Shown here: in pieces, positions 1 through 64,000 of the stretch
How positions within the stretch are numbered: position 1 is the first letter of the stretch
How the letters are laid out: every line of letters begins with the position of its first letter
NCBI GenBank assembly: GCA_963575745.1
Contig: CAUYUJ010005002.1
Location: forward strand, 779,479 to 843,478
Source of the DNA: Prorocentrum cordatum
Taxonomy: Eukaryota > Sar > Dinophyceae > Prorocentrales > Prorocentraceae
DNA: 64,000 nt
Direction: 5' to 3'
The notes under the pieces: model-generated
Databases searched by the model: none
Told to the model about the DNA's origin: nothing
What the model saw: only the letters and a program-made list of their open reading frames with translations
Program-made: the position numbers and the translations under genes

Positions 1-740
1 CAAGCAAACCGCCTGAGACATCCCCACAAAATGGCCGCGAACGAGCCCGTGCAACCACCCCTGGCGGCTCCCCTTAGGGGTGCTGAAATGAGCGCCTCGC
101 TCGAGACATCCTCCAAATCTGCTCCGAAAGCGAAGGATGTTGGGCCCAGAAACAAGCAAACCGCCTGAGACATCCCCACAAAATGGCCGCGAACGAGCCC
201 GTGCAACCACCCCTGGCGGCTCCCCTTAGGGGTGCTGAAATGAGCGCCTCGCTCGAGACATCCTCCAAATCTGCTCCGAAAGCGAAGGATGTTGGGCCCA
301 GAAACAAGCAAACCGCCTGAGACATCCCCACAAAATGGCCGCGAACGAGCCCGTGCAACCACCCCTGGCGGCTCCCCTTAGGGGTGCTGAAATGAGCGCC
401 TCGCTCGAGACATCCTCCAAATCTGCTCCGAAAGCGAAGGATGTTGGGCCCAGAAACAAGCAAACCGCCTGAGACATCCCCACAAAATGGCCGCGAACGA
501 GCCCGTGCAAACACCCCTGGCGGCTCCCCTTAGGGGTGCTGAAATGAGCGCCTCGCTCGAGACATCCTCCAAATCTGCTCCGAAAGCGAAGGATGTTGGG
601 CCCAGAAACAAGCAAACCGCCTGAGACATCCCCACAAAATGGCCGCGAACGAGCCCGTGCAAACACCCCTGGCGGCTCCCCTTAGGGGTGCTGAAACCAG
701 CGCCCCGCCTGAGACATCCTCACAATCTGCTCTCCAAGCG
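1..740. repeat. 152-bp tandem repeat, about 4.8 copies
   Basis: Units start at 1, 153, 305, 457 and 609, giving an exact 152-bp period. The first four copies are almost identical and the last diverges after about 700. The array probably continues left of the window. Long minus-strand ORFs here only reflect stop-free repetition and are not called as genes. Confidence 0.95.
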
Positions 741-747
741 TGAGAAA

Positions 748-985
748 GTCTGTTTATGTGTACGTCTGGGTATGAGTAAGTCTGAGTATGAGTAATACTG
801 TGTATGTGTAAGTCTGGGTATGAGTAAGTCTGTGTATGAGTACGTCTGGGTGTGAGTAAGTCTGTGCATGAGTAAGTCTGTGTATGAATATGTCTGAGTG
901 TGAGTAAGTCTGAGTATGAGTAGGTCTGAGTATGAGTAAGTCTGAGCATGAGTAAGTCTGAGTATGAGTAGGTCTGAGTATCAGG
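748..985. repeat. GT-rich minisatellite, 16-bp unit
   Basis: Degenerate tandem copies of AGTAAGTCTGAGTATG. The unit does not match the plant or protist telomere repeat TTTAGGG, so this is an internal minisatellite. Confidence 0.85.
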
Positions 986-1037
986 AAAGAGGAGGAGGGG
1001 AGGAGGAAGGAGGAGGGAGGAGAAGGAGTAGGAGGCG
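976..1037. repeat. GGA-rich tract
   Basis: Short purine-rich (GGA)n stretch joining the GT-rich minisatellite to the next satellite. Confidence 0.8.
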
Positions 1038-1089
1038 TCCAAGTAATAACAAGAACCCCATCTTAGGATATGGGGAAAAATAATGTCCC

Positions 1090-2410
1090 AGTGGGGGTGA
1101 CCACATGCGTCCGCCACACCCAATGCGCAGCTTCGTGGCCCCATAAGGGGGCCCCGCCCAAGGCCCCAGTGGGGGTGGCCACATGCGCCCGCCACACCCA
1201 GTACGGCGCTTCGTGGCCCCATAGGGAGCTCCAGGCCCTAGTGGGGGTGGCCACATGCGTCCGCCACAATCAATGCAGCGCTTCGTAGCCCCATAGGGAG
1301 CTCCACCCAAGGCCCCAGCGGGGGTGGCTGCATGCGTCCGCCACACCCAGTACGGCGCTTCGTGGCCCCATAGGGAGCTCCACCCAATGTCCCAGTTGGG
1401 GTGGCCACGTGCGTCCGCCACACCCAGTACTGCGCTACGTGGCCCCGTAGGGGGCCCCGCCCAACGTCCCAGTGGGGGTGGCTACATGCGTCCGCCACAC
1501 CCAATACACCGTTTCGTGGCCCCATAGGGAGCCACACCTCAGGCCCCAGTGGGGGTGGCCACATGCGTCCGCGACACCCAGTACAGCGCTTCGCGGCCCC
1601 ATAGGGAGCTCGACCGAAGGCCCCATGCGTCCGCCACACCCAGTACAGCGCTTCGTAGCCCCATAGGGAGCTCCACCCACGGCTCCAGTAGGGGTGGCCA
1701 CGTGCGTCCGCCACAACCAATACACCGTTTCGTGGCCACTGGGACCGTCCGAATGCGCCCCGCACGCGCAATTTTGCATTTTCACCCACCCAGCACAGCG
1801 TTTCGTGGCCCCATCGGGAGCTCCACCCCCAGTGGGACCGCCCACATGCGTCCCGCACACGCAATTGATACTTTCACTCACCAAGTACACCATTTCGTGG
1901 CCCCGAATAGGGAGCTCCGCCGAAACCCCATGTCGGACCGGCCACATGCGTCCCACACATTCAGTTTGGCAGTTTCACCCTCCCAGTACAGAGCTTCGTG
2001 GCCCCATAGGAAGCTCCACCGAAGCCCCCAGTGGGACCGTCAGCGTGCGCCCCGGAAGCCCAATTTGGCATGTTCACCCACCCAGTACAGCGCTTCGTGG
2101 CCCCATAGGGAGCTCCACCGAAGCCCCCGGTGGGACCGTCCGCATGCGCCCCGGAAGCCCAATTTGGGATTTTCACCAACCCAGTACAGCGCTTCGTGGT
2201 CCCATAGGAAGTTCCACCGAAGCCCCGAGTGGGACCGTCCGCATGCGTCCCGGAAGCCCCATTTGGCATTTTCACCCACGCAGAACAGGGCTTCGTGGCC
2301 TCATAGGGAGCTCCACCGACGCCCCAGTGCTACCGCCTGCATGCCATCCCCCCCACCCAGGGCAGCGCTTCGTGGCCCCATGGGGAGCGTCACCGAAGAA
2401 GATATTCACA
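1090..2410. repeat. Satellite array with a conserved CTTCGTGGCCCCAT core, units 72-99 bp
   Basis: The core CTTCGTGGCCCCATAGGGAG recurs throughout. To about 1740 the spacing is 72-78 bp and the inter-core part reads like GTGGCCACATGCGTCCGCC. From about 1893 to 2291 the core recurs at about 99-bp spacing (1893, 1994, 2093, 2192, 2291) with a different inter-core part (GGGACCGTCCGCATGCG). So two higher-order variants of one satellite lie side by side. Predicted proteins on both strands are repeat translations. Confidence 0.9.
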
Positions 2411-2995
2411 ATTGCGGTACCCACAGCTGCATATGGTGGGGTCCTTCGCCAGGATAAGTTTGTGAGACGGCTGTGATTCGAACTTTCTTGAATGCGTAAC
2501 CCACTGCATGTCGACTCCGCCAACCTACAGGAAGTTGCCAGTCTAGGTGCCATAACCTAGCGGGCGGTCAGATCAGTCACCATGTAGTGTGTCCTCACAT
2601 TGCGTCCTTCCTTGTTCGCCATTTTCCCCTCCATTGGATCTGACCATCTCGCCGTAATCCTGCCTTGTTTTTGGGAAGTGCAGTCTCGCGACGAGGTCCT
2701 TGCCCATGCAGCTAACGCTGGCGTGATCTATTTTGCCTTTAACGCAGCGTGTGCTCAAGGCCTGCACTGTCCGAGGCGAGCGGTGCAATTCGCCCATGCC
2801 CGTCTTCGCGCCACTGGCAGACGAAGTGCGGCCATCAACGCCCTGGCCCAACAAAGGACCAAATGACTCGGTGTTTTCTGATTTTGCTACGTTTAGTGTG
2901 GTGCCAGGCTGACATGGACTCGGGACTCTCTCACCGCGGCCTGCGGGCTGATCCCGCCCCATGCTTTCTGGTTTTCCCCCTTGGGCGGTAGCGTT
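2410..2995. other. Unassigned spacer with a tRNA-like segment
   Basis: Between the satellite and the pyrimidine tract. ORFs of 80-93 aa show no recognisable domain. The only structured item is the tRNA-like box A/box B pair at 2473-2523. Confidence 0.5.
2473..2523 (-). other. tRNA-like promoter boxes (tRNA pseudogene or SINE head)
   Basis: On the minus strand a box A-like TTGGCGGAGTCG (2523-2512) is followed about 40 nt later by a box B-like AGTTCGAATCAC (2484-2473). The flanking bases form neither a convincing acceptor stem nor a T-stem, so this is not a working tRNA gene. It could be a decayed tRNA or the 5' part of a tRNA-derived SINE. Confidence 0.35.
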
Positions 2996-3560
2996 CCTCC
3001 TCCTCCTCGTCCTCGTCCTCCTCTTCCCCCCTCCTCCCCCCTCCTCCTCCCTCATCCTCCTCTTCTTCTTCTCTTCCTCCCCCTCGCGTTCGTCCTCCTC
3101 CTCCTCGTCCCCTCGGCAGGCTGCCGCAGGGCAGTGCCTCGCCAGGGCGAGTGCAGGCGCCTCCTGCGACTGCGGGGGCACTGCCCGCTCCGGCGGAGGC
3201 GCTGCCCGGGGCGTTGTCGGGGCCTCGGGCCTCCCGTGGTGCCGCGCGCGGGGGGCGGTGAAGGAGGGGGGGGAGGAGGAGGCGGAGGAAGAGAAGGAGG
3301 ACGATGAGGTCGAGGAGGAGGAAATCGAGGATGACGAGGAGGAGACGGAGGAGGAGGAGGAGGGGGAGGAGGAGGAGAGGGAGGAGGAGGAGGAGGAGGA
3401 GGAGGAGGAGGAGGAGGAGGAGGAGGAGGAATGGAGGAATGAAGGAATGGATGAATGGAGGAGGAGGAGGAGGAGAAGGAGGAGGAGGAGGAAGAGGAGG
3501 AGGAGGAGGAGAAGGAGGAGGAGGAGGAAGGGGAGGGGGAGGGGGAGATGGAAGAAGGAG
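2996..3560. repeat. Paired inverted TCC / GGA microsatellites around a GC-rich core
   Basis: (TCC)n at 2996-3118 is followed by a GC-rich core (3119-3264) and then (GGA)n to 3560. The two tracts are complementary, so one strand can fold back. Bases 3205-3255 resemble the start of the 280-bp repeat at 12206. Long Ser-, Pro- or Glu-rich ORFs on both strands are artefacts. Confidence 0.85.
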
Positions 3561-3689
3561 GGGGGAGCAAGCCCAAGATCCGCCAACGATATTACAATAA
3601 ACCCTCCCTCCAATTTTGCTCCCCACATGCCCCTACACGGATTCCTACTCGCTGAAGAAGGTGCCCCGTTGGAAGACAGCCGCTTGAGA

Positions 3690-3880
3690 ATCCATAACTG
3701 TACCAGAACATCATCCCTAGGACATCAACGCCGCGATTCACCGGTAGTGTTGCGTCTTGGCGATCCTGATTCGCCGCAAAACACCATTCCTGGGATTTCA
3801 GCACCGCGGATCAACGTGACTGTTGCGCCCTGGCGTTCCGTCATCGTGCCAAAACACCATGTCTGGGACGTAAGCCATAA
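3690..3880 (+). repeat. 73-bp satellite, about 2.5 units
   Basis: ACACCAT-type unit starts at 3709, 3781 and 3854. A related set lies in inverted orientation at 27290-27480, in the same order relative to the 83-bp satellite and the TCC/GGA tract. Confidence 0.75.
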
Positions 3881-3887
3881 TAATCTT

Positions 3888-4310
3888 TGAAAATGCTCCA
3901 ACGTCTTCAAACGCATTCTCGCGGCGCTAAGCGGAAAGACATGATTTGAAAATGCGCCGCCCTCCACCCGTGAAGCTGTTGCTAAACATAAAGACGAATG
4001 TGCTCGGCGCAAAGGCGAGAGCCGCATTTTGAAAACCACCCGCCCTCCATCCGTGAAGTTCTGGCATTTGGTCAAGACGAATGTGCGAGGCGCTAAGGCG
4101 GGAACCACATTGAAGCAAACACCCGCCTTCCATCAGTGAAACAGCTGCACCTGTTCAAGACGAATGTGCGCGGCGCTGGGGCGAGAGCCACACTTGGAAA
4201 ACCACCCACCTTCTATCTGTGAAACTCGTTCAACTTGTTCAAGACGAATGTGCGCGGCGCTAAAGCGAGAGCCACATTTTGAAAACGACCAGCCCTCCAT
4301 CCGAGATGCT
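3888..4310 (+). repeat. 83-bp satellite, about 5 units
   Basis: The motif AAGACGAATGTGCGCGGCGC recurs at 3991, 4074, 4157 and 4241 (83-84 bp apart), each followed by GAGAGCCACATTTTGAAAA-like sequence. Inverted relatives occur at 26770-27235 and 50200-50515, and a diverged one at 44490-44750. Confidence 0.85.
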
Positions 4311-4317
4311 GCCCTTA

Positions 4318-5192
4318 ATTCGTTACGCTTCGCGTATCCCCACCAGCCCATCTCACAACAGCAACTCTTGCGAAGCATGCCGACAGTCGTGTTTTTCAGG
4401 CGTGTGTCCGCTTGGCCCCGCATATCTCCCCTGCTCCTCCTTCCTCCCGCCTCCTTGTACATCCTCCTTGTGGGGGGAGCGGGAGAAGGTCGAGGCGGAG
4501 GAGGAGGGAGTGAAAGCGCTCCTCGCGGTTTGAGTCGTTTGGGGTTTCTCGTCCTGGTGTGAGTCGTTCGGGCCCTTCTTCCTGGTGTGAGTCGTTCGGG
4601 CTCTTCGTGGTGTGAGTCGTTCGGGCTCTTCGTCCTGGTGTGAGTCGTTCGGGCTTCTCGTGGTGTGAGTTGTTCGGGCCCCTCGTCCTGGTGTGAGTCG
4701 TTCGGGCCCCTCCTCCTGGTGTGACTCGTTCGGGCTCCTCGTGGTGTGAGTCGTTCGGGGCCCTCGTCGTGGTGTGAGTCGTTCGGGCTCCTCGTGGTGT
4801 GAGTCGTTCGGGCGCCTCGTCCTGGTGTGAGTCGTTCGGGCCCCTCCTTCTGGTGTGAGTCGTTCGGGCTCTTCGTGGTGTGAGTCGTTCGGGCCCCTCG
4901 TCCTGGTGTGAGTCGTTCGGGCTCCTCGGGGCGTGAGGCGTTCGGGCACCTCGCTCCCTTTTGGGGCGTCTTGGGGGCCTCTTGGCGGCCCCAGGGGCTT
5001 CCAGGAGCGTCTTGGGTGCCTTGGGAGAGCCTCTTCGGGCCTCTTGGGAGCCTCTTGGAGGCCGTTTGGGGCGTCTTGGGGGCCTCTTGGCGGCCCCAGG
5101 GGCTTCCAGGAGCGTCTTGGGTGCCTCGGGGGAGCCTCTTGGGGCCTCTTGGGGGCCTCTTGGGGGCATCTTGGGGGCCTCTTGGAGGCCTC
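4318..5192 (+). repeat. Left part of a dispersed composite repeat (host of LINE A)
   Basis: Three modules in order: a nearly unique stretch (4318-4440, almost identical to 45250-45362); a minisatellite of GTGTGAGTCGTTCGGG plus a variable TC-rich part (4505-4955); and a CTTGGGGGCCT array (4958-5192). The same three modules occur in the same order and orientation at 45250-46025, where no LINE intervenes. Confidence 0.85.
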
Positions 5193-5193
5193 T
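5180..5193 (+). repeat. Candidate target-site duplication, left copy
   Basis: TCTTGGAGGCCTCT lies directly against the spliced-leader 5' end and is repeated at 11197-11210 just after the A-tract. Because the surrounding array is repetitive, a chance match cannot be excluded. Confidence 0.6.
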
Positions 5194-5214
5194 CCGTAGC
5201 CATTTTGGCTCAAG
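5193..5214 (+). other. Complete dinoflagellate spliced-leader (DinoSL) sequence in the genome
   Basis: All 22 nt match the published DinoSL consensus (D followed by CCGTAGCC, ending in TTGGCTCAAG), with T at the degenerate first base. SL RNA genes carry a GT splice donor straight after CAAG; here CAAG is followed by ATGACT. This is therefore a spliced leader already joined to an mRNA body and copied back into DNA, not an SL RNA gene. Confidence 0.93.
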
Positions 5215-5309
5215 ATGACTATCACTTGGGGCTTCCGCCCTGGTGGTCAAAGGGATACCGCTAGACCGCGGCAGGCAGATCGGTTTACCGTTCGGCAGAC
5301 GGGCGCACG

Positions 5310-6274
5310 ATGTCGGCTGGGGGCTGGCCGCGCTCGTACAACGGCTACTGGTCTTGCAGCTGTGGGACGGCGGACAACTGCGCAACGCGCAAGAAGTGTC
5401 GGGGGTGTGGGACCCTTGGGCCGCGCAAAGAACTCACGTACAAGGACGTGCTGCGGGGCCGACAAAGCGGGAGGCGGCGCTCCAGAAGCAGGTGGACTTC
5501 ATGCGGGCAGAGCTGCAGGGCCTCAAGAAGCAGCAGCACGCCACGCAGGAGGAGGACGACGAGAAGCCTGTGGACTTGGATAAGCTCTTCAGGTGGGCCC
5601 AGTCCTGCAAGACCGAGTGGGGAGACCAGTCAGTCGAGTACCAGCAGGCTCAGGAGCGCTACATGCGCGCCAAGGATGCCAAGCGAAGCACGAAGCCGCA
5701 CTCGGCCCAGCTCACATTTGCAAGGGTGGCCAGAGAGAAGCTTGATAAGGAGGAGGCGGCAATCATCGACGAGGTCAAGCGGCACCAGAAGGCCACGCAG
5801 GAGGCGCAGGAGAAGCTCACCAAGAAGAGGGAGCAGCTCGAGGTCGCAAGGGCCAAGGAGTTGGAGCTTAAGGTCCAGGATGTATCCGTCAAAGGCAAGG
5901 GCTTCCTCACGGCCATGCAGAAGCAGTGCGAGGGTGCCGTCGAAGGCAGCGGCATCAGCAAGGCGCAGCACGAGCAGCTGTTCGCAGCGCTCGGCAAAGT
6001 GCTGGACAACGTCAAGGAGGAGCCCAAGGACGACGAGGACGGCATGGACACTGAGGAGGCTTGTGGTGCCCCTGCTGGTGGCAACAGTGGGGGCACAGGT
6101 GCAGCCAGAGGAACGCAATATGAACGCGAGCAGGGTCCGCAGCTGTCACCTGAAGAACAAGAGTGGCTACATGCAGGAGGGATTCCCGCGGACGCCAGCG
6201 AAGCACGGCGAAAGCGTTGGATGGAGGTGTGCGTCAGCCTGGCGGAGCATAACAAGCGGGCCAAGCGATCCTAG
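5310..6274 (+). pseudogene. LINE A ORF1: zinc-finger / coiled-coil RNA-binding protein, one frameshift
   Basis: The ATG at 5310 lies 95 nt after the spliced leader. The first 50 codons give a RanBP2-like zinc finger: W14, C16, C18, N23, C30, C33 (W-x-C-x-C-x4-N-x6-C-x2-C). At the G run near 5454-5458 one base appears to be missing; one extra G would join GVLRG-like codons to PTKREAALQKQ in the other frame. From there to the TAG at 6272 the protein is a long charged coiled coil (to about 5870) followed by an acidic stretch and a short C-terminal tail. In LINEs such proteins bind element RNA in the RNP; that role is inferred. An upstream ATG directly after the spliced leader (5215) opens a different frame. 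The overlapping Arg/Ser-rich reading of the 5310 frame after 5460 is a shadow. Confidence 0.78.
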
Positions 6275-6275
6275 C

Positions 6276-8150
6276 AGGCTGCGCAAGAACAAGCATGAGA
6301 GCCTCACACTGTGGACTTTCAACGGTTCGGGGTGGGGCATCATCAAGGAGATGATCGAAGGATCTGAAGGGGGCAAGCTGCAGTGCTACGCAGTGCAGGA
6401 GCATCGGCTCATGGACGACAGGATCGCGGTGGTGTCGCAGAGCATGAAGGTGCAGGGGTACCAGTTCGGCGGCGTAGCAGCGAACCAGACTATAGGACCA
6501 GGTGGAGAAGCAGGTGCCTCAGCGGGCGTTGCGGTGGTGGCGCCCAGGTGCATAGGCATGACCTACCTGTATGGCAAGGAGAAGTGGGACCTGTCACCGC
6601 GCAACAGTCCAGGGAGAGCTGTAGCTGCGTGGTTAGCGGTCGGTAAGGGCATCATCTACGCGTCGGTCTACTTGTGGACGGCGGAGGGCATGGCGTTCAG
6701 GAACGCGGAGATCATCAACAAGATAATTGGACAATTGGAGGCGATTGGAGCGCCGTGGATCATCGGGGGAGATGTCCAGGTGGCGCCCGAGAAGATGACG
6801 GAGGTAGAAAGCGTCAAGACGGCCAAGGCGCGAGTTGTAGCGTCAGGGGCCAGGTGCGGCACGTGCAGACATGCGCATGGTGCAAGTGAGATCGACTACT
6901 TCATCGTTTCGGGCAGCCTGGTCAGCCAGGTGATGGATGTCAGAGTGCAGGAGGAGTGGCCGTCGGCGCCCCACAAGCCAGCGGGGCTCACTCTCAGGCT
7001 AAAGGTGAAGGAGCGCATGGTCAGGGTGCTGGAGAAGCCGAAGGCTTTGCCAGAGCTGGGCATTGGCTGCACACCAGCGCCGCCTAGGTACCAGGACATC
7101 GCGAGTTTCGGGTCGCAGGTGGCTGCCAACCAGGCGTGGAAGCAGTATATGCAGACACTGGAGCAGGAGGCCTTTGCAGCGCGGGGTCTAGCATGGGCAC
7201 CGGACCATCCTGCAGCAGGACGGGCGGAGGAGCCGACTTGGAGGATCAAGCCGCTCAGCTTCGGCGGTGCCCACGTTCCGCCAGCAGCTAGAGAAGCAGT
7301 ATGGTGGAGGTGGTTAGCAAAGATTTTGCAGAATTTGCATGGGGCATATTCTAGGCTCAAGATGGCGAGAACAGGTGACATCCAGTGGCAACGGCAGCGG
7401 GAGGCAACTGCGCATGAGCACCAGTTCATCATCACGCGCCAGCGGACGAAGCACCTAAAAGCTGAGGAGCAGGGCAAGTGGCAGGCCAGGTGCGGGTTGC
7501 TGGCTGCTGGGTTACTCCGAGGAGCGTTAAAAGAGGCGAAGTTGCAGCAATGGATGCAAGAAAGCCAGGCCGAGATGAAGGAGTACGACCAGAAGCTTCT
7601 CAAGGAGAGGCGTGCACGGTGGGCAAACAGGCTGCAGGAGGCGGCAGCAGGTGCAGCGGGTGGCCTACACAAGCTAAGCAAGGCTGCTACCGTATGGAGG
7701 CCACGCAGGGGAGACACCATGGAGGGCTCGGCAGACCCCATCGAGGCGGCGGAGTACACCCTCAGGGAGTGGAAACAGATCTGGAGGGTCGGCGAGCAGA
7801 TCCAGGAGGAGGCAAGACCGTGGGAGTGCGAGGAGCGTGACAAGCTCGAGCCTTTCACGGGACAAGATGTGGACAAGCTCAAGGAGGTAGCCCGCACCTT
7901 CAGAAAGAATACGGGGGTCGGTGTCGACAGGTGGCATCCCTCCATGCTGCAGGGCGCGTCGGACGAAGCGTGCGACAAGCTGTTGGACTTCTACATGGAG
8001 GTGGAACGGACCTTGTACTGGCCCATCCACATGGGCACGGTGCTGTTCTTCATGATCCCGAAGACCTTCACCACGGACAGGGTCATCGGTTTGCTGCCCG
8101 CAGCCATCAGAGTGTGGGAAATTATGCGGGAGCCGTACATGGTCAAGTAG
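6276..8150 (+). pseudogene. LINE A ORF2, first half: APE-like endonuclease and RT N-terminus, ends at a TAG
   Basis: Same frame as 5310. An endonuclease/exonuclease/phosphatase domain starts near 6303 (LTLWTFNGSG): QEH gives the metal-binding Glu region, GGD at about 6766-6773 is followed by VQ where most family members have FN, and SEIDYF is at 6886-6903. The histidine of the usual SDH-P block appears as HKP near 6970. A linker with coiled-coil character follows, then the RT fingers (NTGVGVDRWHPS near 7910, MIPK near 8055). The frame is cut by TAG at 8148-8150 and continues in the same frame, as if CAG (Gln) had become TAG. No ATG lies near the domain start, so how ORF2 is translated (reinitiation, frameshift) is unknown. 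Confidence 0.82.
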
Positions 8151-11123
8151 GCCAAGCAGAACTACAGGCGCTGGGACTGCACGAGCTACGGTAAGGCGGC
8201 GGAGGACGCGGCCTGGGAGGTGTTGCTCAGCCACGAGATGGACGACGCGGAGGAGCAGAGCGAGGAGACGCAGGCTACGATCACGGCGGTGTTGGACTTG
8301 GTGAAGGCTTTCGGGAAGGCCAGCTTGCACGCATTGTGGGAAGCAGGGAAGCAGCTAAATTTCAACACGGGGGTGCTGGCTGTGATGTGCTCATATTTCG
8401 CCATGTGCAGGCGCCTCATCGTGGGTGGCTCGGTGTCCAGCGAAACCCAGACGGTGGCCACCATCGTCGCGGGTAGCCAGTTCTCGGTGTGCTTCTTGAA
8501 GATGGTCATCCAGTCCACGTTGGATGGCCTGGTGGTGGAGAGACCGAGGGCGCGTTGGAGAATGTATGTGGACGACCTGCGCGTGCGGTTACGACAGCAG
8601 CACCAGTACATCGTTACGGAGTTTGAAGAGACAATCGACAGTTGTTTCAGAGGCTTCGGGAATATAGGCTTGAAGTTCTCGGTGGGCAGCAAGGGTAAAG
8701 GCGCTGTGATGGCGAGCACTAAGTGGGCGCGAAAGGCCGTGACAGGGCCGATGCGTGAGCGAGGACTGCCGGTGGTGAGGGCCTGCCCGTACCTGGGGGT
8801 TGACATCGTCACGCATGGTACGGCGGCAAAGGCTATGAACGGCAAGAGGCATGCTATTATGAAGGCCAGGAGTCGGAGGCTGCTCACCCTGAAGGGAGGG
8901 CGCAAGATGACCAGGGGCGTTGGCTTGGTGTTCAAGTGTGGTCTAAAGCGCTCAGTCTTGCACGGGTGTAAGTGCTTAGGCATGCCAGACCACCAGCTAC
9001 GACAGCTACGACGTGAGGCAGGACGATTACTACCAGGAGGTCGTGGAGCCCGAAGCCTCACCCTCCAGCTGGCGGTTGCGCAGGAGGAGCCGACGTACGA
9101 GGTCACTGAGGCGCCGATAGTAAGGTGGGCGCGTGCAGTGTGGCATAGCGCACAAGACGAGGATGAAGCAGGACAATGGGACAGCATGGGCACCATGTTG
9201 CAGCAGGCGTGGAGACGGCAGCAGCAGGAGGTCGGCATGAAGCCAGCGTGGGCCCGAGTGAGGGGGCCAGCAGGTGCTGTCATCATGTCCATGAGAAGGG
9301 CCACGTGGGCGTGGCCTGCGTGGCATACTTTTGTCGCGAAGGAGGGCTTCGAGCTGAACATGCAGGAGGTGTGCCCTATGGACATTGCAGCGATGGTGCG
9401 CAAGGGCGCGCAGGCGACCCTCTGGGAGGAGTGGACGCAGGCGGAGGAGCTCAGGAGCCTGAACCCAATGCCTTTGGTGGCACCAGCGGTGGCGCAGTTG
9501 CGAGCACGTGAGTTCCCGAAGCATGCCAAGAATGCAGCGAAGAAGATCTTCATCGGAGGTGCGTGGACTATGGAGAAGCTTTGCAAATGTAATATCGTGC
9601 CCACGGACATCTGCATGGTTTGCGGCGAGGCGGTGGGCACCGAGCACCATCGGTATTACAAGTGCACCGCGCTCAGGGACCAGCGTCTGCAGGCGCAGGC
9701 GGACTGGCAGCACGTAGCCGAGCAGCAGGACACCAACATGCTGTGGACGCGGGGGCTGGTGAGGTCTCCAGAGGCGGACTGGAAGTTCGTTGGCATTGCG
9801 GAGGACCAGTACTACGAGCAGGTGGTCGACGGTGATGAGGACTATCTCACAGGCGACATCGTCTGTGATGGCTCCAAGCTCGGGTACAGCGACTGGGCGC
9901 AAACGGGCTGGGCAGCCATGTCGCTCACCGACGATGGCACGGCGAAGATGCAGATGTGGGGCCCGTTGCCTTGTACACTGCCGATCCATGGGAGGGTTAA
10001 GAGAGCAGAGATGTGGGCTTTTCTCAAGGTGCTGGAGCGGATGCTGCCGCCTGGTCGTGTGTATACAGACCACAAGGGCATCCTGGAAGGTTTGCAGAAA
10101 GGTGAGCGGTGGTGCACGAGCTGGAAGCGACCACATGCAGACCTACGGCGAAGGATTTGGCACAAGGTGAAGGACCTGGGCCTGGATACACAATGCGTGA
10201 TGCACGTGAAGGCCCACAGGTCCAAGGCCAGGATCCAGCAGCTCGAGGGCGACGACCTGAATATTGCGAAGGGCAACAGTGAGGTTGATTTGCTGGCGAA
10301 GGCGGGCGCGGAGCAGGACGCGCACTACGGCAAGCACCAGGCGCTGGAGGACCTTGCAGGGCGCGCGCGTTGGGCGCTGCAGAATATAGGATGGTGGTAC
10401 CAAAAGATGGGCGGTACGTGGCCAGACGTGCCGCCCAAAGCAAAAGGAGTACCGAGACGAAGAGTGCCGAAGCCGCTGCTCACCCTCACCGAGCACGATA
10501 TCGTGGAGACGGGTGGGTGGCAGGTATGCATAAGGTGTGGCATTCGTGCGGCGTCCAAGAGGATGCGCATAAAGCTGTGGCAAGCGGAATGCGTGCGACC
10601 ACGGTGGCAGGCGACAGGCTCGAGCAGCTCGGGGACAGGCAGGTCGCTGGAAGCCAGCGTTGCCATCGCGGCGGCAGCTGCAGCAGCAGCAGTAGCAGCG
10701 CGCCCAGAGGTACAACACGAAGATCGTGCAGAGCTTGAGGGGCAGGACAGGGCTCATCGTGTTGAAGTTCATGGGCCGTACGTCGTGTGTGTGGTGTGCG
10801 GGGCGCACTCGGCGAGGCGAAGGGCGGGTTTGGGCGTGGCATGCCCAGGCCCGCTGGCTCCTCGTGGGCGCTCCACAAAGGACGACGCAAAGAGGAAGAA
10901 GCGAGACAGGATTCTGGCTGGGAAGAATCCGCAGAACGGCAAGCCGCTGGAGCAGGGGATAGTCCTGCCTGGGCGGCGGGGGGCTTGAGAGCGAGCTCGC
11001 ATGGGGGAGCACCAGCTGCACTATGTGAGCATGGTGAACATGCTGGTGCAGATGAGGCTGGAGGGCCAGCCAACGTACGAGTTCGTGCTGGAGAACCAGC
11101 TGAACCAGGCCAGTCAGGCCTGA
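8151..11123 (+). pseudogene. LINE A ORF2, second half: RT palm, zinc knuckle, RNase H and C-terminal tail
   Basis: Direct in-frame continuation after the TAG. RT motif A reads LDLVKAFGK near 8292 (first Asp kept), and motif C is YVDD at 8565-8576. A C-x2-C-x7-H-x5-C knuckle begins at 9612. The RNase H domain has all four acidic positions: DGS (9867), AE (10008), TD (10068) and SEVD (10287). A low-complexity Ala/Arg-rich tail with CVVCG follows. The frame stops at TGA 10986-10988, but continues in the same frame for 44 more sense codons (HQLHYVSMVNML-like) to TGA at 11121, suggesting CGA changed to TGA. The protein would copy element RNA at the nicked target and remove the RNA strand. Confidence 0.85.
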
Positions 11124-11174
11124 GGCGAGCCGCCGTCTGCGGCGAACGGGCCTCTTGGCGGGAGCCGCTGGAGG

Positions 11175-11193
11175 TTTTTTTGATGAAAAAAAA
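11175..11193 (+). other. LINE A 3'-terminal hairpin / A-tract
   Basis: Seven T, the loop GATG and eight A form a perfect short hairpin that also supplies the terminal A-tract. Its position directly before the candidate target-site duplication makes it the likely 3' end of the element. Confidence 0.65.
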
Positions 11194-11196
11194 GCA

Positions 11197-11210
11197 TCTT
11201 GGAGGCCTCT
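11197..11210 (+). repeat. Candidate target-site duplication, right copy
   Basis: Second copy of TCTTGGAGGCCTCT, three bases after the A-tract of LINE A. Confidence 0.6.
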
Positions 11211-11725
11211 TGGGGGCCTCCTGGGGGCCTCTTGGGGCCATCTTGGGGCCTCTTGGTGCCTCCTGGGCGCTTCTTGGGGCCATCTTGGAGGGAATCGACC
11301 AAATAAGAGGGGAGCTTTAATGAGCGCTGCCCCCCTCAGAAAGCCAAAATGGGGCCAAAACCTTCATACAATCAACGATTGTGGCTTGACAGAAGAGGTG
11401 AGCTTTAATGAGCGCTGCCCCCCTCAGAAGGCGAAAATGGGGCCAAAACCGTAGTAAAATCAGGGATGTTGGCTTCAAAGCAGAGGAGAGGGTGTTTTCT
11501 GCCTCCCCCTGTCGGGGCCAGAATCATCGTGAGGGGTGTCGTTTTTTTAGCCCTCCCAGGAGTCGAAAATGACCCCCCCGACGACCCGCGAGGCGCCCTC
11601 TCCAGGCCCAGGGGGAGGGGGTAGGGGGAGGGGTAAACCCCTCCCCGAAGGGGAAGAAGGGGGGTTGAGAACAGAGAGGGCTCGCTAAACCACTCACGCC
11701 CAAAGGGCTGGTGGGATTTCTAGCC
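11197..11725 (+). repeat. Right part of the dispersed composite repeat that hosts LINE A
   Basis: The CTTGGGGGCCT array resumes to about 11290. Then come two copies of a TGAGCGCTGCCCCCCTCAG unit with AAATGGGGCCAAAACC, and an AGGGGGAGGGGGTAGGGGGA block ending in CTCACGCCCAAAGGGCTGG. The same order follows the array at 46030-46450. Short ORFs here have no recognisable product. Confidence 0.85.
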
Positions 11726-11817
11726 TCAGGATCCTTCGTGGTGGGGAAGTCTCAGGCGAAACGCCCGTTCCGCCTTTTCGACCAGCCTCGGGGTGCGACA
11801 GGGAGAAATTATCTAGA

Positions 11818-12125
11818 AGGAGGAATAATGGAGGAGGAGGAGAAGGAGGAGGAGGAGGAGGAGGAGGAGGAGGAGGAGGAGGAGGAGACGGCGGAGGAGG
11901 AGGAGAAGGAGGAGAAGGAGGAAGAGGAGGAGGATGAGGAGGAGGAGGAGGAGGAGGAAAAGGAGGAGGAGGAGGAGGAGAAGGAGCAGGACGAGGAGGA
12001 GACGGAGGAGGAGGAGGCGGAGGAGAAGGAGGGGGAGGAGAGGAGGAGGAGGAGAAAGAGGAGGAGGAGGAGGAGGAGCAGGAGGAGGAGTTGGAAGGGG
12101 AAGGGGCTCGGGAGGAGGATGCACG
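11818..12125 (+). repeat. GGA trinucleotide array
   Basis: Long degenerate (GGA)n. The predicted Glu-rich, Arg-rich and Ser-rich proteins in different frames are translations of the array. Confidence 0.95.
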
Positions 12126-12205
12126 CGCAGGGAGCGGAGGAGGAGAAGGAGGATGGGAGACGGAGGGAGAGGAGGCGTGGCGATGCGCCGACATACTTCC
12201 ATAAG

Positions 12206-12747
12206 GACGACCCTTTGGAGAGCCCAGGGCGACGTTGGGGCCTCGGGCCTCCCAGGGTACCGCGTGCGGGGGGCCACGTTAGAGGTGGATACGGTCGGGA
12301 ACTTTGGCTTAGCGTGTCGCTCTGCCAGTCCTGGCTCACCAGGCTTCGGCGCGACACGGTGTCCACGTTCCCACTTCCAAGTCCCAATGTCCCGAGCCTT
12401 TCCGAGTCTCCCGCCCAGTGGAGCGGAGCGACACGCTATCCGCGTGCAAGGCATACGTAGCGTGTCGCCGCGGCCGCCGCCGCGGGACGACCCTTTGGAG
12501 AGCCCAGGGCGACGTTGGGGCCTCGGGCCTCCCAGGGTACCACGTTAGAGGTGGATACGGTCGGGAACTTTGGCTTAGCGTGTCGCTCTGCCAGTCCTGG
12601 CTCACCAGGGGCGCGACACGGTGTCCACGTTCCCACTTCCAAGTCCCAATATCCCGAGCCTTTCCGAGTCTCCCGCCCAGTGGAGCGGAGCGACACGCTA
12701 TCCGCGTGCAAGGCATACGTAGCGTGTCGCCGCGGCCGCCGCCGCGG
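12206..12747 (+). repeat. 280-bp tandem duplication
   Basis: Copy 1 is 12206-12485 and copy 2 is 12486-12747. Both start at GACGACCCTTTGGAGAGCCC and end in a CGCGGCCGCCGCCGCGG block. Copy 2 lacks two short stretches (about 13 and 4 bp). Part of the start recurs near 3205-3255, again beside a GGA tract. Confidence 0.9.
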
Positions 12748-14520
12748 AACGCTATCCAGAAGTTTCTGACCGTAGGCTCAGGGGGGAACGTATGGACCCC
12801 CGTCGCCAGGGTCCGCGTTGGGGCGTCGAAGAGGTCAGAGTTCCGAGGTTGTGGGGCGCCTTCGTCGGTCTTCGGCGGTCTTCCAGCCTCGGCGTGCCTT
12901 TTCCAGCGGCTGCGCCACGCCGAGGGCGCTCCAGCGGTGGCCCCGATCGTCCCGAAGGGCCGCCAGAGAGCCGAGTTATGGCCCGAAAACCATCCAGAGA
13001 CGGGGATTGGCTCACGGGTGTATGCATCGACCCCAATCGACCGTTCATCGTCGCTAGGGGCCTGACAGCCCACCCCGCCCAGGAAGACTTGCTATCGCGG
13101 GCCTGCAGTCAACCCGCATAGCAAGGATGAGCAGCTTTCCAAGGTTGCCCTTGCATCCTTCCCCTTCGGCCCATCCTTGGCCGCTCGCAGGGTGTCGACA
13201 TTGCCTTCCAAGGCCCTTGCATCCTCATTGTGCGTTCTTATTCTACGGGCTGACTGAATCGCCGAAAGATCGGCGATGCATCGTCGATTCAGGGTCGGTG
13301 GTTCCCGCCAAAAGGGGCCAGTTCCTTCCTGTCGTTGCCCCTCATGCGCGCGGGGGGCGGGGGTGGCGATGGCAGGGGCGGATATCCCAGGGGGGGGCCC
13401 TTACGCAGGGGCTTCGATCGCCCATGCCTTCGACGAGGCTCCCCGACGAGTATGTGTAATGATGTCTGCCCCTTGGCTATCCAGCCCGTTTGCCTCTGCC
13501 GTGGGGGTCGGCTGTTCCCAGAGATGGCCCTGGCCGCAAGGTGCCCCCAGCGTCTCCAGGGTAGCCCGGGTGGCCTCCAGAGGGCCCGTTGCGGTGAAAC
13601 CCACAGGATCACGATCCGGCAGCGTGCAAGAATTGGGACGTGTGACTCCGAATTCTGACAGCGCTTCGCGGTCCAGGCGAGGTGACTTTTGAGTGGACTG
13701 CTTCGCACCCGGAGCTGGAAGGCGCAGACCTCACTCCGCAGCAGTGCTTTGTGATCGCTGGCAAAGATCTGGCAGGCAAGCGGCTCCAGAGGCTGTGCAT
13801 CGCTCGTTGCAGTCAGCTGGGGGGCCATGCTGCCACTAGGGCATGGGGCGCGCCCACCTCATCCCCCCGCGGGCAAGGATGGATAGGTGGGGGACGGAGG
13901 GGATGGAGGAGGGGAGGAGATTATCTCAGGTTTTTCTCAGGATGCCACTTCCTCCTGGATGTTTTTCAAGTCCGTGGGAGTTTCCAGGGAGGGGTTGAGG
14001 GAAGGAAGCTCGCGGGGCCAGAGCGGCTGCCTCGAGAGCCGAAGCCTCAGATGTCAGCAGTTTGCGCCGCCAGGCGCAGAAGTCGTTTCTGGAGGGCAGG
14101 GGGGATGGGCACGGTAGGTTCGTGCCGCGTCGATGGGAGAGTAATCCCAGCGCAGGTGTTCAAGGTTGAGCGTTGCCAATGGTCTGGACTCGGCCGATAT
14201 CGAACAACCTGCGTTATCGGAAAGCCGCGGTCATGCGAAGTTGAACGATCCACGTGGCGTCAGGAATCAGCGCCGACGTCGTCACGTCGCGAATCTGCCG
14301 TGGGGAGGAAGGGAGAATGTGCACGAAGGGGCTCATGGGGCAGGAGGACCAGGGGGGGGGGGGGAATCCCGCCAGAGGCCCCTCAAGAAGTGTCCTGACC
14401 CTCTGTGCGGGCCTCTCATGGCGGCGTTGCGTGCCATGCTGAGGTCCTGGCACCCGTGCGCGCCAGAGGGGCTCGAGTGCATCTGCGACGGGGCTGTGCG
14501 CTGGGGCCGCGACGGAGGGG
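12748..14520. other. Unassigned GC-rich region
   Basis: No gene recognised. ORFs up to 238 aa (13682-14398) exist in several overlapping frames on both strands, as expected for GC-rich DNA, and none shows a domain. A short block around 13145-13215 repeats CCTTGCATCCT-like words. Confidence 0.45.
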
Positions 14521-14527
14521 CTGAGGA

Positions 14528-14951
14528 GAAGGATGACGACGACGACAACGACGACGAAGACCACGACGACGATGACGAAGACCTCGACGACGACGACGAT
14601 GATGATGATGATGCTGCTGCTGCTGATGATGCTGATGATAATGATGATGATGCTGATGATGATGGTGATGCTGGTGGTGGTAGTGGTTGTGTTGGTAGTA
14701 GTAGTGGTGGTGATGGTGATGATGATGAGGATGATGATGATACTGATGATGGTTATGGCAATTATTTTGCTGCAGCGATGACGAGGAGGATGTTGAGGAT
14801 GATTACGCGTATACTGATGATGCTGCGGACGAGGATGAGGATGAGGATGAGGATGATGATGATGATGATGATGAGTGATGATGATGTCGACTATGATCAC
14901 GATGGTGATGATGATGATGCTGATGATGCTGATGATGATGATGATGATGAC

Positions 14952-14982
<31 letters not shown>

Positions 14983-15235
14983 GCGACGCGATGCTATTGA
15001 TGCTGAAGATGCTGCTACATGACGATGATGGTGATACGGGTGTTGAAGGTGATGATGATGATTATGCTGGTAGTACGGATGCTCATGATTATTGTGACGC
15101 TGCTGGTGCTGTCGATTGTGATGATGATGATGACGATGCTGATGCTGATGATGATGCTGCTGATGATTGGTATGGTGATGCGTGATGATGGTGATCATGA
15201 CGATCATGGTGATGATGATGCTGCTGATTATGATT
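14528..15235 (+). repeat. GAC/GAT trinucleotide array, about 700 bp
   Basis: (GAC)n changing to (GAT)n with interruptions. It gives Asp-, Met- or His-rich ORFs depending on frame and strand. An oppositely oriented (ATC)n array follows at 15736-15952. Confidence 0.95.
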
Positions 15236-15735
15236 CTATAGGTTTACGCCACATCCGCCGACCCCTCATCTTGGCGGTCTTGCCGGCTCGCTTGAATCGG
15301 GCTGGGGAGTCGTGTAGGGGTCCATAATGACCTCTCTGAGGGCCATGTGGAATCCGCTAGGGGTCATCTCGAGGCCCTGGGGGGCCCATCGGAAAAGAAA
15401 GGACGCGAATGCAATCTTGGCATCGTTCTGGAGATGCCCAAAGGGTGGAAGCGTTGGATTGGGGCCCGTATATTTCTTGCTGAGTTTGACTTTTTTGGTG
15501 AGGCGGGGTTGTTTTTGGGGGCATCCCTCAGCCCGCACGGGGAACCTCGGGGCTGTGGAGGGGACGAGTCTCACACGCTTGGGAACCGAGAAGGTGTTCG
15601 CGGTTTGTTTCGCATTGCTAGGTCCAGGCACGTGACGAGCCCGAGGCCATCGCGTGACCTACGGGGGCTGAGCTAGGACGCTACGTGCGGCCGAAGCGGT
15701 GGTTCGGTTGGTGTTCCCCCGCGTCCTCACTGGGC
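15236..15735. other. Unassigned core between two inverted GAT/ATC arrays
   Basis: About 500 bp of ordinary-looking sequence with a minus-strand ORF of 121 codons (15266-15631) and overlapping plus-strand ORFs. No domain recognised. Confidence 0.45.
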
Positions 15736-15952
15736 GTTTCGTCATCATCATCATCATCATCACCACCATCATCATCATCATCATCATTACCGTCACCATC
15801 ATCATCATCATTATCAGCACCACCATCATCATGCTAATCATCATCATCTTCATCATCATCATCGGTATCATCCTCGTCATAATCATTGTCGTCGTTGTCG
15901 CCATCATCGTCATCATACTCATGACCCACATCATCACATCACCATAATCATA
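15736..15952 (+). repeat. ATC trinucleotide array
   Basis: (TCA/ATC)n, complementary to the GAT array at 14528-15235, so the pair can fold back over a 500-bp core. Confidence 0.95.
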
Positions 15953-16262
15953 ATCATGCCCAAAACAGCATCATCAGCCGGGTCCTCAATAGCACTATCA
16001 GTTCTTAGGCCTCATGGCGGCCCTTGGGGCGGACGAGGAGACGGCTCTGACACGGCTGGAGGCCCAGGAGGCGCAAGCGTCGGGAATCTGCAGACGTGCG
16101 AGCTTTCGAAACGCTCAATAAAGCATGGGGTACTTGCAATGCTCGTTGGAGGCACCCTCGCGAAATGTGGATGTTGAAATCGCTGGCCTAATCTTCGGAT
16201 CTCCAAGATGGAGGCTCTCGCCTGAGACATCCTCGGAAAAGTGGTCGTCTTGAAGAGTCCCT
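15953..16262. other. Unassigned spacer
   Basis: About 310 bp. CTCGCCTGAGACATCCTC near 16218 resembles a piece of the 152-bp repeat at the window start. Nothing else recognised. Confidence 0.4.
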
Positions 16263-16264
16263 GT

Positions 16265-16640
16265 AGGACCTGTTGTCGCAGTCGTCGTCGACGTTGTCCT
16301 CGTCGTGATCGTCGTCGTCGTCGTCGTCCTCGTCGCCCTCGTCGTTCTCGTCGTCGTCGTCGTCGCGTCGTTTCGCTGCCTGCGCCCCCCCCGTTCCCGT
16401 CTGGGCGCCCGCTCGAGCTCTGGCCCGATGCGGGGCTCTGCTTGGAGGCCTCGTCGAGGTGCGGCCGATAAGCGTTGTCGCTTGAATCTTCGTGCGCGCG
16501 TGTCAGCGATGCGAGAATCAGGAAGACGACGACGACGACCACCGCGACCACGACGACGACGACGACGACGACGACCAGGACGACGACGACGACGACGACG
16601 ACGTTGACGACCACGACGACGACGACGAAGACGACGATCC
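16265..16640 (+). repeat. Paired inverted CGT / ACG microsatellites
   Basis: (CGT)n at 16268-16362 and (GAC/ACG)n at 16525-16640 are complementary and separated by about 160 bp of unique GC-rich sequence, another foldback arrangement. Confidence 0.9.
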
Positions 16641-18400
16641 GTGGCTGTTTTGACACAGTTCGAATTTTCCCCCGTAGCGTTCGCCCAGAGCGACGGCGCT
16701 GCGTCGACCTGCGGCTGGAACGAGAATTGCCAGTGCGATTGCCCAGCGCCGGTCGTGGACATGATGTGCATGCAGGTTTCTGTTGGATTTTGCTATACCG
16801 TCCTGCCGAAGAGCGACTGCATTGCCATGACATGTGGCTTCAGTGAGATCTGCCAGCGCGTTATCCACACGCTGGCCGCGGACCTGGTGTACACGCAGGT
16901 TGCCGCTGAATTGTGCTATACCGTCCTGCCCAGGAGCGACGGCACTGCCGTGACATGCGGCCTGGATGAGATTTGCCAGTCCGATATTCCCGCGCGAGTC
17001 GCTGACCTCATGGTCACGCAGGTTGCCGCTGGATTTTGCTACGCCGTTCTGCCCAGGAGCGACGGCATTGCCGTGACATGCGGCTTGAATGAGAACTGCC
17101 GGTGCGTTATCCCCGCGCTGGCCGCGGACCTGGTGCACACTCAGGTTGCCGCTGTGTTTTGGTATACTTGTGCCCACATGCGACGGCAGTGTCGTGACAT
17201 GCGGCTTCAATGAGAATTGCCAGTGCGTTATCCCTGCGGTGTTCGCGGACTTGATGCGCATGCAGGTTGCCCGTAGATTTTGCCACGCCGTCCTGCCCAG
17301 GAGCAGTGGCACTTCCGCGACATGCGGTTGGAACGAGAACTGCCAGTACCATCGCCCAGCGCTGGCCGCGGACTTGGTGAACGCGCAGAACTTGGTGGCC
17401 ACGCAGGTTGCTGTTGGATTATGCTATACCGTTCTGCCCAGGAGCGACGGCACTGCCGTGAGATGTGCCTTGAAAGAGAGCTGCTGGCGCGTTATCCCCT
17501 GGTGCGCGCGCAGGTTGCCGGTGGATTTTGCTATGCCGCCCCGCCTTGGAGCGACGGCGCCGCCGAGACACGCGGTTTGGATGAGAATGGTGAGTTCGAT
17601 ATCCCCGCGCTGGTTGCGGACCTGACGGTCACGCAGGTTGCCTCTGGATCTTGCTACGCAGTCCTGCCCAGGAGCGACGGTCTTGCTGTGACATGCGGCG
17701 CGAGTGAGAACCGCGAGTGCGCTCGTCCAGCGCTGGCCGCGGACCTGGTGTACACGCAGGTTCCCGCTGGATTTTGCTACACCGTCCTGCCCCGATGCGA
17801 CGGCACTGCCGTGACATGCGGCTTCAATGAGAACTGCCAGTGCGCGATCCCCGCGCTGGTCTCGGACTTCATGCGCATGCAGATTGCCGCTGGATTTTGC
17901 TGCGCTCTCCTGCCCGGGAGCGACGGCGCTGCCGTGTCGTGCGGTTGGGGCGAGAATTGCCAGTGCGATTGCTCAGCGCTGGCCGCGGACTTGGTGCATA
18001 CGCTGAATTTGATGCACGCGCAGGTTGCCGCTGGATTATGCTGTGCCGTTCTGCCGAGGAGCGATGGCATTGACTTGCCATGTTTGTTGAAAGAGAACTG
18101 CCGGTGTGTTATCTCCGCGCTGGTCGCGGACTTCACGATCACGCAGGTTGCCGCTGAATTGCGCTACACCGTCCTGCCCTTGAGCGACGGCATTGCCGTG
18201 ACATCGGGCTTCATTGAGAGCTGCCGGTGCATTATTCCTGCGCTGGCCGCGGACCTGGGGCACGCGCAGGTTGCCGCTGGATTTTGTTATACCATCCTGC
18301 CCAGAAGCGACGGCGTTGCCGCGGCATGCAGCCTCACTGAGAACTGCCAGCGTGATCTCCTAACGCCGGTCGCGGGCAAGACGTATCTCAGACGCCTGCG
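16641..18400 (+). pseudogene. Degenerate RCC1-type repeat protein (about 14 repeats of 41 aa)
   Basis: A 123-bp unit encodes the pattern VAAGFCYTVLPRSDGTAVTC followed by GxNENCQCxIPALAADL. CAGGTT of successive units falls at 16773, 16896, 17019, 17142, 17263, 17404, 17511, 17634, 17757, 17880, 18021, 18144 and 18267. The pattern (V-A-G, T-V-L, S-D-G, A-x-x-C-G) resembles RCC1-type beta-propeller repeats common in dinoflagellates; family assignment is from the pattern only. A 2-bp loss near 17150-17165 shifts the frame and a 16-bp loss near 17490-17505 restores it; two units have 18-bp insertions. The upstream edge is a microsatellite and the downstream edge runs into a CTTGGGGGCCT array, so no intact gene is evident. 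Confidence 0.65.
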
Positions 18401-18597
18401 GCGAATCATCGCCGCCCCCTGCTTTTTTGGAAACGCCGATGCGGCCAAAAGTTGGGCTAGAGTTTGGTCGAGGTATCGGACCATGCGTTCCCCGAGTCGG
18501 TTTGGAAAGCTTTCGGGGAACACTTGGGGGAGTATGAGCATGAACAGGAAGAGGAAGAGGATGAGGAAGAGTAGGAGGATGAGGGTTGTTAGGAGGG

Positions 18598-18712
18598 CAC
18601 TCTTGGGGCCCGGGAGCTTCTTGGGGGCCTCTTCGAGGCCTCTTGGAGGCATATTGGGGGCATCCTTGGACCTCTTGGGGGCCTTTGGGGGCTTCTTGGG
18701 GGTCTGGGAAGC
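18598..18712 (+). repeat. CTTGGGGGCCT array
   Basis: Short array of the same repeat that flanks LINE A. It lies between the RCC1-like array and the segment upstream of the helicase, and shows that the ORF reading through all three is accidental. Confidence 0.85.
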
Positions 18713-18719
18713 AGACGAG

Positions 18720-19310
18720 CAGAGAGCGGATGCTGACAAAAGCGGTGCGCTGCCCGGACCCCAGCTGAAAGCCGGAGTGGATTATGTGATCAAGGCAGGA
18801 TGGGGGAGTTATTCGTGGGTCCCGTTTCCAGATGTTCCTGAGCTCGAAACATTGAGGCACGCGCGGGTGCTGGTGCGAAACGAGCGCCCGAGAAACCCCA
18901 GCTTTCATGGGGCGCCGCAGCCGAAACACGGAGCGGGGCAGGGGGATAGGAACGGGCTGTTGTTGATGGTATATTCCCGGGCCTTCACACTTCGCGACGA
19001 TGAAGAGTTCTCGGGGGCCGACTGCGGAGTGCCACACCTGCGAGAGTTCCGCGGGGGGCAGGGGTCACGGGCGGAGGCGTCTTTGGAATGGTTGAGGAAA
19101 GGCATGCCATGTGAAGAAACAAGGAGGTACGTGCAGAACTACATGGGCGTGGTGGATACGCGACCAGTCGCGGACGAAGATCTAGTCAAAGGCGAAGACG
19201 AGCTGCACAGCGATGAAGACTGGATCCGCGAATTGTCGACGCGGCGACTATGCGGAAGACGCACGTGGGAGGCGCGCCCATGGAGAAAGAGGACGGGCGG
19301 ACCAATGTAG
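18720..19310 (+). pseudogene. ORF segment upstream of the PIF1-like helicase, overlapping it in another frame
   Basis: About 190 codons ending in TAG at 19308. A plausible protein segment runs from GVDYVIKAGWGSYSW (about 18775) through HARVLVRNERPRNPSFHG and LLLMVYSRAFTLRDDEE to an acidic tail DLVKGEDELHSDEDW. It overlaps the start of the helicase ORF by 61 bases (19250-19310) in a different frame. The simplest explanation is that this is the N-terminal part of the same large helicase protein, separated by a frameshift near 19217-19310, as in Helitron-like or dinoflagellate PIF1 elements. No HUH nuclease motif is visible, so Helitron membership is unproven. Confidence 0.45.
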
Positions 19311-22210
19311 TCGCGGAGTGCGAAAAGGAGAAGAGCCGGGAGGCCATGGCCAGGGGCGACGCCGTTTGGGGCGAGATGACGAGTCGAAAGAACGGAAAGC
19401 GCAGAAAGCACGGAGAGGACGGCGTGTTGAGGTGGGATGACGCGGCAGTGAAAAGGGCGCAAGCGATGGCCGCGGCGTCGAGGGCGGCAGAAGGAGGCGG
19501 CGCCGGGGCAGCGGAAGGTGCTCCGGAAGTGGCCACGGCGAAAAAAGCGACGGCGTCGAGTGCTCGGGAGTGGAGATCCGGTCTTGCAAAGAGCGGACTG
19601 AATGAGAGACAACGGAGCGTCGTTGAGAAGGTGGCAGATCGAGTGTTGGCGCAAGAGTTCGCGAGTTCCGCGCAGGGAAGGACAAGAGGCCAGAGTCCTT
19701 CTGATATGCAGCCCCTCGTGTGGATGTTGCACGGTGGCCCGGGGGCGGGAAAGAGTTTCGTCATAGACGAGATCCGGAGGGAGCTGTTCGAAAAAGAGCC
19801 GGGGTGGACGCGCGGCATAGATTTCCAGGTATCAGCATCGCAGGCTACAAACGCGTCAGCTCTCGACGGAAACACGATTCACAGTGCATTTGGGCTCGGG
19901 GTGGCGAACGCGAAAGAGAAGAAGGACGCGGCGGGCGATGGCGACGCAGAAGCGAAGAAGAAAACTAAGAAAGAGCAAGCCGCGCAGCGTATGTCACAGT
20001 GGAAGTGGCTGATAGTGGACGAGGTGAGCATGGTCAGCGCGAACTTCATTGCAGAGCTAGACTCACACTTGCGGTCGTGCATGTCAGTTGCAAGCGACGC
20101 GAAAGCAGGTGAAGACGGCATGACCAGGCCCTTCGGGGGCGTGAATGTGCTGTTCTGCTGGGATTTCTATCAATTGGACCCGCCGTCAGGGACAGCCATT
20201 AATGCGCTTCCGACGTCGTACTTGAAAAACGCAAGGAAATACGCACCGGGTGCCGCGGAGGACCACGGACAGCATATCTTTTGGGGAGCGGGTGGCGACG
20301 GCGCAGTGCAGGGAATGACAGAGTTGACAGAGTGCAAACGCATGGAGAATCAAGACGAGTGGTTTCTCGCTGTGCAGGACGAGTTCCGCCGAGGGGAGTT
20401 GTCGGAACGCACGCGCAATTTCTTGCATGGCAGACCGACGGATGTCCCGGGGTCGTGGGTGCACGGTGCACCGTTGTGCGGGAGCACGCGTTGTCTCGAA
20501 AGCACAGAAGCAATCGCGAAAGAAAACGTGCTCGAATGTGGCGCTTGCAAAGCTGAGCGGGGGAAGAGAAAACTCGTTGCGACGTCGCCAGAAGATGCGC
20601 GGTTTCGGGAGAAGAAATTCCTTGAAGCAGTTGCCATTCATGCGAATCAAGACATTCGCTGTCGCGCCGGGAAGCAGAGAGCTGTGCCATGGGCGAAGGA
20701 GCGCGGAGAACAGTTGCTGTGGGTCGCAGCCAGGGGCCGCCCTTGCCATGGGGGAGAACAGAGGCGGCCGTGCACGATAGAGGACAAGATACGTTGGCTG
20801 GGGTACCATGAGAAGGAATGCGCAAGCTTGCCCGGGTGGCTGCCGTTGGCGAAGGGGATGCCCGTGGCTTTGGGAGATCACTTGGATCGGTCAAAGAAGC
20901 AGCTCCTGCGGGGGCGCACGGCGACGATCCATGGATGGGCGTTGCACGAGGATGAGGTCGTTCGAGACGGCGACGAGGAAGTATTGATGCATCTGCCGAG
21001 AGTGATTGTGTTGGACTTCCATACGAAAGAGTGGCACCTGCCAGGGTGGGGGCCGGGGCTGCATCCGATCTTCCCATCGAAAGGGCGGAAATGGTTCTTG
21101 GATGGATATCGGAAGCATCCAGTATTGAGTGTGAAGCGCACGCAGTTTATGATCACCCCGGCTTTGGCAGTGACGGCGCACTCTGCGCAGGGCCGGACCA
21201 TGGCTGCAGTGATAGCAAACCTTGAAAGAGGGCGCGGCGTGAGTTGGATGGCAAGTTACGTTGCCGTCGCGCGCGTGCGGAGGCGGGAGGACTTGTTGAT
21301 TTTCAGGCCTTTCGATAGGAAGCCGCGCAACGCGGGGGAGATGCCAGGCGCAAAGAAGTTGTTGCAGGTGCTTCGCGGGGAGAGAGTGGAGTGGGATGAG
21401 TGGGGAGAGGAACTAATGCCACGAGACCAGTGCGAGCGCTGCCGGCGGAGGTTGTTGGTAGAGGCGTTCACGAAGTACGAGTTCCAGAGAAAGGAAAGGC
21501 CGGCGTTCTGCAAAGAGTGCACGGAGGAGATGAAAAGCGCGGGCGAGAAATGGTGCAAGACGCGCAGAGGGTGGGCAACGAGAGGAGAGAGTGACGACGC
21601 GGCGCGCCATGGCAGCGGTCGGAACGCGGATGCGGCGGCCGACGACGGGGAAACGAAAAGGATTAGGACAATGTGCTGCGCGAAGTGCAGCGGTATCAAA
21701 GCCAAGCAGAACTCGCGGAAAGACAGCGCGAAGTGGAATCAGAGCGTCGGAACAGTGCGATGTACGAACGGTAAGTGCCTGTCGCTATATGACGAAAAGG
21801 CGGATATGTCGGAAGCTCAGAAGAAGCACAATGCTGCGGGGGAAAGGCTCTGTCGGAAATGCGCGGAAGAACGAGAGAAAGAGGTGCGACGGGGGAATGC
21901 GGAGGCAGCGAATCGCAAGCGGAAAGCCGAGGCGGACGCGAAGCCACTGACGTGTGCGGCGTGCGGAGAAGCGTTGATGGACACGAAACATTTGAAGCAT
22001 AAGCAAGTGGAAGATCATCGAGCGGCGAAAGGAGCGAAAGTTGTGTGCGGAGGCTGCAAGAACCTCGGGTTCACAGCCCGCAGTTGCCAGGCGCATCAGT
22101 GCGGCGGCGCGTGCAAGCGAAGACTACCGAAGTCGGCGTTCTCCGGGAACCCTGCCAACGTCGCGCGCGATGCAACACAGGGCACCCTGATATGCAAGAC
22201 CTGCAAATGA
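19250..22210 (+). CDS. PIF1-like DNA helicase with C-terminal zinc fingers
   Basis: An uninterrupted 986-codon ORF; the in-frame upstream stop is TGA 19214, and ATG 19250 is the first start, with ATG 19280 as alternative. Walker A GGPGAGKS at residues 162-169, Walker B LIVDE at 254-258, a WDFYQLDPP motif III-like block near 304-312, TAHSAQGRT (motif V) near 640-648, and YVAVARVRRREDLLIF (motif VI) near 669-684: the SF1B order of PIF1 helicases. After about residue 725 there are repeated CxxC pairs. Two of them (CERC...FCKEC, and GACKRRLPKSAFS...CKTC at the end) resemble Stc1-type zinc modules. PIF1 enzymes unwind DNA 5' to 3' with ATP; in dinoflagellates they are highly multiplied and often part of transposons. 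Probably mobile-element derived, and the best-preserved coding unit in the window. Confidence 0.85.
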   Translation: MRKTHVGGAPMEKEDGRTNVVAECEKEKSREAMARGDAVWGEMTSRKNGKRRKHGEDGVLRWDDAAVKRAQAMAAASRAAEGGGAGAAEGAPEVATAKKATASSAREWRSGLAKSGLNERQRSVVEKVADRVLAQEFASSAQGRTRGQSPSDMQPLVWMLHGGPGAGKSFVIDEIRRELFEKEPGWTRGIDFQVSASQATNASALDGNTIHSAFGLGVANAKEKKDAAGDGDAEAKKKTKKEQAAQRMSQWKWLIVDEVSMVSANFIAELDSHLRSCMSVASDAKAGEDGMTRPFGGVNVLFCWDFYQLDPPSGTAINALPTSYLKNARKYAPGAAEDHGQHIFWGAGGDGAVQGMTELTECKRMENQDEWFLAVQDEFRRGELSERTRNFLHGRPTDVPGSWVHGAPLCGSTRCLESTEAIAKENVLECGACKAERGKRKLVATSPEDARFREKKFLEAVAIHANQDIRCRAGKQRAVPWAKERGEQLLWVAARGRPCHGGEQRRPCTIEDKIRWLGYHEKECASLPGWLPLAKGMPVALGDHLDRSKKQLLRGRTATIHGWALHEDEVVRDGDEEVLMHLPRVIVLDFHTKEWHLPGWGPGLHPIFPSKGRKWFLDGYRKHPVLSVKRTQFMITPALAVTAHSAQGRTMAAVIANLERGRGVSWMASYVAVARVRRREDLLIFRPFDRKPRNAGEMPGAKKLLQVLRGERVEWDEWGEELMPRDQCERCRRRLLVEAFTKYEFQRKERPAFCKECTEEMKSAGEKWCKTRRGWATRGESDDAARHGSGRNADAAADDGETKRIRTMCCAKCSGIKAKQNSRKDSAKWNQSVGTVRCTNGKCLSLYDEKADMSEAQKKHNAAGERLCRKCAEEREKEVRRGNAEAANRKRKAEADAKPLTCAACGEALMDTKHLKHKQVEDHRAAKGAKVVCGGCKNLGFTARSCQAHQCGGACKRRLPKSAFSGNPANVARDATQGTLICKTCK

Positions 22211-22227
22211 TGCCCAATCGGGGGCGC

Positions 22228-22570
22228 GCGTGCGGGGGAGGACAGGGGGGAGGGGGAGAGAGGGATGGGGGGCGAGGCGGAGGATGGGGGGAGAAGAATC
22301 GGGGAGGAAGAGGATGAGGCGGGGGAGGAAGAGGAGGAGTGGGCGAGGAGGAGGTGGAGGAGGAGGAGGAGAGGGGGAGGAGGACGAGGACACAGAGACA
22401 AAACTCTGGGATATGTGCTATGGGTTAGAGGCTTTTTGTATGTGTATAGGGATCTCGCGGCACGCCTCTCGGGGACCTCTGGAAAGCAGTTCTGAAACCA
22501 CCTGGCGGCCGAGGTTGAGGAGGAGGAGGAGGAGGAGGAGGAGAAGGAGGAAGGGGACACAGAAACAAGG
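22228..22570 (+). repeat. GGA tracts with a repeated unique segment
   Basis: Two (GGA)n tracts (22228-22390 and 22515-22560), each followed by GACACAGA-A-ACAA and a CTCTGGG...GGGTTAGAGGC segment. So a GGA-plus-tail module is present twice. Confidence 0.8.
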
Positions 22571-22639
22571 CTCTGGGTTATGGGTTTTGGGTTAGAGGCG
22601 TCTTGCACCAGCTTGGGACCAATTTGGAGACAGGTTTTG

Positions 22640-23690
22640 CCGTCGTGGGGTCGTCTTAGGCCGAATTGGGAGGCGTCCTGGGCCGTGTTGTGATTCTCTG
22701 GGGCCGTCTTGAGGCCCTCTTGGGGCGCCGTGGGGCGATGTTGGAGGCTCTTTGGGCTACGTGAGCCGACGGAAGCCGGGAAAGGCAACAATTGCAAACA
22801 TGTTCAACAACGCAATGGAAATGTAATGAAATGCGTAATGTGCGCCTCTTTCAGATGTCCTGGGGGTCTTCTTGGAGACTTCGTGGGCGATAGTGAAAGC
22901 CTTTTAGGCCATCTTGAGACCATCTTGGGCCGTCTTCGAACTGTCTTGGGCCGTCTTGGAGCCATCTTGGGCCGTTTTGGAGCAGTCCTGGGCCGTTTTG
23001 GAGCAATCTTGGCCTCGAGAGCGCGAATCTTTTTTTTGGGCGCAAACGCAACCCCGCCACCGTGCCTGGGTTGTTGATATGAGATTTGTGCGGTGATCGT
23101 TGGGATCTCTTGGGGCGCTTCTCGCGGGACTTTTGGAGGCAGTTTCGAAGCCTCTTGGGGGCCGTTGTGAGGCCGTTTTGGAGCCTCTTGGGGGCCTCTT
23201 GGTGCCTCTTGTGGGCGTCTTGGGGGCCTCTTGGGGCCTCTTGGGGCGTCTTGGGGCGGAAGGCTTGGATTGTCGGTTCGGGCTCCCCCTCTTGGGCACC
23301 TCTTGGGGCCGTCTTGGGGCCCTCTTGGGCTGTCTTGGGGGCCTTTTGGGCCGTCTTGGCGCCCTCTTGGGCCGACTTGGGCGCCTCTTGGGGGCCTCTC
23401 GGGGCGGTCTTGGGGTGCTCTGGGACCGTCTTCAACGCCGTGAAGGCCGAGAAGTAGTATATGATCAAGATGTACGTTTTCCCATAGGAATTTGACGATT
23501 TTCGGCGCGTCGGCCCTTCTGAGGACTGCTCTTGGATGCCTCTTGGGCCGTCTTGGAGGGCTCTCGGCTCGTCTTGGCGGCATCTTGGGCGTCTGGGAGC
23601 GCTCGTTTGGCGCCTCGGAGCTCTCGTGAGCCGTCTTGGAGGAGTCTTGGGGCCTTCTTGGCCCGTCTTGATCCCCTTTTGGGCCCAAAA
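22640..23690 (+). repeat. CTTGGGCCGTCTTGG-type arrays, four blocks
   Basis: Blocks at about 22640-22750, 22858-23010, 23097-23450 and 23525-23690 consist of 10-12-bp units such as CTTGGGGCCGT and CTTGGGGGCCT, separated by short unique pieces. They give false ORFs such as WAVLEPSWAVL on plus and RPKRPPRGP on minus. Confidence 0.85.
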
Positions 23691-23827
23691 GAGCCCCGTG
23701 ATGCGCTCGTCGTGGGCCCGGGGGGGGGGTCGAATCTCCGGTTTGGGGTCCCAGGGGGGGTTAGGGGGGGGAACTATCTCACACGCCTAGAGACCCACAA
23801 GGGGTCGGCGGATTTTGATTATGACTA

Positions 23828-23895
23828 GGGCGACACTGTCGAAGACGATGATGACGATGCTGATGCTGATGATGCTGATGATGATGACGCCGATC

Positions 23896-23941
<46 letters not shown>

Positions 23942-24070
23942 GGAGGAGGATGATGATGAGGATGAGGATGATGGTGATGGTGATGATGATGATGCTGAAC
24001 ACGACGACGTTGACGATGATAACGACGATGACGATGACGGGGAAGAGGATGAGGGGAAGGAGGAGAAGGA
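23828..24070 (+). repeat. GAT trinucleotide array
   Basis: (GAT)n with GGA and GAC interruptions. Confidence 0.92.
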
Positions 24071-25380
24071 GGATCAGCAGGAATTGTGGTTTTGGAAACA
24101 TCTGCATCCAGAGACGCCCACACCCAGAGCGTAAGCCAGCATGACGCCGACGTCCAAGCCGATCAACGCTCAACACGAAGGTCTGGGAGCGACGACGGAA
24201 CGGCTGCCGAGCAGTTCGCGCACAGGGTGCATTGTGGACGTGGAAAAATAGGATCGGGCGCCACAAGTACCCATTACACAACTAAGGCCCCGTTGGGATC
24301 TTCTTTGGGCTCTTGGTGCACAGCAGTTGCATCAAACAAGAGACCAGCCTGCCAGCAGGTAGCCCATTGTAGTTTCTTATTCCCCGATGGCCCTGGGGAC
24401 TTGCAGAGCACTGGGGCACCTGTGGATACACAGAGGTCGTCGACAACCGTGCCCCTAGAGTTCTTCCAGCGAGATGTTCTTATCTTATGTTTTGTTGTCT
24501 TAGCTTATATCATATTATCTTATATTATCTCATCTTATCTTACAATCTTATCTGATCTATATACAATACTTCTGATGGGTGTCTTGGGGCGGTCTTGGGC
24601 TGCGGTCTCGGGTTGTCTTACGTAGGGCCGACTTGGGGAATCCTTGAACTGTATTCTAGCCATCCTGCGACACTTGTTTGGCGGAGCATGAGGCTAGTCT
24701 GGGGCCTCGTGGGGCTTGTCGGGACGAACAGGGTTCAAGGCCAGCGGCGTTGAGCAATCTGAGGGCTCTTCCGCTGGCCTTGCTTGGGCTTTCGAGGGCC
24801 TGCCTTTTGGGTGTCTCTTGGAGTTCCCTGGGCGCCATCTGCATCACATTGCCCAACTAATAGTTTAGAATGAACTTACCAGCGGTGCGCACTCGGTTAC
24901 CAGTGGCTGCAGATGCCATCTTCCAGTGTGCATTGATGGTGCCACGACACGGCAACGCCGCGACACCGCCACACTACGACACCACGACGACACGTGCAGC
25001 GTCCCACGCGTCCCACGCGGGGATTTAACGATCATGTCCCCGATAATACAAGTTCGTTCAGAGACATTTGCATCATCTCATTACGCGTCACTCCATGTGT
25101 CACGCCATCGGCACCATCCGCAGTTGCATCCTGATTCCCCATGCAGTCAGCCGCTGTAGTGCGGATGCAATGTTTTATCAGTTGTGTTCTCTGCACCCTG
25201 GCCTGTTCGGTGCTCGGCTCATCATCGCATCTCTGGCCCATGTTTGCCACTGCGGCCTGCCCCTGCTTGTCGGCACAAGGGCCTTGCGTGTTCTTGCGTC
25301 GTTGCTATGGGCCTCCTCCTCCTCCTCCTCCTCCGTCTCCTCCGTCTCCAGTGTGTTCCCTTGTGAATAATTCCTCCCTG
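24070..25380. other. Unassigned region with a TCTTA-rich patch
   Basis: No gene recognised. 24475-24565 is a local AT-rich run of TCTTA-like pentamers, unusual against the GC-rich surroundings. A short (TCC)n lies at 25310-25350. Confidence 0.45.
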
Positions 25381-25429
25381 TCAGTTGTGCACCACCCGTG
25401 AGCTCTCTCGTTCCCTCTCTCGCCTCCCT

Positions 25430-26060
25430 TTCAACCTCTTGCCCAGCCGCCGCGCGCCGCGGGCGCTGAAGGTGCTTCGCGGTCTTGCGCCGTCTGTGCC
25501 TCCTAGGGTCTGGGCTTCTCTCTACAGGGCGTTGTGCGACAGCTGGACGACAGCTCACCGCTTTGGGCGGCGGGCTCCATGCCCCTTCGGCTGCGCACGC
25601 TGCGTCGACAGCCTGTTGCATTTTGCGCAATGCCCGCGCGTAGCGGAGTTGGGCTTCAGGCATTTGCGTTTGTCCCGCCCCGCGCCTGGTGCGCGACTGT
25701 CGTGTTTCGTGGCCTTGGAGCTGGCATTTGGTGAGAGCACGGCTGCTGTCCTAGCGCGTCGAGCACTGGCAGCATATTGTACATGCGCTGCTTCCTGTGC
25801 CGCCCGGCATGCACCACCGCGGACGCGGCGGGCGCTTGGTGGCAGTATGGTCGAGAGGCCTGCGCGGCACACCCGCCATTGGCTGCAATTGTCTCGCAAG
25901 CATGGCGGGAATGACGTGGTTGCCCTCGCTGTGATGCTTTGCCAGTCCCCCTTTACTTCTCTCCCCTCTTCCCCGGGGCTCCCGGGGGTGTGCCCCTTCT
26001 GGGGGGGGGACTTCTGTACAAAACGGCTGTTTTGTACATCGTCTTCCCCTGCCCCGGTTT
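25430..26060 (+). pseudogene. 3' fragment of a LINE ORF2 (post-RT zinc-knuckle region)
   Basis: In the reading frame of the long ORF 25385-26377, the stretch from about 25440 to 25870 reads SRRAPRALKVLRGLAP, PPRVWASLYRALCDSWTTAH and CPFGCARC...HFAQCP, a C-x3-C...H-x4-C knuckle near 25588-25645. This arrangement is typical of the region after the RT domain in dinoflagellate LINEs. No RT motifs precede it, so the element is 5'-truncated. A 10-bp-stem hairpin lies shortly downstream (26015-26038). The rest of the ORF is probably untranslated tail. Confidence 0.55.
26015..26038 (+). other. Perfect hairpin, possible LINE 3'-UTR structure
   Basis: TGTACAAAAC, loop GGCT, GTTTTGTACA: a perfect 10-bp stem about 150 bp after the LINE-derived coding segment. 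Confidence 0.6.
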
Positions 26061-26519
26061 GGGGTTTGCCCTGGGGGCTTTTGTCTCTTCGTCCCGTCCC
26101 TCTTCCGTTCCCGTTGCATGCCATTGCTATCCGTACTCAGCAGGTTGCGCTTGGCAGCCCCTCAGCGCGCCGCGGCTTCGTGGCTCCGCTTCGTATTGTT
26201 CCGCGCCCTTGGCTATTTGACTCGTGGGGCCTCGGGACTGAGAGCGTGAGCTCGCCATGCCCTCGATTTGCGTCTGCCTTCCTCCGCCTCCCCCCCCCTC
26301 CCTCTCCATTCAGTTTCACCGATACGATCCGGGGGTACTTCGTATCTTTCCGAGTTTTGCTCCAGAGAATGGGGTAAAAAACTGGAATAACGCGTTTGGC
26401 TTATAACTGCCCAAATTTCCGCCCCGGTTTTCGGTCACGCTCACATGACACAGGTTTTGCTGGGAACCGTGGCTTTCCTTCCCCTGAGCTCGATTCCAGG
26501 TGGCGCAGGCGCTATAGGG

Positions 26520-26605
26520 TAATCCGCAGCTGCCGCCGCCGTGTTGGTTCCGTTTGTGCGGAACGACGTGGCCGCCGCCGTGTTGGTCCCGTTTGCGCGG
26601 GACGA
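26520..26605 (+). repeat. 39-bp direct repeat, two copies
   Basis: GCCGCCGCCGTGTTGGT followed by CCGTTTG-GCG-GACGACGTGG occurs twice back to back. Confidence 0.8.
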
Positions 26606-26689
26606 CGTGGTGTAGCACATGCTTTGCGGGGTTTCGTTTGCCGTGGGGAGGAACAACATAATTCCCCCCTGTCGCACCCCGAGGACAGG

Positions 26690-28240
26690 AAGGTCGGGCT
26701 GAGCGTGTCGCTTGAGATTCCTTTACCATTTATGAGCCTGAAGCTTGACAACTGGCAACAGTCGCGCACATCGAGGGCGGACCGCTTCCAGACTGTGGCT
26801 CTCGCCTTGCCGCCGCGCGCACTCGTCTCAAGCATTGCCACAGCTTCATGGATCGGGGGCGGGTCGTTTTCAACATGTGTTGGTAGTCTTTATGCCCCGC
26901 GCATTCGTTTTCCTGAGTTTGCAAGAGCCTCACGTTTTGAGGTCGGGTGGTTGCCAGGTTTTCAAATTGTGCTTCTCGCCTCAGCGCAAGAAGTGGCAGC
27001 AGGTTCGCGGACTGAGGGCGGGTGGTTTTCAACATGTGGCTCTCGCCCCAGCACCGCGTGCATACGTTTTTTTGGTTTTGCGGATTGAGGGCGGGTGGTT
27101 TTCAACACGTGGCTCTCGCCAGGGCGCCGCGCCCTTTCGTGTTGATCAAATCGAACGAGCTTCACGGGTTGAGGGCGGTTCCGTTGCGAAGCGTGGCTTT
27201 CGCGCGAGCGACGCGCACATTTTGGTCGAACATTAGCAGGAGTTATTTTAGTTCTTATGGCCAGCCTCCCAGAAGCTGTGTTCTATATTGATTTAGGATT
27301 GTCAAGGCGCAACAGCTGCGTTGATTCGTCGTGTTGAAATCCCAGGAATGGTGTCCTGGCACGAGTCGGGATCGTCCAAACGCAACGGGCAATTTGATTC
27401 GTTGTGTTGGAATCCCGAAAATCGTGTTTTGGCACGCTTCAGGATATTCAAGTGGTTGTCCCCTATTGGGGCATGTTCCTCGAGAGGGAGCTTCGAGGGA
27501 GGATGATCCCAACATCGCTGATGGGTCTTTGGTTTGCTCTGGTTCTCTTCCTCCTCCTCCTCCTCCTCCTCCTCTTCGTCCTCCTCCTCCTCCTATTCCT
27601 CTTCCTCCTCCTGTCCCCACTTCTCGTGGCGGGCAGGTTCGTGGTACGACGTGCCGGAGCGCCCAGTCCGAGCCGTGGCGGCTGTCCTTTGCAGCACCGC
27701 GATCTTGCCGAACACCACTACGGAGCGGGCGGGATTTCCCTTCCCGTCCTCAGCCTCCGTGCCGCCCCCTCAATGCCCCTTCCCCTCCTGGGAACGGCGG
27801 GGGTCGTTGCACAGCAGACAGGGACGGGGGGGGGGAGGGGGGGGCGTCGCACAGCAGAGGGGCACGTAGGAAAGAAGGGGGAGGAAAGAGGGAACCTCTT
27901 GAGAGGAGAACCGGGACGGAACAGTGGTAGGAAAAGGAGGAGGAGGAGGAGGAGGAGGAGGAAAACGAGGAGGAAAAGGAACAGGAGGAGGAGGGGGAGA
28001 GGGGGAGGAGGAGGAGGAGGAGGAGGAGGAGCAGAAGCAACAGGAGGAGGAGGAGGAGGAGGAGGAGAACCGAGGACCGAGGACCGAAGACCGAGGACGA
28101 GGACGAGGAGGGGGAGGAGGAGGAGGAGGAGGAGGAGGAGGAGGAGGAGGAGGAGGAGGAGGAGGAGGAGGAGGAAGAGGAGGAGGAGGAGGAGGAGGAG
28201 GAGGAGGAGGAGGGGAAGGAGGAGGAACTACTGCTCAGCT
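26690..28240 (-). repeat. Composite repeat block, inverted copy of 2996-4310
   Basis: Reading along plus: conserved lead-in CTTGAGATTCCTTTACCAT (26710), 83-bp satellite (26770-27235), 73-bp satellite (27290-27480), (TCC)n (27541-27620), GC-rich core, then (GGA)n (27930-28240). This is the order of 2996-4310 read in reverse complement. A shorter relative is at 50140-50690. Large ORFs here are repeat translations. Confidence 0.75.
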
Positions 28241-28600
28241 GCCTCACTCCTCACCCGCCTTTGCCATCTTCCCCTGCCTTGCCCCCTCCTTTCGCCGCGC
28301 GATCGCCACGGGCCGGCGCGCGGAAAAGGCTGCGGCGCACCGCGGGCGTACTTACACCATGGAACCATGGAGGTCGAGGTGCATCACCGCCCACCAAGCC
28401 ACCCCAACACAACCCGAAGGCCCCGATTTGCCCTCCACTTCCAGTGGGGGGGGGGTAAGGTTGATAAAACCGTGTGTGTGTGTGTGTACCACCTCGGTTT
28501 TTGGTCTATTACTTCTGATGTGCTTGCTTTCCTGTTGATTATGCTTTTCGTCATCTCTAAAGGGATTGCTCAAAGTAGTGGAATGCAGAACGATTCCTGT
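28240..28600. other. Unassigned spacer with a (GT)n run
   Basis: No gene. Bases 28370-28495 (CACCCCAACACAACCC ... GTTGATAAAACC and (GT)n) resemble, in inverted orientation, the sequence at about 32050-32210 (GTTTTATCAAC ... GGGTTGGGTTGGGGTG). Confidence 0.4.
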
Positions 28601-29455
28601 TGTAGCACATTTAAAATTGAGTTCTTTTGTGGGGAATTACAAGGGAATTCTGTTCATGGTGAATTACACATTGTTTCCTTTTGTGGCGGATTACAAAAGG
28701 ATTCCTTTTGTGGAGGATTACGAAAGGATCCCTTTTGTGGAGGATTACAAAGAAATTCCCTTTGGTGGAGGAATACAAACGAACCCCCCTTTTGTGGAGG
28801 ATTACAAATTGATTTCCTTTGAGTGCTTTCCTGGAAGTGAACCAGGGGACAAAAGAAACAAACAAAAAAACATAAAATCATTGATATTTCAGAAAATTGT
28901 AGGTTTTCAATGATTTTCCAATGTTTTGAAGCAAAAAACATATGAAAAAAACAGCGCATTTTCACAATCCGAATGCACAAATGCTGTGTTTTCATATGGT
29001 TTCGGCCTCAAAACCTTGGAAATGCTGTGTTTTTATATGTTTTTGCTTCAAAACATTGAAAATTCTGGAAAACTTGCAATTTTTTAAATATTCTAAGATT
29101 TTCTGTTTTTTTTGTTTTTTCTTTTGTCCCCTGGTTCACTTCCAGGAGAGCCCTCAAAGGAAATCAGTTTGTAATCCTCCACACAAGAAATCCCTTTGTA
29201 TTCCTCCACCAAGGGGAATCCCTTTGTAATCCTCCACAAAAGAGATCCTTTTGTAATTCACCACAGAAGGATTCCCTTTTGTAATTCGCCACAAAAAGGA
29301 ATCATCATGTGATCCTCCACAAAAGAAGTCCTTTTGTAATTCTCCACAAAAGGAATCCTTTTGTAATCTGCCACAAAATAAAACAATGTGTAGTTCACCA
29401 CAAAAGGATTCCCTTGTGTAATTCAACAACAAAAGAAATCAGTTTGTAATCCGCT
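28600..29455. repeat. Long AT-rich inverted repeat (palindrome), centre near 28988
   Basis: Left-arm words recur as reverse complements in the right arm at mirror positions: CTGGAAGTGAACCAGGGGAC (28831) against GTCCCCTGGTTCACTTCCAG (ends 29145), and CAATGTTTTGAAGCAAAAAA (about 28919) against TTTTTGCTTCAAAACATTG (ends about 29058). The outer arms are tandem, roughly 27-bp units of GGATTACAAAAGGATTCC plus TTTTGTGGA, themselves partly palindromic. AT content is far above the neighbourhood. It has no coding signal and looks like a foldback/MITE-like element. Confidence 0.85.
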
Positions 29456-29750
29456 AATGTTTGTTTCGGGCCTCCGGAGGCCGGAAAATCGAGATATTAA
29501 GGCTTATTAGTCTCTCTGGAACGCGCTTCGGCGCTCACCCACTGGAAGTAAGAGGGGTGAGGAGGAAGAGACGGAGGTGGAGGCGGAGGAGGAGGAGGAG
29601 GAGGAGGAAGAAGGGTAAAGAGAGGATAACTTATGGAATCTGCTATGGGTGCTTAGCCCCAGGGAGTTATTCCCTTAGTCTGGTGGGCTGTGCTTCCCAC
29701 TCGATTGTGCTCTGTGAAGCTCATTATGACAACGCATTGCTCCCGACGCA
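29456..29750 (+). repeat. Direct repeat, copy 1 (module head)
   Basis: About 290 bp starting at ATGTTTGTTTCGGGCCTCCG, containing the palindrome GGCCTCCGGAGGCC and a short GGA tract. Repeated at 31048-31340. Confidence 0.9.
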
Positions 29751-29754
29751 TGCT

Positions 29755-30910
29755 CGTCATCACCATCGTCATCAGCAGAATATTGAAACACATACTCATC
29801 ATCATCATCGTCATCAGCAGCATCTTGAAACACATGCTCGTCGTTACCATCGTCATGGGCAGCATCTTGAGACACATACTCGTCATCATCATCATCATCA
29901 TCATCATCGTCATCAGCAGCATCTTGAAACACATACTCGTCATCATCATCATTGTCATCAGCAGCATCTTGAAACACATGCTCGTCATCACTATCGTCAT
30001 CAGCAGCATCTTGAAACACATGCTGGTCAGCACCATCATCATCAGCAGCATCTTGAAACACATGCTCGTCAACACCATCGTCATCAGCAGCATCTTGAAA
30101 CACATGCTCGTCATCACCATCGTCATCAGCAGCGCATTGAAACACATGCTCGTCATCACCATCATCAGCAACATCTTGAAACACATGCTCGTCATCATCA
30201 TCATCGTCAGCAGCATCTTGAAACACATGCTCGTCATCATCATCATCGTCATCAGCAGCATCTTGAAACACATACTCGTCATCATCACCATCGTCATCAG
30301 CAGCATCTTGAAACACATGCTCGTCATCATCATCGTCATCAGCAGCATCTTGAAACACATGCTCGTCATCACCATTGTCATCAGCAGCATCTTGAAACAC
30401 ATGCTCGTCATCACCATCGTCATCAGCAGCATCTTGAAACACATGCTCGTCATCACCATCGTCATCAGCAGCATCTTGAAACAAATGCTCGTCATCACCA
30501 TCGTCATCAGCAGCATCTTGAAACACATGCTCGTCATCACCATCGTCATCAGCAGCATCTTGAAACACATGCTCGTCATCACCATCGTCATCAGCAGCAT
30601 CTTGAAACAAATGCTTGTCATCACCATCGTCATCAGCAGCATCTTGAAACACATACTCGTCATCACCATCGTCATCAACAACATCTTGAAACACGTACTT
30701 GTCATCGCCATCGTTATCAGCAGCATCTTGAAACACATACTCGTCACCATCATCGTCATCAGCAGCATCTTGAAACACATACTCGTCATCACCATCGTCA
30801 TCAGCAGCGTCTTGTAACACATACTCGTCACCGCCATCGTCATCGCCATCACCTTCAAAGGAATGCGTGTCACCGCCATCGTCATCAGCAGCATCTTGAA
30901 ACACGCGCTT
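29755..30910. repeat. 42-bp minisatellite, about 27 units
   Basis: The unit is CATCTTGAAACACATGCTCG followed by TCATCACCATCGTCATCAGCAG with few changes. Because 42 is divisible by 3, several frames stay open: His-rich on plus, Met-rich and Asp-rich on minus. Nothing favours any one of them as a real gene. Confidence 0.95.
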
Positions 30911-31047
30911 ATCGTCGCAATGGCCTTCGGAATCCCTTGCGAAGCATAATCGTTATCAACATTGTTATAACCTGGCAGCAGATTCTATTTGTAGTTTATC
31001 ACATAAGGATTTTTGTTGTTACCCGCTGCAAAACAACTAATACGGTA

Positions 31048-31340
31048 ATTCGCTCATGTTTGTTTCGGGCCTCCGGAGGCCGGAGAATCGAGGGATTAAG
31101 GCTTAAGATGTCCCTCTGGAACGCGCTTCGGCGCTCACCCACTGGAAGTAAGAGGGATGAGGAGGAAGAGGCGGAGGTGGAGGCGGAGGAGGAGGAGGAG
31201 GAAGAGGAGGAAGGAGAGGAGGACTTATGGAACCCGCTATGGGTGCTTAGATCCAGGGGGTTATTCCCTTAGTCTGGTGGACTGTGTTTCCCGATGGTGC
31301 CCTGTGAGGCCCATTATGATAATGGATTGCCCCCAACGCA
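31048..31340 (+). repeat. Direct repeat, copy 2 (module head)
   Basis: Second copy of 29456-29750, with scattered substitutions and a shorter GGA tract. It again precedes a 42-bp array. Confidence 0.9.
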
Positions 31341-31474
31341 TACCAGAAGATTCGTAACTCTCATTTCTGGTACTCGCGACCTGCCCCTGACAGGGGATGA
31401 TCTTGGGGATCCCAGGGTGATGTCGAAACCGCCATCTCCGAGGATAGGGTGGGGGCACGACAGGAAAGGGCAGC

Positions 31475-31720
31475 ATCTTGAAACACATACTCGTCATCAC
31501 CATCATCATCAGCAACATCTTGAAACACGTACTTGTCATCACCATCGCCATCAGCAGCATCTTGAAACACATACTCGACATCATCATCGTCATCACCAGC
31601 ATCTTGACACACATACTCGTCATCATCATCGCCATCAGCAGGATCTTGAAACACATACTCGTCATCACCATCGTCATCAGCAGCATCTTGAAACACATAC
31701 TCGTCATCATCATCATCATA
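31475..31720. repeat. 42-bp minisatellite, second short array
   Basis: About six units of the same 42-bp repeat as at 29755-30910, so head plus array has been duplicated as a module. Confidence 0.92.
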
Positions 31721-31749
31721 TGTGTGTTGTTCCATATGGGAAGATATCA

Positions 31750-33770
31750 AGTTTAGTTCTCAACTCGGGTACTCTCTTCCGTAGCTGGTTTGAGGCTTAA
31801 TCACCTTCCTGCTATCGAGTACCGCCATCATCGCACGATCGTCGTCGCAGTCGCCATGTTGATGGATTCGACGCACGGATTGTTTGCCACCAGATCGCAC
31901 ATCTCCGGGGATGCTTGGGTCGCGACAGCGATGATATGATAACACACTTTGTGATAGTATGAAAACACGCATGTACACGCGCGCACAACTTTGTCAACTG
32001 ATGCCGATGATGATGATGCTAGTGACGGCGATGCAACGCAGCAAAACGAAGTTGTACGCACACATGGTTTTATCAACTCCACGGGGGGGGGGGTCGGGGA
32101 ACATCGTAAAAAACACGTATGAAGCCCGTGCCCCCGCCCAGCCCGAAATTCTGGCGAAATTCGGGTTCTCGGGTTGGGTTGGGGTGGTCGATGCACGACG
32201 CGGTCCTTGGCGTTGCACCAGTGGCGGCGGCGGGGATGGAGGTCGACGGAGGGCCCGGCGCCGCGTTGGCACCGGCGGAGGCGCCCCAGCGCCAACGGTA
32301 GCGCTCGCGGAAAAAAGGTGACAATGGAACCACCTCGAAAAAACGGAACGTGGAGCTCGGCGCATTTGTGATGGCGGGCGAGTTTCCCGACCGTGCACCG
32401 CGGGTCAAGTATGCCCTGGTGATGCGACGCTACAGGAACGCGCCTGCTCGGAAGAGGGGCGTTGACGCCGCTGCGGGGTGCCCAGATCCAGAACCAGTGT
32501 AGAAGAAGAAAGAGGCCGCTGACTTTCTCGCCGACACGAACGCGGCTATCCGTCTGCACTTGCTCACGCTGAGCGACGTCATCGACGGCGCGGGCCAACA
32601 GCAGGCGCTCGCGTTCAAGGCTTACATGCGCAGACTGACAGCGGAGGGCTTCGGGCAGCGCCCGAAGGGCACTAGTGTCAAGGCGCGATCCGCGAAAGGG
32701 CGGCGCCGGGCGCTCGTCCGCGCCCGCGCGGACGAAACGACGCAGGTGAAACCGAAGTCCCATCGGGGCGCCCTTGGGAAGGCCCTTGGCCAAGAGTGTC
32801 AGTCGGAGACGAGAAGTCGCATTGGTTCGATTTCACGACTCTGTCGCGCCCAGAGCCGAAGGAGCCCGCAGTCGCGGGAAAGGTAATGGGTTCCGCTCGA
32901 TGGCCATTTCCTTCGACCCCAGGACGCAACTACCAACGAACCGCCAGCACACAAGGGCAGCAACGGCCACACCACAGGGATCCGCCCCTTTGCCAATCAC
33001 CGAATGGAGGAGTCCAGCGGTGGTGCAGAAGCTGGGGCGGGAGCCCGCTTGGGCGGGCGCAGCGTTGCTTCGCCTGTGGGCGCGCCGCGTGTCCGCAGCT
33101 GCGGAACCGAAATCAGTGGCGCTGCGAGATGTCGCCGCGGCCATGCGGAGAGGCAACCGCCGCACGCGACGAACTGAGCATCGAGTTGCGGCCGCGTGCC
33201 CCAAAGGCATCCAAGGCGCTGTCCACCAGCGCACGCCCGTGCAGGCATGTGCGAAAGGGGCGCCAGACGCGGCCCCGCCCGCGACCTTCTACTTGCACCC
33301 CGAGTTCAAGACCCCGGCGGACAAGACGCCCGCCCAGCTGGCGGACCACGATGCGCGGTTGAGAACGCGGAGGTGGGATGCGCGAGACACAGCGCGCGTC
33401 TTCTGGCACGTCAACAGAGCCGCGCAACATGAGCTCCTACAGAGAAGCGAAAGGGATGGAAGCGTTGTTGCGCGCATCCACATGGAGCTCCATGAGATAG
33501 AGTTGGAGGCGCGCGCGCTGGGGACAAGCGGGGTCGCGCTCGCCGTGGGGCCCCCTGCGCCGGCGAACGCGGTGCCCGCCATGAAAGGAGAGGGCCGCCG
33601 CGGGAGGCGAAGCCCAAGCCGCGCCGAAGAAGAAAACTAAGAAGAAGAAGGCCGAGGAGACGCGGGGGGCGGACGCGGCCAAGGAAGCCGAGGAGAAGTC
33701 TTCGGGCCAGCCGCCGCAGAGGAAGAAACAAAAAACAAGGGAAAGGATTCGACGAAAGCGGACATATGTC
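31750..33770. other. Unassigned region with a Lys/Arg-rich ORF
   Basis: No gene recognised. The longest plus ORF (32774-33640, 288 codons) starts in GC-rich sequence and ends near a Lys-rich stretch. A segment around 33280-33560 (FYLHPEFKTPADKTP to IHMELHEIELEARALG) has protein-like composition, but I cannot assign it. Bases 32050-32210 resemble 28370-28495 inverted. Confidence 0.35.
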
Positions 33771-34389
33771 GCTCTAAATAAGAAGCCTCGGTGACGGCAG
33801 CGAGGGCGGCTTGCTTGCAGCGGCCGCAGTTGCGGGCGGCGGTTGGGCGGCTGGCCGCAGCGGCGGCGGTGGGTGCGGCTTGCTCGCAGCCGCCGCAATG
33901 GCTGCGCCCGTCATTCGCTGTCGCCGCAGTTGCGGTTTGCGGGCTCTCGTGCGCTGAGTTTGACATCGAATTGCAGATTTCATGGCGAACTGCCCCCTCG
34001 CTCCGCGCCCTGCTGCTGCCGCCCCGGGAGCTTCCTCGCCCCTAGCCGATTCCCGCCCCGCGCGCGCGGGGCCACCCCTGCAACCCGCCCTGCCCCGAGG
34101 CCGCCGGCGGGCCGCAGTTGCGGGCGAGGGGGGTGCCGGCGACGACGCGGATGGCCCATGTCGGGCCTGGCGGGCGCCAAGAAGCAGGGCGCGACCCAGC
34201 CCGGCGCCGAGAAGCAGACGACGGGGGCGCGCGCGTCGACGGCTGTCTCGCCCGGGGGGGAGGCCCGAGGGAGGGCGGCGCCCATTGTGCAAGCCCCGAA
34301 GAAATTCATGAAGAAGAAGTGGCAGTTGGCGCGGGCGCAGACTGGCCGCGACCACGAGTGGGTGGCAATCGCGCCGCAGCAGCGGAAGC

Positions 34390-37300
34390 AGGCGGCCCTG
34401 GATTTCCTCGAGCTCCAAGCCTCCGATCTGTTCGACTGAGGCCCGAGGCCGCGGGGGCCGCAGCGGCGGCGAGGCTAGTTTACGAGCGCCCGCAGTTGCG
34501 GGGCTGCTGGGGGCGCGTGCAAGCGCGGAGAGCGAGGCGGCGTGCGGGGGCAGGCGGAGGCCGAAGCGCCGCCGCGCGTTTTGCGTCAGCTTCTGCGCTC
34601 TGATTTGGGCTGCCGCGCGGGTGTCTTCAAAACGCGCCAATCTGCTTTCGATGAATTCGTTGATCTGCGTCTGCGGTTGCCCCCCCCATCCCTCTTCCCA
34701 TGTCAGTTGCCCGCGGCCGCGCTTCCGGCCCGAATCCCGTCGCTTCGCGAGCGCCCGTGGCCCCCCCGCGGGGGGGCCGTGGCGCGGCGAGGAGAGCGGA
34801 ACGCATTCCGAGGTGGAGCGGTTCCCTTGCGGCAGCGGCGCCCCGCCCAGGAGACCGAAGCACGGCGCCGCAGGGGTCGCGAATATTCCAGGCCGCAGCG
34901 GCGGCGAAATCTGCCCCGGGAAGATCCAGGTGCGCGCGCGCGGCTTTTCAGTGCCTAGCGAAGTAGGGTTGTCGCAGCGCAGCTCTGTAGAGCCGCCGCG
35001 CGGCTGCCTGCTCGGCGACTGGGCGCGCCCCCGCCGCCCGCGGCCGCGGTTCCTGCGGCGCCGGCGGCAGCTCCAGCCGGCGCCGCAGATGCGGCGCCCG
35101 CAGCGCTTGCGCAAGAGGCGCCGGCAACGTCGGCAGTTCCCGCAGCTCCCGCACTAGAAGCACCCGCAGCTCCTGCACAAGAAACACCCGCATCACCAGC
35201 CTTCCCCGCAGCTGCAGCATGCGGAGCACCCGAGTCGCTGACGCGTCCAGAAGACCCTGCGCTCGAAGCGCCCGCGGCAGCAGCCCGGGCAGCTCCTCCA
35301 GCAAAAGTGCACGCAGCACCGGAACCACCTCCTGAGCACGAGACCGCAGTTGCGGCTGGAGCACCTGAAGGAGTGGACGGTGACAGCGCTATTCCACTTG
35401 CAGAGCGCAGGGTGCCAGCGCGCCCTCTGCTAGAATAGTGATCCTTGACGCACATCGCCTTCTTTCCGCGCTCGGACCCACATTGCGCAGCAGCAGCAGC
35501 AGCGGCAGTTGCGGCGCCTGATGCAGACGCCATGCGGCCGCGAGTCGCGGCCCGACCCTGGGCGCCAGAGAAGAATGCGCTCGTGGGAGTCGCGCCAGAA
35601 ATCCAGGGCGCAGCGGGGGCGCCCGGGAAAGCGATGTCGCTCCTGAGGCAGATTATGTCTGAGGGTTCCTGCGCAGGGTGCTCAGCTTCCATACCGGTTG
35701 CTTTGCGGTTCGGGCGTCGGCCTTGCGCGTGGGAGGGCGATATCCGCAGGGGCCTCCTTGACCTCTACATGCCGTGGGCAACGGGGATGTGCACCCAGCC
35801 AGGCGCCGTCGACGGCGCGACGCGCGTACTCGACGACGATGGCGGTCTGTTCGGGGAGTGGGCAGCGCGGGGTCGCAAGCCCGTAACTCCCGAGAGCCTT
35901 CCCCATGAGGTGCGGCGCCGGGCGGCCGCTGTTGCGGTGAATAGCGCGTGCTCTGAGGGGGCCGACCCGTTGAACATGGTCGACGGGCCTCTGGGCCATT
36001 GGCGTCTGCGGTGGAATCTGCGGCATTTACCCGGTGGCGACGATGCCGCAGAAGCCGCAAAATGCCGAGCCGGCCAACTGCATCGGGGGAGGAACCTGCG
36101 AGTTCTGAATGCGACTCTGGGACGAGCCGCGGCTGCGCGATTTGCTCGTTGTCACGCGGGGGCTCAGTTTGGAGGCGGCGCAGGCGCGCCGCAGTTGCGG
36201 GGGCAGCGGCTCTCCTGGACCTATCGCCCTGGGCGAGGCCGAGGGCGATCGCGGGCCAGCAGACGCGCCGGGAGAGCCGAGCGCGCCGAGCGCCGTTCTC
36301 ATGGCAGCCTTACACTGGCAGACGGGCGCGGGGGACAACGTTGCATTGCTTGCAGTGGCTGAAGCAGCGCCAGAGGCGTTGTGAGCAGGGGCATATCAGA
36401 AAGCGCGTGCTGGTCCGCCCACCCCCAGAGCCCGCAGTTGCGGAGGCGCGGCGCGCGTGCCCGCGCGTGCTCAGAGACAGGGAACTGGCGCGCGCAGAGT
36501 TGGACACGCCCGCCCGCAATTGCGGTTGGTTGGGCATTGGCACCCTGCCACGACATACATTCAGGTTTTTTTCGTCGCGAGCGTTTCGCGGGGCCGAGGC
36601 AGATGGGGCCCAGCCAGCATGCATAAATCCGCCTCCAGGCGGTTCCTAAGCTGGCGCAGAAGGGGTGGACAGGCCACGGTGGGCACCCGCGGCCGAACCC
36701 GCGCGCGGGGCATGCAAGGGTGCCCGAACCAGGCCCCCTGGCTGGAGGCCGCTCTGCACGAGCGGCGGCCCCGCATGAGGCGCCCCCCCGCGGGCTGGAA
36801 GGCGGTGGCGAAGCGAGCCGCCAATGCGAAAGAGAGGTCCCAGATGTCGGCCAGGCCCCCAATCCCTGCTGTCTACGAAGGCGGAGCAGCTCGTCATGGC
36901 GCCAACGTCGCAGAGCGGATTTCGTTAGGAAAAGGATAGGACGGGCTTGGAGTGTCCTGGGGGATTTCGTTCCGGATGTCGAGGTGAATTTCGCGCGGGT
37001 TCTTTTGGCCAGGAATGAAGGCTAAAACATTTCACGCGCCGCTTCGGGCAGAAATCCACGCGGCAATCCGCTGCGGCTCGTCGACAAGGCCAGCGTATCC
37101 AAACTCGTCGCGGGCTTCTGCGTGGAGACCATGAACCGGAGGGCAAACCGGAGGCGCCGCAGTTGCGGCCTCGGTGTTCGCCGAAGCGGCGGCGCCCCCG
37201 CGGCCCGAGCACGGGGGGGCCTGGCCGCGAGTGCACGGCGCCGAAGAAGTTGCTCCAATCGCGCTTCGAGGCAATGATCTCGAGCGTGGCCACGGTCCGC

Positions 37301-37392
37301 GCAGCTGCGGAAGAGCTTCTGGGGCGCGACCCGCGCGTCCTGACCTGGGGCCAGGCGCCCTTTCACCGCGTCGAGTCCTCGCCGGCCTCGAA
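34390..37392 (+). repeat. 3.0-kb tandem duplication, copy 1
   Basis: Begins at AGGCGGCCCTGGATTTCCTC and ends at TCGAGTCCTCGCCGGCCTCG. It is followed at once by copy 2 with an offset of 3006 bp. Copy 1 has about 255 bp (37020-37275) and about 35 bp (near 36610-36645) absent from copy 2. Confidence 0.93.
35445..36362 (+). CDS. Hypothetical ORF of 305 codons in the duplicated unit
   Basis: Open from MTHIAFFPRSD to a TGA at 36360. The central part (SLLRQIMSEG, WEGDIRRGLLDLYMPWATGM) has protein-like composition, the rest is Ala/Arg-rich. In the second copy (38435 on) the frame is broken at about 38895 by a 2-bp difference, so coding constraint is doubtful. No family recognised; it could be an exon or chance in GC-rich DNA. 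Confidence 0.2.
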   Translation: MTHIAFFPRSDPHCAAAAAAAVAAPDADAMRPRVAARPWAPEKNALVGVAPEIQGAAGAPGKAMSLLRQIMSEGSCAGCSASIPVALRFGRRPCAWEGDIRRGLLDLYMPWATGMCTQPGAVDGATRVLDDDGGLFGEWAARGRKPVTPESLPHEVRRRAAAVAVNSACSEGADPLNMVDGPLGHWRLRWNLRHLPGGDDAAEAAKCRAGQLHRGRNLRVLNATLGRAAAARFARCHAGAQFGGGAGAPQLRGQRLSWTYRPGRGRGRSRASRRAGRAERAERRSHGSLTLADGRGGQRCIACSG

Positions 37393-37395
37393 TCG

Positions 37396-40093
37396 AGGCG
37401 GCCCTGGATTTCCTCGAGCTCCAAGTCCCCGATCTGTTCGACTGAGGCCCGAGGCCGCGGGGGCCGCAGTGGCGGCGAGGCTAGTTTATGAGCGCCCGCA
37501 GTGGCGGGGCTACTGGGGGCGCGTGCAAGCGCGGAGAGCGAGGTGGCGTGCGGGGGCAGGCGGAGGCCGAAGTGCCGCCGCGCGTTTTGCGTCAGCTTCC
37601 GCGCTCTGATTTGGGCTTCCGCGCGGGTGTCTTCAAAACGCGCCGACCTGTTTTCGATGAATTCGTTGATCTGCGTCTGCAGTTGCTCCCCCCATCCCTC
37701 TTCCCATTTCAGTTGCCCGCGGCCGCGCTTCCGGCCCGAATCCCGTCGCTTCGCGAGCGCCCGTGGGCGCCCCGCGGGGGGGCCGTGGCACGGCGAGGAG
37801 AGCGGATCCGAGGTGGAGCGGTTCCCTTGCGGCAGCGGCGCCCCGCCCAGGAGACCGAAGCACGGCGCCGCAGGGGTCGCGAATATTCCAGGCCGCAGCG
37901 GCGGCGAAATCAGCCCCGGGAAGATCCAGGTGCGCGCGCGCGGCTTTTCAGTGCCTAGCGAAGTAGGGCTGTCGCAGCGCAGCTCTGCCGCCGCGCGGCT
38001 GCCTGCTCGGCGACTGGGCGCGCCCCCGCTGCCCGCAGCCGCGGTTCCTGCGGCGCTGGCGGCAGCTCCAGCCGGCGCCGCAGCTGCGGCGCCCGCAGCG
38101 CTTGCGCAAGAGGCACCGGCAGCGTCGGCAGTTCCCGCAGCTCCTGCACTAGAAGCACCCGCAGCGGGCCGCAGCTCCTGCACAAGAAACACACGCATCA
38201 CCAGCCTTCCCCGCCGCTGCGGCATGCGAAGCACCCGCGTCGCTAACGCGTCCAGAAGACCCTGCGCCCGAAGCGCCCTCGGCAGCAGCCCCGGCAGCTC
38301 CTCCAGCAGAAGTGCACGCAGCACCGGAACCACCTCCTGAGCACGAGACCGCAGTTGCGGCTGGAGCACCTGAAGGAGTGGACGGTGGCAGTGCTACTCC
38401 ACTTGCAGCGCGCCCGCTGCTAGAATAATGATCCTTGACGCACGTCGCCTTCTTTCCGCGCTCGGACCCACCTTGCGCAGCAGCAGCAGCGGCAGTTGCG
38501 GCGCCTGGTGCAGACGCCTTGCGGCCGCGAGTCGCGGCCCGACACTTGGCGCCAGAGAAGAATGCGCTCGTGGGAGTCGCGCCAGAAATCCAGGGCGCAG
38601 CGGGGGCGCCCGAGAAAGCGATGTCGCTCCTGAGGCAGATTATGTCTGAGGGTTCCTGCGCAGGGCGCTCAGCTTCCATGCCGGTTGCTTTGCGGTTCGG
38701 GCGTCGGCCTTGCGCGTGGGAGGGCGATATCCGCAGGGGCCTCCTTGACCTCTACATGCCGTGGGCAACGGGGATGTGCACCCAGCCAGGCGCCGTCGAC
38801 GGCGCGGCGCGCGTACTCGACGACGATGGCGGTCTGTTCGGGGAGTGGGCAGCGCGGGGTCGCAAGCCCGTAACTCCCGAGAGCCTTCCCCATGGTGCGG
38901 CGCCGGGCGGCCGCTGTTGCGGTGAATAGCGCGTGCTCTGAGGGGGCCGACCCGTTGAACATGGTCGACGGGCCTCTGGGCCATTGGCGTCTGCGGTGGA
39001 ATCTGCGGCATTTACCCGGTGGCGACGATGCCGCAGAAGCCGCAAAATGCCGAGCCGCGCAACTGCATCGGGGGAGGAACCTACGAGTTCTGAATGCGAC
39101 TCTGGGACGAGCCGCGGCTGCGCGATTTGCTCGTTGTCACGCGGGGGCTCAGTTTGGAGGCGGCGCAGGCGCGCCGCAGTTGCGGGGGCAGCGGCTCTCC
39201 TGGACCTATCGCCCTGGGCGAGGCCGAGGGCGATCGCGGACCAGCAGACGCGCCGGGAGAGCCGAGCGCGCCGAGCGCCGTTCTCATGGCAGCCTTACAA
39301 TGGCAGACGGGCGCGGGGGACAACGTTGCATTGCTTGCAGTGGCTGAAGCAGCGCCAGAGGCGTTGCGAGCAGGGGCATATCAGAAAGCGCGCGCTGGTC
39401 CGCCCACCCCCAGAGCCCGCAGTTGCGGAGGCGCGGCGCGCGTGCCCGCGCGTGCTCAGAGACAGGGAACTGGCGCGCGCAGAGTTGGACACGCCCGCCC
39501 GCAATTGCGGTTGGATGGGCATTGGCACCCTGCCACGACATACATTCAGGTTTTTTTCGTCGCGAGCGTTTCGCGGGGCCGAAGCAGATGGGGCCTAAGC
39601 TGGCGCTAAAGGGGTGGACAGGCCACGGTGGGCACCCGCGGCCGAACCCGCGCGCGGGGCATGCAAGGGCGCCCAAACCAGGCCCCATAGCTGGAGGCCG
39701 CTCTGCACGAGCGGCGGCCCCGCATGAGGCGCCCCCCCGCGGGCTGGAAGGCGGTGGCGAAGCGAGCCGCCAATGCGAAAGAGAGGTCCCAGATGTCGGC
39801 CAGGCCCCCCAATCCCTGCTGTCTACGAAGGCGGAGCAGCTCGTCATGGCGCCAACGTCGCAGAGCGGATTTCGCTAGGAAAAGGATAGGACGGGCCTGG
39901 GGTGTCCTGGGGGATTTCGTTCCGGATGTCGAGGTGAATTTCGCGCGGGTTCTTTTGGCCAGGAATGATGGCCAGGAATCTCGAGCGTGGTCACGGTCCG
40001 CGCAGCTGCGGAAGGGCTTCTGGGGCGCGACCCGCGCGTCCTGACCTGGGGCCAGTCGCCCTTTCACCGCGTCGAGTCCTCGCTGGCCTCGAA
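37396..40093 (+). repeat. 3.0-kb tandem duplication, copy 2
   Basis: Nearly identical to copy 1 apart from two deletions and small indels, ending at GTCCTCGCTGGCCTCGAA before the sequences diverge. Some indels are multiples of three (6 bp near 37807 and 37989, 3 bp near 38480), but a 2-bp one is also present near 38895. Confidence 0.93.
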
Positions 40094-42300
40094 GCCGACC
40101 TTGGCTGTGAAGGGCGGAGGCGCGCGGCGACGGCAGGGCTCAGAAGGCCGCCGACCTGGCGGCGCGGGGCGACGCGGAGGGCGCCCGCAAAGACAGGGCG
40201 GACCTCCGTCAGCCGAGCCAACGTTCAAGGGGCGGGGGGGGGGCTGCCATCGCCGAGCAGTTGGCCGCGCGCGTGCGCAGTTGCGGCCATCTGCCTCGGG
40301 CGAGCGCGGCGACGTCCGAGCAGGGGCCCACTGCGCAGGCGACGCGGCATCGTTCTTGCGGCGGCACTTGCGGGCGCGGCCCGCCGACCCGCAGTTGCGG
40401 GGAACGCGGCGCGTCCTCGCGGCCGACGGCCACGGTCCGCACGGGGCAGGCGCCGTGCGGAGACTCGCCCGGCAGCGCGGCCGCGCGGCGCTCGTTCGCG
40501 GCGGGGGGGGGGCAACCGCGCTAGCGCAGCCTGTGGGCGCGGACGTGGGCCGGCGTGCGGAACGCCAGCGCATTGCCCATCGAGACCAAACTGCCGATGC
40601 AGCAGATGGCGTTGGGGAAAGCACGCGCCGCAGCTGCGGCTTTCCGACTGCGCCGGCCCGACGGCGCCGCGAAGGGTTTTCCGTAAGTTGGAATTCGGAA
40701 ATTTGCTGAGGGGCGGCGCAGCTCTGGGAAGCAGGGGGGCCGCGAGCGGAAGTGGATGCCGCAGTTGTGGGGGCGAGTGGGGATGCAGGCATAATCGCTT
40801 GAAGTGGACATGCAACGACGCGCTGCGGCTGGCGCGCGAGCACGAGAAACGCGCCGCCGCAGATGTCGCGCTGGAGAGGGTCGGCGACGAAGCGGTTGGC
40901 CAGGAGGCAGGCCACGGCCAGGGAGACGAGAAGAGCAAGGGGGGGGGATGAGGAGGAGGAAGACAACGAAGAGCCAGAGGAGGCCTCCTGGACCGAGGCT
41001 CCCGCGGGACAGTTCGATGCCGCAGCTGCGGAACCTGGGCCCTAGGAGCCTCGGTGGCGACCCCGAGGCGGCCGAGCAGGCGGCAGTGGCGACGTCCTCG
41101 GCGGAATCGCTTTCCGAGGCGGAAAGGGTGCCGCGCGTCGTGGGCACGGGGGAACTAGCGCAGAATTGCCGCGCGCAGCAACGCAGACAAAAGAAGCGAC
41201 TGCGAGAGCTGGCGCGGGAGGGCAATCGGGCCCTACAAGCATCGATTGACCAGCGAGACAGCGAAGCCGCAGCGGCGGCGAAGAGGCGGCGCCCGGCGCT
41301 GGAAGCGAACGATGGGGCGAAGGTGCTGCGCGACCTCGAGGAGCAGATTCGAAAGGCCGGTGCCGTTATGAAGGCACAGAAGGAGGCCGCAGTTGCGGCG
41401 GAAGCGTTTCCGTCGAACAAGCGAGCCCTAGCGCAGTGGAGTCTCGCGGAGTTCAAGGTCGAATCGCTTCGCTCGCGCAAAGGGCGCCCTCTCGGACGCG
41501 CAGAGGGGAGGGGGCGGGCGTGGTTCAAGACGCACTGGGGCGAGGAGATGAGCCAGGAACACCGGGAGCAATGGCCGTTCACGTCTGCTGGGTGGCTGCG
41601 GCGCCTGAAACACGCTCGGCGCTGTCGCAATTCTCGCTCGCGCGGAGACACTGACCTCGGGCGGACATACGGCGCCGGCAATCCCAGCCATGGACCCTGC
41701 AGGCCGCAGTTACTGACGCACGGGACGTTCAGCATGAGCGCGGTTTTCCAAGCGGCCCCCGCGCGGGCGGGAGGTTCGGCGAAATCTGAGCTGCGGTGCA
41801 AAAGCGCAGTTGCGGTCTTTCAGCTGCTGCGAAAATAATGCATTCACAGTCCCTTGCAGTCCTCGCCCTCCTTCTGCCTCTCCGCCAATCTTCTTGTCGT
41901 TCTTCTAGTTTTAGTTCCGTGCAGTCCCCGGCCCCCCTCGGCCCCTCCCCAAATCCTCCAGCCCCCTCTCCTCCCGCCGTTCGGACCCACCCCAATTTGC
42001 GCTCAATGTCCTCGGCCGCCTTGTCTCGAGGCGGCGCGCGCGCGCGCCCCGCCACGCGGGCCCCCGCGCGCCCGGCCGCGCCCCTTGGGAGCACGAGCGG
42101 TGGAACCCGATCAGAGAGGAGTTCATCCACCTGGACGAGGAAAAGAGAGACGATCATGAGGACACCGCAGTCGCGGAAGATGACGACGGCCAGGGGGCGC
42201 AAGCTGGCGACAGCACCGCCGCGCCTTCGGCTGCTTCCGCTGACGAGGCGGAAGACGGGGCGAAGCCGCAGAGAGGTTCGGGCACCGTCGTTGCGGCAGA
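40094..42300. other. Unassigned very GC-rich region
   Basis: Overlapping ORFs in most frames. The longest sensible one (40804-41838, 344 codons) is Arg/Ala-rich, with a charged helical stretch near residues 130-210. No family recognised. CCGCAGTTGCGG variants continue through it. Confidence 0.4.
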
Positions 42301-42313
42301 ACGCGACTTCAAC

Positions 42314-43790
42314 ATGCCCAAGGCAAAGTCGAAGACGCGAGTCTGGAAGCGGGCGCCCGTGATGGGGACATATAATCTGCCGGAGAAGCAGAGGAACCGT
42401 GTTCAACAATGGGAAACAATAGCGGAGTTCCAAGCAGGACAGACCGCCTTCCACGTGGCCAACTTCGGACCGTTGGCAGCTGACCCCAGGCAGCGCGCTA
42501 GCGAGCGGGCGCAGCTCCACGCGAACCCTGCCCAGATCATCACCTCGCACGTGCGACGATGCGACGCGCGAGGTTCTCTCTGGGGGTGCGAAGCGAGTGC
42601 CAGCGCAGCCGCAGTCGCGGGCGATCATGTCCAGAATCGGCCCCGCAACACCTGCCTGTGCGTCGAGGGCGGCGGGCCCTCAGGGGCCTTCCTGGCTGGC
42701 ATCAGAGACCGCAGTGGCGACCGTATTGAAAGCGTCGGCTGCGCGAGGCTCTTCCACCAGCGGGGGAAGTCCAAGTCGAAAAAGTGGCACAACAAGTACT
42801 CCAGGGCGATGGCGGTGCGCATCCTCCTGGGCCATGGCGGGCCCCAGCTGAGGAGCAGCTTCAACGCCGTGGCGGCGCGCGTCCACCACGGCTTGGCCAA
42901 CCGAAGCTGGGGCGTCAAGAAGCTCGCAGAGTTGCGCGACTGGTTTGTCGACTACGTCAAGACATGGGGCGCGCAGGTCTGCACAGGGGGATTTCAGCGC
43001 GCGCGTGCCCCAGCTTGCGCCGAGGCGCCGCATGCGCGGACTCACTGTGGGCGTCGCCGCGTGGGCCCCCTGGAAGACGGCAGGCGGCCAGCCCAGGGCA
43101 GACAGCATGGCGATTATGTTATTCAGCTGCCCCGGGGAATGCGAGCTTCTCCGCGGCTTGGGCGCCCTGCGCGACCGCGAAGGCGGGTTGTTGGCGGCAG
43201 ATCTACGCGCCTAAGGCTGAGCCCCTCGACGTCAAGATGCGCGCCGTCCTGGCGCCGCCTGGCGCCTCCTTGACCGCAGTTCCGGACTTCGCGCGGGCGA
43301 CGGCGAAAGGGGGGCCCCGCGAGGGGTGGGCGCGCCCCCCGTCGCAGTCACGAAGGAAATGGTGGGCGAGAAGATATGGCACGACGCCCTCGACAAGGCG
43401 CGAAACGGAGCGCGCTTCCCCCTAGCGGCTTCAACGCGCAGTACGGGCCGCATGCCACTTGAAACATATGCAGAAAGGTTGGAGAAGCAGGCGCAGCAGG
43501 GCCGCGAGAAGGGCGGCAAGAAGGGCGGCAAGGAGGGAAGCAACGCCGACGCCGCAGCGGCGGGGATGGGCGCCCAGGCCCACATGGGAACCGCAGTTGC
43601 GGGGGAAGGCGCTGGAGCTGAGCGAACTTGGAACCCGCGGCCGCCGCAGGCTGCCAACGGCGACGATGCGACCATTTCTTACGCCGCAGTGGCGGTTCGG
43701 TCCTGCGGCGCCAGCGGCGGCTGCGCACAGGGGGCACGCGGTCCCGCGACGGGATGGCAGGATTGGCCCCAGTGGTCCCAGTGAGACTTG
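42314..43790 (+). pseudogene. Relic of an endonuclease-type (EEP) retroelement protein
   Basis: Successive frames give HVANFGPLAADP and ANPAQIITS (about 42450-42540), CLCVEGGG...FLAGIRDRSG (about 42655-42715), LFHQRGKSKSKKW (about 42750) and YSRAMAVRILLG; then, after a frameshift near 42970, QGDFSARVPQL at about 42982, matching the GDFN block of EEP endonucleases with N replaced by S, and WAPWKTAGGQPRADS. This order is what I know from dinoflagellate retroelement-type EEP proteins. No RT follows. Assignment rests on pattern memory and needs a profile search. Confidence 0.45.
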
Positions 43791-44017
43791 CACTCGACGG
43801 GTTTGCAGGATTGGCCCTGGTGAAACGGATCGCGCCGCAGTTGTGGTTCGTTGCGCGCGCGTGGACTGGGGGTTCTCGCGCGTGGACGGGGTAATTGCGA
43901 GATCGAGCGGGGCTCCACGCAAGGAGCGGGCTCCCGTGGTCTGTCAGCATGATGCATCATGGCCGAAGTTGCGGTTTAACGGCAAGACGTAGGCCTTATA
44001 CGCGCAAGGTGGAACAC

Positions 44018-44135
44018 TCATCATCTTCATCACCATCCTCCTCCTCATCACTATCATCATCTTCATACCTGTTGGTCGTCATCATCACCATCGCAACCAT
44101 CAGCATGAGCAGCATCATCACTATCGTCCGATGTC
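44018..44135 (+). repeat. ATC trinucleotide tract
   Basis: (ATC)n with interruptions. Confidence 0.9.
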
Positions 44136-45249
44136 GTTTGTGAGACTCCCCGGTTACGATGTTCACAGCAGTGCCAGGACACTGCTTTGAAGCTGATTGA
44201 TGGCGTTCCAAACAGTGCCAGGGCACTGCTGTGCATCGCCCCCGTCCGCACGAGATGGGCCATAGGATTATGACCCTGATTACATGTTTCGATGTGTGAG
44301 AAAAACAGAAATAGAGGCCATACCATCCAAATTGCTGTACGGGGGATGTTCTGGTTTGCAAATCGATACGCCCTCCATCAGTGTAAGCACTGTACCATGT
44401 CACAAATATTGTTTTACAATCACAGGAGGTCTCATGCGAGACACACTTTCAAAAAGAAGACGCCCCCCCATCCGTATATTGTTGAATCGTTTCGACTTTC
44501 GGGTCTCACTCGTATGTAAGTTTTCCAGCGGTAGCATCGTTTTGAAAACGAGCCGGCCTCTATGCAAAAAATGGTCGCATTTTTTCTGAGCAAAGCTGCG
44601 CGGCGTTTAGGCGATAACCCAATTTTGGCATCGGCCCTTCTCCATCCGCTTAGCTATCCGGTGTGCGCTTAGTTATCCATCCGCTTATCCATCGCGTGTG
44701 CGCGGCGCCACGGTGACAGCCCCTGTTTAAAAACGAGCTGTGCCCCATCCGTGCAGCAGGGGGGGATTTCGAAATGGTCTTGTTGTTGGGGACGTCTCGG
44801 GCGAAACGCCTGGCCCGCCCTAGAGACGCGTGTGGCGGTGGGACGGGGAGGAGCTGTTCACAAGGACGAGGGATGGAGGAGGAGGGGGCGGAGGAGGGAT
44901 GGAGTGGAAGCTGGAAGAGGGGGAGGTGCAGGCAGGGTAGCTGTGATGATGAGCCATGGCGGTGGCGATGACGCGTTCGTTGAATGCTGGACGCACCTTG
45001 CCCTCGGTGTCGGGTTCGCCCAGGACCTTGGCGAAGCTGGGCTGCAGACTTGCTGCCGAATATGTTTGACCCAACATCGTGGCTACGGACGCTTTGTCGG
45101 GAACGGCGTTAGGGCTTGTCGGTTGGCCTGGCAGGCATCAGCAAAATGCTGTCCTGACGGCGCCTGTTGGCTTCAACGCTCACGAGGGTGAGGAAGAGGC
45201 GGAGGAGAAATGATCGCAGCCGGTGCCCGCCCCGACGCATCCTGCAGAA
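44136..45249. other. Unassigned region with hairpins and diverged 83-bp satellite
   Basis: Two palindromes share CAGTGCCAG-G-CACTG (44169-44184 and 44213-44228). 44490-44750 carries diverged 83-bp satellite units (GTGCGCGGCGCCACGGTGAC near 44699). No gene recognised. Confidence 0.5.
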
Positions 45250-46450
45250 ATTCTTCACGCTTCGCGTATCCCCACCAGCCCATCTCAAAACAGCAACTCT
45301 TGCGAAGCATGCCGACAGTCGTGTTTTTCAGGCGTGTTTCCGCCTGCCCCCGCATATCTCCGGGCCTCTCGTCCTGGTGTGAGTCGTGCGGGCCCTTCTT
45401 CCTGGTGTGAGTCGTTCGGGCTCTTCGTCGTGGTTTGAGTCGTTCGGGCTCTTCGTCCTGGCGTGAGTCGTTCGGGCTTCTCGTGGTGTGAGTTGTTCGG
45501 GCCCTTCGTCCTGGTGTGAGTCGTTCGGGCTCCTCCTCCTGGTGTGAGTCGTTCGGGCTCCTCGTGGTGTGAGTCGTTCGGGGCCCTCGTCCTGGTGTGA
45601 GTCGTTCGGGCTCCTCGTGGTGTGAGTCGTTCGGGCGCCTCGTCCTGGTGTGAGTCGTTCGGGCGTGGAGTCGAAGTCGTAGTAGTAGTAGTCGTAGGAG
45701 TAGAAGTAGAAGTAGATGTCTTTTGGTCGGAGGCCTCTGAGGGCGTCTTCGGCGCCTCTTGGGGCCTCTTGGAGACATCTTGGGGGCATCTCCTCGTGGG
45801 GCCTCTTGGGGGCCTCTTGGAGCCTCTTGGGGCCTCTTGGGGGTCTCTTGGGGGCCTCTTGGGGGCCTCTTGGGGGCCTCGTGGGGCCTCTGGGGGCCTC
45901 TTGGGGGCCTCTTGGGGGCCTCTTGGGGGCCTCTTGGGGCCTCTTGGGGGCCTCTTGGGGGCCTCTTGGAGGCCTCTTGGGAGGCTCCTGGGGGCCTCTT
46001 GGGGCCATCTGGGGGCCTCTTGCGACCTCCTCAGAAGCGCAAAGGAGCGCTGCCCCCTGAGAAGGACAAAATGAGCCAAAAACCTTCGTAAAATCAATGA
46101 TTTTGCCATGAAGGAAGATGAGCGCGGCCCCCTCAGGACGCCAAAATGGGGCCAAAACCGTAGTAAAATCAACGATTTTGGCTTCAAAGAAGAGCAGAGG
46201 GGCCAAACTGTATCCCCCCGACGGGGCCAGAATCCTCGTGAGGGTCGTCGTTTTTTGGCCCTCCCAGGAGACAAAAAAGACCCCCCTGACTACGCCCCGG
46301 ACTCCCTGTCCAGGTCCAGGGGGAGGGGGTAGGGGGAGGGGTAAACCCCTCCCCGAAGGGGAAGATGGGGGGTTGTAGAAGGGGAAGATGGGGGGTTGAG
46401 AACAGAGAGAGCTCGCTAAACCACTCACGCCCAAAGGGCTGGTGGGACTC
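45250..46450 (+). repeat. Composite repeat, uninterrupted paralogue of the LINE A host locus
   Basis: Modules in order: 45250-45362 (matches 4318-4440), the GTCGTTCGGG minisatellite (45365-45665), a TAG/TCG-rich piece, the CTTGGGGGCCT array (45735-46025), then the TGAGCGC-GCCCCCT / AAATGGGGCCAAAACC / AGGGGGAGGGGGTAGGGGGA block (46030-46450, matches 11300-11720). LINE A is absent, so this represents the pre-insertion arrangement in a related copy. Confidence 0.88.
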
Positions 46451-47029
46451 ATGGGAGCCTTGCGGGTCGTCGAAATGCCGTCCTTTGAGCGAGGGGGAAG
46501 CGCCGATTTAGCGTTGATGCGGCGTCGGCCAACGTGGGTATGCTGCGATTCGCAGGGGCCCGCAGGATGGCATGAGAGGCTCTCGTGAGTTGCCAGAGCG
46601 ACGAGTGCCCCCCCCGCCGCAGCCCGCCCCCGCCCCCGGCTGCAGGGCGCCAAGCGCTGCGAGTGCAGACCGCGGCCGGGCGGCGCGCCGCCGCGGCCTG
46701 CTGCGCTCGCGGGCGGCGGCGCGCCGCCCGGCGGCGGGCCGCAGGGCGGCGGCAGGCTGCGACCGCGGGTCGCCCCCCTCGGCTGTTGCGCTGGGCAGGG
46801 GGGCGAGATGTGTTGTTGCTGATCCCGCTCCTCTCCTTCTCCTCCTCTTCCTCCGTCTCCTCCCTCCTCCTCCTCCTCCTCCTCCTCCTCCTCCTCCTCC
46901 TCCCGCGTGGACAGGCAGTGCCAGAGCGTTTACGCTCGACAGCATCGCATCCAGCCAGTACTGCACAGGCTCACTGGCTCTCGTTTTCCACGACGCCGCC
47001 ATGGCCTCAGCCCCGTGGGCAAAGGATGG
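46451..47029. other. Unassigned, GC-rich plus a (TCC)n tract
   Basis: 46610-46800 is extremely GC-rich with GCCGC words; (TCC)n at 46838-46905. No gene recognised. Confidence 0.45.
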
Positions 47030-47830
47030 TGGAACGAAGCTTGATTGGATGTGTACGTTTTTTGTTGGTTTGCAAGTTTCGTCGTATGAGTGCTACTTCC
47101 ATCAACTGGGGGCAAGCAGCAGTTGCCACAATTGCCACGTGCACAAGAATGCCAGGTTGTTTCGAGAGGTGCCTCCAGATCCCCCGTGCAGGAAGCGCAG
47201 ATGTGCAGTGGCTGGAGAGCGTCAAGCAGGACTCGGCCAAGGCTCCGCTCTCTGAGAAGAAACCCGTTCCAGCGAAGCTCACGGCATTTTCACGCAGAGT
47301 GCAGCAAGCCCGTAAGCAGAAAGAGAAGTTGGTGCTCGACAAAACCACAGCAGAGAGAAGGTCCTGCAGAAAGCGCAGGAGGCAGTTCAGTCCGCAGCTG
47401 AGGCCTTGGAGCTGCGGCAGCAAGCCTGCAATAAGTTGGAGGAAGAGCCACGCAGTCTATCATCGGTGCGCGCTGATGTGCAGGTGGTGGAGGCTTCCAG
47501 TTTGGAGAAGCTGGAGTTCGAGGAAGTCAAGCTCGCCACATGCTTTCACAAGCTGGATGGGGGTTGTGGATACAGAGAAGCTCGCCTCCATATTGGCCCA
47601 GATGCTCAAGACCCAGCCTGGAGACACCACAGCAGAGCCAGCGGAGAAGCAGCAGAATACCGGTCTCCCACAGCCACAGCCTCAGCAACCGCGTCCAGCG
47701 AGCCTACCAGCATGGAAAATAGACGCCGTGGAGCTCGACACCTTGCGAAAGGATGTGCGGGGTCTCGTGGGTGAGGCAGGCGAGGAGGAGGCGATCATAA
47801 CGAACGCTAGAGAGTTGGCAGCAGGAGGCC
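47030..47830 (+). pseudogene. LINE D ORF1 relic (coiled coil), frameshifted
   Basis: Protein-like sequence moves between frames: VKQDSAKAPLSEKKPVPAKL and RRVQQARKQKEKLVLDKTT in one frame to about 47360; then QKAQEAVQSAAEALELRQQA and LEEE...VRADVQVVEA in the next to about 47570; then EKLASILAQMLKTQPGDTT and a Gln/Pro-rich tail in the first again. Two opposite frameshifts thus interrupt one heptad-rich coiled-coil protein, as expected of a decayed LINE ORF1. It is followed by an endonuclease N-terminus at 48130. Confidence 0.5.
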
Positions 47831-48129
47831 CACAGACCCAGACGGCTAAACAACCCGAACTATTGATTGCCCCCTCGTGCCATTGGTTGGTGCGGTTGCA
47901 GGGGGCGGACATCGAACCCCTTACCACATGAAGTTTCCCCTCAGTTGAGGCGGTTCCCTTGCTTGGACCATTAAAAGCTGAAGTTGCCGAATTGTCGCGC
48001 GGAGGATTTCGAGGCTGATGCGGCTTTCGCTTGCGCGCCGCCTTCTGTTTGACCAGCAGCGCAGGCTGGGAAGACGCGTGGTCGAACAGCGGGCTAATCA
48101 AACGTTTGAGTTGGGCAGGCGATGCGCAT

Positions 48130-48381
48130 GTATGTATGAGGGCGGAGACGACGACCCCAGTGACGCTCACGACCTACCAACACCTGGTCCACGTTTCAGG
48201 GCTTCTCGAGTGGCTGGTGCTGGACAAGGGCGTTCAGGCTGACGCGGTCTTTGTCCAGGAGCACGGGTTGGGAGCTGGAGATAAGCCCAGGTCAGCACAG
48301 TCGTGGGCCCTCCAGCGTGGGCACAAGTTTCTCGGCAACGGTTGCATCGTCAAGAGGGTTGGGGGCGACAGCCGCATCTAG
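48130..48381 (+). pseudogene. LINE D ORF2 relic: N-terminus of the endonuclease domain
   Basis: Reads VTLTTYQHLVHVSGLLEWLV, then QADAVFVQEHGLGAGDK and HKFLGNGCIVKRVGGD before a stop at 48379. FVQEH-G matches the metal-binding Glu block of EEP endonucleases and compares with QEHRL of LINE A. The rest of ORF2 is missing: the sequence after 48390 shows no RT. Confidence 0.5.
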
Positions 48382-48389
48382 CGGGGCGG

Positions 48390-50140
48390 GTATTAACACC
48401 CTCGCTACCAGTGCATGGAGTATTTGAAAAGGCGAGGGTGAGTTTTCAGAGGACGATGCTCGGGAGTTGTCATGGTATGTTTGTTTCGAGTTGACTTGCG
48501 TTATTTGCAGCTCCGATGCTTCGGGATAGCAAGAGTTGCGTTGCTGATATTTTGCCGTTTCTGTTCGTTGCATGGTTTCTTCTACGTGCAGAACATCAAT
48601 GTTCTGGGGCATACCCGAGGCAGGGCGGTCACGCTACGTCTTGGGAGCCTCGAGGGGACGAGTTTTGTGTTCAGAAGGGTTAAGCAATAACCCTTCCTCA
48701 TGCCTGCGAAAGGGCAGCCTTCCGTTCCAGGCAGTGTCTCGTCCTGGCGAGGCCACGATTTCATTCAGGGGAACTCGGTGTGCTGTCTGGCGTGACAGTA
48801 GTTCAAGGCTGCCGAGCATGATTTGTGCCTGTTGCTTGCTGTGCCGCAGGTAGATCGAAAGAGACAGATTGCGGCCGCGAGTCTGGCTGTCCCCTGGAAC
48901 AGAGTTCCTCGGCCTGCGAGTGGGGTAGGAGCCTTAGGCGAAAGGCCAGCCCTCTAACCCAGCAGTGGTTGTCGATCAGGCGCCTCGACATGCAAGGGAT
49001 CCGCACTTCAGACGCCGCCAGCTCTGCCCAACAGGGGTCGCGCGCGAGAGCGGTTGTGGAGTTTGGGGGGGTTGGGGAGTCTGTGTCGGGGGACTCAGGG
49101 TCAGCACCAACGCTAATGTTTGCAATCTTTAGAGGGCCCGGGCAGCAAAGCGAATGCCTGTTAACTAGTACAGCAGATTGTGCTGACGCGCGCGGCTGCA
49201 GATGCAGCCGTCGCCACATAGAGCTGGGCGGAGTTTTCGAAGGTTTCCTCAAGAACGGAGGTGGCCCAGCAGTTCCATTAATAGGGGGCGAACTCAAATA
49301 TTACATCTCCCTTCAGACTGGCGAGGGCGAATGGGAATGGGAGTAGGCGCTGGCACAAGTGGAGGCCAGTCCTCATCCATGCGTTTCTTGCTTCCGAATG
49401 CGAAGTGGACGGTGGAGGGTATTCGCCGGTGTTCTGCACGACGTTCTGTAATTATTGCAACAGGGCGTCGAAGACGCATGAGGGCTTGGCGCGAGATTGT
49501 CAAGGGGTGGAGTGGCTGAGAGCGCGAGGCGCTTCGTCAACCTGGAGGATCTGCAGAGGTCGAAAACCCAGAAAGATCATTCGCCAGGTCACGAAATGGA
49601 TTCACCCTCTGGTCGGCTCTATGGTAGAGAGGCCCGCGGGTCAGCAGTCCGACCGCCTTTCGTATCAGTACTTGCATGCCCCTCGTGCGCTGACGAAGTA
49701 CGGCATGAGGAAGCTACCCACTTCGGCCGTGCCAGAGTGGAGGAGGAGGAAGAATACGATGACCAGGCTCGTGTCGCAGCAGGTGCGCCCTTTCCTGGTC
49801 ACTAGGAATTTGCTAGATGTTCGCCCTTGGGCACCGTATGTGTTGGGGCCATCCAGCCAGTTTGTGCTGGGTGGCAGTTTGAACGGTGGTTTGCGATCCT
49901 GTTCGTCGGCGTCGCCGCCGTTTTCAATTTCCCTTCTGGCTTCACGAGCGCGAAGGAGACCAGGGAGGTGCTGTGGGCCCGCGGCGCCGTCAGCGCCAGC
50001 GGACCCCTCCCCGTGGGCACCTTTGCTGTTCGACGGCTACCGCCCGTCGGCTCTCCGTTCGCTTCCTCGCTCATCCTTCCATTCCGTTTCCTTCTGAATA
50101 TTTTCTTTTTGTCGCGCCCCGAGGCGCGTCGGTAGGGCGG
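48390..50140. other. Unassigned region with a tRNA-like segment
   Basis: ORFs of 173 codons (48825-49346) and 230 codons (49405-50097) have no recognisable domain. A box A-like TGGCTGAGAGCG (49513-49524) and box B-like GAGGTCGAAAACCC (49556-49569) on plus resemble a tRNA-derived SINE head, without closed stems. Confidence 0.4.
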
Positions 50141-50690
50141 GGCGGGGGTTTCGCCTGAGATTTCTTCACCATGTATGCCCCTGAAGCTGAATATACGTAA
50201 GGGATTCGCAGATGCTGGGCGGGACGTGTTCAAGCCAGAGCGTTTGTTACACAACGCTGCGCACATTGAAAACAACTTGTAAGCGTTGCACTGTAGAAGG
50301 GCGGGCCGTTTCCAAAATGTGGTTCTCCCCTGAGCGCTGCGCCTATCCGTCTGAAAACATGCAAGGGCTTCACGGATGTAGGGCGGCTGTTTTCATCATA
50401 GGATTCTCGTTTCAGCGCTGCGCACGTTCGTCTTACACAGCTGCAAACGGGTTACGGATGGATGGAGGTTTCTTTTGAATATGTGGCTCTCGCCTTGGCG
50501 CCGCGCGCATTTTTTTTTAAGAGTGTACAGCTGTTTCAAGGTTTCTCAAGGTGAACGAAACAAAAACGGTGATTTGGCACGATGTTCCAACTCGGGACCT
50601 ATGACGATGGAGCTGTCTTGGGTTTACACTGGCCCTCCTCTTCCTCCTCTTCCTTCCTCCTCTTCCTCCTCCTCCTTTTCTTCCCATTGC
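50140..50690 (-). repeat. Composite repeat block, partial third copy
   Basis: Lead-in CCTGAGATTTCTTCACCAT (50153), 83-bp satellite units (50200-50515), one diverged 73-bp unit (GATTTGGCACGATGTTCCAAC near 50571) and a short (TCC)n (50632-50690): the same order and orientation as 26690-27620. Confidence 0.65.
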
Positions 50691-52809
50691 CATGTTTAGC
50701 TGGTTTATGGTTCCCTCGCCCGCACATGATGTTGAAAACGTTGGGGGCGGTTTTGGTCTAGTTTTCAAGATGCTGCGTTCACTGTTTCGGGGGTCACGTT
50801 GTTTTCCCTTGTTTGGGGACTCTTATTCGCGCCACTCATTTTCGGTGTTGTTCTGTTTTGTACTGCTGGTGTTTCTGTTTTGGGTTGCCGTTTCCCCCCC
50901 CCCTCCCCCCCCCGCGTGACGTTTGGCAGAAAGGCCACACACTGAACACGAATAAAAACGCCGCCAATATGTCCAACATCAAATAAGCCCCCGCACCCCT
51001 CGGAAACTTTAGGGGGTCCGCGTAGATGGGGTCGAAGGCTTCTGCCGATGCATCGGTGATGCGGCGCGATGTGAGGCCCAACCTTCTCCGAGCCGACGTC
51101 GCCGAGGGATCGGCGATGCGCCGCGATCATACGACCCCATTAACTCGGAACCAAGAAGGGAGACCTCTTTTGAAGGGCGCAGGGAAGCGCGATTGTTGGC
51201 CCCCTACGCCCCCCTCTTAAACGAAGCCAGGACCGGGACACCATCGGATCCAGATAGATCGGGGATCTTTGAAATCTGGCGGCGTGTCCTTCGCCGCGGC
51301 CATTCCAGAGCGCTCCAGAACGCTCTGGGAGCCTTCCAGGACGTTCTGGAGCGATTTGTCCCGTTCCTGGACCGACCCTCCCTCGGCCCGCGCCCTGGCG
51401 GGAGCGCCCTCCTGGCTTGGCCACTGAGGCAAATACACCGATCCTGGAGATTGCGTTTCATCCTCTGGCTCGTAGCGGTCGTTACCTGCCCCCCTCTCCC
51501 GGGCAACGGTAACCATTTACGATAGAGTGGTGGTGCTCGAGCGCTTCGTATTGCGATCGCAGCGCATCCCCGCCCCGACGTGCCCCACTTCGCCCAAGCG
51601 TCACCATTACCCGCCCCCCTTGGGTAACGAACGCTCTTGGGAAGAAGCATCAACAGTTTCAGCCTGACCAGACCAAGGAGAAAAGGGATCAGACAAAGAG
51701 TTTGCTCAGCGTGCGGGTCGGCCGGACCGCTTGAGGTGATGCCCAGGGATGCCCAGGGGGCCGCGGTATTGACCTGACTCATTGTGGTCCTGAGGCAGAA
51801 GTTTTACGGCTGATTGGCCAGGTCAGTGTTCAGGCGGCTCCAGTGGCTCTGAAACAGCTCCCTCAGAGCCCAGCGCTGGCCTGATCCTTTCCATTATCCC
51901 TAAACAAGGAAGGGATTCCCCGGGATTGGTTCGGGAGCCCCCTCAAGGGGGAGAGGCCCCCTCCCAAGTCCAGGTCGCTCCCCCCTTCCACCACTGGCCC
52001 CAGCCCTCCTTTGCTGCGTCGCCGTGCACGTTGCAAGCCCGTCCTTCAGGCAGTCAATGCTCAGCGGTGTATCTCCTCGCAACGGTCGACGGAAGTGCAC
52101 GACCGCCCATTCCCAAAGGAACCACGAGCCGATGGGGTCGAGACGGCCCTTGCAGCCAACGCGACAAGTAGAAACCACCCTCCCAGCAGGTACCCCTGGC
52201 AATCTTTCCGTCCGCGGGCTAGAAGCACCCAGCCGCATCCTTGTTGGCTCAACGATGCCCTCCGAGCGTTATTATGTTGCTTTGCATGCATCATTTTTGG
52301 CAGGGGCCCGTATGAATCGTCAGAAGCCTCTGCCTCCAATTCCCTCGCCGTCTTTGGAACCCCCTTGCCCGCGCAGGCCCGAGTGGATTTATTGCGCTGG
52401 CCAGTGGCAGGAGTGCAAGTGCAGGGGAAAAGTCCGCTGGGGCATCGGCGAGAAGTGGATGGAGATCGAGCCCAAGCCAGGAGACATCGACAGCCCGTCA
52501 CCCGTGCGGCATGGAGAGTGTCAAACGGCAAGGGCGTGTCTTGAAAGAGGAAGAGGATGAGTTCGGGGAGACTGCGGACGAGGAGAAGGAAGCGGACGAA
52601 GATGATGAGGCAGCAGAGGCCTGGTCAAACCAACAGGTTAGCCCGTGAACGGGCGGGCACGATTTGGAACATCAAAGTCAGTGCGACCTGCACGCATGAT
52701 GTGAAGGACGTGCACGACGAGTGAGCAAGCTTTGTGCCACTGCGCAGAGGCGGGGGGAAGGGGAGGAGGACGGGAGAGAGGGGGGGGGAGGGAGAAAAGA
52801 GGCCCGTCC
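50691..52809. other. Unassigned region, possible short Cys-rich exon
   Basis: No full gene recognised. At about 52370-52470 one frame reads PEWIYCAGQWQECKC and GKVRWGIGEKWMEI, a spacing I associate with a small Cys-rich domain frequent in dinoflagellate proteins, but the match is too short to call. 51040-51130 contains two variants of a GATCGGCGATGCGCCGCGAT word. Confidence 0.3.
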
Positions 52810-53480
52810 TTATGTCTGCACGTAGTACTCCACGAACGCGTCCTCGTCCTCTTCTGCAATGCTTGTAGTCCAATGAGATTCTGTGCTCAAAGTGTCACGC
52901 GTGAAAGATGCCAGCTGGTCGTCCCATCTTGTTGGCGGACGGCCTCGCGCCTCTAGGCACCATGCGTCCTCGCTGTTCTTCATCCGATAGTTGCATGAAC
53001 CCAACCAGGTTCTGAATCGATTGACTTCAGAGCAAGTTTCAACAAGCGGCGGCAAAACAGAGCGCTCCAATTGTCAACTGGAAAATGCACAAAGGCATCG
53101 TTGTCTCTGTCCTTCATGCGTCGCATAGTGTCGGCCCACTCTTCTCCGTCGATTCTTCTCCATCCAACAATCAAGCGGAGCATGTTGCTTTGAATGACGT
53201 CTAGAGAACCCAGTTGTTGCTTTGGCAGAGGCAGACATGCTAACCCAAACAATAAAGTCGGTGTTGCCACACATGGAAATACATCGAGCATTCGGTGAAC
53301 TGACACACTGTGGCCCGTGAGCGCGTGACGATGTTAATGAAATTGTTGCCAAGCTCGTCGAATTCGTTGTCTTAGTTCAGTTGTGGTGCGGTCCTTCAAG
53401 TTCGCCGGCAACGTCTTCCCTAGATATTGTAGTAGCTTTCGGCCAGTGCCGCCGATCCGGGTCGCTTGGGGTGCCCCCCA
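52810..53480 (-). pseudogene. LINE B ORF2: post-RT region after the low-complexity interruption
   Basis: GRKLLQYLGKTLPANLKDRT and ELRQRIRRAWQQFH (about 53435-53337), then LFGLACLPLPKQQLGSLDVI and NMLRLIVGWRRIDGEEW (about 53250-53140), WSALFCRRLLKLALKSI and GRPPTRWDDQLASFTRD, ending in TAA at 52810. This is the usual order after the palm in L1-type elements. Several frameshifts. Confidence 0.65.
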
Positions 53481-54285
53481 GACTGGGCGGCGACACGTCG
53501 CCGACAGACACGCACGCACACGCTCGCAGACATTACGCGCACACACGCACACACACACACACGCACACACACACACACACACACACGCACACACACACAC
53601 CACACTTACACACGCGCGCCACCTTCGCATGCACATACACACGCACACGCTGGCAACACCTACATACACACACCACGCACACCGCACAAGTACACACACA
53701 CACACACCACAACAGACACGCATTTCACAGCCACCTTCGTTTTCCCGCCATTTGTTCCCTGTTTTCCGCTCTTGTCCCGTTCCACTGCTCTCTCCCTCTT
53801 TCCCCGATTCCCTTTTTCGCGTACACGGGCAAACATTACCCCACGCACACGCGCCCCCCCCCTCCCTTCCTTCCCTGGCAGAGCCACCCCGGTAACCCCC
53901 CCAGAGGCTGAAGCTAAGCCTCGAGGCTGTAGCTGAGGCTCCTTCGAACTCACACCCCGCGGAACCCCCCCTCCCCCCCCCCTTCCCCCAATTTCCCGTG
54001 CCCGCGAGCGGGACGGGGGACTGGACCCCCCCATCCACGCCACCGGAACCCACGCCACCGTAACCCTCCCATCCTTCCTCCTACCCCGGCAGAGCCACCC
54101 AGGCCACCGGACCCCCCCCGTTTTCCCCCAATTTCCCTTGTCCACAGGTGGGACGGCGGACTGGACCCCCCCCCACGCCACCGGAACCCACGCCACCAGA
54201 CCCCCCCCCTCCCCTCCCCCTACCCCAGCGGCAGAACCACCCTGGTCACCCCCTCTTTCTTACACGCACACGCCAGATCAGCGGA
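53436..54285. repeat. Low-complexity insertion inside the LINE B RT region
   Basis: (CA)n at 53505-53730, C-rich sequence and two copies of a roughly 140-bp unit (CCCCCAATTTCCC...GGGACGG-GGACTGGACCCC at 53983 and 54123). It separates the NGTDT and YLGK segments, which are normally adjacent in such RTs. Confidence 0.7.
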
Positions 54286-54481
54286 GTTGCGCGTGTCCGT
54301 GCCGTTCAGAACTTTAACCATGTCGTTTTCGACCTCGATAAACGTGGCTCCGGCCGTCTCTTCGAAAGTCAGAACCTTCGTCCTGTCTGGAGTCAGGTGC
54401 AAGCCAACGGCTGCCAACTCCTCCATCACCACTTCTAGCATGCTCGCCAACTCGTCTGCCGACTCTGCGTACAACATAATG

Positions 54482-55755
54482 TCATATGTCATATGCGTAT
54501 CGAACATGTGCGAGCAACCTCCCATTCCCCAAGGGGGTACCAGCATCCCCTACCCGTTGTTTCCAGCTGGCCATCGCCATGTTTAATCCAGCATTGAACA
54601 ACATTGGGCTGATGACGTCTCCCTGTTTGACTCCACGTTGTATTGGGAATGGATGCGTCCCGGCTACGTAACCCGTTGGGTTGGAATACAACGACGCCAG
54701 CAGAGCGACGTGGTCTGCTTCCACACCTTTGCTACGTAGGGCTCGGAACAAGGAAGCGTAGTCGATCCGGTCGGATGCCTTGCGTAATTCGAGAGCTGCG
54801 CACCAGAGCGGCACGCCCCATTCGAAGCATTTGCTGCAAGCAACTTCACAAACCAAGAATGCATCTTCTACCGAATGCTAATTTCTGAAACCAACTTCAT
54901 CGGGGCCCCGAGAACTTTCCAGGACGCCCCGTAGCCGGTGGTGGAGCATCCGAGAGAGCATGTTGCAGGTCATCTTGAGGACAGCGGTCGGCCTCTAATT
55001 TCTCGTCTGTGACAGGTCCCGGTCTTGGGCAGCATGGTATACAACATATTTGTCCACGAATCTTCCAGAAACCCCGTGCGCACCATATCGTTATACATGT
55101 GTATCAGGTCGTCCAGGAAAGTGTTGGAGGCATGCTTGAACATTTCTGCGACGATGCTGTCTATGTCGGCGCCTCTCCTGTTGTTCAGCACCTTGGTTGT
55201 TTTGTCAAGCTCTGCCTTCGTGCACGCAGGAACGTTGAAGGGACCTCGATGACCCGATAGTTCCGGAGGCACTTGTTCAGAGGAAGAGAATCTGTCAGTT
55301 AGGAACCCTTCTAACGCTTCACGAGCGCATTTTGCTTCACCCAGTTCCTTCCGCTTCCGTGCCGGAAACAGTTTCGCCTCTGCGAGTCGGCGTAGGTCAC
55401 GGAACTCAGTCAGAGTTTGTTGGGTGCGCATGGCCTTCTGCCTCCGGAGTTCGGCCCGCACTGCTCTGCGAATTCGTATGGAGATGTCTCTTCTGCCAGC
55501 AGACCAGCTTGGGAGAGCACGGCGTTGGCGGAGAAGATCTTGGAAATCACCGTCGGCCCAGGAGGGTGGTTGATTGGTCGTTCGTTTGTCATGCCCTGCC
55601 GCAACGGTGGTCACGCAAATATCGAGATCGGAAAAAAAGGCATGTTGTCGGATACGCATCCACGTCGTGACAATACGCACGATCATCGCCAGGCTCCCAA
55701 CCTCGAGGGTCATACTTGGTTCTGCGCCTCCGGCCAGATGTCTTGGTACGTACAC
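54482..55755 (-). pseudogene. LINE B ORF2: reverse transcriptase, decayed
   Basis: Frame 1 (55755-54970): a basic linker, then LDKTTKVLNNRRGADIDSIV, MVRTGFLEDSWTNMLYTMLP with PKTG. Frame 2 (to 54482): a stop at 54880-54878 within GFRN-stop-HSVEDAF, motif A CAALELRKASDRIDYASL (first Asp now Glu), motif B GVKQGDVISPMLFNAGL, motif C VRYAYDIMLYA where YADD is usual. Both catalytic sites are damaged. The thumb region TPDRTKVLTF continues in another frame to about 54285. Confidence 0.72.
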
Positions 55756-55852
55756 AGGCGTCTACAGCCCTGTGGCCGGAGCCGAAACACAAGGAAATGA
55801 CTGCTGCACTCTGTTCCACCCGCGCCGTGCGTAGACTAATGAAAACGATGCG

Positions 55853-56393
55853 TCAGCGTACTGAAGCCTTAGCGGGAAATTCGCTATTTGAAGGCCGTGT
55901 GCCGCTGTAAATTCGCTCAGTCCTTGACCACGGGGCCCGGTATTGAACTGAGAATTCCAACCTCCCCAATGACGACAAGGCTGCCCTTGTTCTGCTTCTG
56001 GGACGTGCGCATCGTGCCATCGAGGTCATTGTAAAACGAATCGAGGGCATCCTCGGCAAATCCAGCATGCGGCACGTATACTGCGAAGCATGTGTACAAA
56101 CGACTATGCATCACAATGTCGATACCAAGAACACGATAGCTGCATTTACGGTCTTCTCTGATGGGGACGTGGCGCTCGTGTACCAAAATGCCGACGCCTG
56201 CAGCGACATAGTCCTCCAGATCGAGAAACAATGTGTGACCGCCCTCGAGTGGGAGTTCAGGTAACGGTGCCCGCGTCTCGCTCAATAAAACAATATCCCT
56301 CTGTATGCCTACAAACTCTGATAATAACTCTGTTAATTGTGCGTTCGTCCTTAATCTTGTGTTCTCTGTGTAAATGTGAAGTTCCCCTGTCAA
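55853..56393 (-). pseudogene. LINE B ORF2: endonuclease domain, decayed
   Basis: From 56393: GELHIYTENTRLRTNAQLTE, IVLLSETRAPLP (Glu block), GVGILVHERHV, YTCFAVYVPHAG and VVIGEVGIL where GDFN would be expected, so the catalytic Asp is lost. A stop at 55917 and further stops interrupt the second half. A faint continuation to 55853 and in other frames to about 55600 links to the RT. Confidence 0.6.
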
Positions 56394-56438
56394 GATAGGG
56401 GGTGGAACTTGATTTGACCGGTGCTGTCCTACTCCTGC

Positions 56439-57499
56439 CTAGCAGGTTTTCCTTTCCCCTTGCCCTTTGTCAGCGGACTGCTGCAACGAATTCTGGCATT
56501 TGTCACGCAAGGCTTTGACATCCACGTCGTTGTGCAGCGCCTCCCACGTTTTCCAATCCACCTTCAACCATGTAAGTTTCAGCTTATAGTCAGAAGTGGT
56601 ATTGGCCACCAGCACGGCGTCGATCCCGAGTTTCATGGAGCACGCGGTATCGTCGATCTTGATGGACTTCGTTGCGAAACCCCAGCTGACCAAGAGCTTT
56701 TTTAAATCAACAAGAAAACGTAGGGGCACTCGAACATGTAGCAGCTGATCCAAATTTGCCCAAACCCTTTTGCTTGAGCACGTGATGGCCTCCGACCGGA
56801 ACCTCTTCACAGCGCTTTGAAGGTCATCGGGGGTCGCCATTGTTCCAAACACGAGTCCATTATAGGGCTCTCCTTTCATGAACATCTCGGTCGGAGGTGG
56901 GATCTGTGTTTTCGGGAGCTCCTCTTTGATAAACTGCTCGGCCTCCGCCAAGGAAGAGAGTAAGAGAGGCCACCCAAGCCACCGAAGATTGCGGTCACCG
57001 ATGTTGAATATGAAGCCCCTTGTGACGTCGTCTGGTGCTCCGCCAAACGAGCCTCGACTGACGCCCAGCTGTCCACTGCACCGAAAGAGCGCGGAGTGAC
57101 CTAGGCTGATGCCGTCTGGAGTGCTTCCAGTCGCTGCGTAATATTTGCGATGTCATCCCGGACCGGTTGAAGAGCTTCTTCGAGATGGTGTCGGGAGATT
57201 CCATGTTTTTTGATTGCCGTGATGTCTTGACGGAGAAGTGTCAGACGTGCATCCAACAGCCGTGCCATAGATGAAATTGTCAGTGGTGTGTGATCATGTG
57301 CGTCCTCGAGCTGCTTCTCAAATTCCTGCTGTCGTAGTGGCGTGGGGACATCATCGTCCATCTCCTGCAATGGGCTGGACCCGATCCTCGCTTTCTTGAG
57401 CTCCTGCTTGCTCGGCGTGGACATGAGGGGCGTCTCTGCGGAGCTGCTGCCCAATACTCCACCCACTGGAGTGCCCGGCTGCCAAGAATTCGCTGGCAT
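56439..57499 (-). pseudogene. LINE B ORF1
   Basis: The likely start is ATG at 57499 (MPANSWQPG). A disordered N-terminus and a coiled coil (RLLDARLTLLRQDITAIKKH, LQPVRDDIANITQRLEAL) run to TAG at 57103-57101. The same frame continues past it (VDSWASVEARLAEHQTTS), as if CAG had become TAG. After a frameshift near 57020, GFIFNIGDRNLRWLGWPLLL leads into 170 open codons with KEELPKTQIPP, GEPYNGLVFG and WANLDQLLHVRVPLRFL, ending at 56439. The layout resembles L1 ORF1 proteins, which coat element RNA. Confidence 0.65.
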
Positions 57500-57639
57500 G
57501 GAAGACAATCGAAGGAGGCAAAAACAACGTATGTGCGTATGGGAGTAAGATGTAAAGGTGAGTGCAGAAAGGAGGTAGGATGTACAGATGTGGGACCCTT
57601 GACCCCTTGACCCATTTGGACCCTTGAGCCAAGCAGTGA

Positions 57640-58880
57640 ATGAGCCGCATTGCCAACTGTCGTGTCTGAGCAGCGGCGAAAGCGGCGTCGATGTGCCACA
57701 AGATCCCAGCAACGGCTCAGAGACCGGATCTTGCTCTGGGAGTTTAGTGAAGACGCCGAAGTACAGATCACGTTGGGTTCAGGAGCGGCTCCGGTTTCTG
57801 GGCCGCTCTTCAGATCCATGTCGTGGAGCTTGTCCGGGGCCGAGGACCATTGTGACCAGAAATGCCCCTTCGCTGCTTACTCAGTGTTCCTTGTGGTAGC
57901 AAGATGGCTCTAGGTCACCCGCGTGGGCGCGAAGATAAGTCGCGCTTCGCGCGTCGCGGCCTGGTCAAGAGCGACTGCCCCTCTCCAAGGGGGCTTTGCG
58001 AGGGCTTGAAGACAATCGCGCGTTGTAGATCGCCGGGCGCGAATCGCCAAGTTGGGCGACCCGGAGGATTGCGGTTCAGCCAAGGCGCTCCTTCTTCCGA
58101 GGATGGCGGCACTTGGGCAGCGGCGGTGGCCGCCGCGGTGACGCGTGCCCCCGCGGCGTTCTGCCTCCAGGAGAGGCCGACGTCTCGGTCACCTGCAGCA
58201 TCGCCAAGCTGCCCGACGTCGCCCCTGGTGAGGACGGAGGGGCCGGTGAGTATTTGGATTTGTGGTGGCCCAATGTGTGTGGGTGTGTGTTTTGCGTGCC
58301 CCGTTCAGCTCCACCGAGAGCCCACAGCGCATGTTGGCCGTCCGTCGTTGCGCCGCCTGCGTCGTCTACAGGTGCTCGGGTGGGCGAGCACGCGTTGGCG
58401 CTGACACTTGTTCCCAGGGTCTTGGGGTGGGGGGCGGAGACTTGCCCAGAGAGGTTCAGCAGCGGCGGCGCCCAAGAGGTAGCCAGATTGGAAATGTCAA
58501 CCATATGTTTCGATCTTCCGATGAGCAATTCATCGTCCCAACTCTTCCTCGTCCGTCTTGGCCAGCCGACGAGCCATCTGACGGGCCCATGAAAGATCTG
58601 CCTCTCCAGCGTCAGGCCACCTGACCCGTGTCTTGGGCCAGGCTCGCGCTCACAGCTGGGGGCCGCTGCGAGTGCGTTGTTTCATTGTTTGAGTGAAGCA
58701 TGTACGTCACGATGGCTGCAATGTTGTCGCTGCCAGGCGGGGCTCCATGTATGTGAACCCTGCGCAACCCAACATAGGGGTCTTCCATCCTCGAAAGCAA
58801 GTCCAAGCAGTTCGGAGCAATGCTTTGCAATGCAATGCGAAACATGGCTTAGAATTTTGTTGCATTGGTTTGCACTGTTG
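57640..58880. other. Unassigned region
   Basis: No gene recognised. An ORF of 180 codons (57862-58404) overlaps others in all plus frames. It contains CTCCAGGAG and CCCCTGGTGAG-like words that could be splice sites, but nothing decides. Confidence 0.35.
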
Positions 58881-59235
58881 TTTCTTGCTTGGCGTTGTCT
58901 GGAAGTGGTGCTCGGCATTGCTTGTCATGACACAGCATTACTTGACATGGCTTCGCCATGGTTGGCTTTGCCAGGCGTTGCTTTGCATTGCTTGGCATGG
59001 TTTGGTATTACTTGGCATCGGTGATTGGCATTTCTTGGCATGGTTGCTTGGGAGTGGTTGGCATTGATTTGCCTTGCTTGGCGTTGCTTGGCATAGCCTA
59101 TTGCTTAACATTGCTTGGTACCGTTTCTTAACAATGTTGTTTTGTATTGATTTGCATCGTTTGGAACTACTTGGCATTGTTTAGCATTGCTTGGCATAGC
59201 TTGGCATAGCTTGGCATTGCTTGGCATTGCTTTGG
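58880..59235 (+). repeat. Degenerate TTGCTTGGCA decamer array
   Basis: Irregular tandem copies of TTGCTTGGCAT, ending just before a GGAACCAAG-rich stretch. Confidence 0.85.
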
Positions 59236-59409
59236 CCGAGGGAGGCGGCAAGGAACCAAGACGAAGGAACCCGAGGAAGGCATTAAGGAACCAAGGCCAA
59301 GGAATCTGGGCAACGCTGGGCGCTGCCAATGCAAGGAACCCGAACCACTCGGTCTTGGGTGACGTCTCGGTGCGTCTTGGGGAATGCGCCTCTTCTGGCC
59401 CCCACTTGC

Positions 59410-59431
59410 TGGCTCAAGAAACTGGCTCAAG
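59410..59431 (+). other. Two tandem TGGCTCAAG words (possible truncated spliced-leader relics)
   Basis: Nine bases identical to the 3' end of DinoSL, present twice 13 bases apart, upstream of LINE C ORF1. Retrocopied dinoflagellate mRNAs often keep such shortened, stacked leaders. The words are short enough that chance is possible. Confidence 0.35.
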
Positions 59432-59570
59432 GTTCTGCTGGGATCTTATAAGCGTCCCGTGGGGATCCCATCGGGTCCCGTGGGGATCCCGCGCGCGCCG
59501 GCGCCGCCGCAGTGTTGGCGATTGCGGGTAAACCGAGTTATTTCCGGTTCCTGGCTTCGTCAGCACAACC

Positions 59571-61778
59571 ATGGCGGGGTGCTGCCGCGTCTGCGCGGCC
59601 CATGGCGTGGACGGCCCCGCCCTGCCCGGCTTGGACGTATGCGCGACGCATCGGCAGCACGACATGGCGGTGGCCCCAGCCGGGACCCCGAGCATGGATG
59701 AGGACCTAGAGGAGCAGGGTTCCGGGCTGACGCAGGCCGCTGCCGGGCTAGTGTTGGAGCACTCCGATGCCACGCAGAACGTGGAGGCCTTGCAGGCGGG
59801 CGCGGCGGCCATGCAGATCGCAGCACCTCCTGGGATGGGCTGGGATATCCCGCTCTAGGCCTTCAAAGAGTTCGTGGAGCAAGAGGTCATGTACCACTTC
59901 GACCTCATCTCGGCGGCGCTGTCTCTTCGCCCTCCAGACCAGCGGGTTCTTACAGTGGAAGCCCCCGCTTCATGGGTTGCCATCGTGCGGCTCCTCGGAA
60001 AAATGGCCTAAGACATTGAGTCGGCCAATCCTTGGCAGCGGCTGGGCTTCGGTGAAATGGAAGGTCCCGAGCCTACGTTCCAGGCGATCCAGGCTAGGGC
60101 GCGCACGGCGCGCCTCCTGTGCGCCCATGCGCTGAAGATGCGTTGGCCCCAGGGGGACCTCGATGCCGCCAGCTTGGCTTTCGAGGTCTTCGGCCAGAGT
60201 GCAGCCACCTGTGCTGCACAGTTGGACGACGTGATCCGGGAAAGGCGACGATTGCGTTCCTCCCGGCTGCCACTCTGGAAAGAATTGGGGGCTGGTGCGC
60301 TGCAGATCCTCGCCTCCAGCCGGAATCAGCCCACGGAGCTCTTATGCGCGCAGTGGTCGAGCCTGTTCGGGGACCACGACAGCACGGCGCTGACCCAGCC
60401 CTCCTTGACCCGCACAGCCGCGTCTCTCCTGGAAAAGGGTGACGTCCAATTTTGGACCACACTTGGGGACAGAGTTGCCATGTTCTGGGCACCGTCAGAC
60501 AGCAATGCCTTGTCCCGAATTCTGGCAGCTTTCATGCGCCGCGGGGCTGGCGGCGGAGCTCCTGCTTATCTACGGCTGATCGCGCCGCTCCCCATCTTGC
60601 CGGGCATGGACACGGTGGAGCATGTTTTGGACTATTGGTACCACCCCTTGCTGGGTGGGAAGTGGGCCTCGCGCGTGTAGGCGGTGGAGTTCTGCCCGCA
60701 GCCGCTGGAGATGGTGCCCCCGGGCTCCCACGCTCCGAGGCACACGCTGCAGGGCTTAGCAGTCTTCGCAGTGGCTGTGCAAGGAGGTCGTGCCATGCCG
60801 ACGCTGCCTCCAGCCTCCCTCCTGCAGCTCTCAGCGGTCAAGTCGATCTTCGTCGATTCGCCGCCTGACCAGATGCCCCAAGTGATGCTTCGATTAGCCG
60901 ACCCCGGTTTTGCCAGCGTCCTTTGCCGTCTTCCGAGCCGCAGCCCCGGTAGTTCCCAGGCACTCCCACGAGTCCGGATGGAGCTGGTGCTCCCAGTTGC
61001 CGCGTCGACGCTCTTGCACGAAGTGGTGATGCGGCAACTTCGTAGAACCTTGACCTTCGACGGCGTCATCCTCGGGGGCAGCGACTTGTACACCGATCCG
61101 CTCGCGCTCATCGGCGAGATGAACTCTCCCGCGGCTGCGAGCAAGGTCTGGCATCTCTGCTCGCAGGCCATTTTCCTAGGGCAGGACCGCCTGCTGCTGC
61201 TCAGCGCGGCCACCACAGACACCTGGCAGCCGATCCTGGACGCGCTCATCCAGACGGACTCGGAGACAGCCTTCACTAAGCTCCGTTGGAAAGCATCGGT
61301 GAACGCAGGACGCCCCTGGGCCGCGCCGCAGGCCACTGCCGCGCAGCTCGCGGCCAGCCGGCGGCGCCATGGCGTGGGCCATCGCGGCGCCCACCCGGTG
61401 GATTTCGTGATTGAACTTCGCTTCTCTGGGGAAGTGGGGGGTGCCGAGGACGAGGTCTTCCGCCTTCTCATGGGCCATGTCTCCCAGCATGCAGGTCTCC
61501 AGCTCACGCATGCAGCATCGCCCCTCGCGCCTCGTGGGGGTGAGTGGGTCAATCTGCGCAGCATCGATCCCCTTGCCACTGCTGGACGGGCGCGCCTGTA
61601 CCTCCGCGCCGTCGAGGACGTGGACACGGTGAAGCGGGCCCTGCACGAGCAGAGCATCAGCGCGGGCTCCGACTTCATCACGATCACCGTCCACTCCGAC
61701 TTACAAGACGCCGTGGCTGCCTCGGGAAACAGCAGCCGGGGGCGGGCGGCCGTGGGCCTGGCCCCCGTTCGCCGCTAG
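59571..61778 (+). pseudogene. LINE C ORF1, 735 codons with three in-frame stops
   Basis: One frame runs from ATG 59571 to the TAG at 61776 with only three interruptions: TAG 59856, TAA 60009, TAG 60678. Each is consistent with a single C-to-T change in a Gln codon. The N-terminus has a Cys/His cluster (CCRVCAAHG...DVCATHRQH). The middle is helical (LCAHALKMRW, VIRERRRLRSSRLPLWKELG). The C-terminal part reads VRMELVLPVAASTLLHEVVM and FVIELRFSGEV. No close family is recognised, but the place before an endonuclease-RT frame marks it as an ORF1. Confidence 0.65.
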
Positions 61779-62227
61779 ATGGCGGGGGCCACGGCTTGAG
61801 AATTCAGATATTTGCACGTTCTGGTGAGAGCTTCTTCGCAGTGGACGTCGTCTTTGCCTTCCACCCTCTTCCTGGGGGGCCGATTGCTCCTGGCCGCGTT
61901 CCTGCTGGTCCTCAACCACGAATTCGCCATCCTCATGCTCCTCTTGCCGCCGACGCCGCTGCTCCTCTACACCCCCATCCCCGCGAGGACGCTAGTCTCC
62001 CACGTCGTGTTGCACCTCGCCTTCATCAGCATCTACAGCCTCCAATGCCTCGTCTGGTATTTCGGGATGACCAGCCTGTACTTGATCCGCGTTCCGCAGT
62101 GGTGCAGGACGCCCCGCTGTGTATGTACCGTCGGGCTCGCCTTCGGCAGGCGCTTGGTGACCTTCCTCGGCAGGCGTCTGCAGCTCCTTCGCGCTCGGTC
62201 AGGCCGCTGCCGGCTGCCGCCGGATCT

Positions 62228-64000
62228 ATGCAGCATGATGGGCCTTATTTGGGAGACTACGACATTGCCACATGGAACGCGCAAGCGTTGTTCGCCCAGG
62301 ACTGCAACCGCCAGCATCGTAAAGTTCAGTGCGCACATCGTCTGGCAGCCAGGCATTCCATCGCGACGTGGACGGAAACGCACGGCAGCTTGGATGGCAA
62401 CTACGGTCGGCGGGAGCCGCAAGGCTGTACTTCATGGTGGTCTCCATGGGCCTCGCCGGCGGCTGCGGGGGTCGGTCTCGCAGTCCTAAATGAGTTTTTC
62501 AATCAGTTTGATGCTCCCCGCACGCGATGGCAGGTGGTGTCCCCGGGCGTGCGGCTGTTCTACATCTCCGAGGCCCGCTGGGGAGCCTCGACGTGGTCAC
62601 GGCGTTCTTCCCGACCGGCACGGAGGTTCTGGAGGGGGGCGCGTGGCTCCTGGAGTCATTGCCCCGACTCCCGCGTTCGTCGCGGAGCCTCAGAGAAGCT
62701 GTCCGTCGGCGGCTCGCTGATGTTCGTCTTCCAGCCGATGTCTCCCTGACGCTCCTGGCAGGAGACTTCAATTGGGTGGCTCGTGTGGGGGGCCGGTACT
62801 GCCTGACTACGGCCGCCAGCGCGGGGAACCGAGACCGTTCCGAGGAAGCCCAATGGAAGCGCATGCTACTCGACCCGTTTCAAATGCACGAGTCCTATCA
62901 GCCAGAGGTGGCGCATGCCTCTGCGCAGGCGCGGTCTCGACTGGATCGCGTTTACTCTAATCAGCATGCTGCTGACCAGCTCGACAGACGTATTCAACGG
63001 GCGGCCTTGGAATGGGTGCCGCATTTGTCCGCTCGTCGGGCGGTGGCTGCATCTCGGCGGCGATCGCAATTCCTTCCGGGAGATCAGCGGCCAATCTCTG
63101 AGCAAGTCGTTCAAAAGCGGGAGTGGCCGTCCCGCGTCGCCTTAGAATTCGAGCGGCTGGAGCAAGACAATTCCAATGTGTCGGACATCGGGATGTTACC
63201 ATAGCTAGCCATGGAAGATGCATCACGAAACCTCGAGCACTCGTTGGAAGGAACCCACGGGCCAGTGCCCCTCGAAGACAGGACGGGGATCACAATGAAG
63301 TTCTTGCGTGCGCTGGAGCACCGACGTGTCGGACACATCAACGAGTGCCTCATTGCGTACCCTCTTCTCGCCAGCCTCGTGAGGAACCCGCATGAGAGTC
63401 TTGGAGGAGGGGTGAGGTGTTTTCGCAGGGTGCAAGCTCACGCAACGGAGCTTGCCGGGGACCATGCACTGGATGAGCTGGGCAAGCTCCACCAGGACCC
63501 TCTCAGCCTCTGCTGCGGCCGCTCGTCGCCAGACGAACGCGCGGCTCCTGCAGCGTCTTGCGCCGGGGCGCGGAGCGGCGCTGCAGGCTGTGCGGAGTGC
63601 CGACGGCGTGGTGCACACTAACCCGGAGGGCATGGCTGGGGCTCTAAGGACGCACTGGAAACAGCATTTTGGAGCTCGCCCCACCTGCCAGACAACTCGG
63701 CAGCGATGGATTCGGGAGGGCCGCGCCGATCAAGTGGCTGCTGCGCGAGACCGCCGCCCTTCCGATTGGGAGCTGGCCAGGGGCGACATAACCAAAGCGA
63801 TTCGGCACGCAGTCGGCCCCGGGCCCGGGTGGCATCCCATTCAGCGCATGGCGCGCTATCGAGGAGCTGGCCGCGGACGTGCTGCACAAAGCTTTCCGCG
63901 CTTTGGGGGGCCCCAGTGGCCTCGCCACCCTCGAGCAGGAGTACCCGAACTTCAACGAGAGCCTCGTGGTGTTCTTACCTAAGAAAGCAGACGGCGTAGA
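62228..64000 (+). pseudogene. LINE C ORF2: endonuclease and start of reverse transcriptase, frameshifted, partial
   Basis: ATG 62228; DYDIATWNAQALFAQD and IATWTETHG (Asn and Glu blocks) to about 62572; frameshift; GSLDVVTAFFPTGTE, LLAGDFNWV (GDFN intact, Asp at 62764) and SRLDRVYSN (62935), HLSARR to about 63200. A TAG interrupts near 63202. Further on, RLLQRLAPGRGAALQAVRSA and GMAGALRTHWKQHFG in another frame, then from 63831 GIPFSAWRAIEELAADVLHK and NFNESLVVFLPKKADG, the RT fingers. The window ends before the palm. Confidence 0.72.

Follow-up and report, generated by a model that had tools for sequence, protein, structure and literature searches.

The window analysed here, a 64-kb stretch of the Prorocentrum cordatum genome, contains a 6.0-kb LINE (5193–11193) inserted in a GCCTCTTGGGGG minisatellite. 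The first 22 nucleotides of the element, TCCGTAGCCATTTTGGCTCAAG (5193–5214, plus strand), are a complete dinoflagellate spliced leader (DinoSL, or SL) with T as its first base and 0 mismatches. This is the sole match within the window at up to 3 mismatches, and dinucleotide shuffles of the window gave an SL match in 0 of 100 cases. An array of the GCCTCTTGGGGG type lies upstream of the SL, and the same array picks up again after the terminal A8 of the element (11186–11193, plus strand); most copies of the element are A-rich at the same place. With array DNA on both sides, the SL sits exactly at the 5′ boundary of the insertion. The bases directly 3′ of the SL, from 5215 on, are ATGAC. A 38-nt leader (5215–5252, plus strand), whose ATG abuts the SL at 5215, extends to a conserved 5′-UTR box, GGATACCGCTAGACCGCGG (5253–5271, plus strand), which fits the pattern GGATACCGCTAGNCCGCGG. 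The ATG of ORF1 is located at 5310, 95 nt downstream of the SL. The sequence-only reading had placed a full DinoSL exactly at the 5′ boundary of the LINE, with no GT donor after it and 95 nt before ORF1, and the exact match, the flanking array and the positions given here bear this out.

The insertion is bracketed by a target-site duplication. The 5′ copy, GCCTCTTGGAGGCCTC (5177–5192, plus strand), was read directly in the array and is identical in 15 of 16 positions to the 3′ copy, GCATCTTGGAGGCCTC (11194–11209, plus strand), which was read directly and also found by duplication scoring; the best scored stretch is TCTTGGAGGCCTCT, with 14 of 14 positions matching. GCCTCTTGGGGG-like and GTGTGAGTCGTTCGGGC units form long arrays at 4540–5190 and 22600–23400 of the window, and the GCCTCTTGGGGG-like array type is the target of the LINE family in the window. 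Elsewhere in the window (19250–22210), a 986-aa ORF in repeat-rich surroundings contains a PIF1-like helicase domain (E 2.4e-14) and is possibly part of another mobile element.

ORF1 (5310–6274, plus strand; start MSAGGWPRSYNGYWSCSCG) is known from translations and changes frame between ~5450 and ~5500 in the window copy; the P. cordatum gene model P0005 opens with a sequence nearly identical to the ORF1 start. ORF2 begins with a predicted APE-type endonuclease domain (6282–7019, plus strand), whose modelled fold matches APE1/ExoIII and the LINE-1 endonuclease at a mean pLDDT of 58.9, which is low confidence; a Pfam search gave no endonuclease match in the window copy. An in-frame TAG (8148–8150, plus strand), visible in sequence and translations, interrupts ORF2. 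Further downstream are a reverse transcriptase domain with YVDD (8238–8681, plus strand; RVT_1 E 0.0018, below Pfam's cut-off, residues 30–177 of P0002) and an RNase H domain (9987–10310, plus strand; RNase_H E 0.00023, below Pfam's cut-off, residues 613–720 of P0002). Where the sequences align, the reverse transcriptase shares 81–91% identity with several P. cordatum gene models, and RVT_1 matches its relatives P0005 and P0009 with E 0.00023 and 0.001. A sequence search of the PDB with P0005 and a search of viral contigs with the ORF2 protein gave no match. The earlier description as an otherwise standard two-ORF LINE needs correcting in that this copy is damaged, by the frame change in ORF1 and the TAG in ORF2.

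The element is a member of the non-LTR retrotransposons (LINEs) of the APE-endonuclease type. It has a reverse transcriptase, matched weakly by RVT_1 in the window copy and found also in its relatives and in the box family L144 described below, and an APE-like endonuclease according to the fold matches of the predicted model. Target-site duplications and an A-rich 3′ tail are present in all 12 scored copies. Truncation at the 5′ end is variable: L126 and L128 begin inside ORF1 beside array DNA, and in L122 the truncation falls inside the SL.

The assembly comprises 4.13 Gb in 21,875 contigs and contains 14,218 exact copies of the 21-nt SL, against 0 of the reversed word, so an SL in the DNA is not rare per se and it is its position that matters. 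A family search with the DNA of 5193–6300 as query, in which 40 of 257 candidates were scored, gave 42 matches, and 33 of these (the window counted), with 68–100% identity, open with the first or second base of the SL. The 5′ ends of 38 of the 41 non-window matches were retrieved. Thirty-two retain 20–22 of the 22 SL bases flush with target DNA, L122 has just TTGGCTCAAG of the SL left, and the matches of L102, L126, L127, L128 and L129 start further in. Upstream of the 32 SL-headed copies lies target array that varies between copies. Shared flanks identify L094/L095 and L113/L114 each as copies of one insertion. No shared non-SL sequence was found upstream of the full-length copies retrieved. 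These counts bear out the expectation that other copies begin with DinoSL, and neither of the contrary patterns that the sequence-only reading had envisaged appears: no retrieved full-length copy extends upstream into non-SL element sequence, and the SL word does not belong to the surrounding repeat, since the target duplications lack it. The SL as LINE 5′ end is confirmed as general in this genome.

As the target is a repeat, the window duplication alone is ambiguous, and 1 of 150 shifted controls scored equally high. We therefore compared own with mismatched flank pairs in 12 copies: the window plus 11 others whose 3′ end could be located among the 14 retrieved, the remaining three being dropped. 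In these copies the bases that run up to the SL match those behind the tail for 14–18 bp; own pairs score 15.08 versus 10.83 for mismatched pairs, and 0 of 20,000 permutations were as good. The duplication lies at most 3 nt from the tail in 11 of the 12 copies; in L130 the best-scoring duplication is ~20 nt beyond it, and runs of T occur close to the tail in L134 and L136. Because the duplications abut the SL, the SL is where the reverse-transcribed RNA really began. At many of the first 30 SL loci in the genome a T precedes CCGTAG, even after GGA arrays, so this T is likely SL-derived and copying likely reached the end of the leader.

The 19-nt box GGATACCGCTAGNCCGCGG occurs 2,381 times without mismatch in the genome (reversed control, 0), and 1,834 of these have the intact SL end TTTTGGCTCAAG 15–45 nt upstream (reversed control, 0). 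The distance from SL to box is mostly 26, 38 or 39 nt in the 62 leaders examined. Among the first 30 box loci, 28 carry at least 17 of 21 SL bases, 17 of them exactly, compared with a maximum of 16 in 600 control pieces. Pyrimidines make up at least 80% of the 30 nt preceding the SL in 24 of these 30 loci and less than 80% in the other six; in none is this stretch mainly purine. Over the whole genome, (CTC)n upstream of the SL gave 1,644 matches on the minus strand and, with overlapping starts counted, 3,520 on the plus strand. Known LINE proteins have no match in the first 1.5 kb of the 30 box loci, so that the putative kinship of the other box families is judged from the SL, the box, one reverse transcriptase and zinc ribbons. 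The reverse transcriptase was found in the one distant box family tested (L144; E 2.4e-7, above Pfam's cut-off), and zinc ribbons of the CxxC type occur in 13 of 28 box loci. The first 30 SL loci, a set taken without regard to the box, include 8 that match it in at least 13/19 positions at the expected offset, and 7 others that lie behind purine arrays and all lack the box.

Several further SL-associated arrangements were observed. L004, L011, L014, L016, L017, L019 and L021 are SL-headed and boxless and follow purine (GGA)n arrays, in an orientation opposite to that of the box LINEs; another LINE type may have mobilised them. In 23 of 29 elements (the window, at 5215, and L032–L061) an ATG stands directly or almost directly next to the SL. 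Read in the frame of an SL-adjacent ATG, the box gives DTASPR or similar in 44 of 47 hand-picked leaders, and the zinc-ribbon ORF1 occupies a fixed frame other than that of the SL-adjacent ATG in 9 of 10 cases. This ATG possibly opens an upstream ORF. SL-like words ending in CTCAAA occur several times per contig (G000:C5002:1225106-1277004 and C4422:229-58675) and are perhaps tandem copies of one unit. A search of viral contigs with the SL pattern identified one unrelated contig. This AT-rich contig, L001 (IMGVR_UViG_3300045993_001077), is filed as viral, has a glycosyltransferase gene and contains two exact 21-nt DinoSLs, one of which is followed by a GC-rich 254-aa ORF with no Pfam match. 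This stretch (minus strand, 2766 down to ~1830) looks like a dinoflagellate mRNA copied into the genome of a large DNA virus.

To follow changes in the SL, a tree of the 31 independent insertions was computed from sequence other than the SL, and 21 SL columns were scored on it; copies with a mutated SL include L093, L100 and L108. The SL columns show 16 changes and 0 inherited carriers, where columns matched for number of changes have 23.6 inherited carriers on average and only 5 of 20,000 draws gave 0. Outside the SL, all 155 21-column segments of the 5′ region have at least 10 inherited carriers. In the uncollapsed set of 33 there are 17 SL changes and 1 carrier, which is a shared-flank pair. 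The lack of inherited SL changes means that either the SL is renewed in each cycle or copies with a damaged SL are immobile.

Stacked SLs bear on this choice. Exact stack junctions number 1,813 in the genome (overlaps counted), and stacked SLs precede the box in 51 matches, which fall at 49 places; in some stacks the inner SL is mutated and the outer one intact. The stacks speak for renewal of the SL. They are less common in front of the box than among genomic SLs in general, and this box-linked rarity would fit a preferred acceptor at the terminal CTCAAG. The alternative acceptor, CCGTAG, lies just 6 nt from the edge of the copy, and splicing at that site would need a branch point in the flanking DNA. 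The last G is broken in 129 of 1,942 inner SLs versus 600 of 14,818 outer SLs, with 195 at a control position of the outer SLs.

The best reading of these data, to which we assign a probability of about three in four, is that the LINE RNA is trans-spliced by the host and the SL re-added in each cycle. Transcription would enter the LINE from flanking DNA, and the host SL RNA would be joined to the LINE pre-mRNA by trans-splicing, in most cases at the terminal AG of the old SL (CTCAAG|). Such a splice would swap the old SL for a new one of equal length. Target-primed reverse transcription would then copy the LINE RNA up to its capped 5′ end, so that the host would rebuild the 5′ end of the LINE in every cycle. 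Occasional use of the AG in CCGTAG, within the old SL, may generate the stacked CCATTTTGGCTCAAG. The element would accordingly depend on host trans-splicing, a dependence supported indirectly because SL changes are not inherited and SLs are stacked.

The strongest competing explanation, which we regard as unlikely, holds that an ancestor captured the SL once and that it is now an inherited functional part, serving translation, export or promoter start; transcription would begin at the genomic SL itself, and any copy whose SL is damaged would be immobile. This accounts for the universal SL and for the absence of inherited SL mutations, and the intact TTTTGGCTCAAG before 1,834 of the 2,381 boxes is in its favour. 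However, stacks would require splicing onto a transcript that reaches upstream of the SL, and the other conserved 5′ columns do show inherited changes in every one of the 155 segments. A single accident, in which one LINE mRNA was trans-spliced and retrocopied without relevance to the cycle of the family, has precedents in the well-known retrogenes with relict DinoSL (in the available portions of PMC6050394 and PMC12014239) and could draw on the many exact SL copies in the genome; it is nevertheless very improbable and is ruled out by the copy survey, as the SL heads 33 of 42 scored family matches and 28 of 30 box loci. Least probable by far is a SL that is part of the target repeat, or an element sitting in an SL gene as SLACS/CZAR do: the SL does adjoin target DNA, but the flanks, which are minisatellite or (CTC)n arrays, and the duplications, which lack the SL, rule this out, and the 64-kb window holds one SL though the array is longer.

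SLACS, CZAR and CRE are trypanosomatid LINEs that insert into SL RNA genes. They resemble the present element as LINEs linked to the spliced leader, but they target the SL RNA genes, whereas here the element carries the SL and its target is a mini- or microsatellite; given the array flanks and the duplications without SL, the element is not inserted in an SL RNA gene. An Rfam cmscan of 4900–5700 up to E 10 gave 16 matches, none of them credible and none to an HDV-type ribozyme, although a diverged one could escape such a search. The 5′ end differs from that of the trypanosomatid L1Tc/ingi elements, which, according to the available text of PMC4748587, share the APE-type endonuclease, reverse transcriptase and RNase H and a host with SL trans-splicing. 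In L1Tc the promoter, Pr77, is internal and is combined with an HDV-like ribozyme; its transcripts are described there as unspliced and without SL.

DinoSL-tagged retrogenes of dinoflagellates were reportedly described by Slamovits and Keeling in 2008. Genomic DinoSL has been treated as a retrogene tag, with LINEs or other retroelements named as the likely machinery, in the accessible parts of PMC12014239, PMC11453091, PMC8045281, PMC10235124 and PMC6050394. Such retrogenes are alike in having a full or truncated 5′ DinoSL on retrocopied RNA and stacked CCATTTTGGCTCAAG relicts after repeated rounds (PMC6050394, PMC12014239, as far as available). They are, however, host genes copied in trans, whereas the tagged unit here encodes endonuclease, reverse transcriptase and RNase H and has the SL as its general 5′ end. 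A host-gene retrocopy made in trans was rejected for this unit, which is multi-copy and has all three activities of its own. In endogenous copies of dinoRNAV, 6 of the 26 integrated RdRp genes have an SL no more than 500 bp away (PMC10235124, in the part available). These are likewise non-host RNAs with a 5′ DinoSL, but they represent a virus copied in by the machinery of others, with mimicry suggested for the free virus, in contrast to a self-copying element with one SL per copy. The available text of the P. cordatum genome paper discusses the SL in transcripts, not in LINEs (PMC10666404). The literature covered, which mostly leaves out subscription papers, yielded no description of an SL at LINE 5′ ends. 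The element works like a LINE with RNA that matures in the manner of a host mRNA, with a 5′ end not described in that literature.

A wider proposal, more tentative than the trans-splicing reading itself, is that these LINEs are promoterless and ride host read-through transcripts, trans-splicing being obligatory. The old SL would provide the acceptor AG, and the pyrimidine tract would be provided, for the box families that land in (CTC)n arrays, by a target whose pyrimidine strand always lies upstream, so that target choice would install the next splice site. The SL would then be a terminus that the host encodes and that renews itself, and much of the genomic DinoSL hitherto read as retrogene tags would mark LINEs. 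The window's own target is not pyrimidine-rich, however, and the six box loci with flanks below 80% pyrimidine also run counter to this idea of the splice site.

How LINEs keep a precise 5′ end and are expressed in trans-splicing genomes is a question that those of trypanosomatids answer with a promoter and a ribozyme (PMC4748587, available text). Here the host's spliced leader seems to fill that role, so that a mobile element would depend on a single host RNA. Retrogene counts made from DinoSL relicts will include LINEs, because the LINE box stands where expected in 8 of 30 unselected SL copies. For the long-sought source of the reverse transcriptase behind dinoflagellate retrogenes, this gives a simple rule of substrate choice: if the machinery's own RNA begins with the SL, it can be expected to copy any SL-capped, polyadenylated mRNA.
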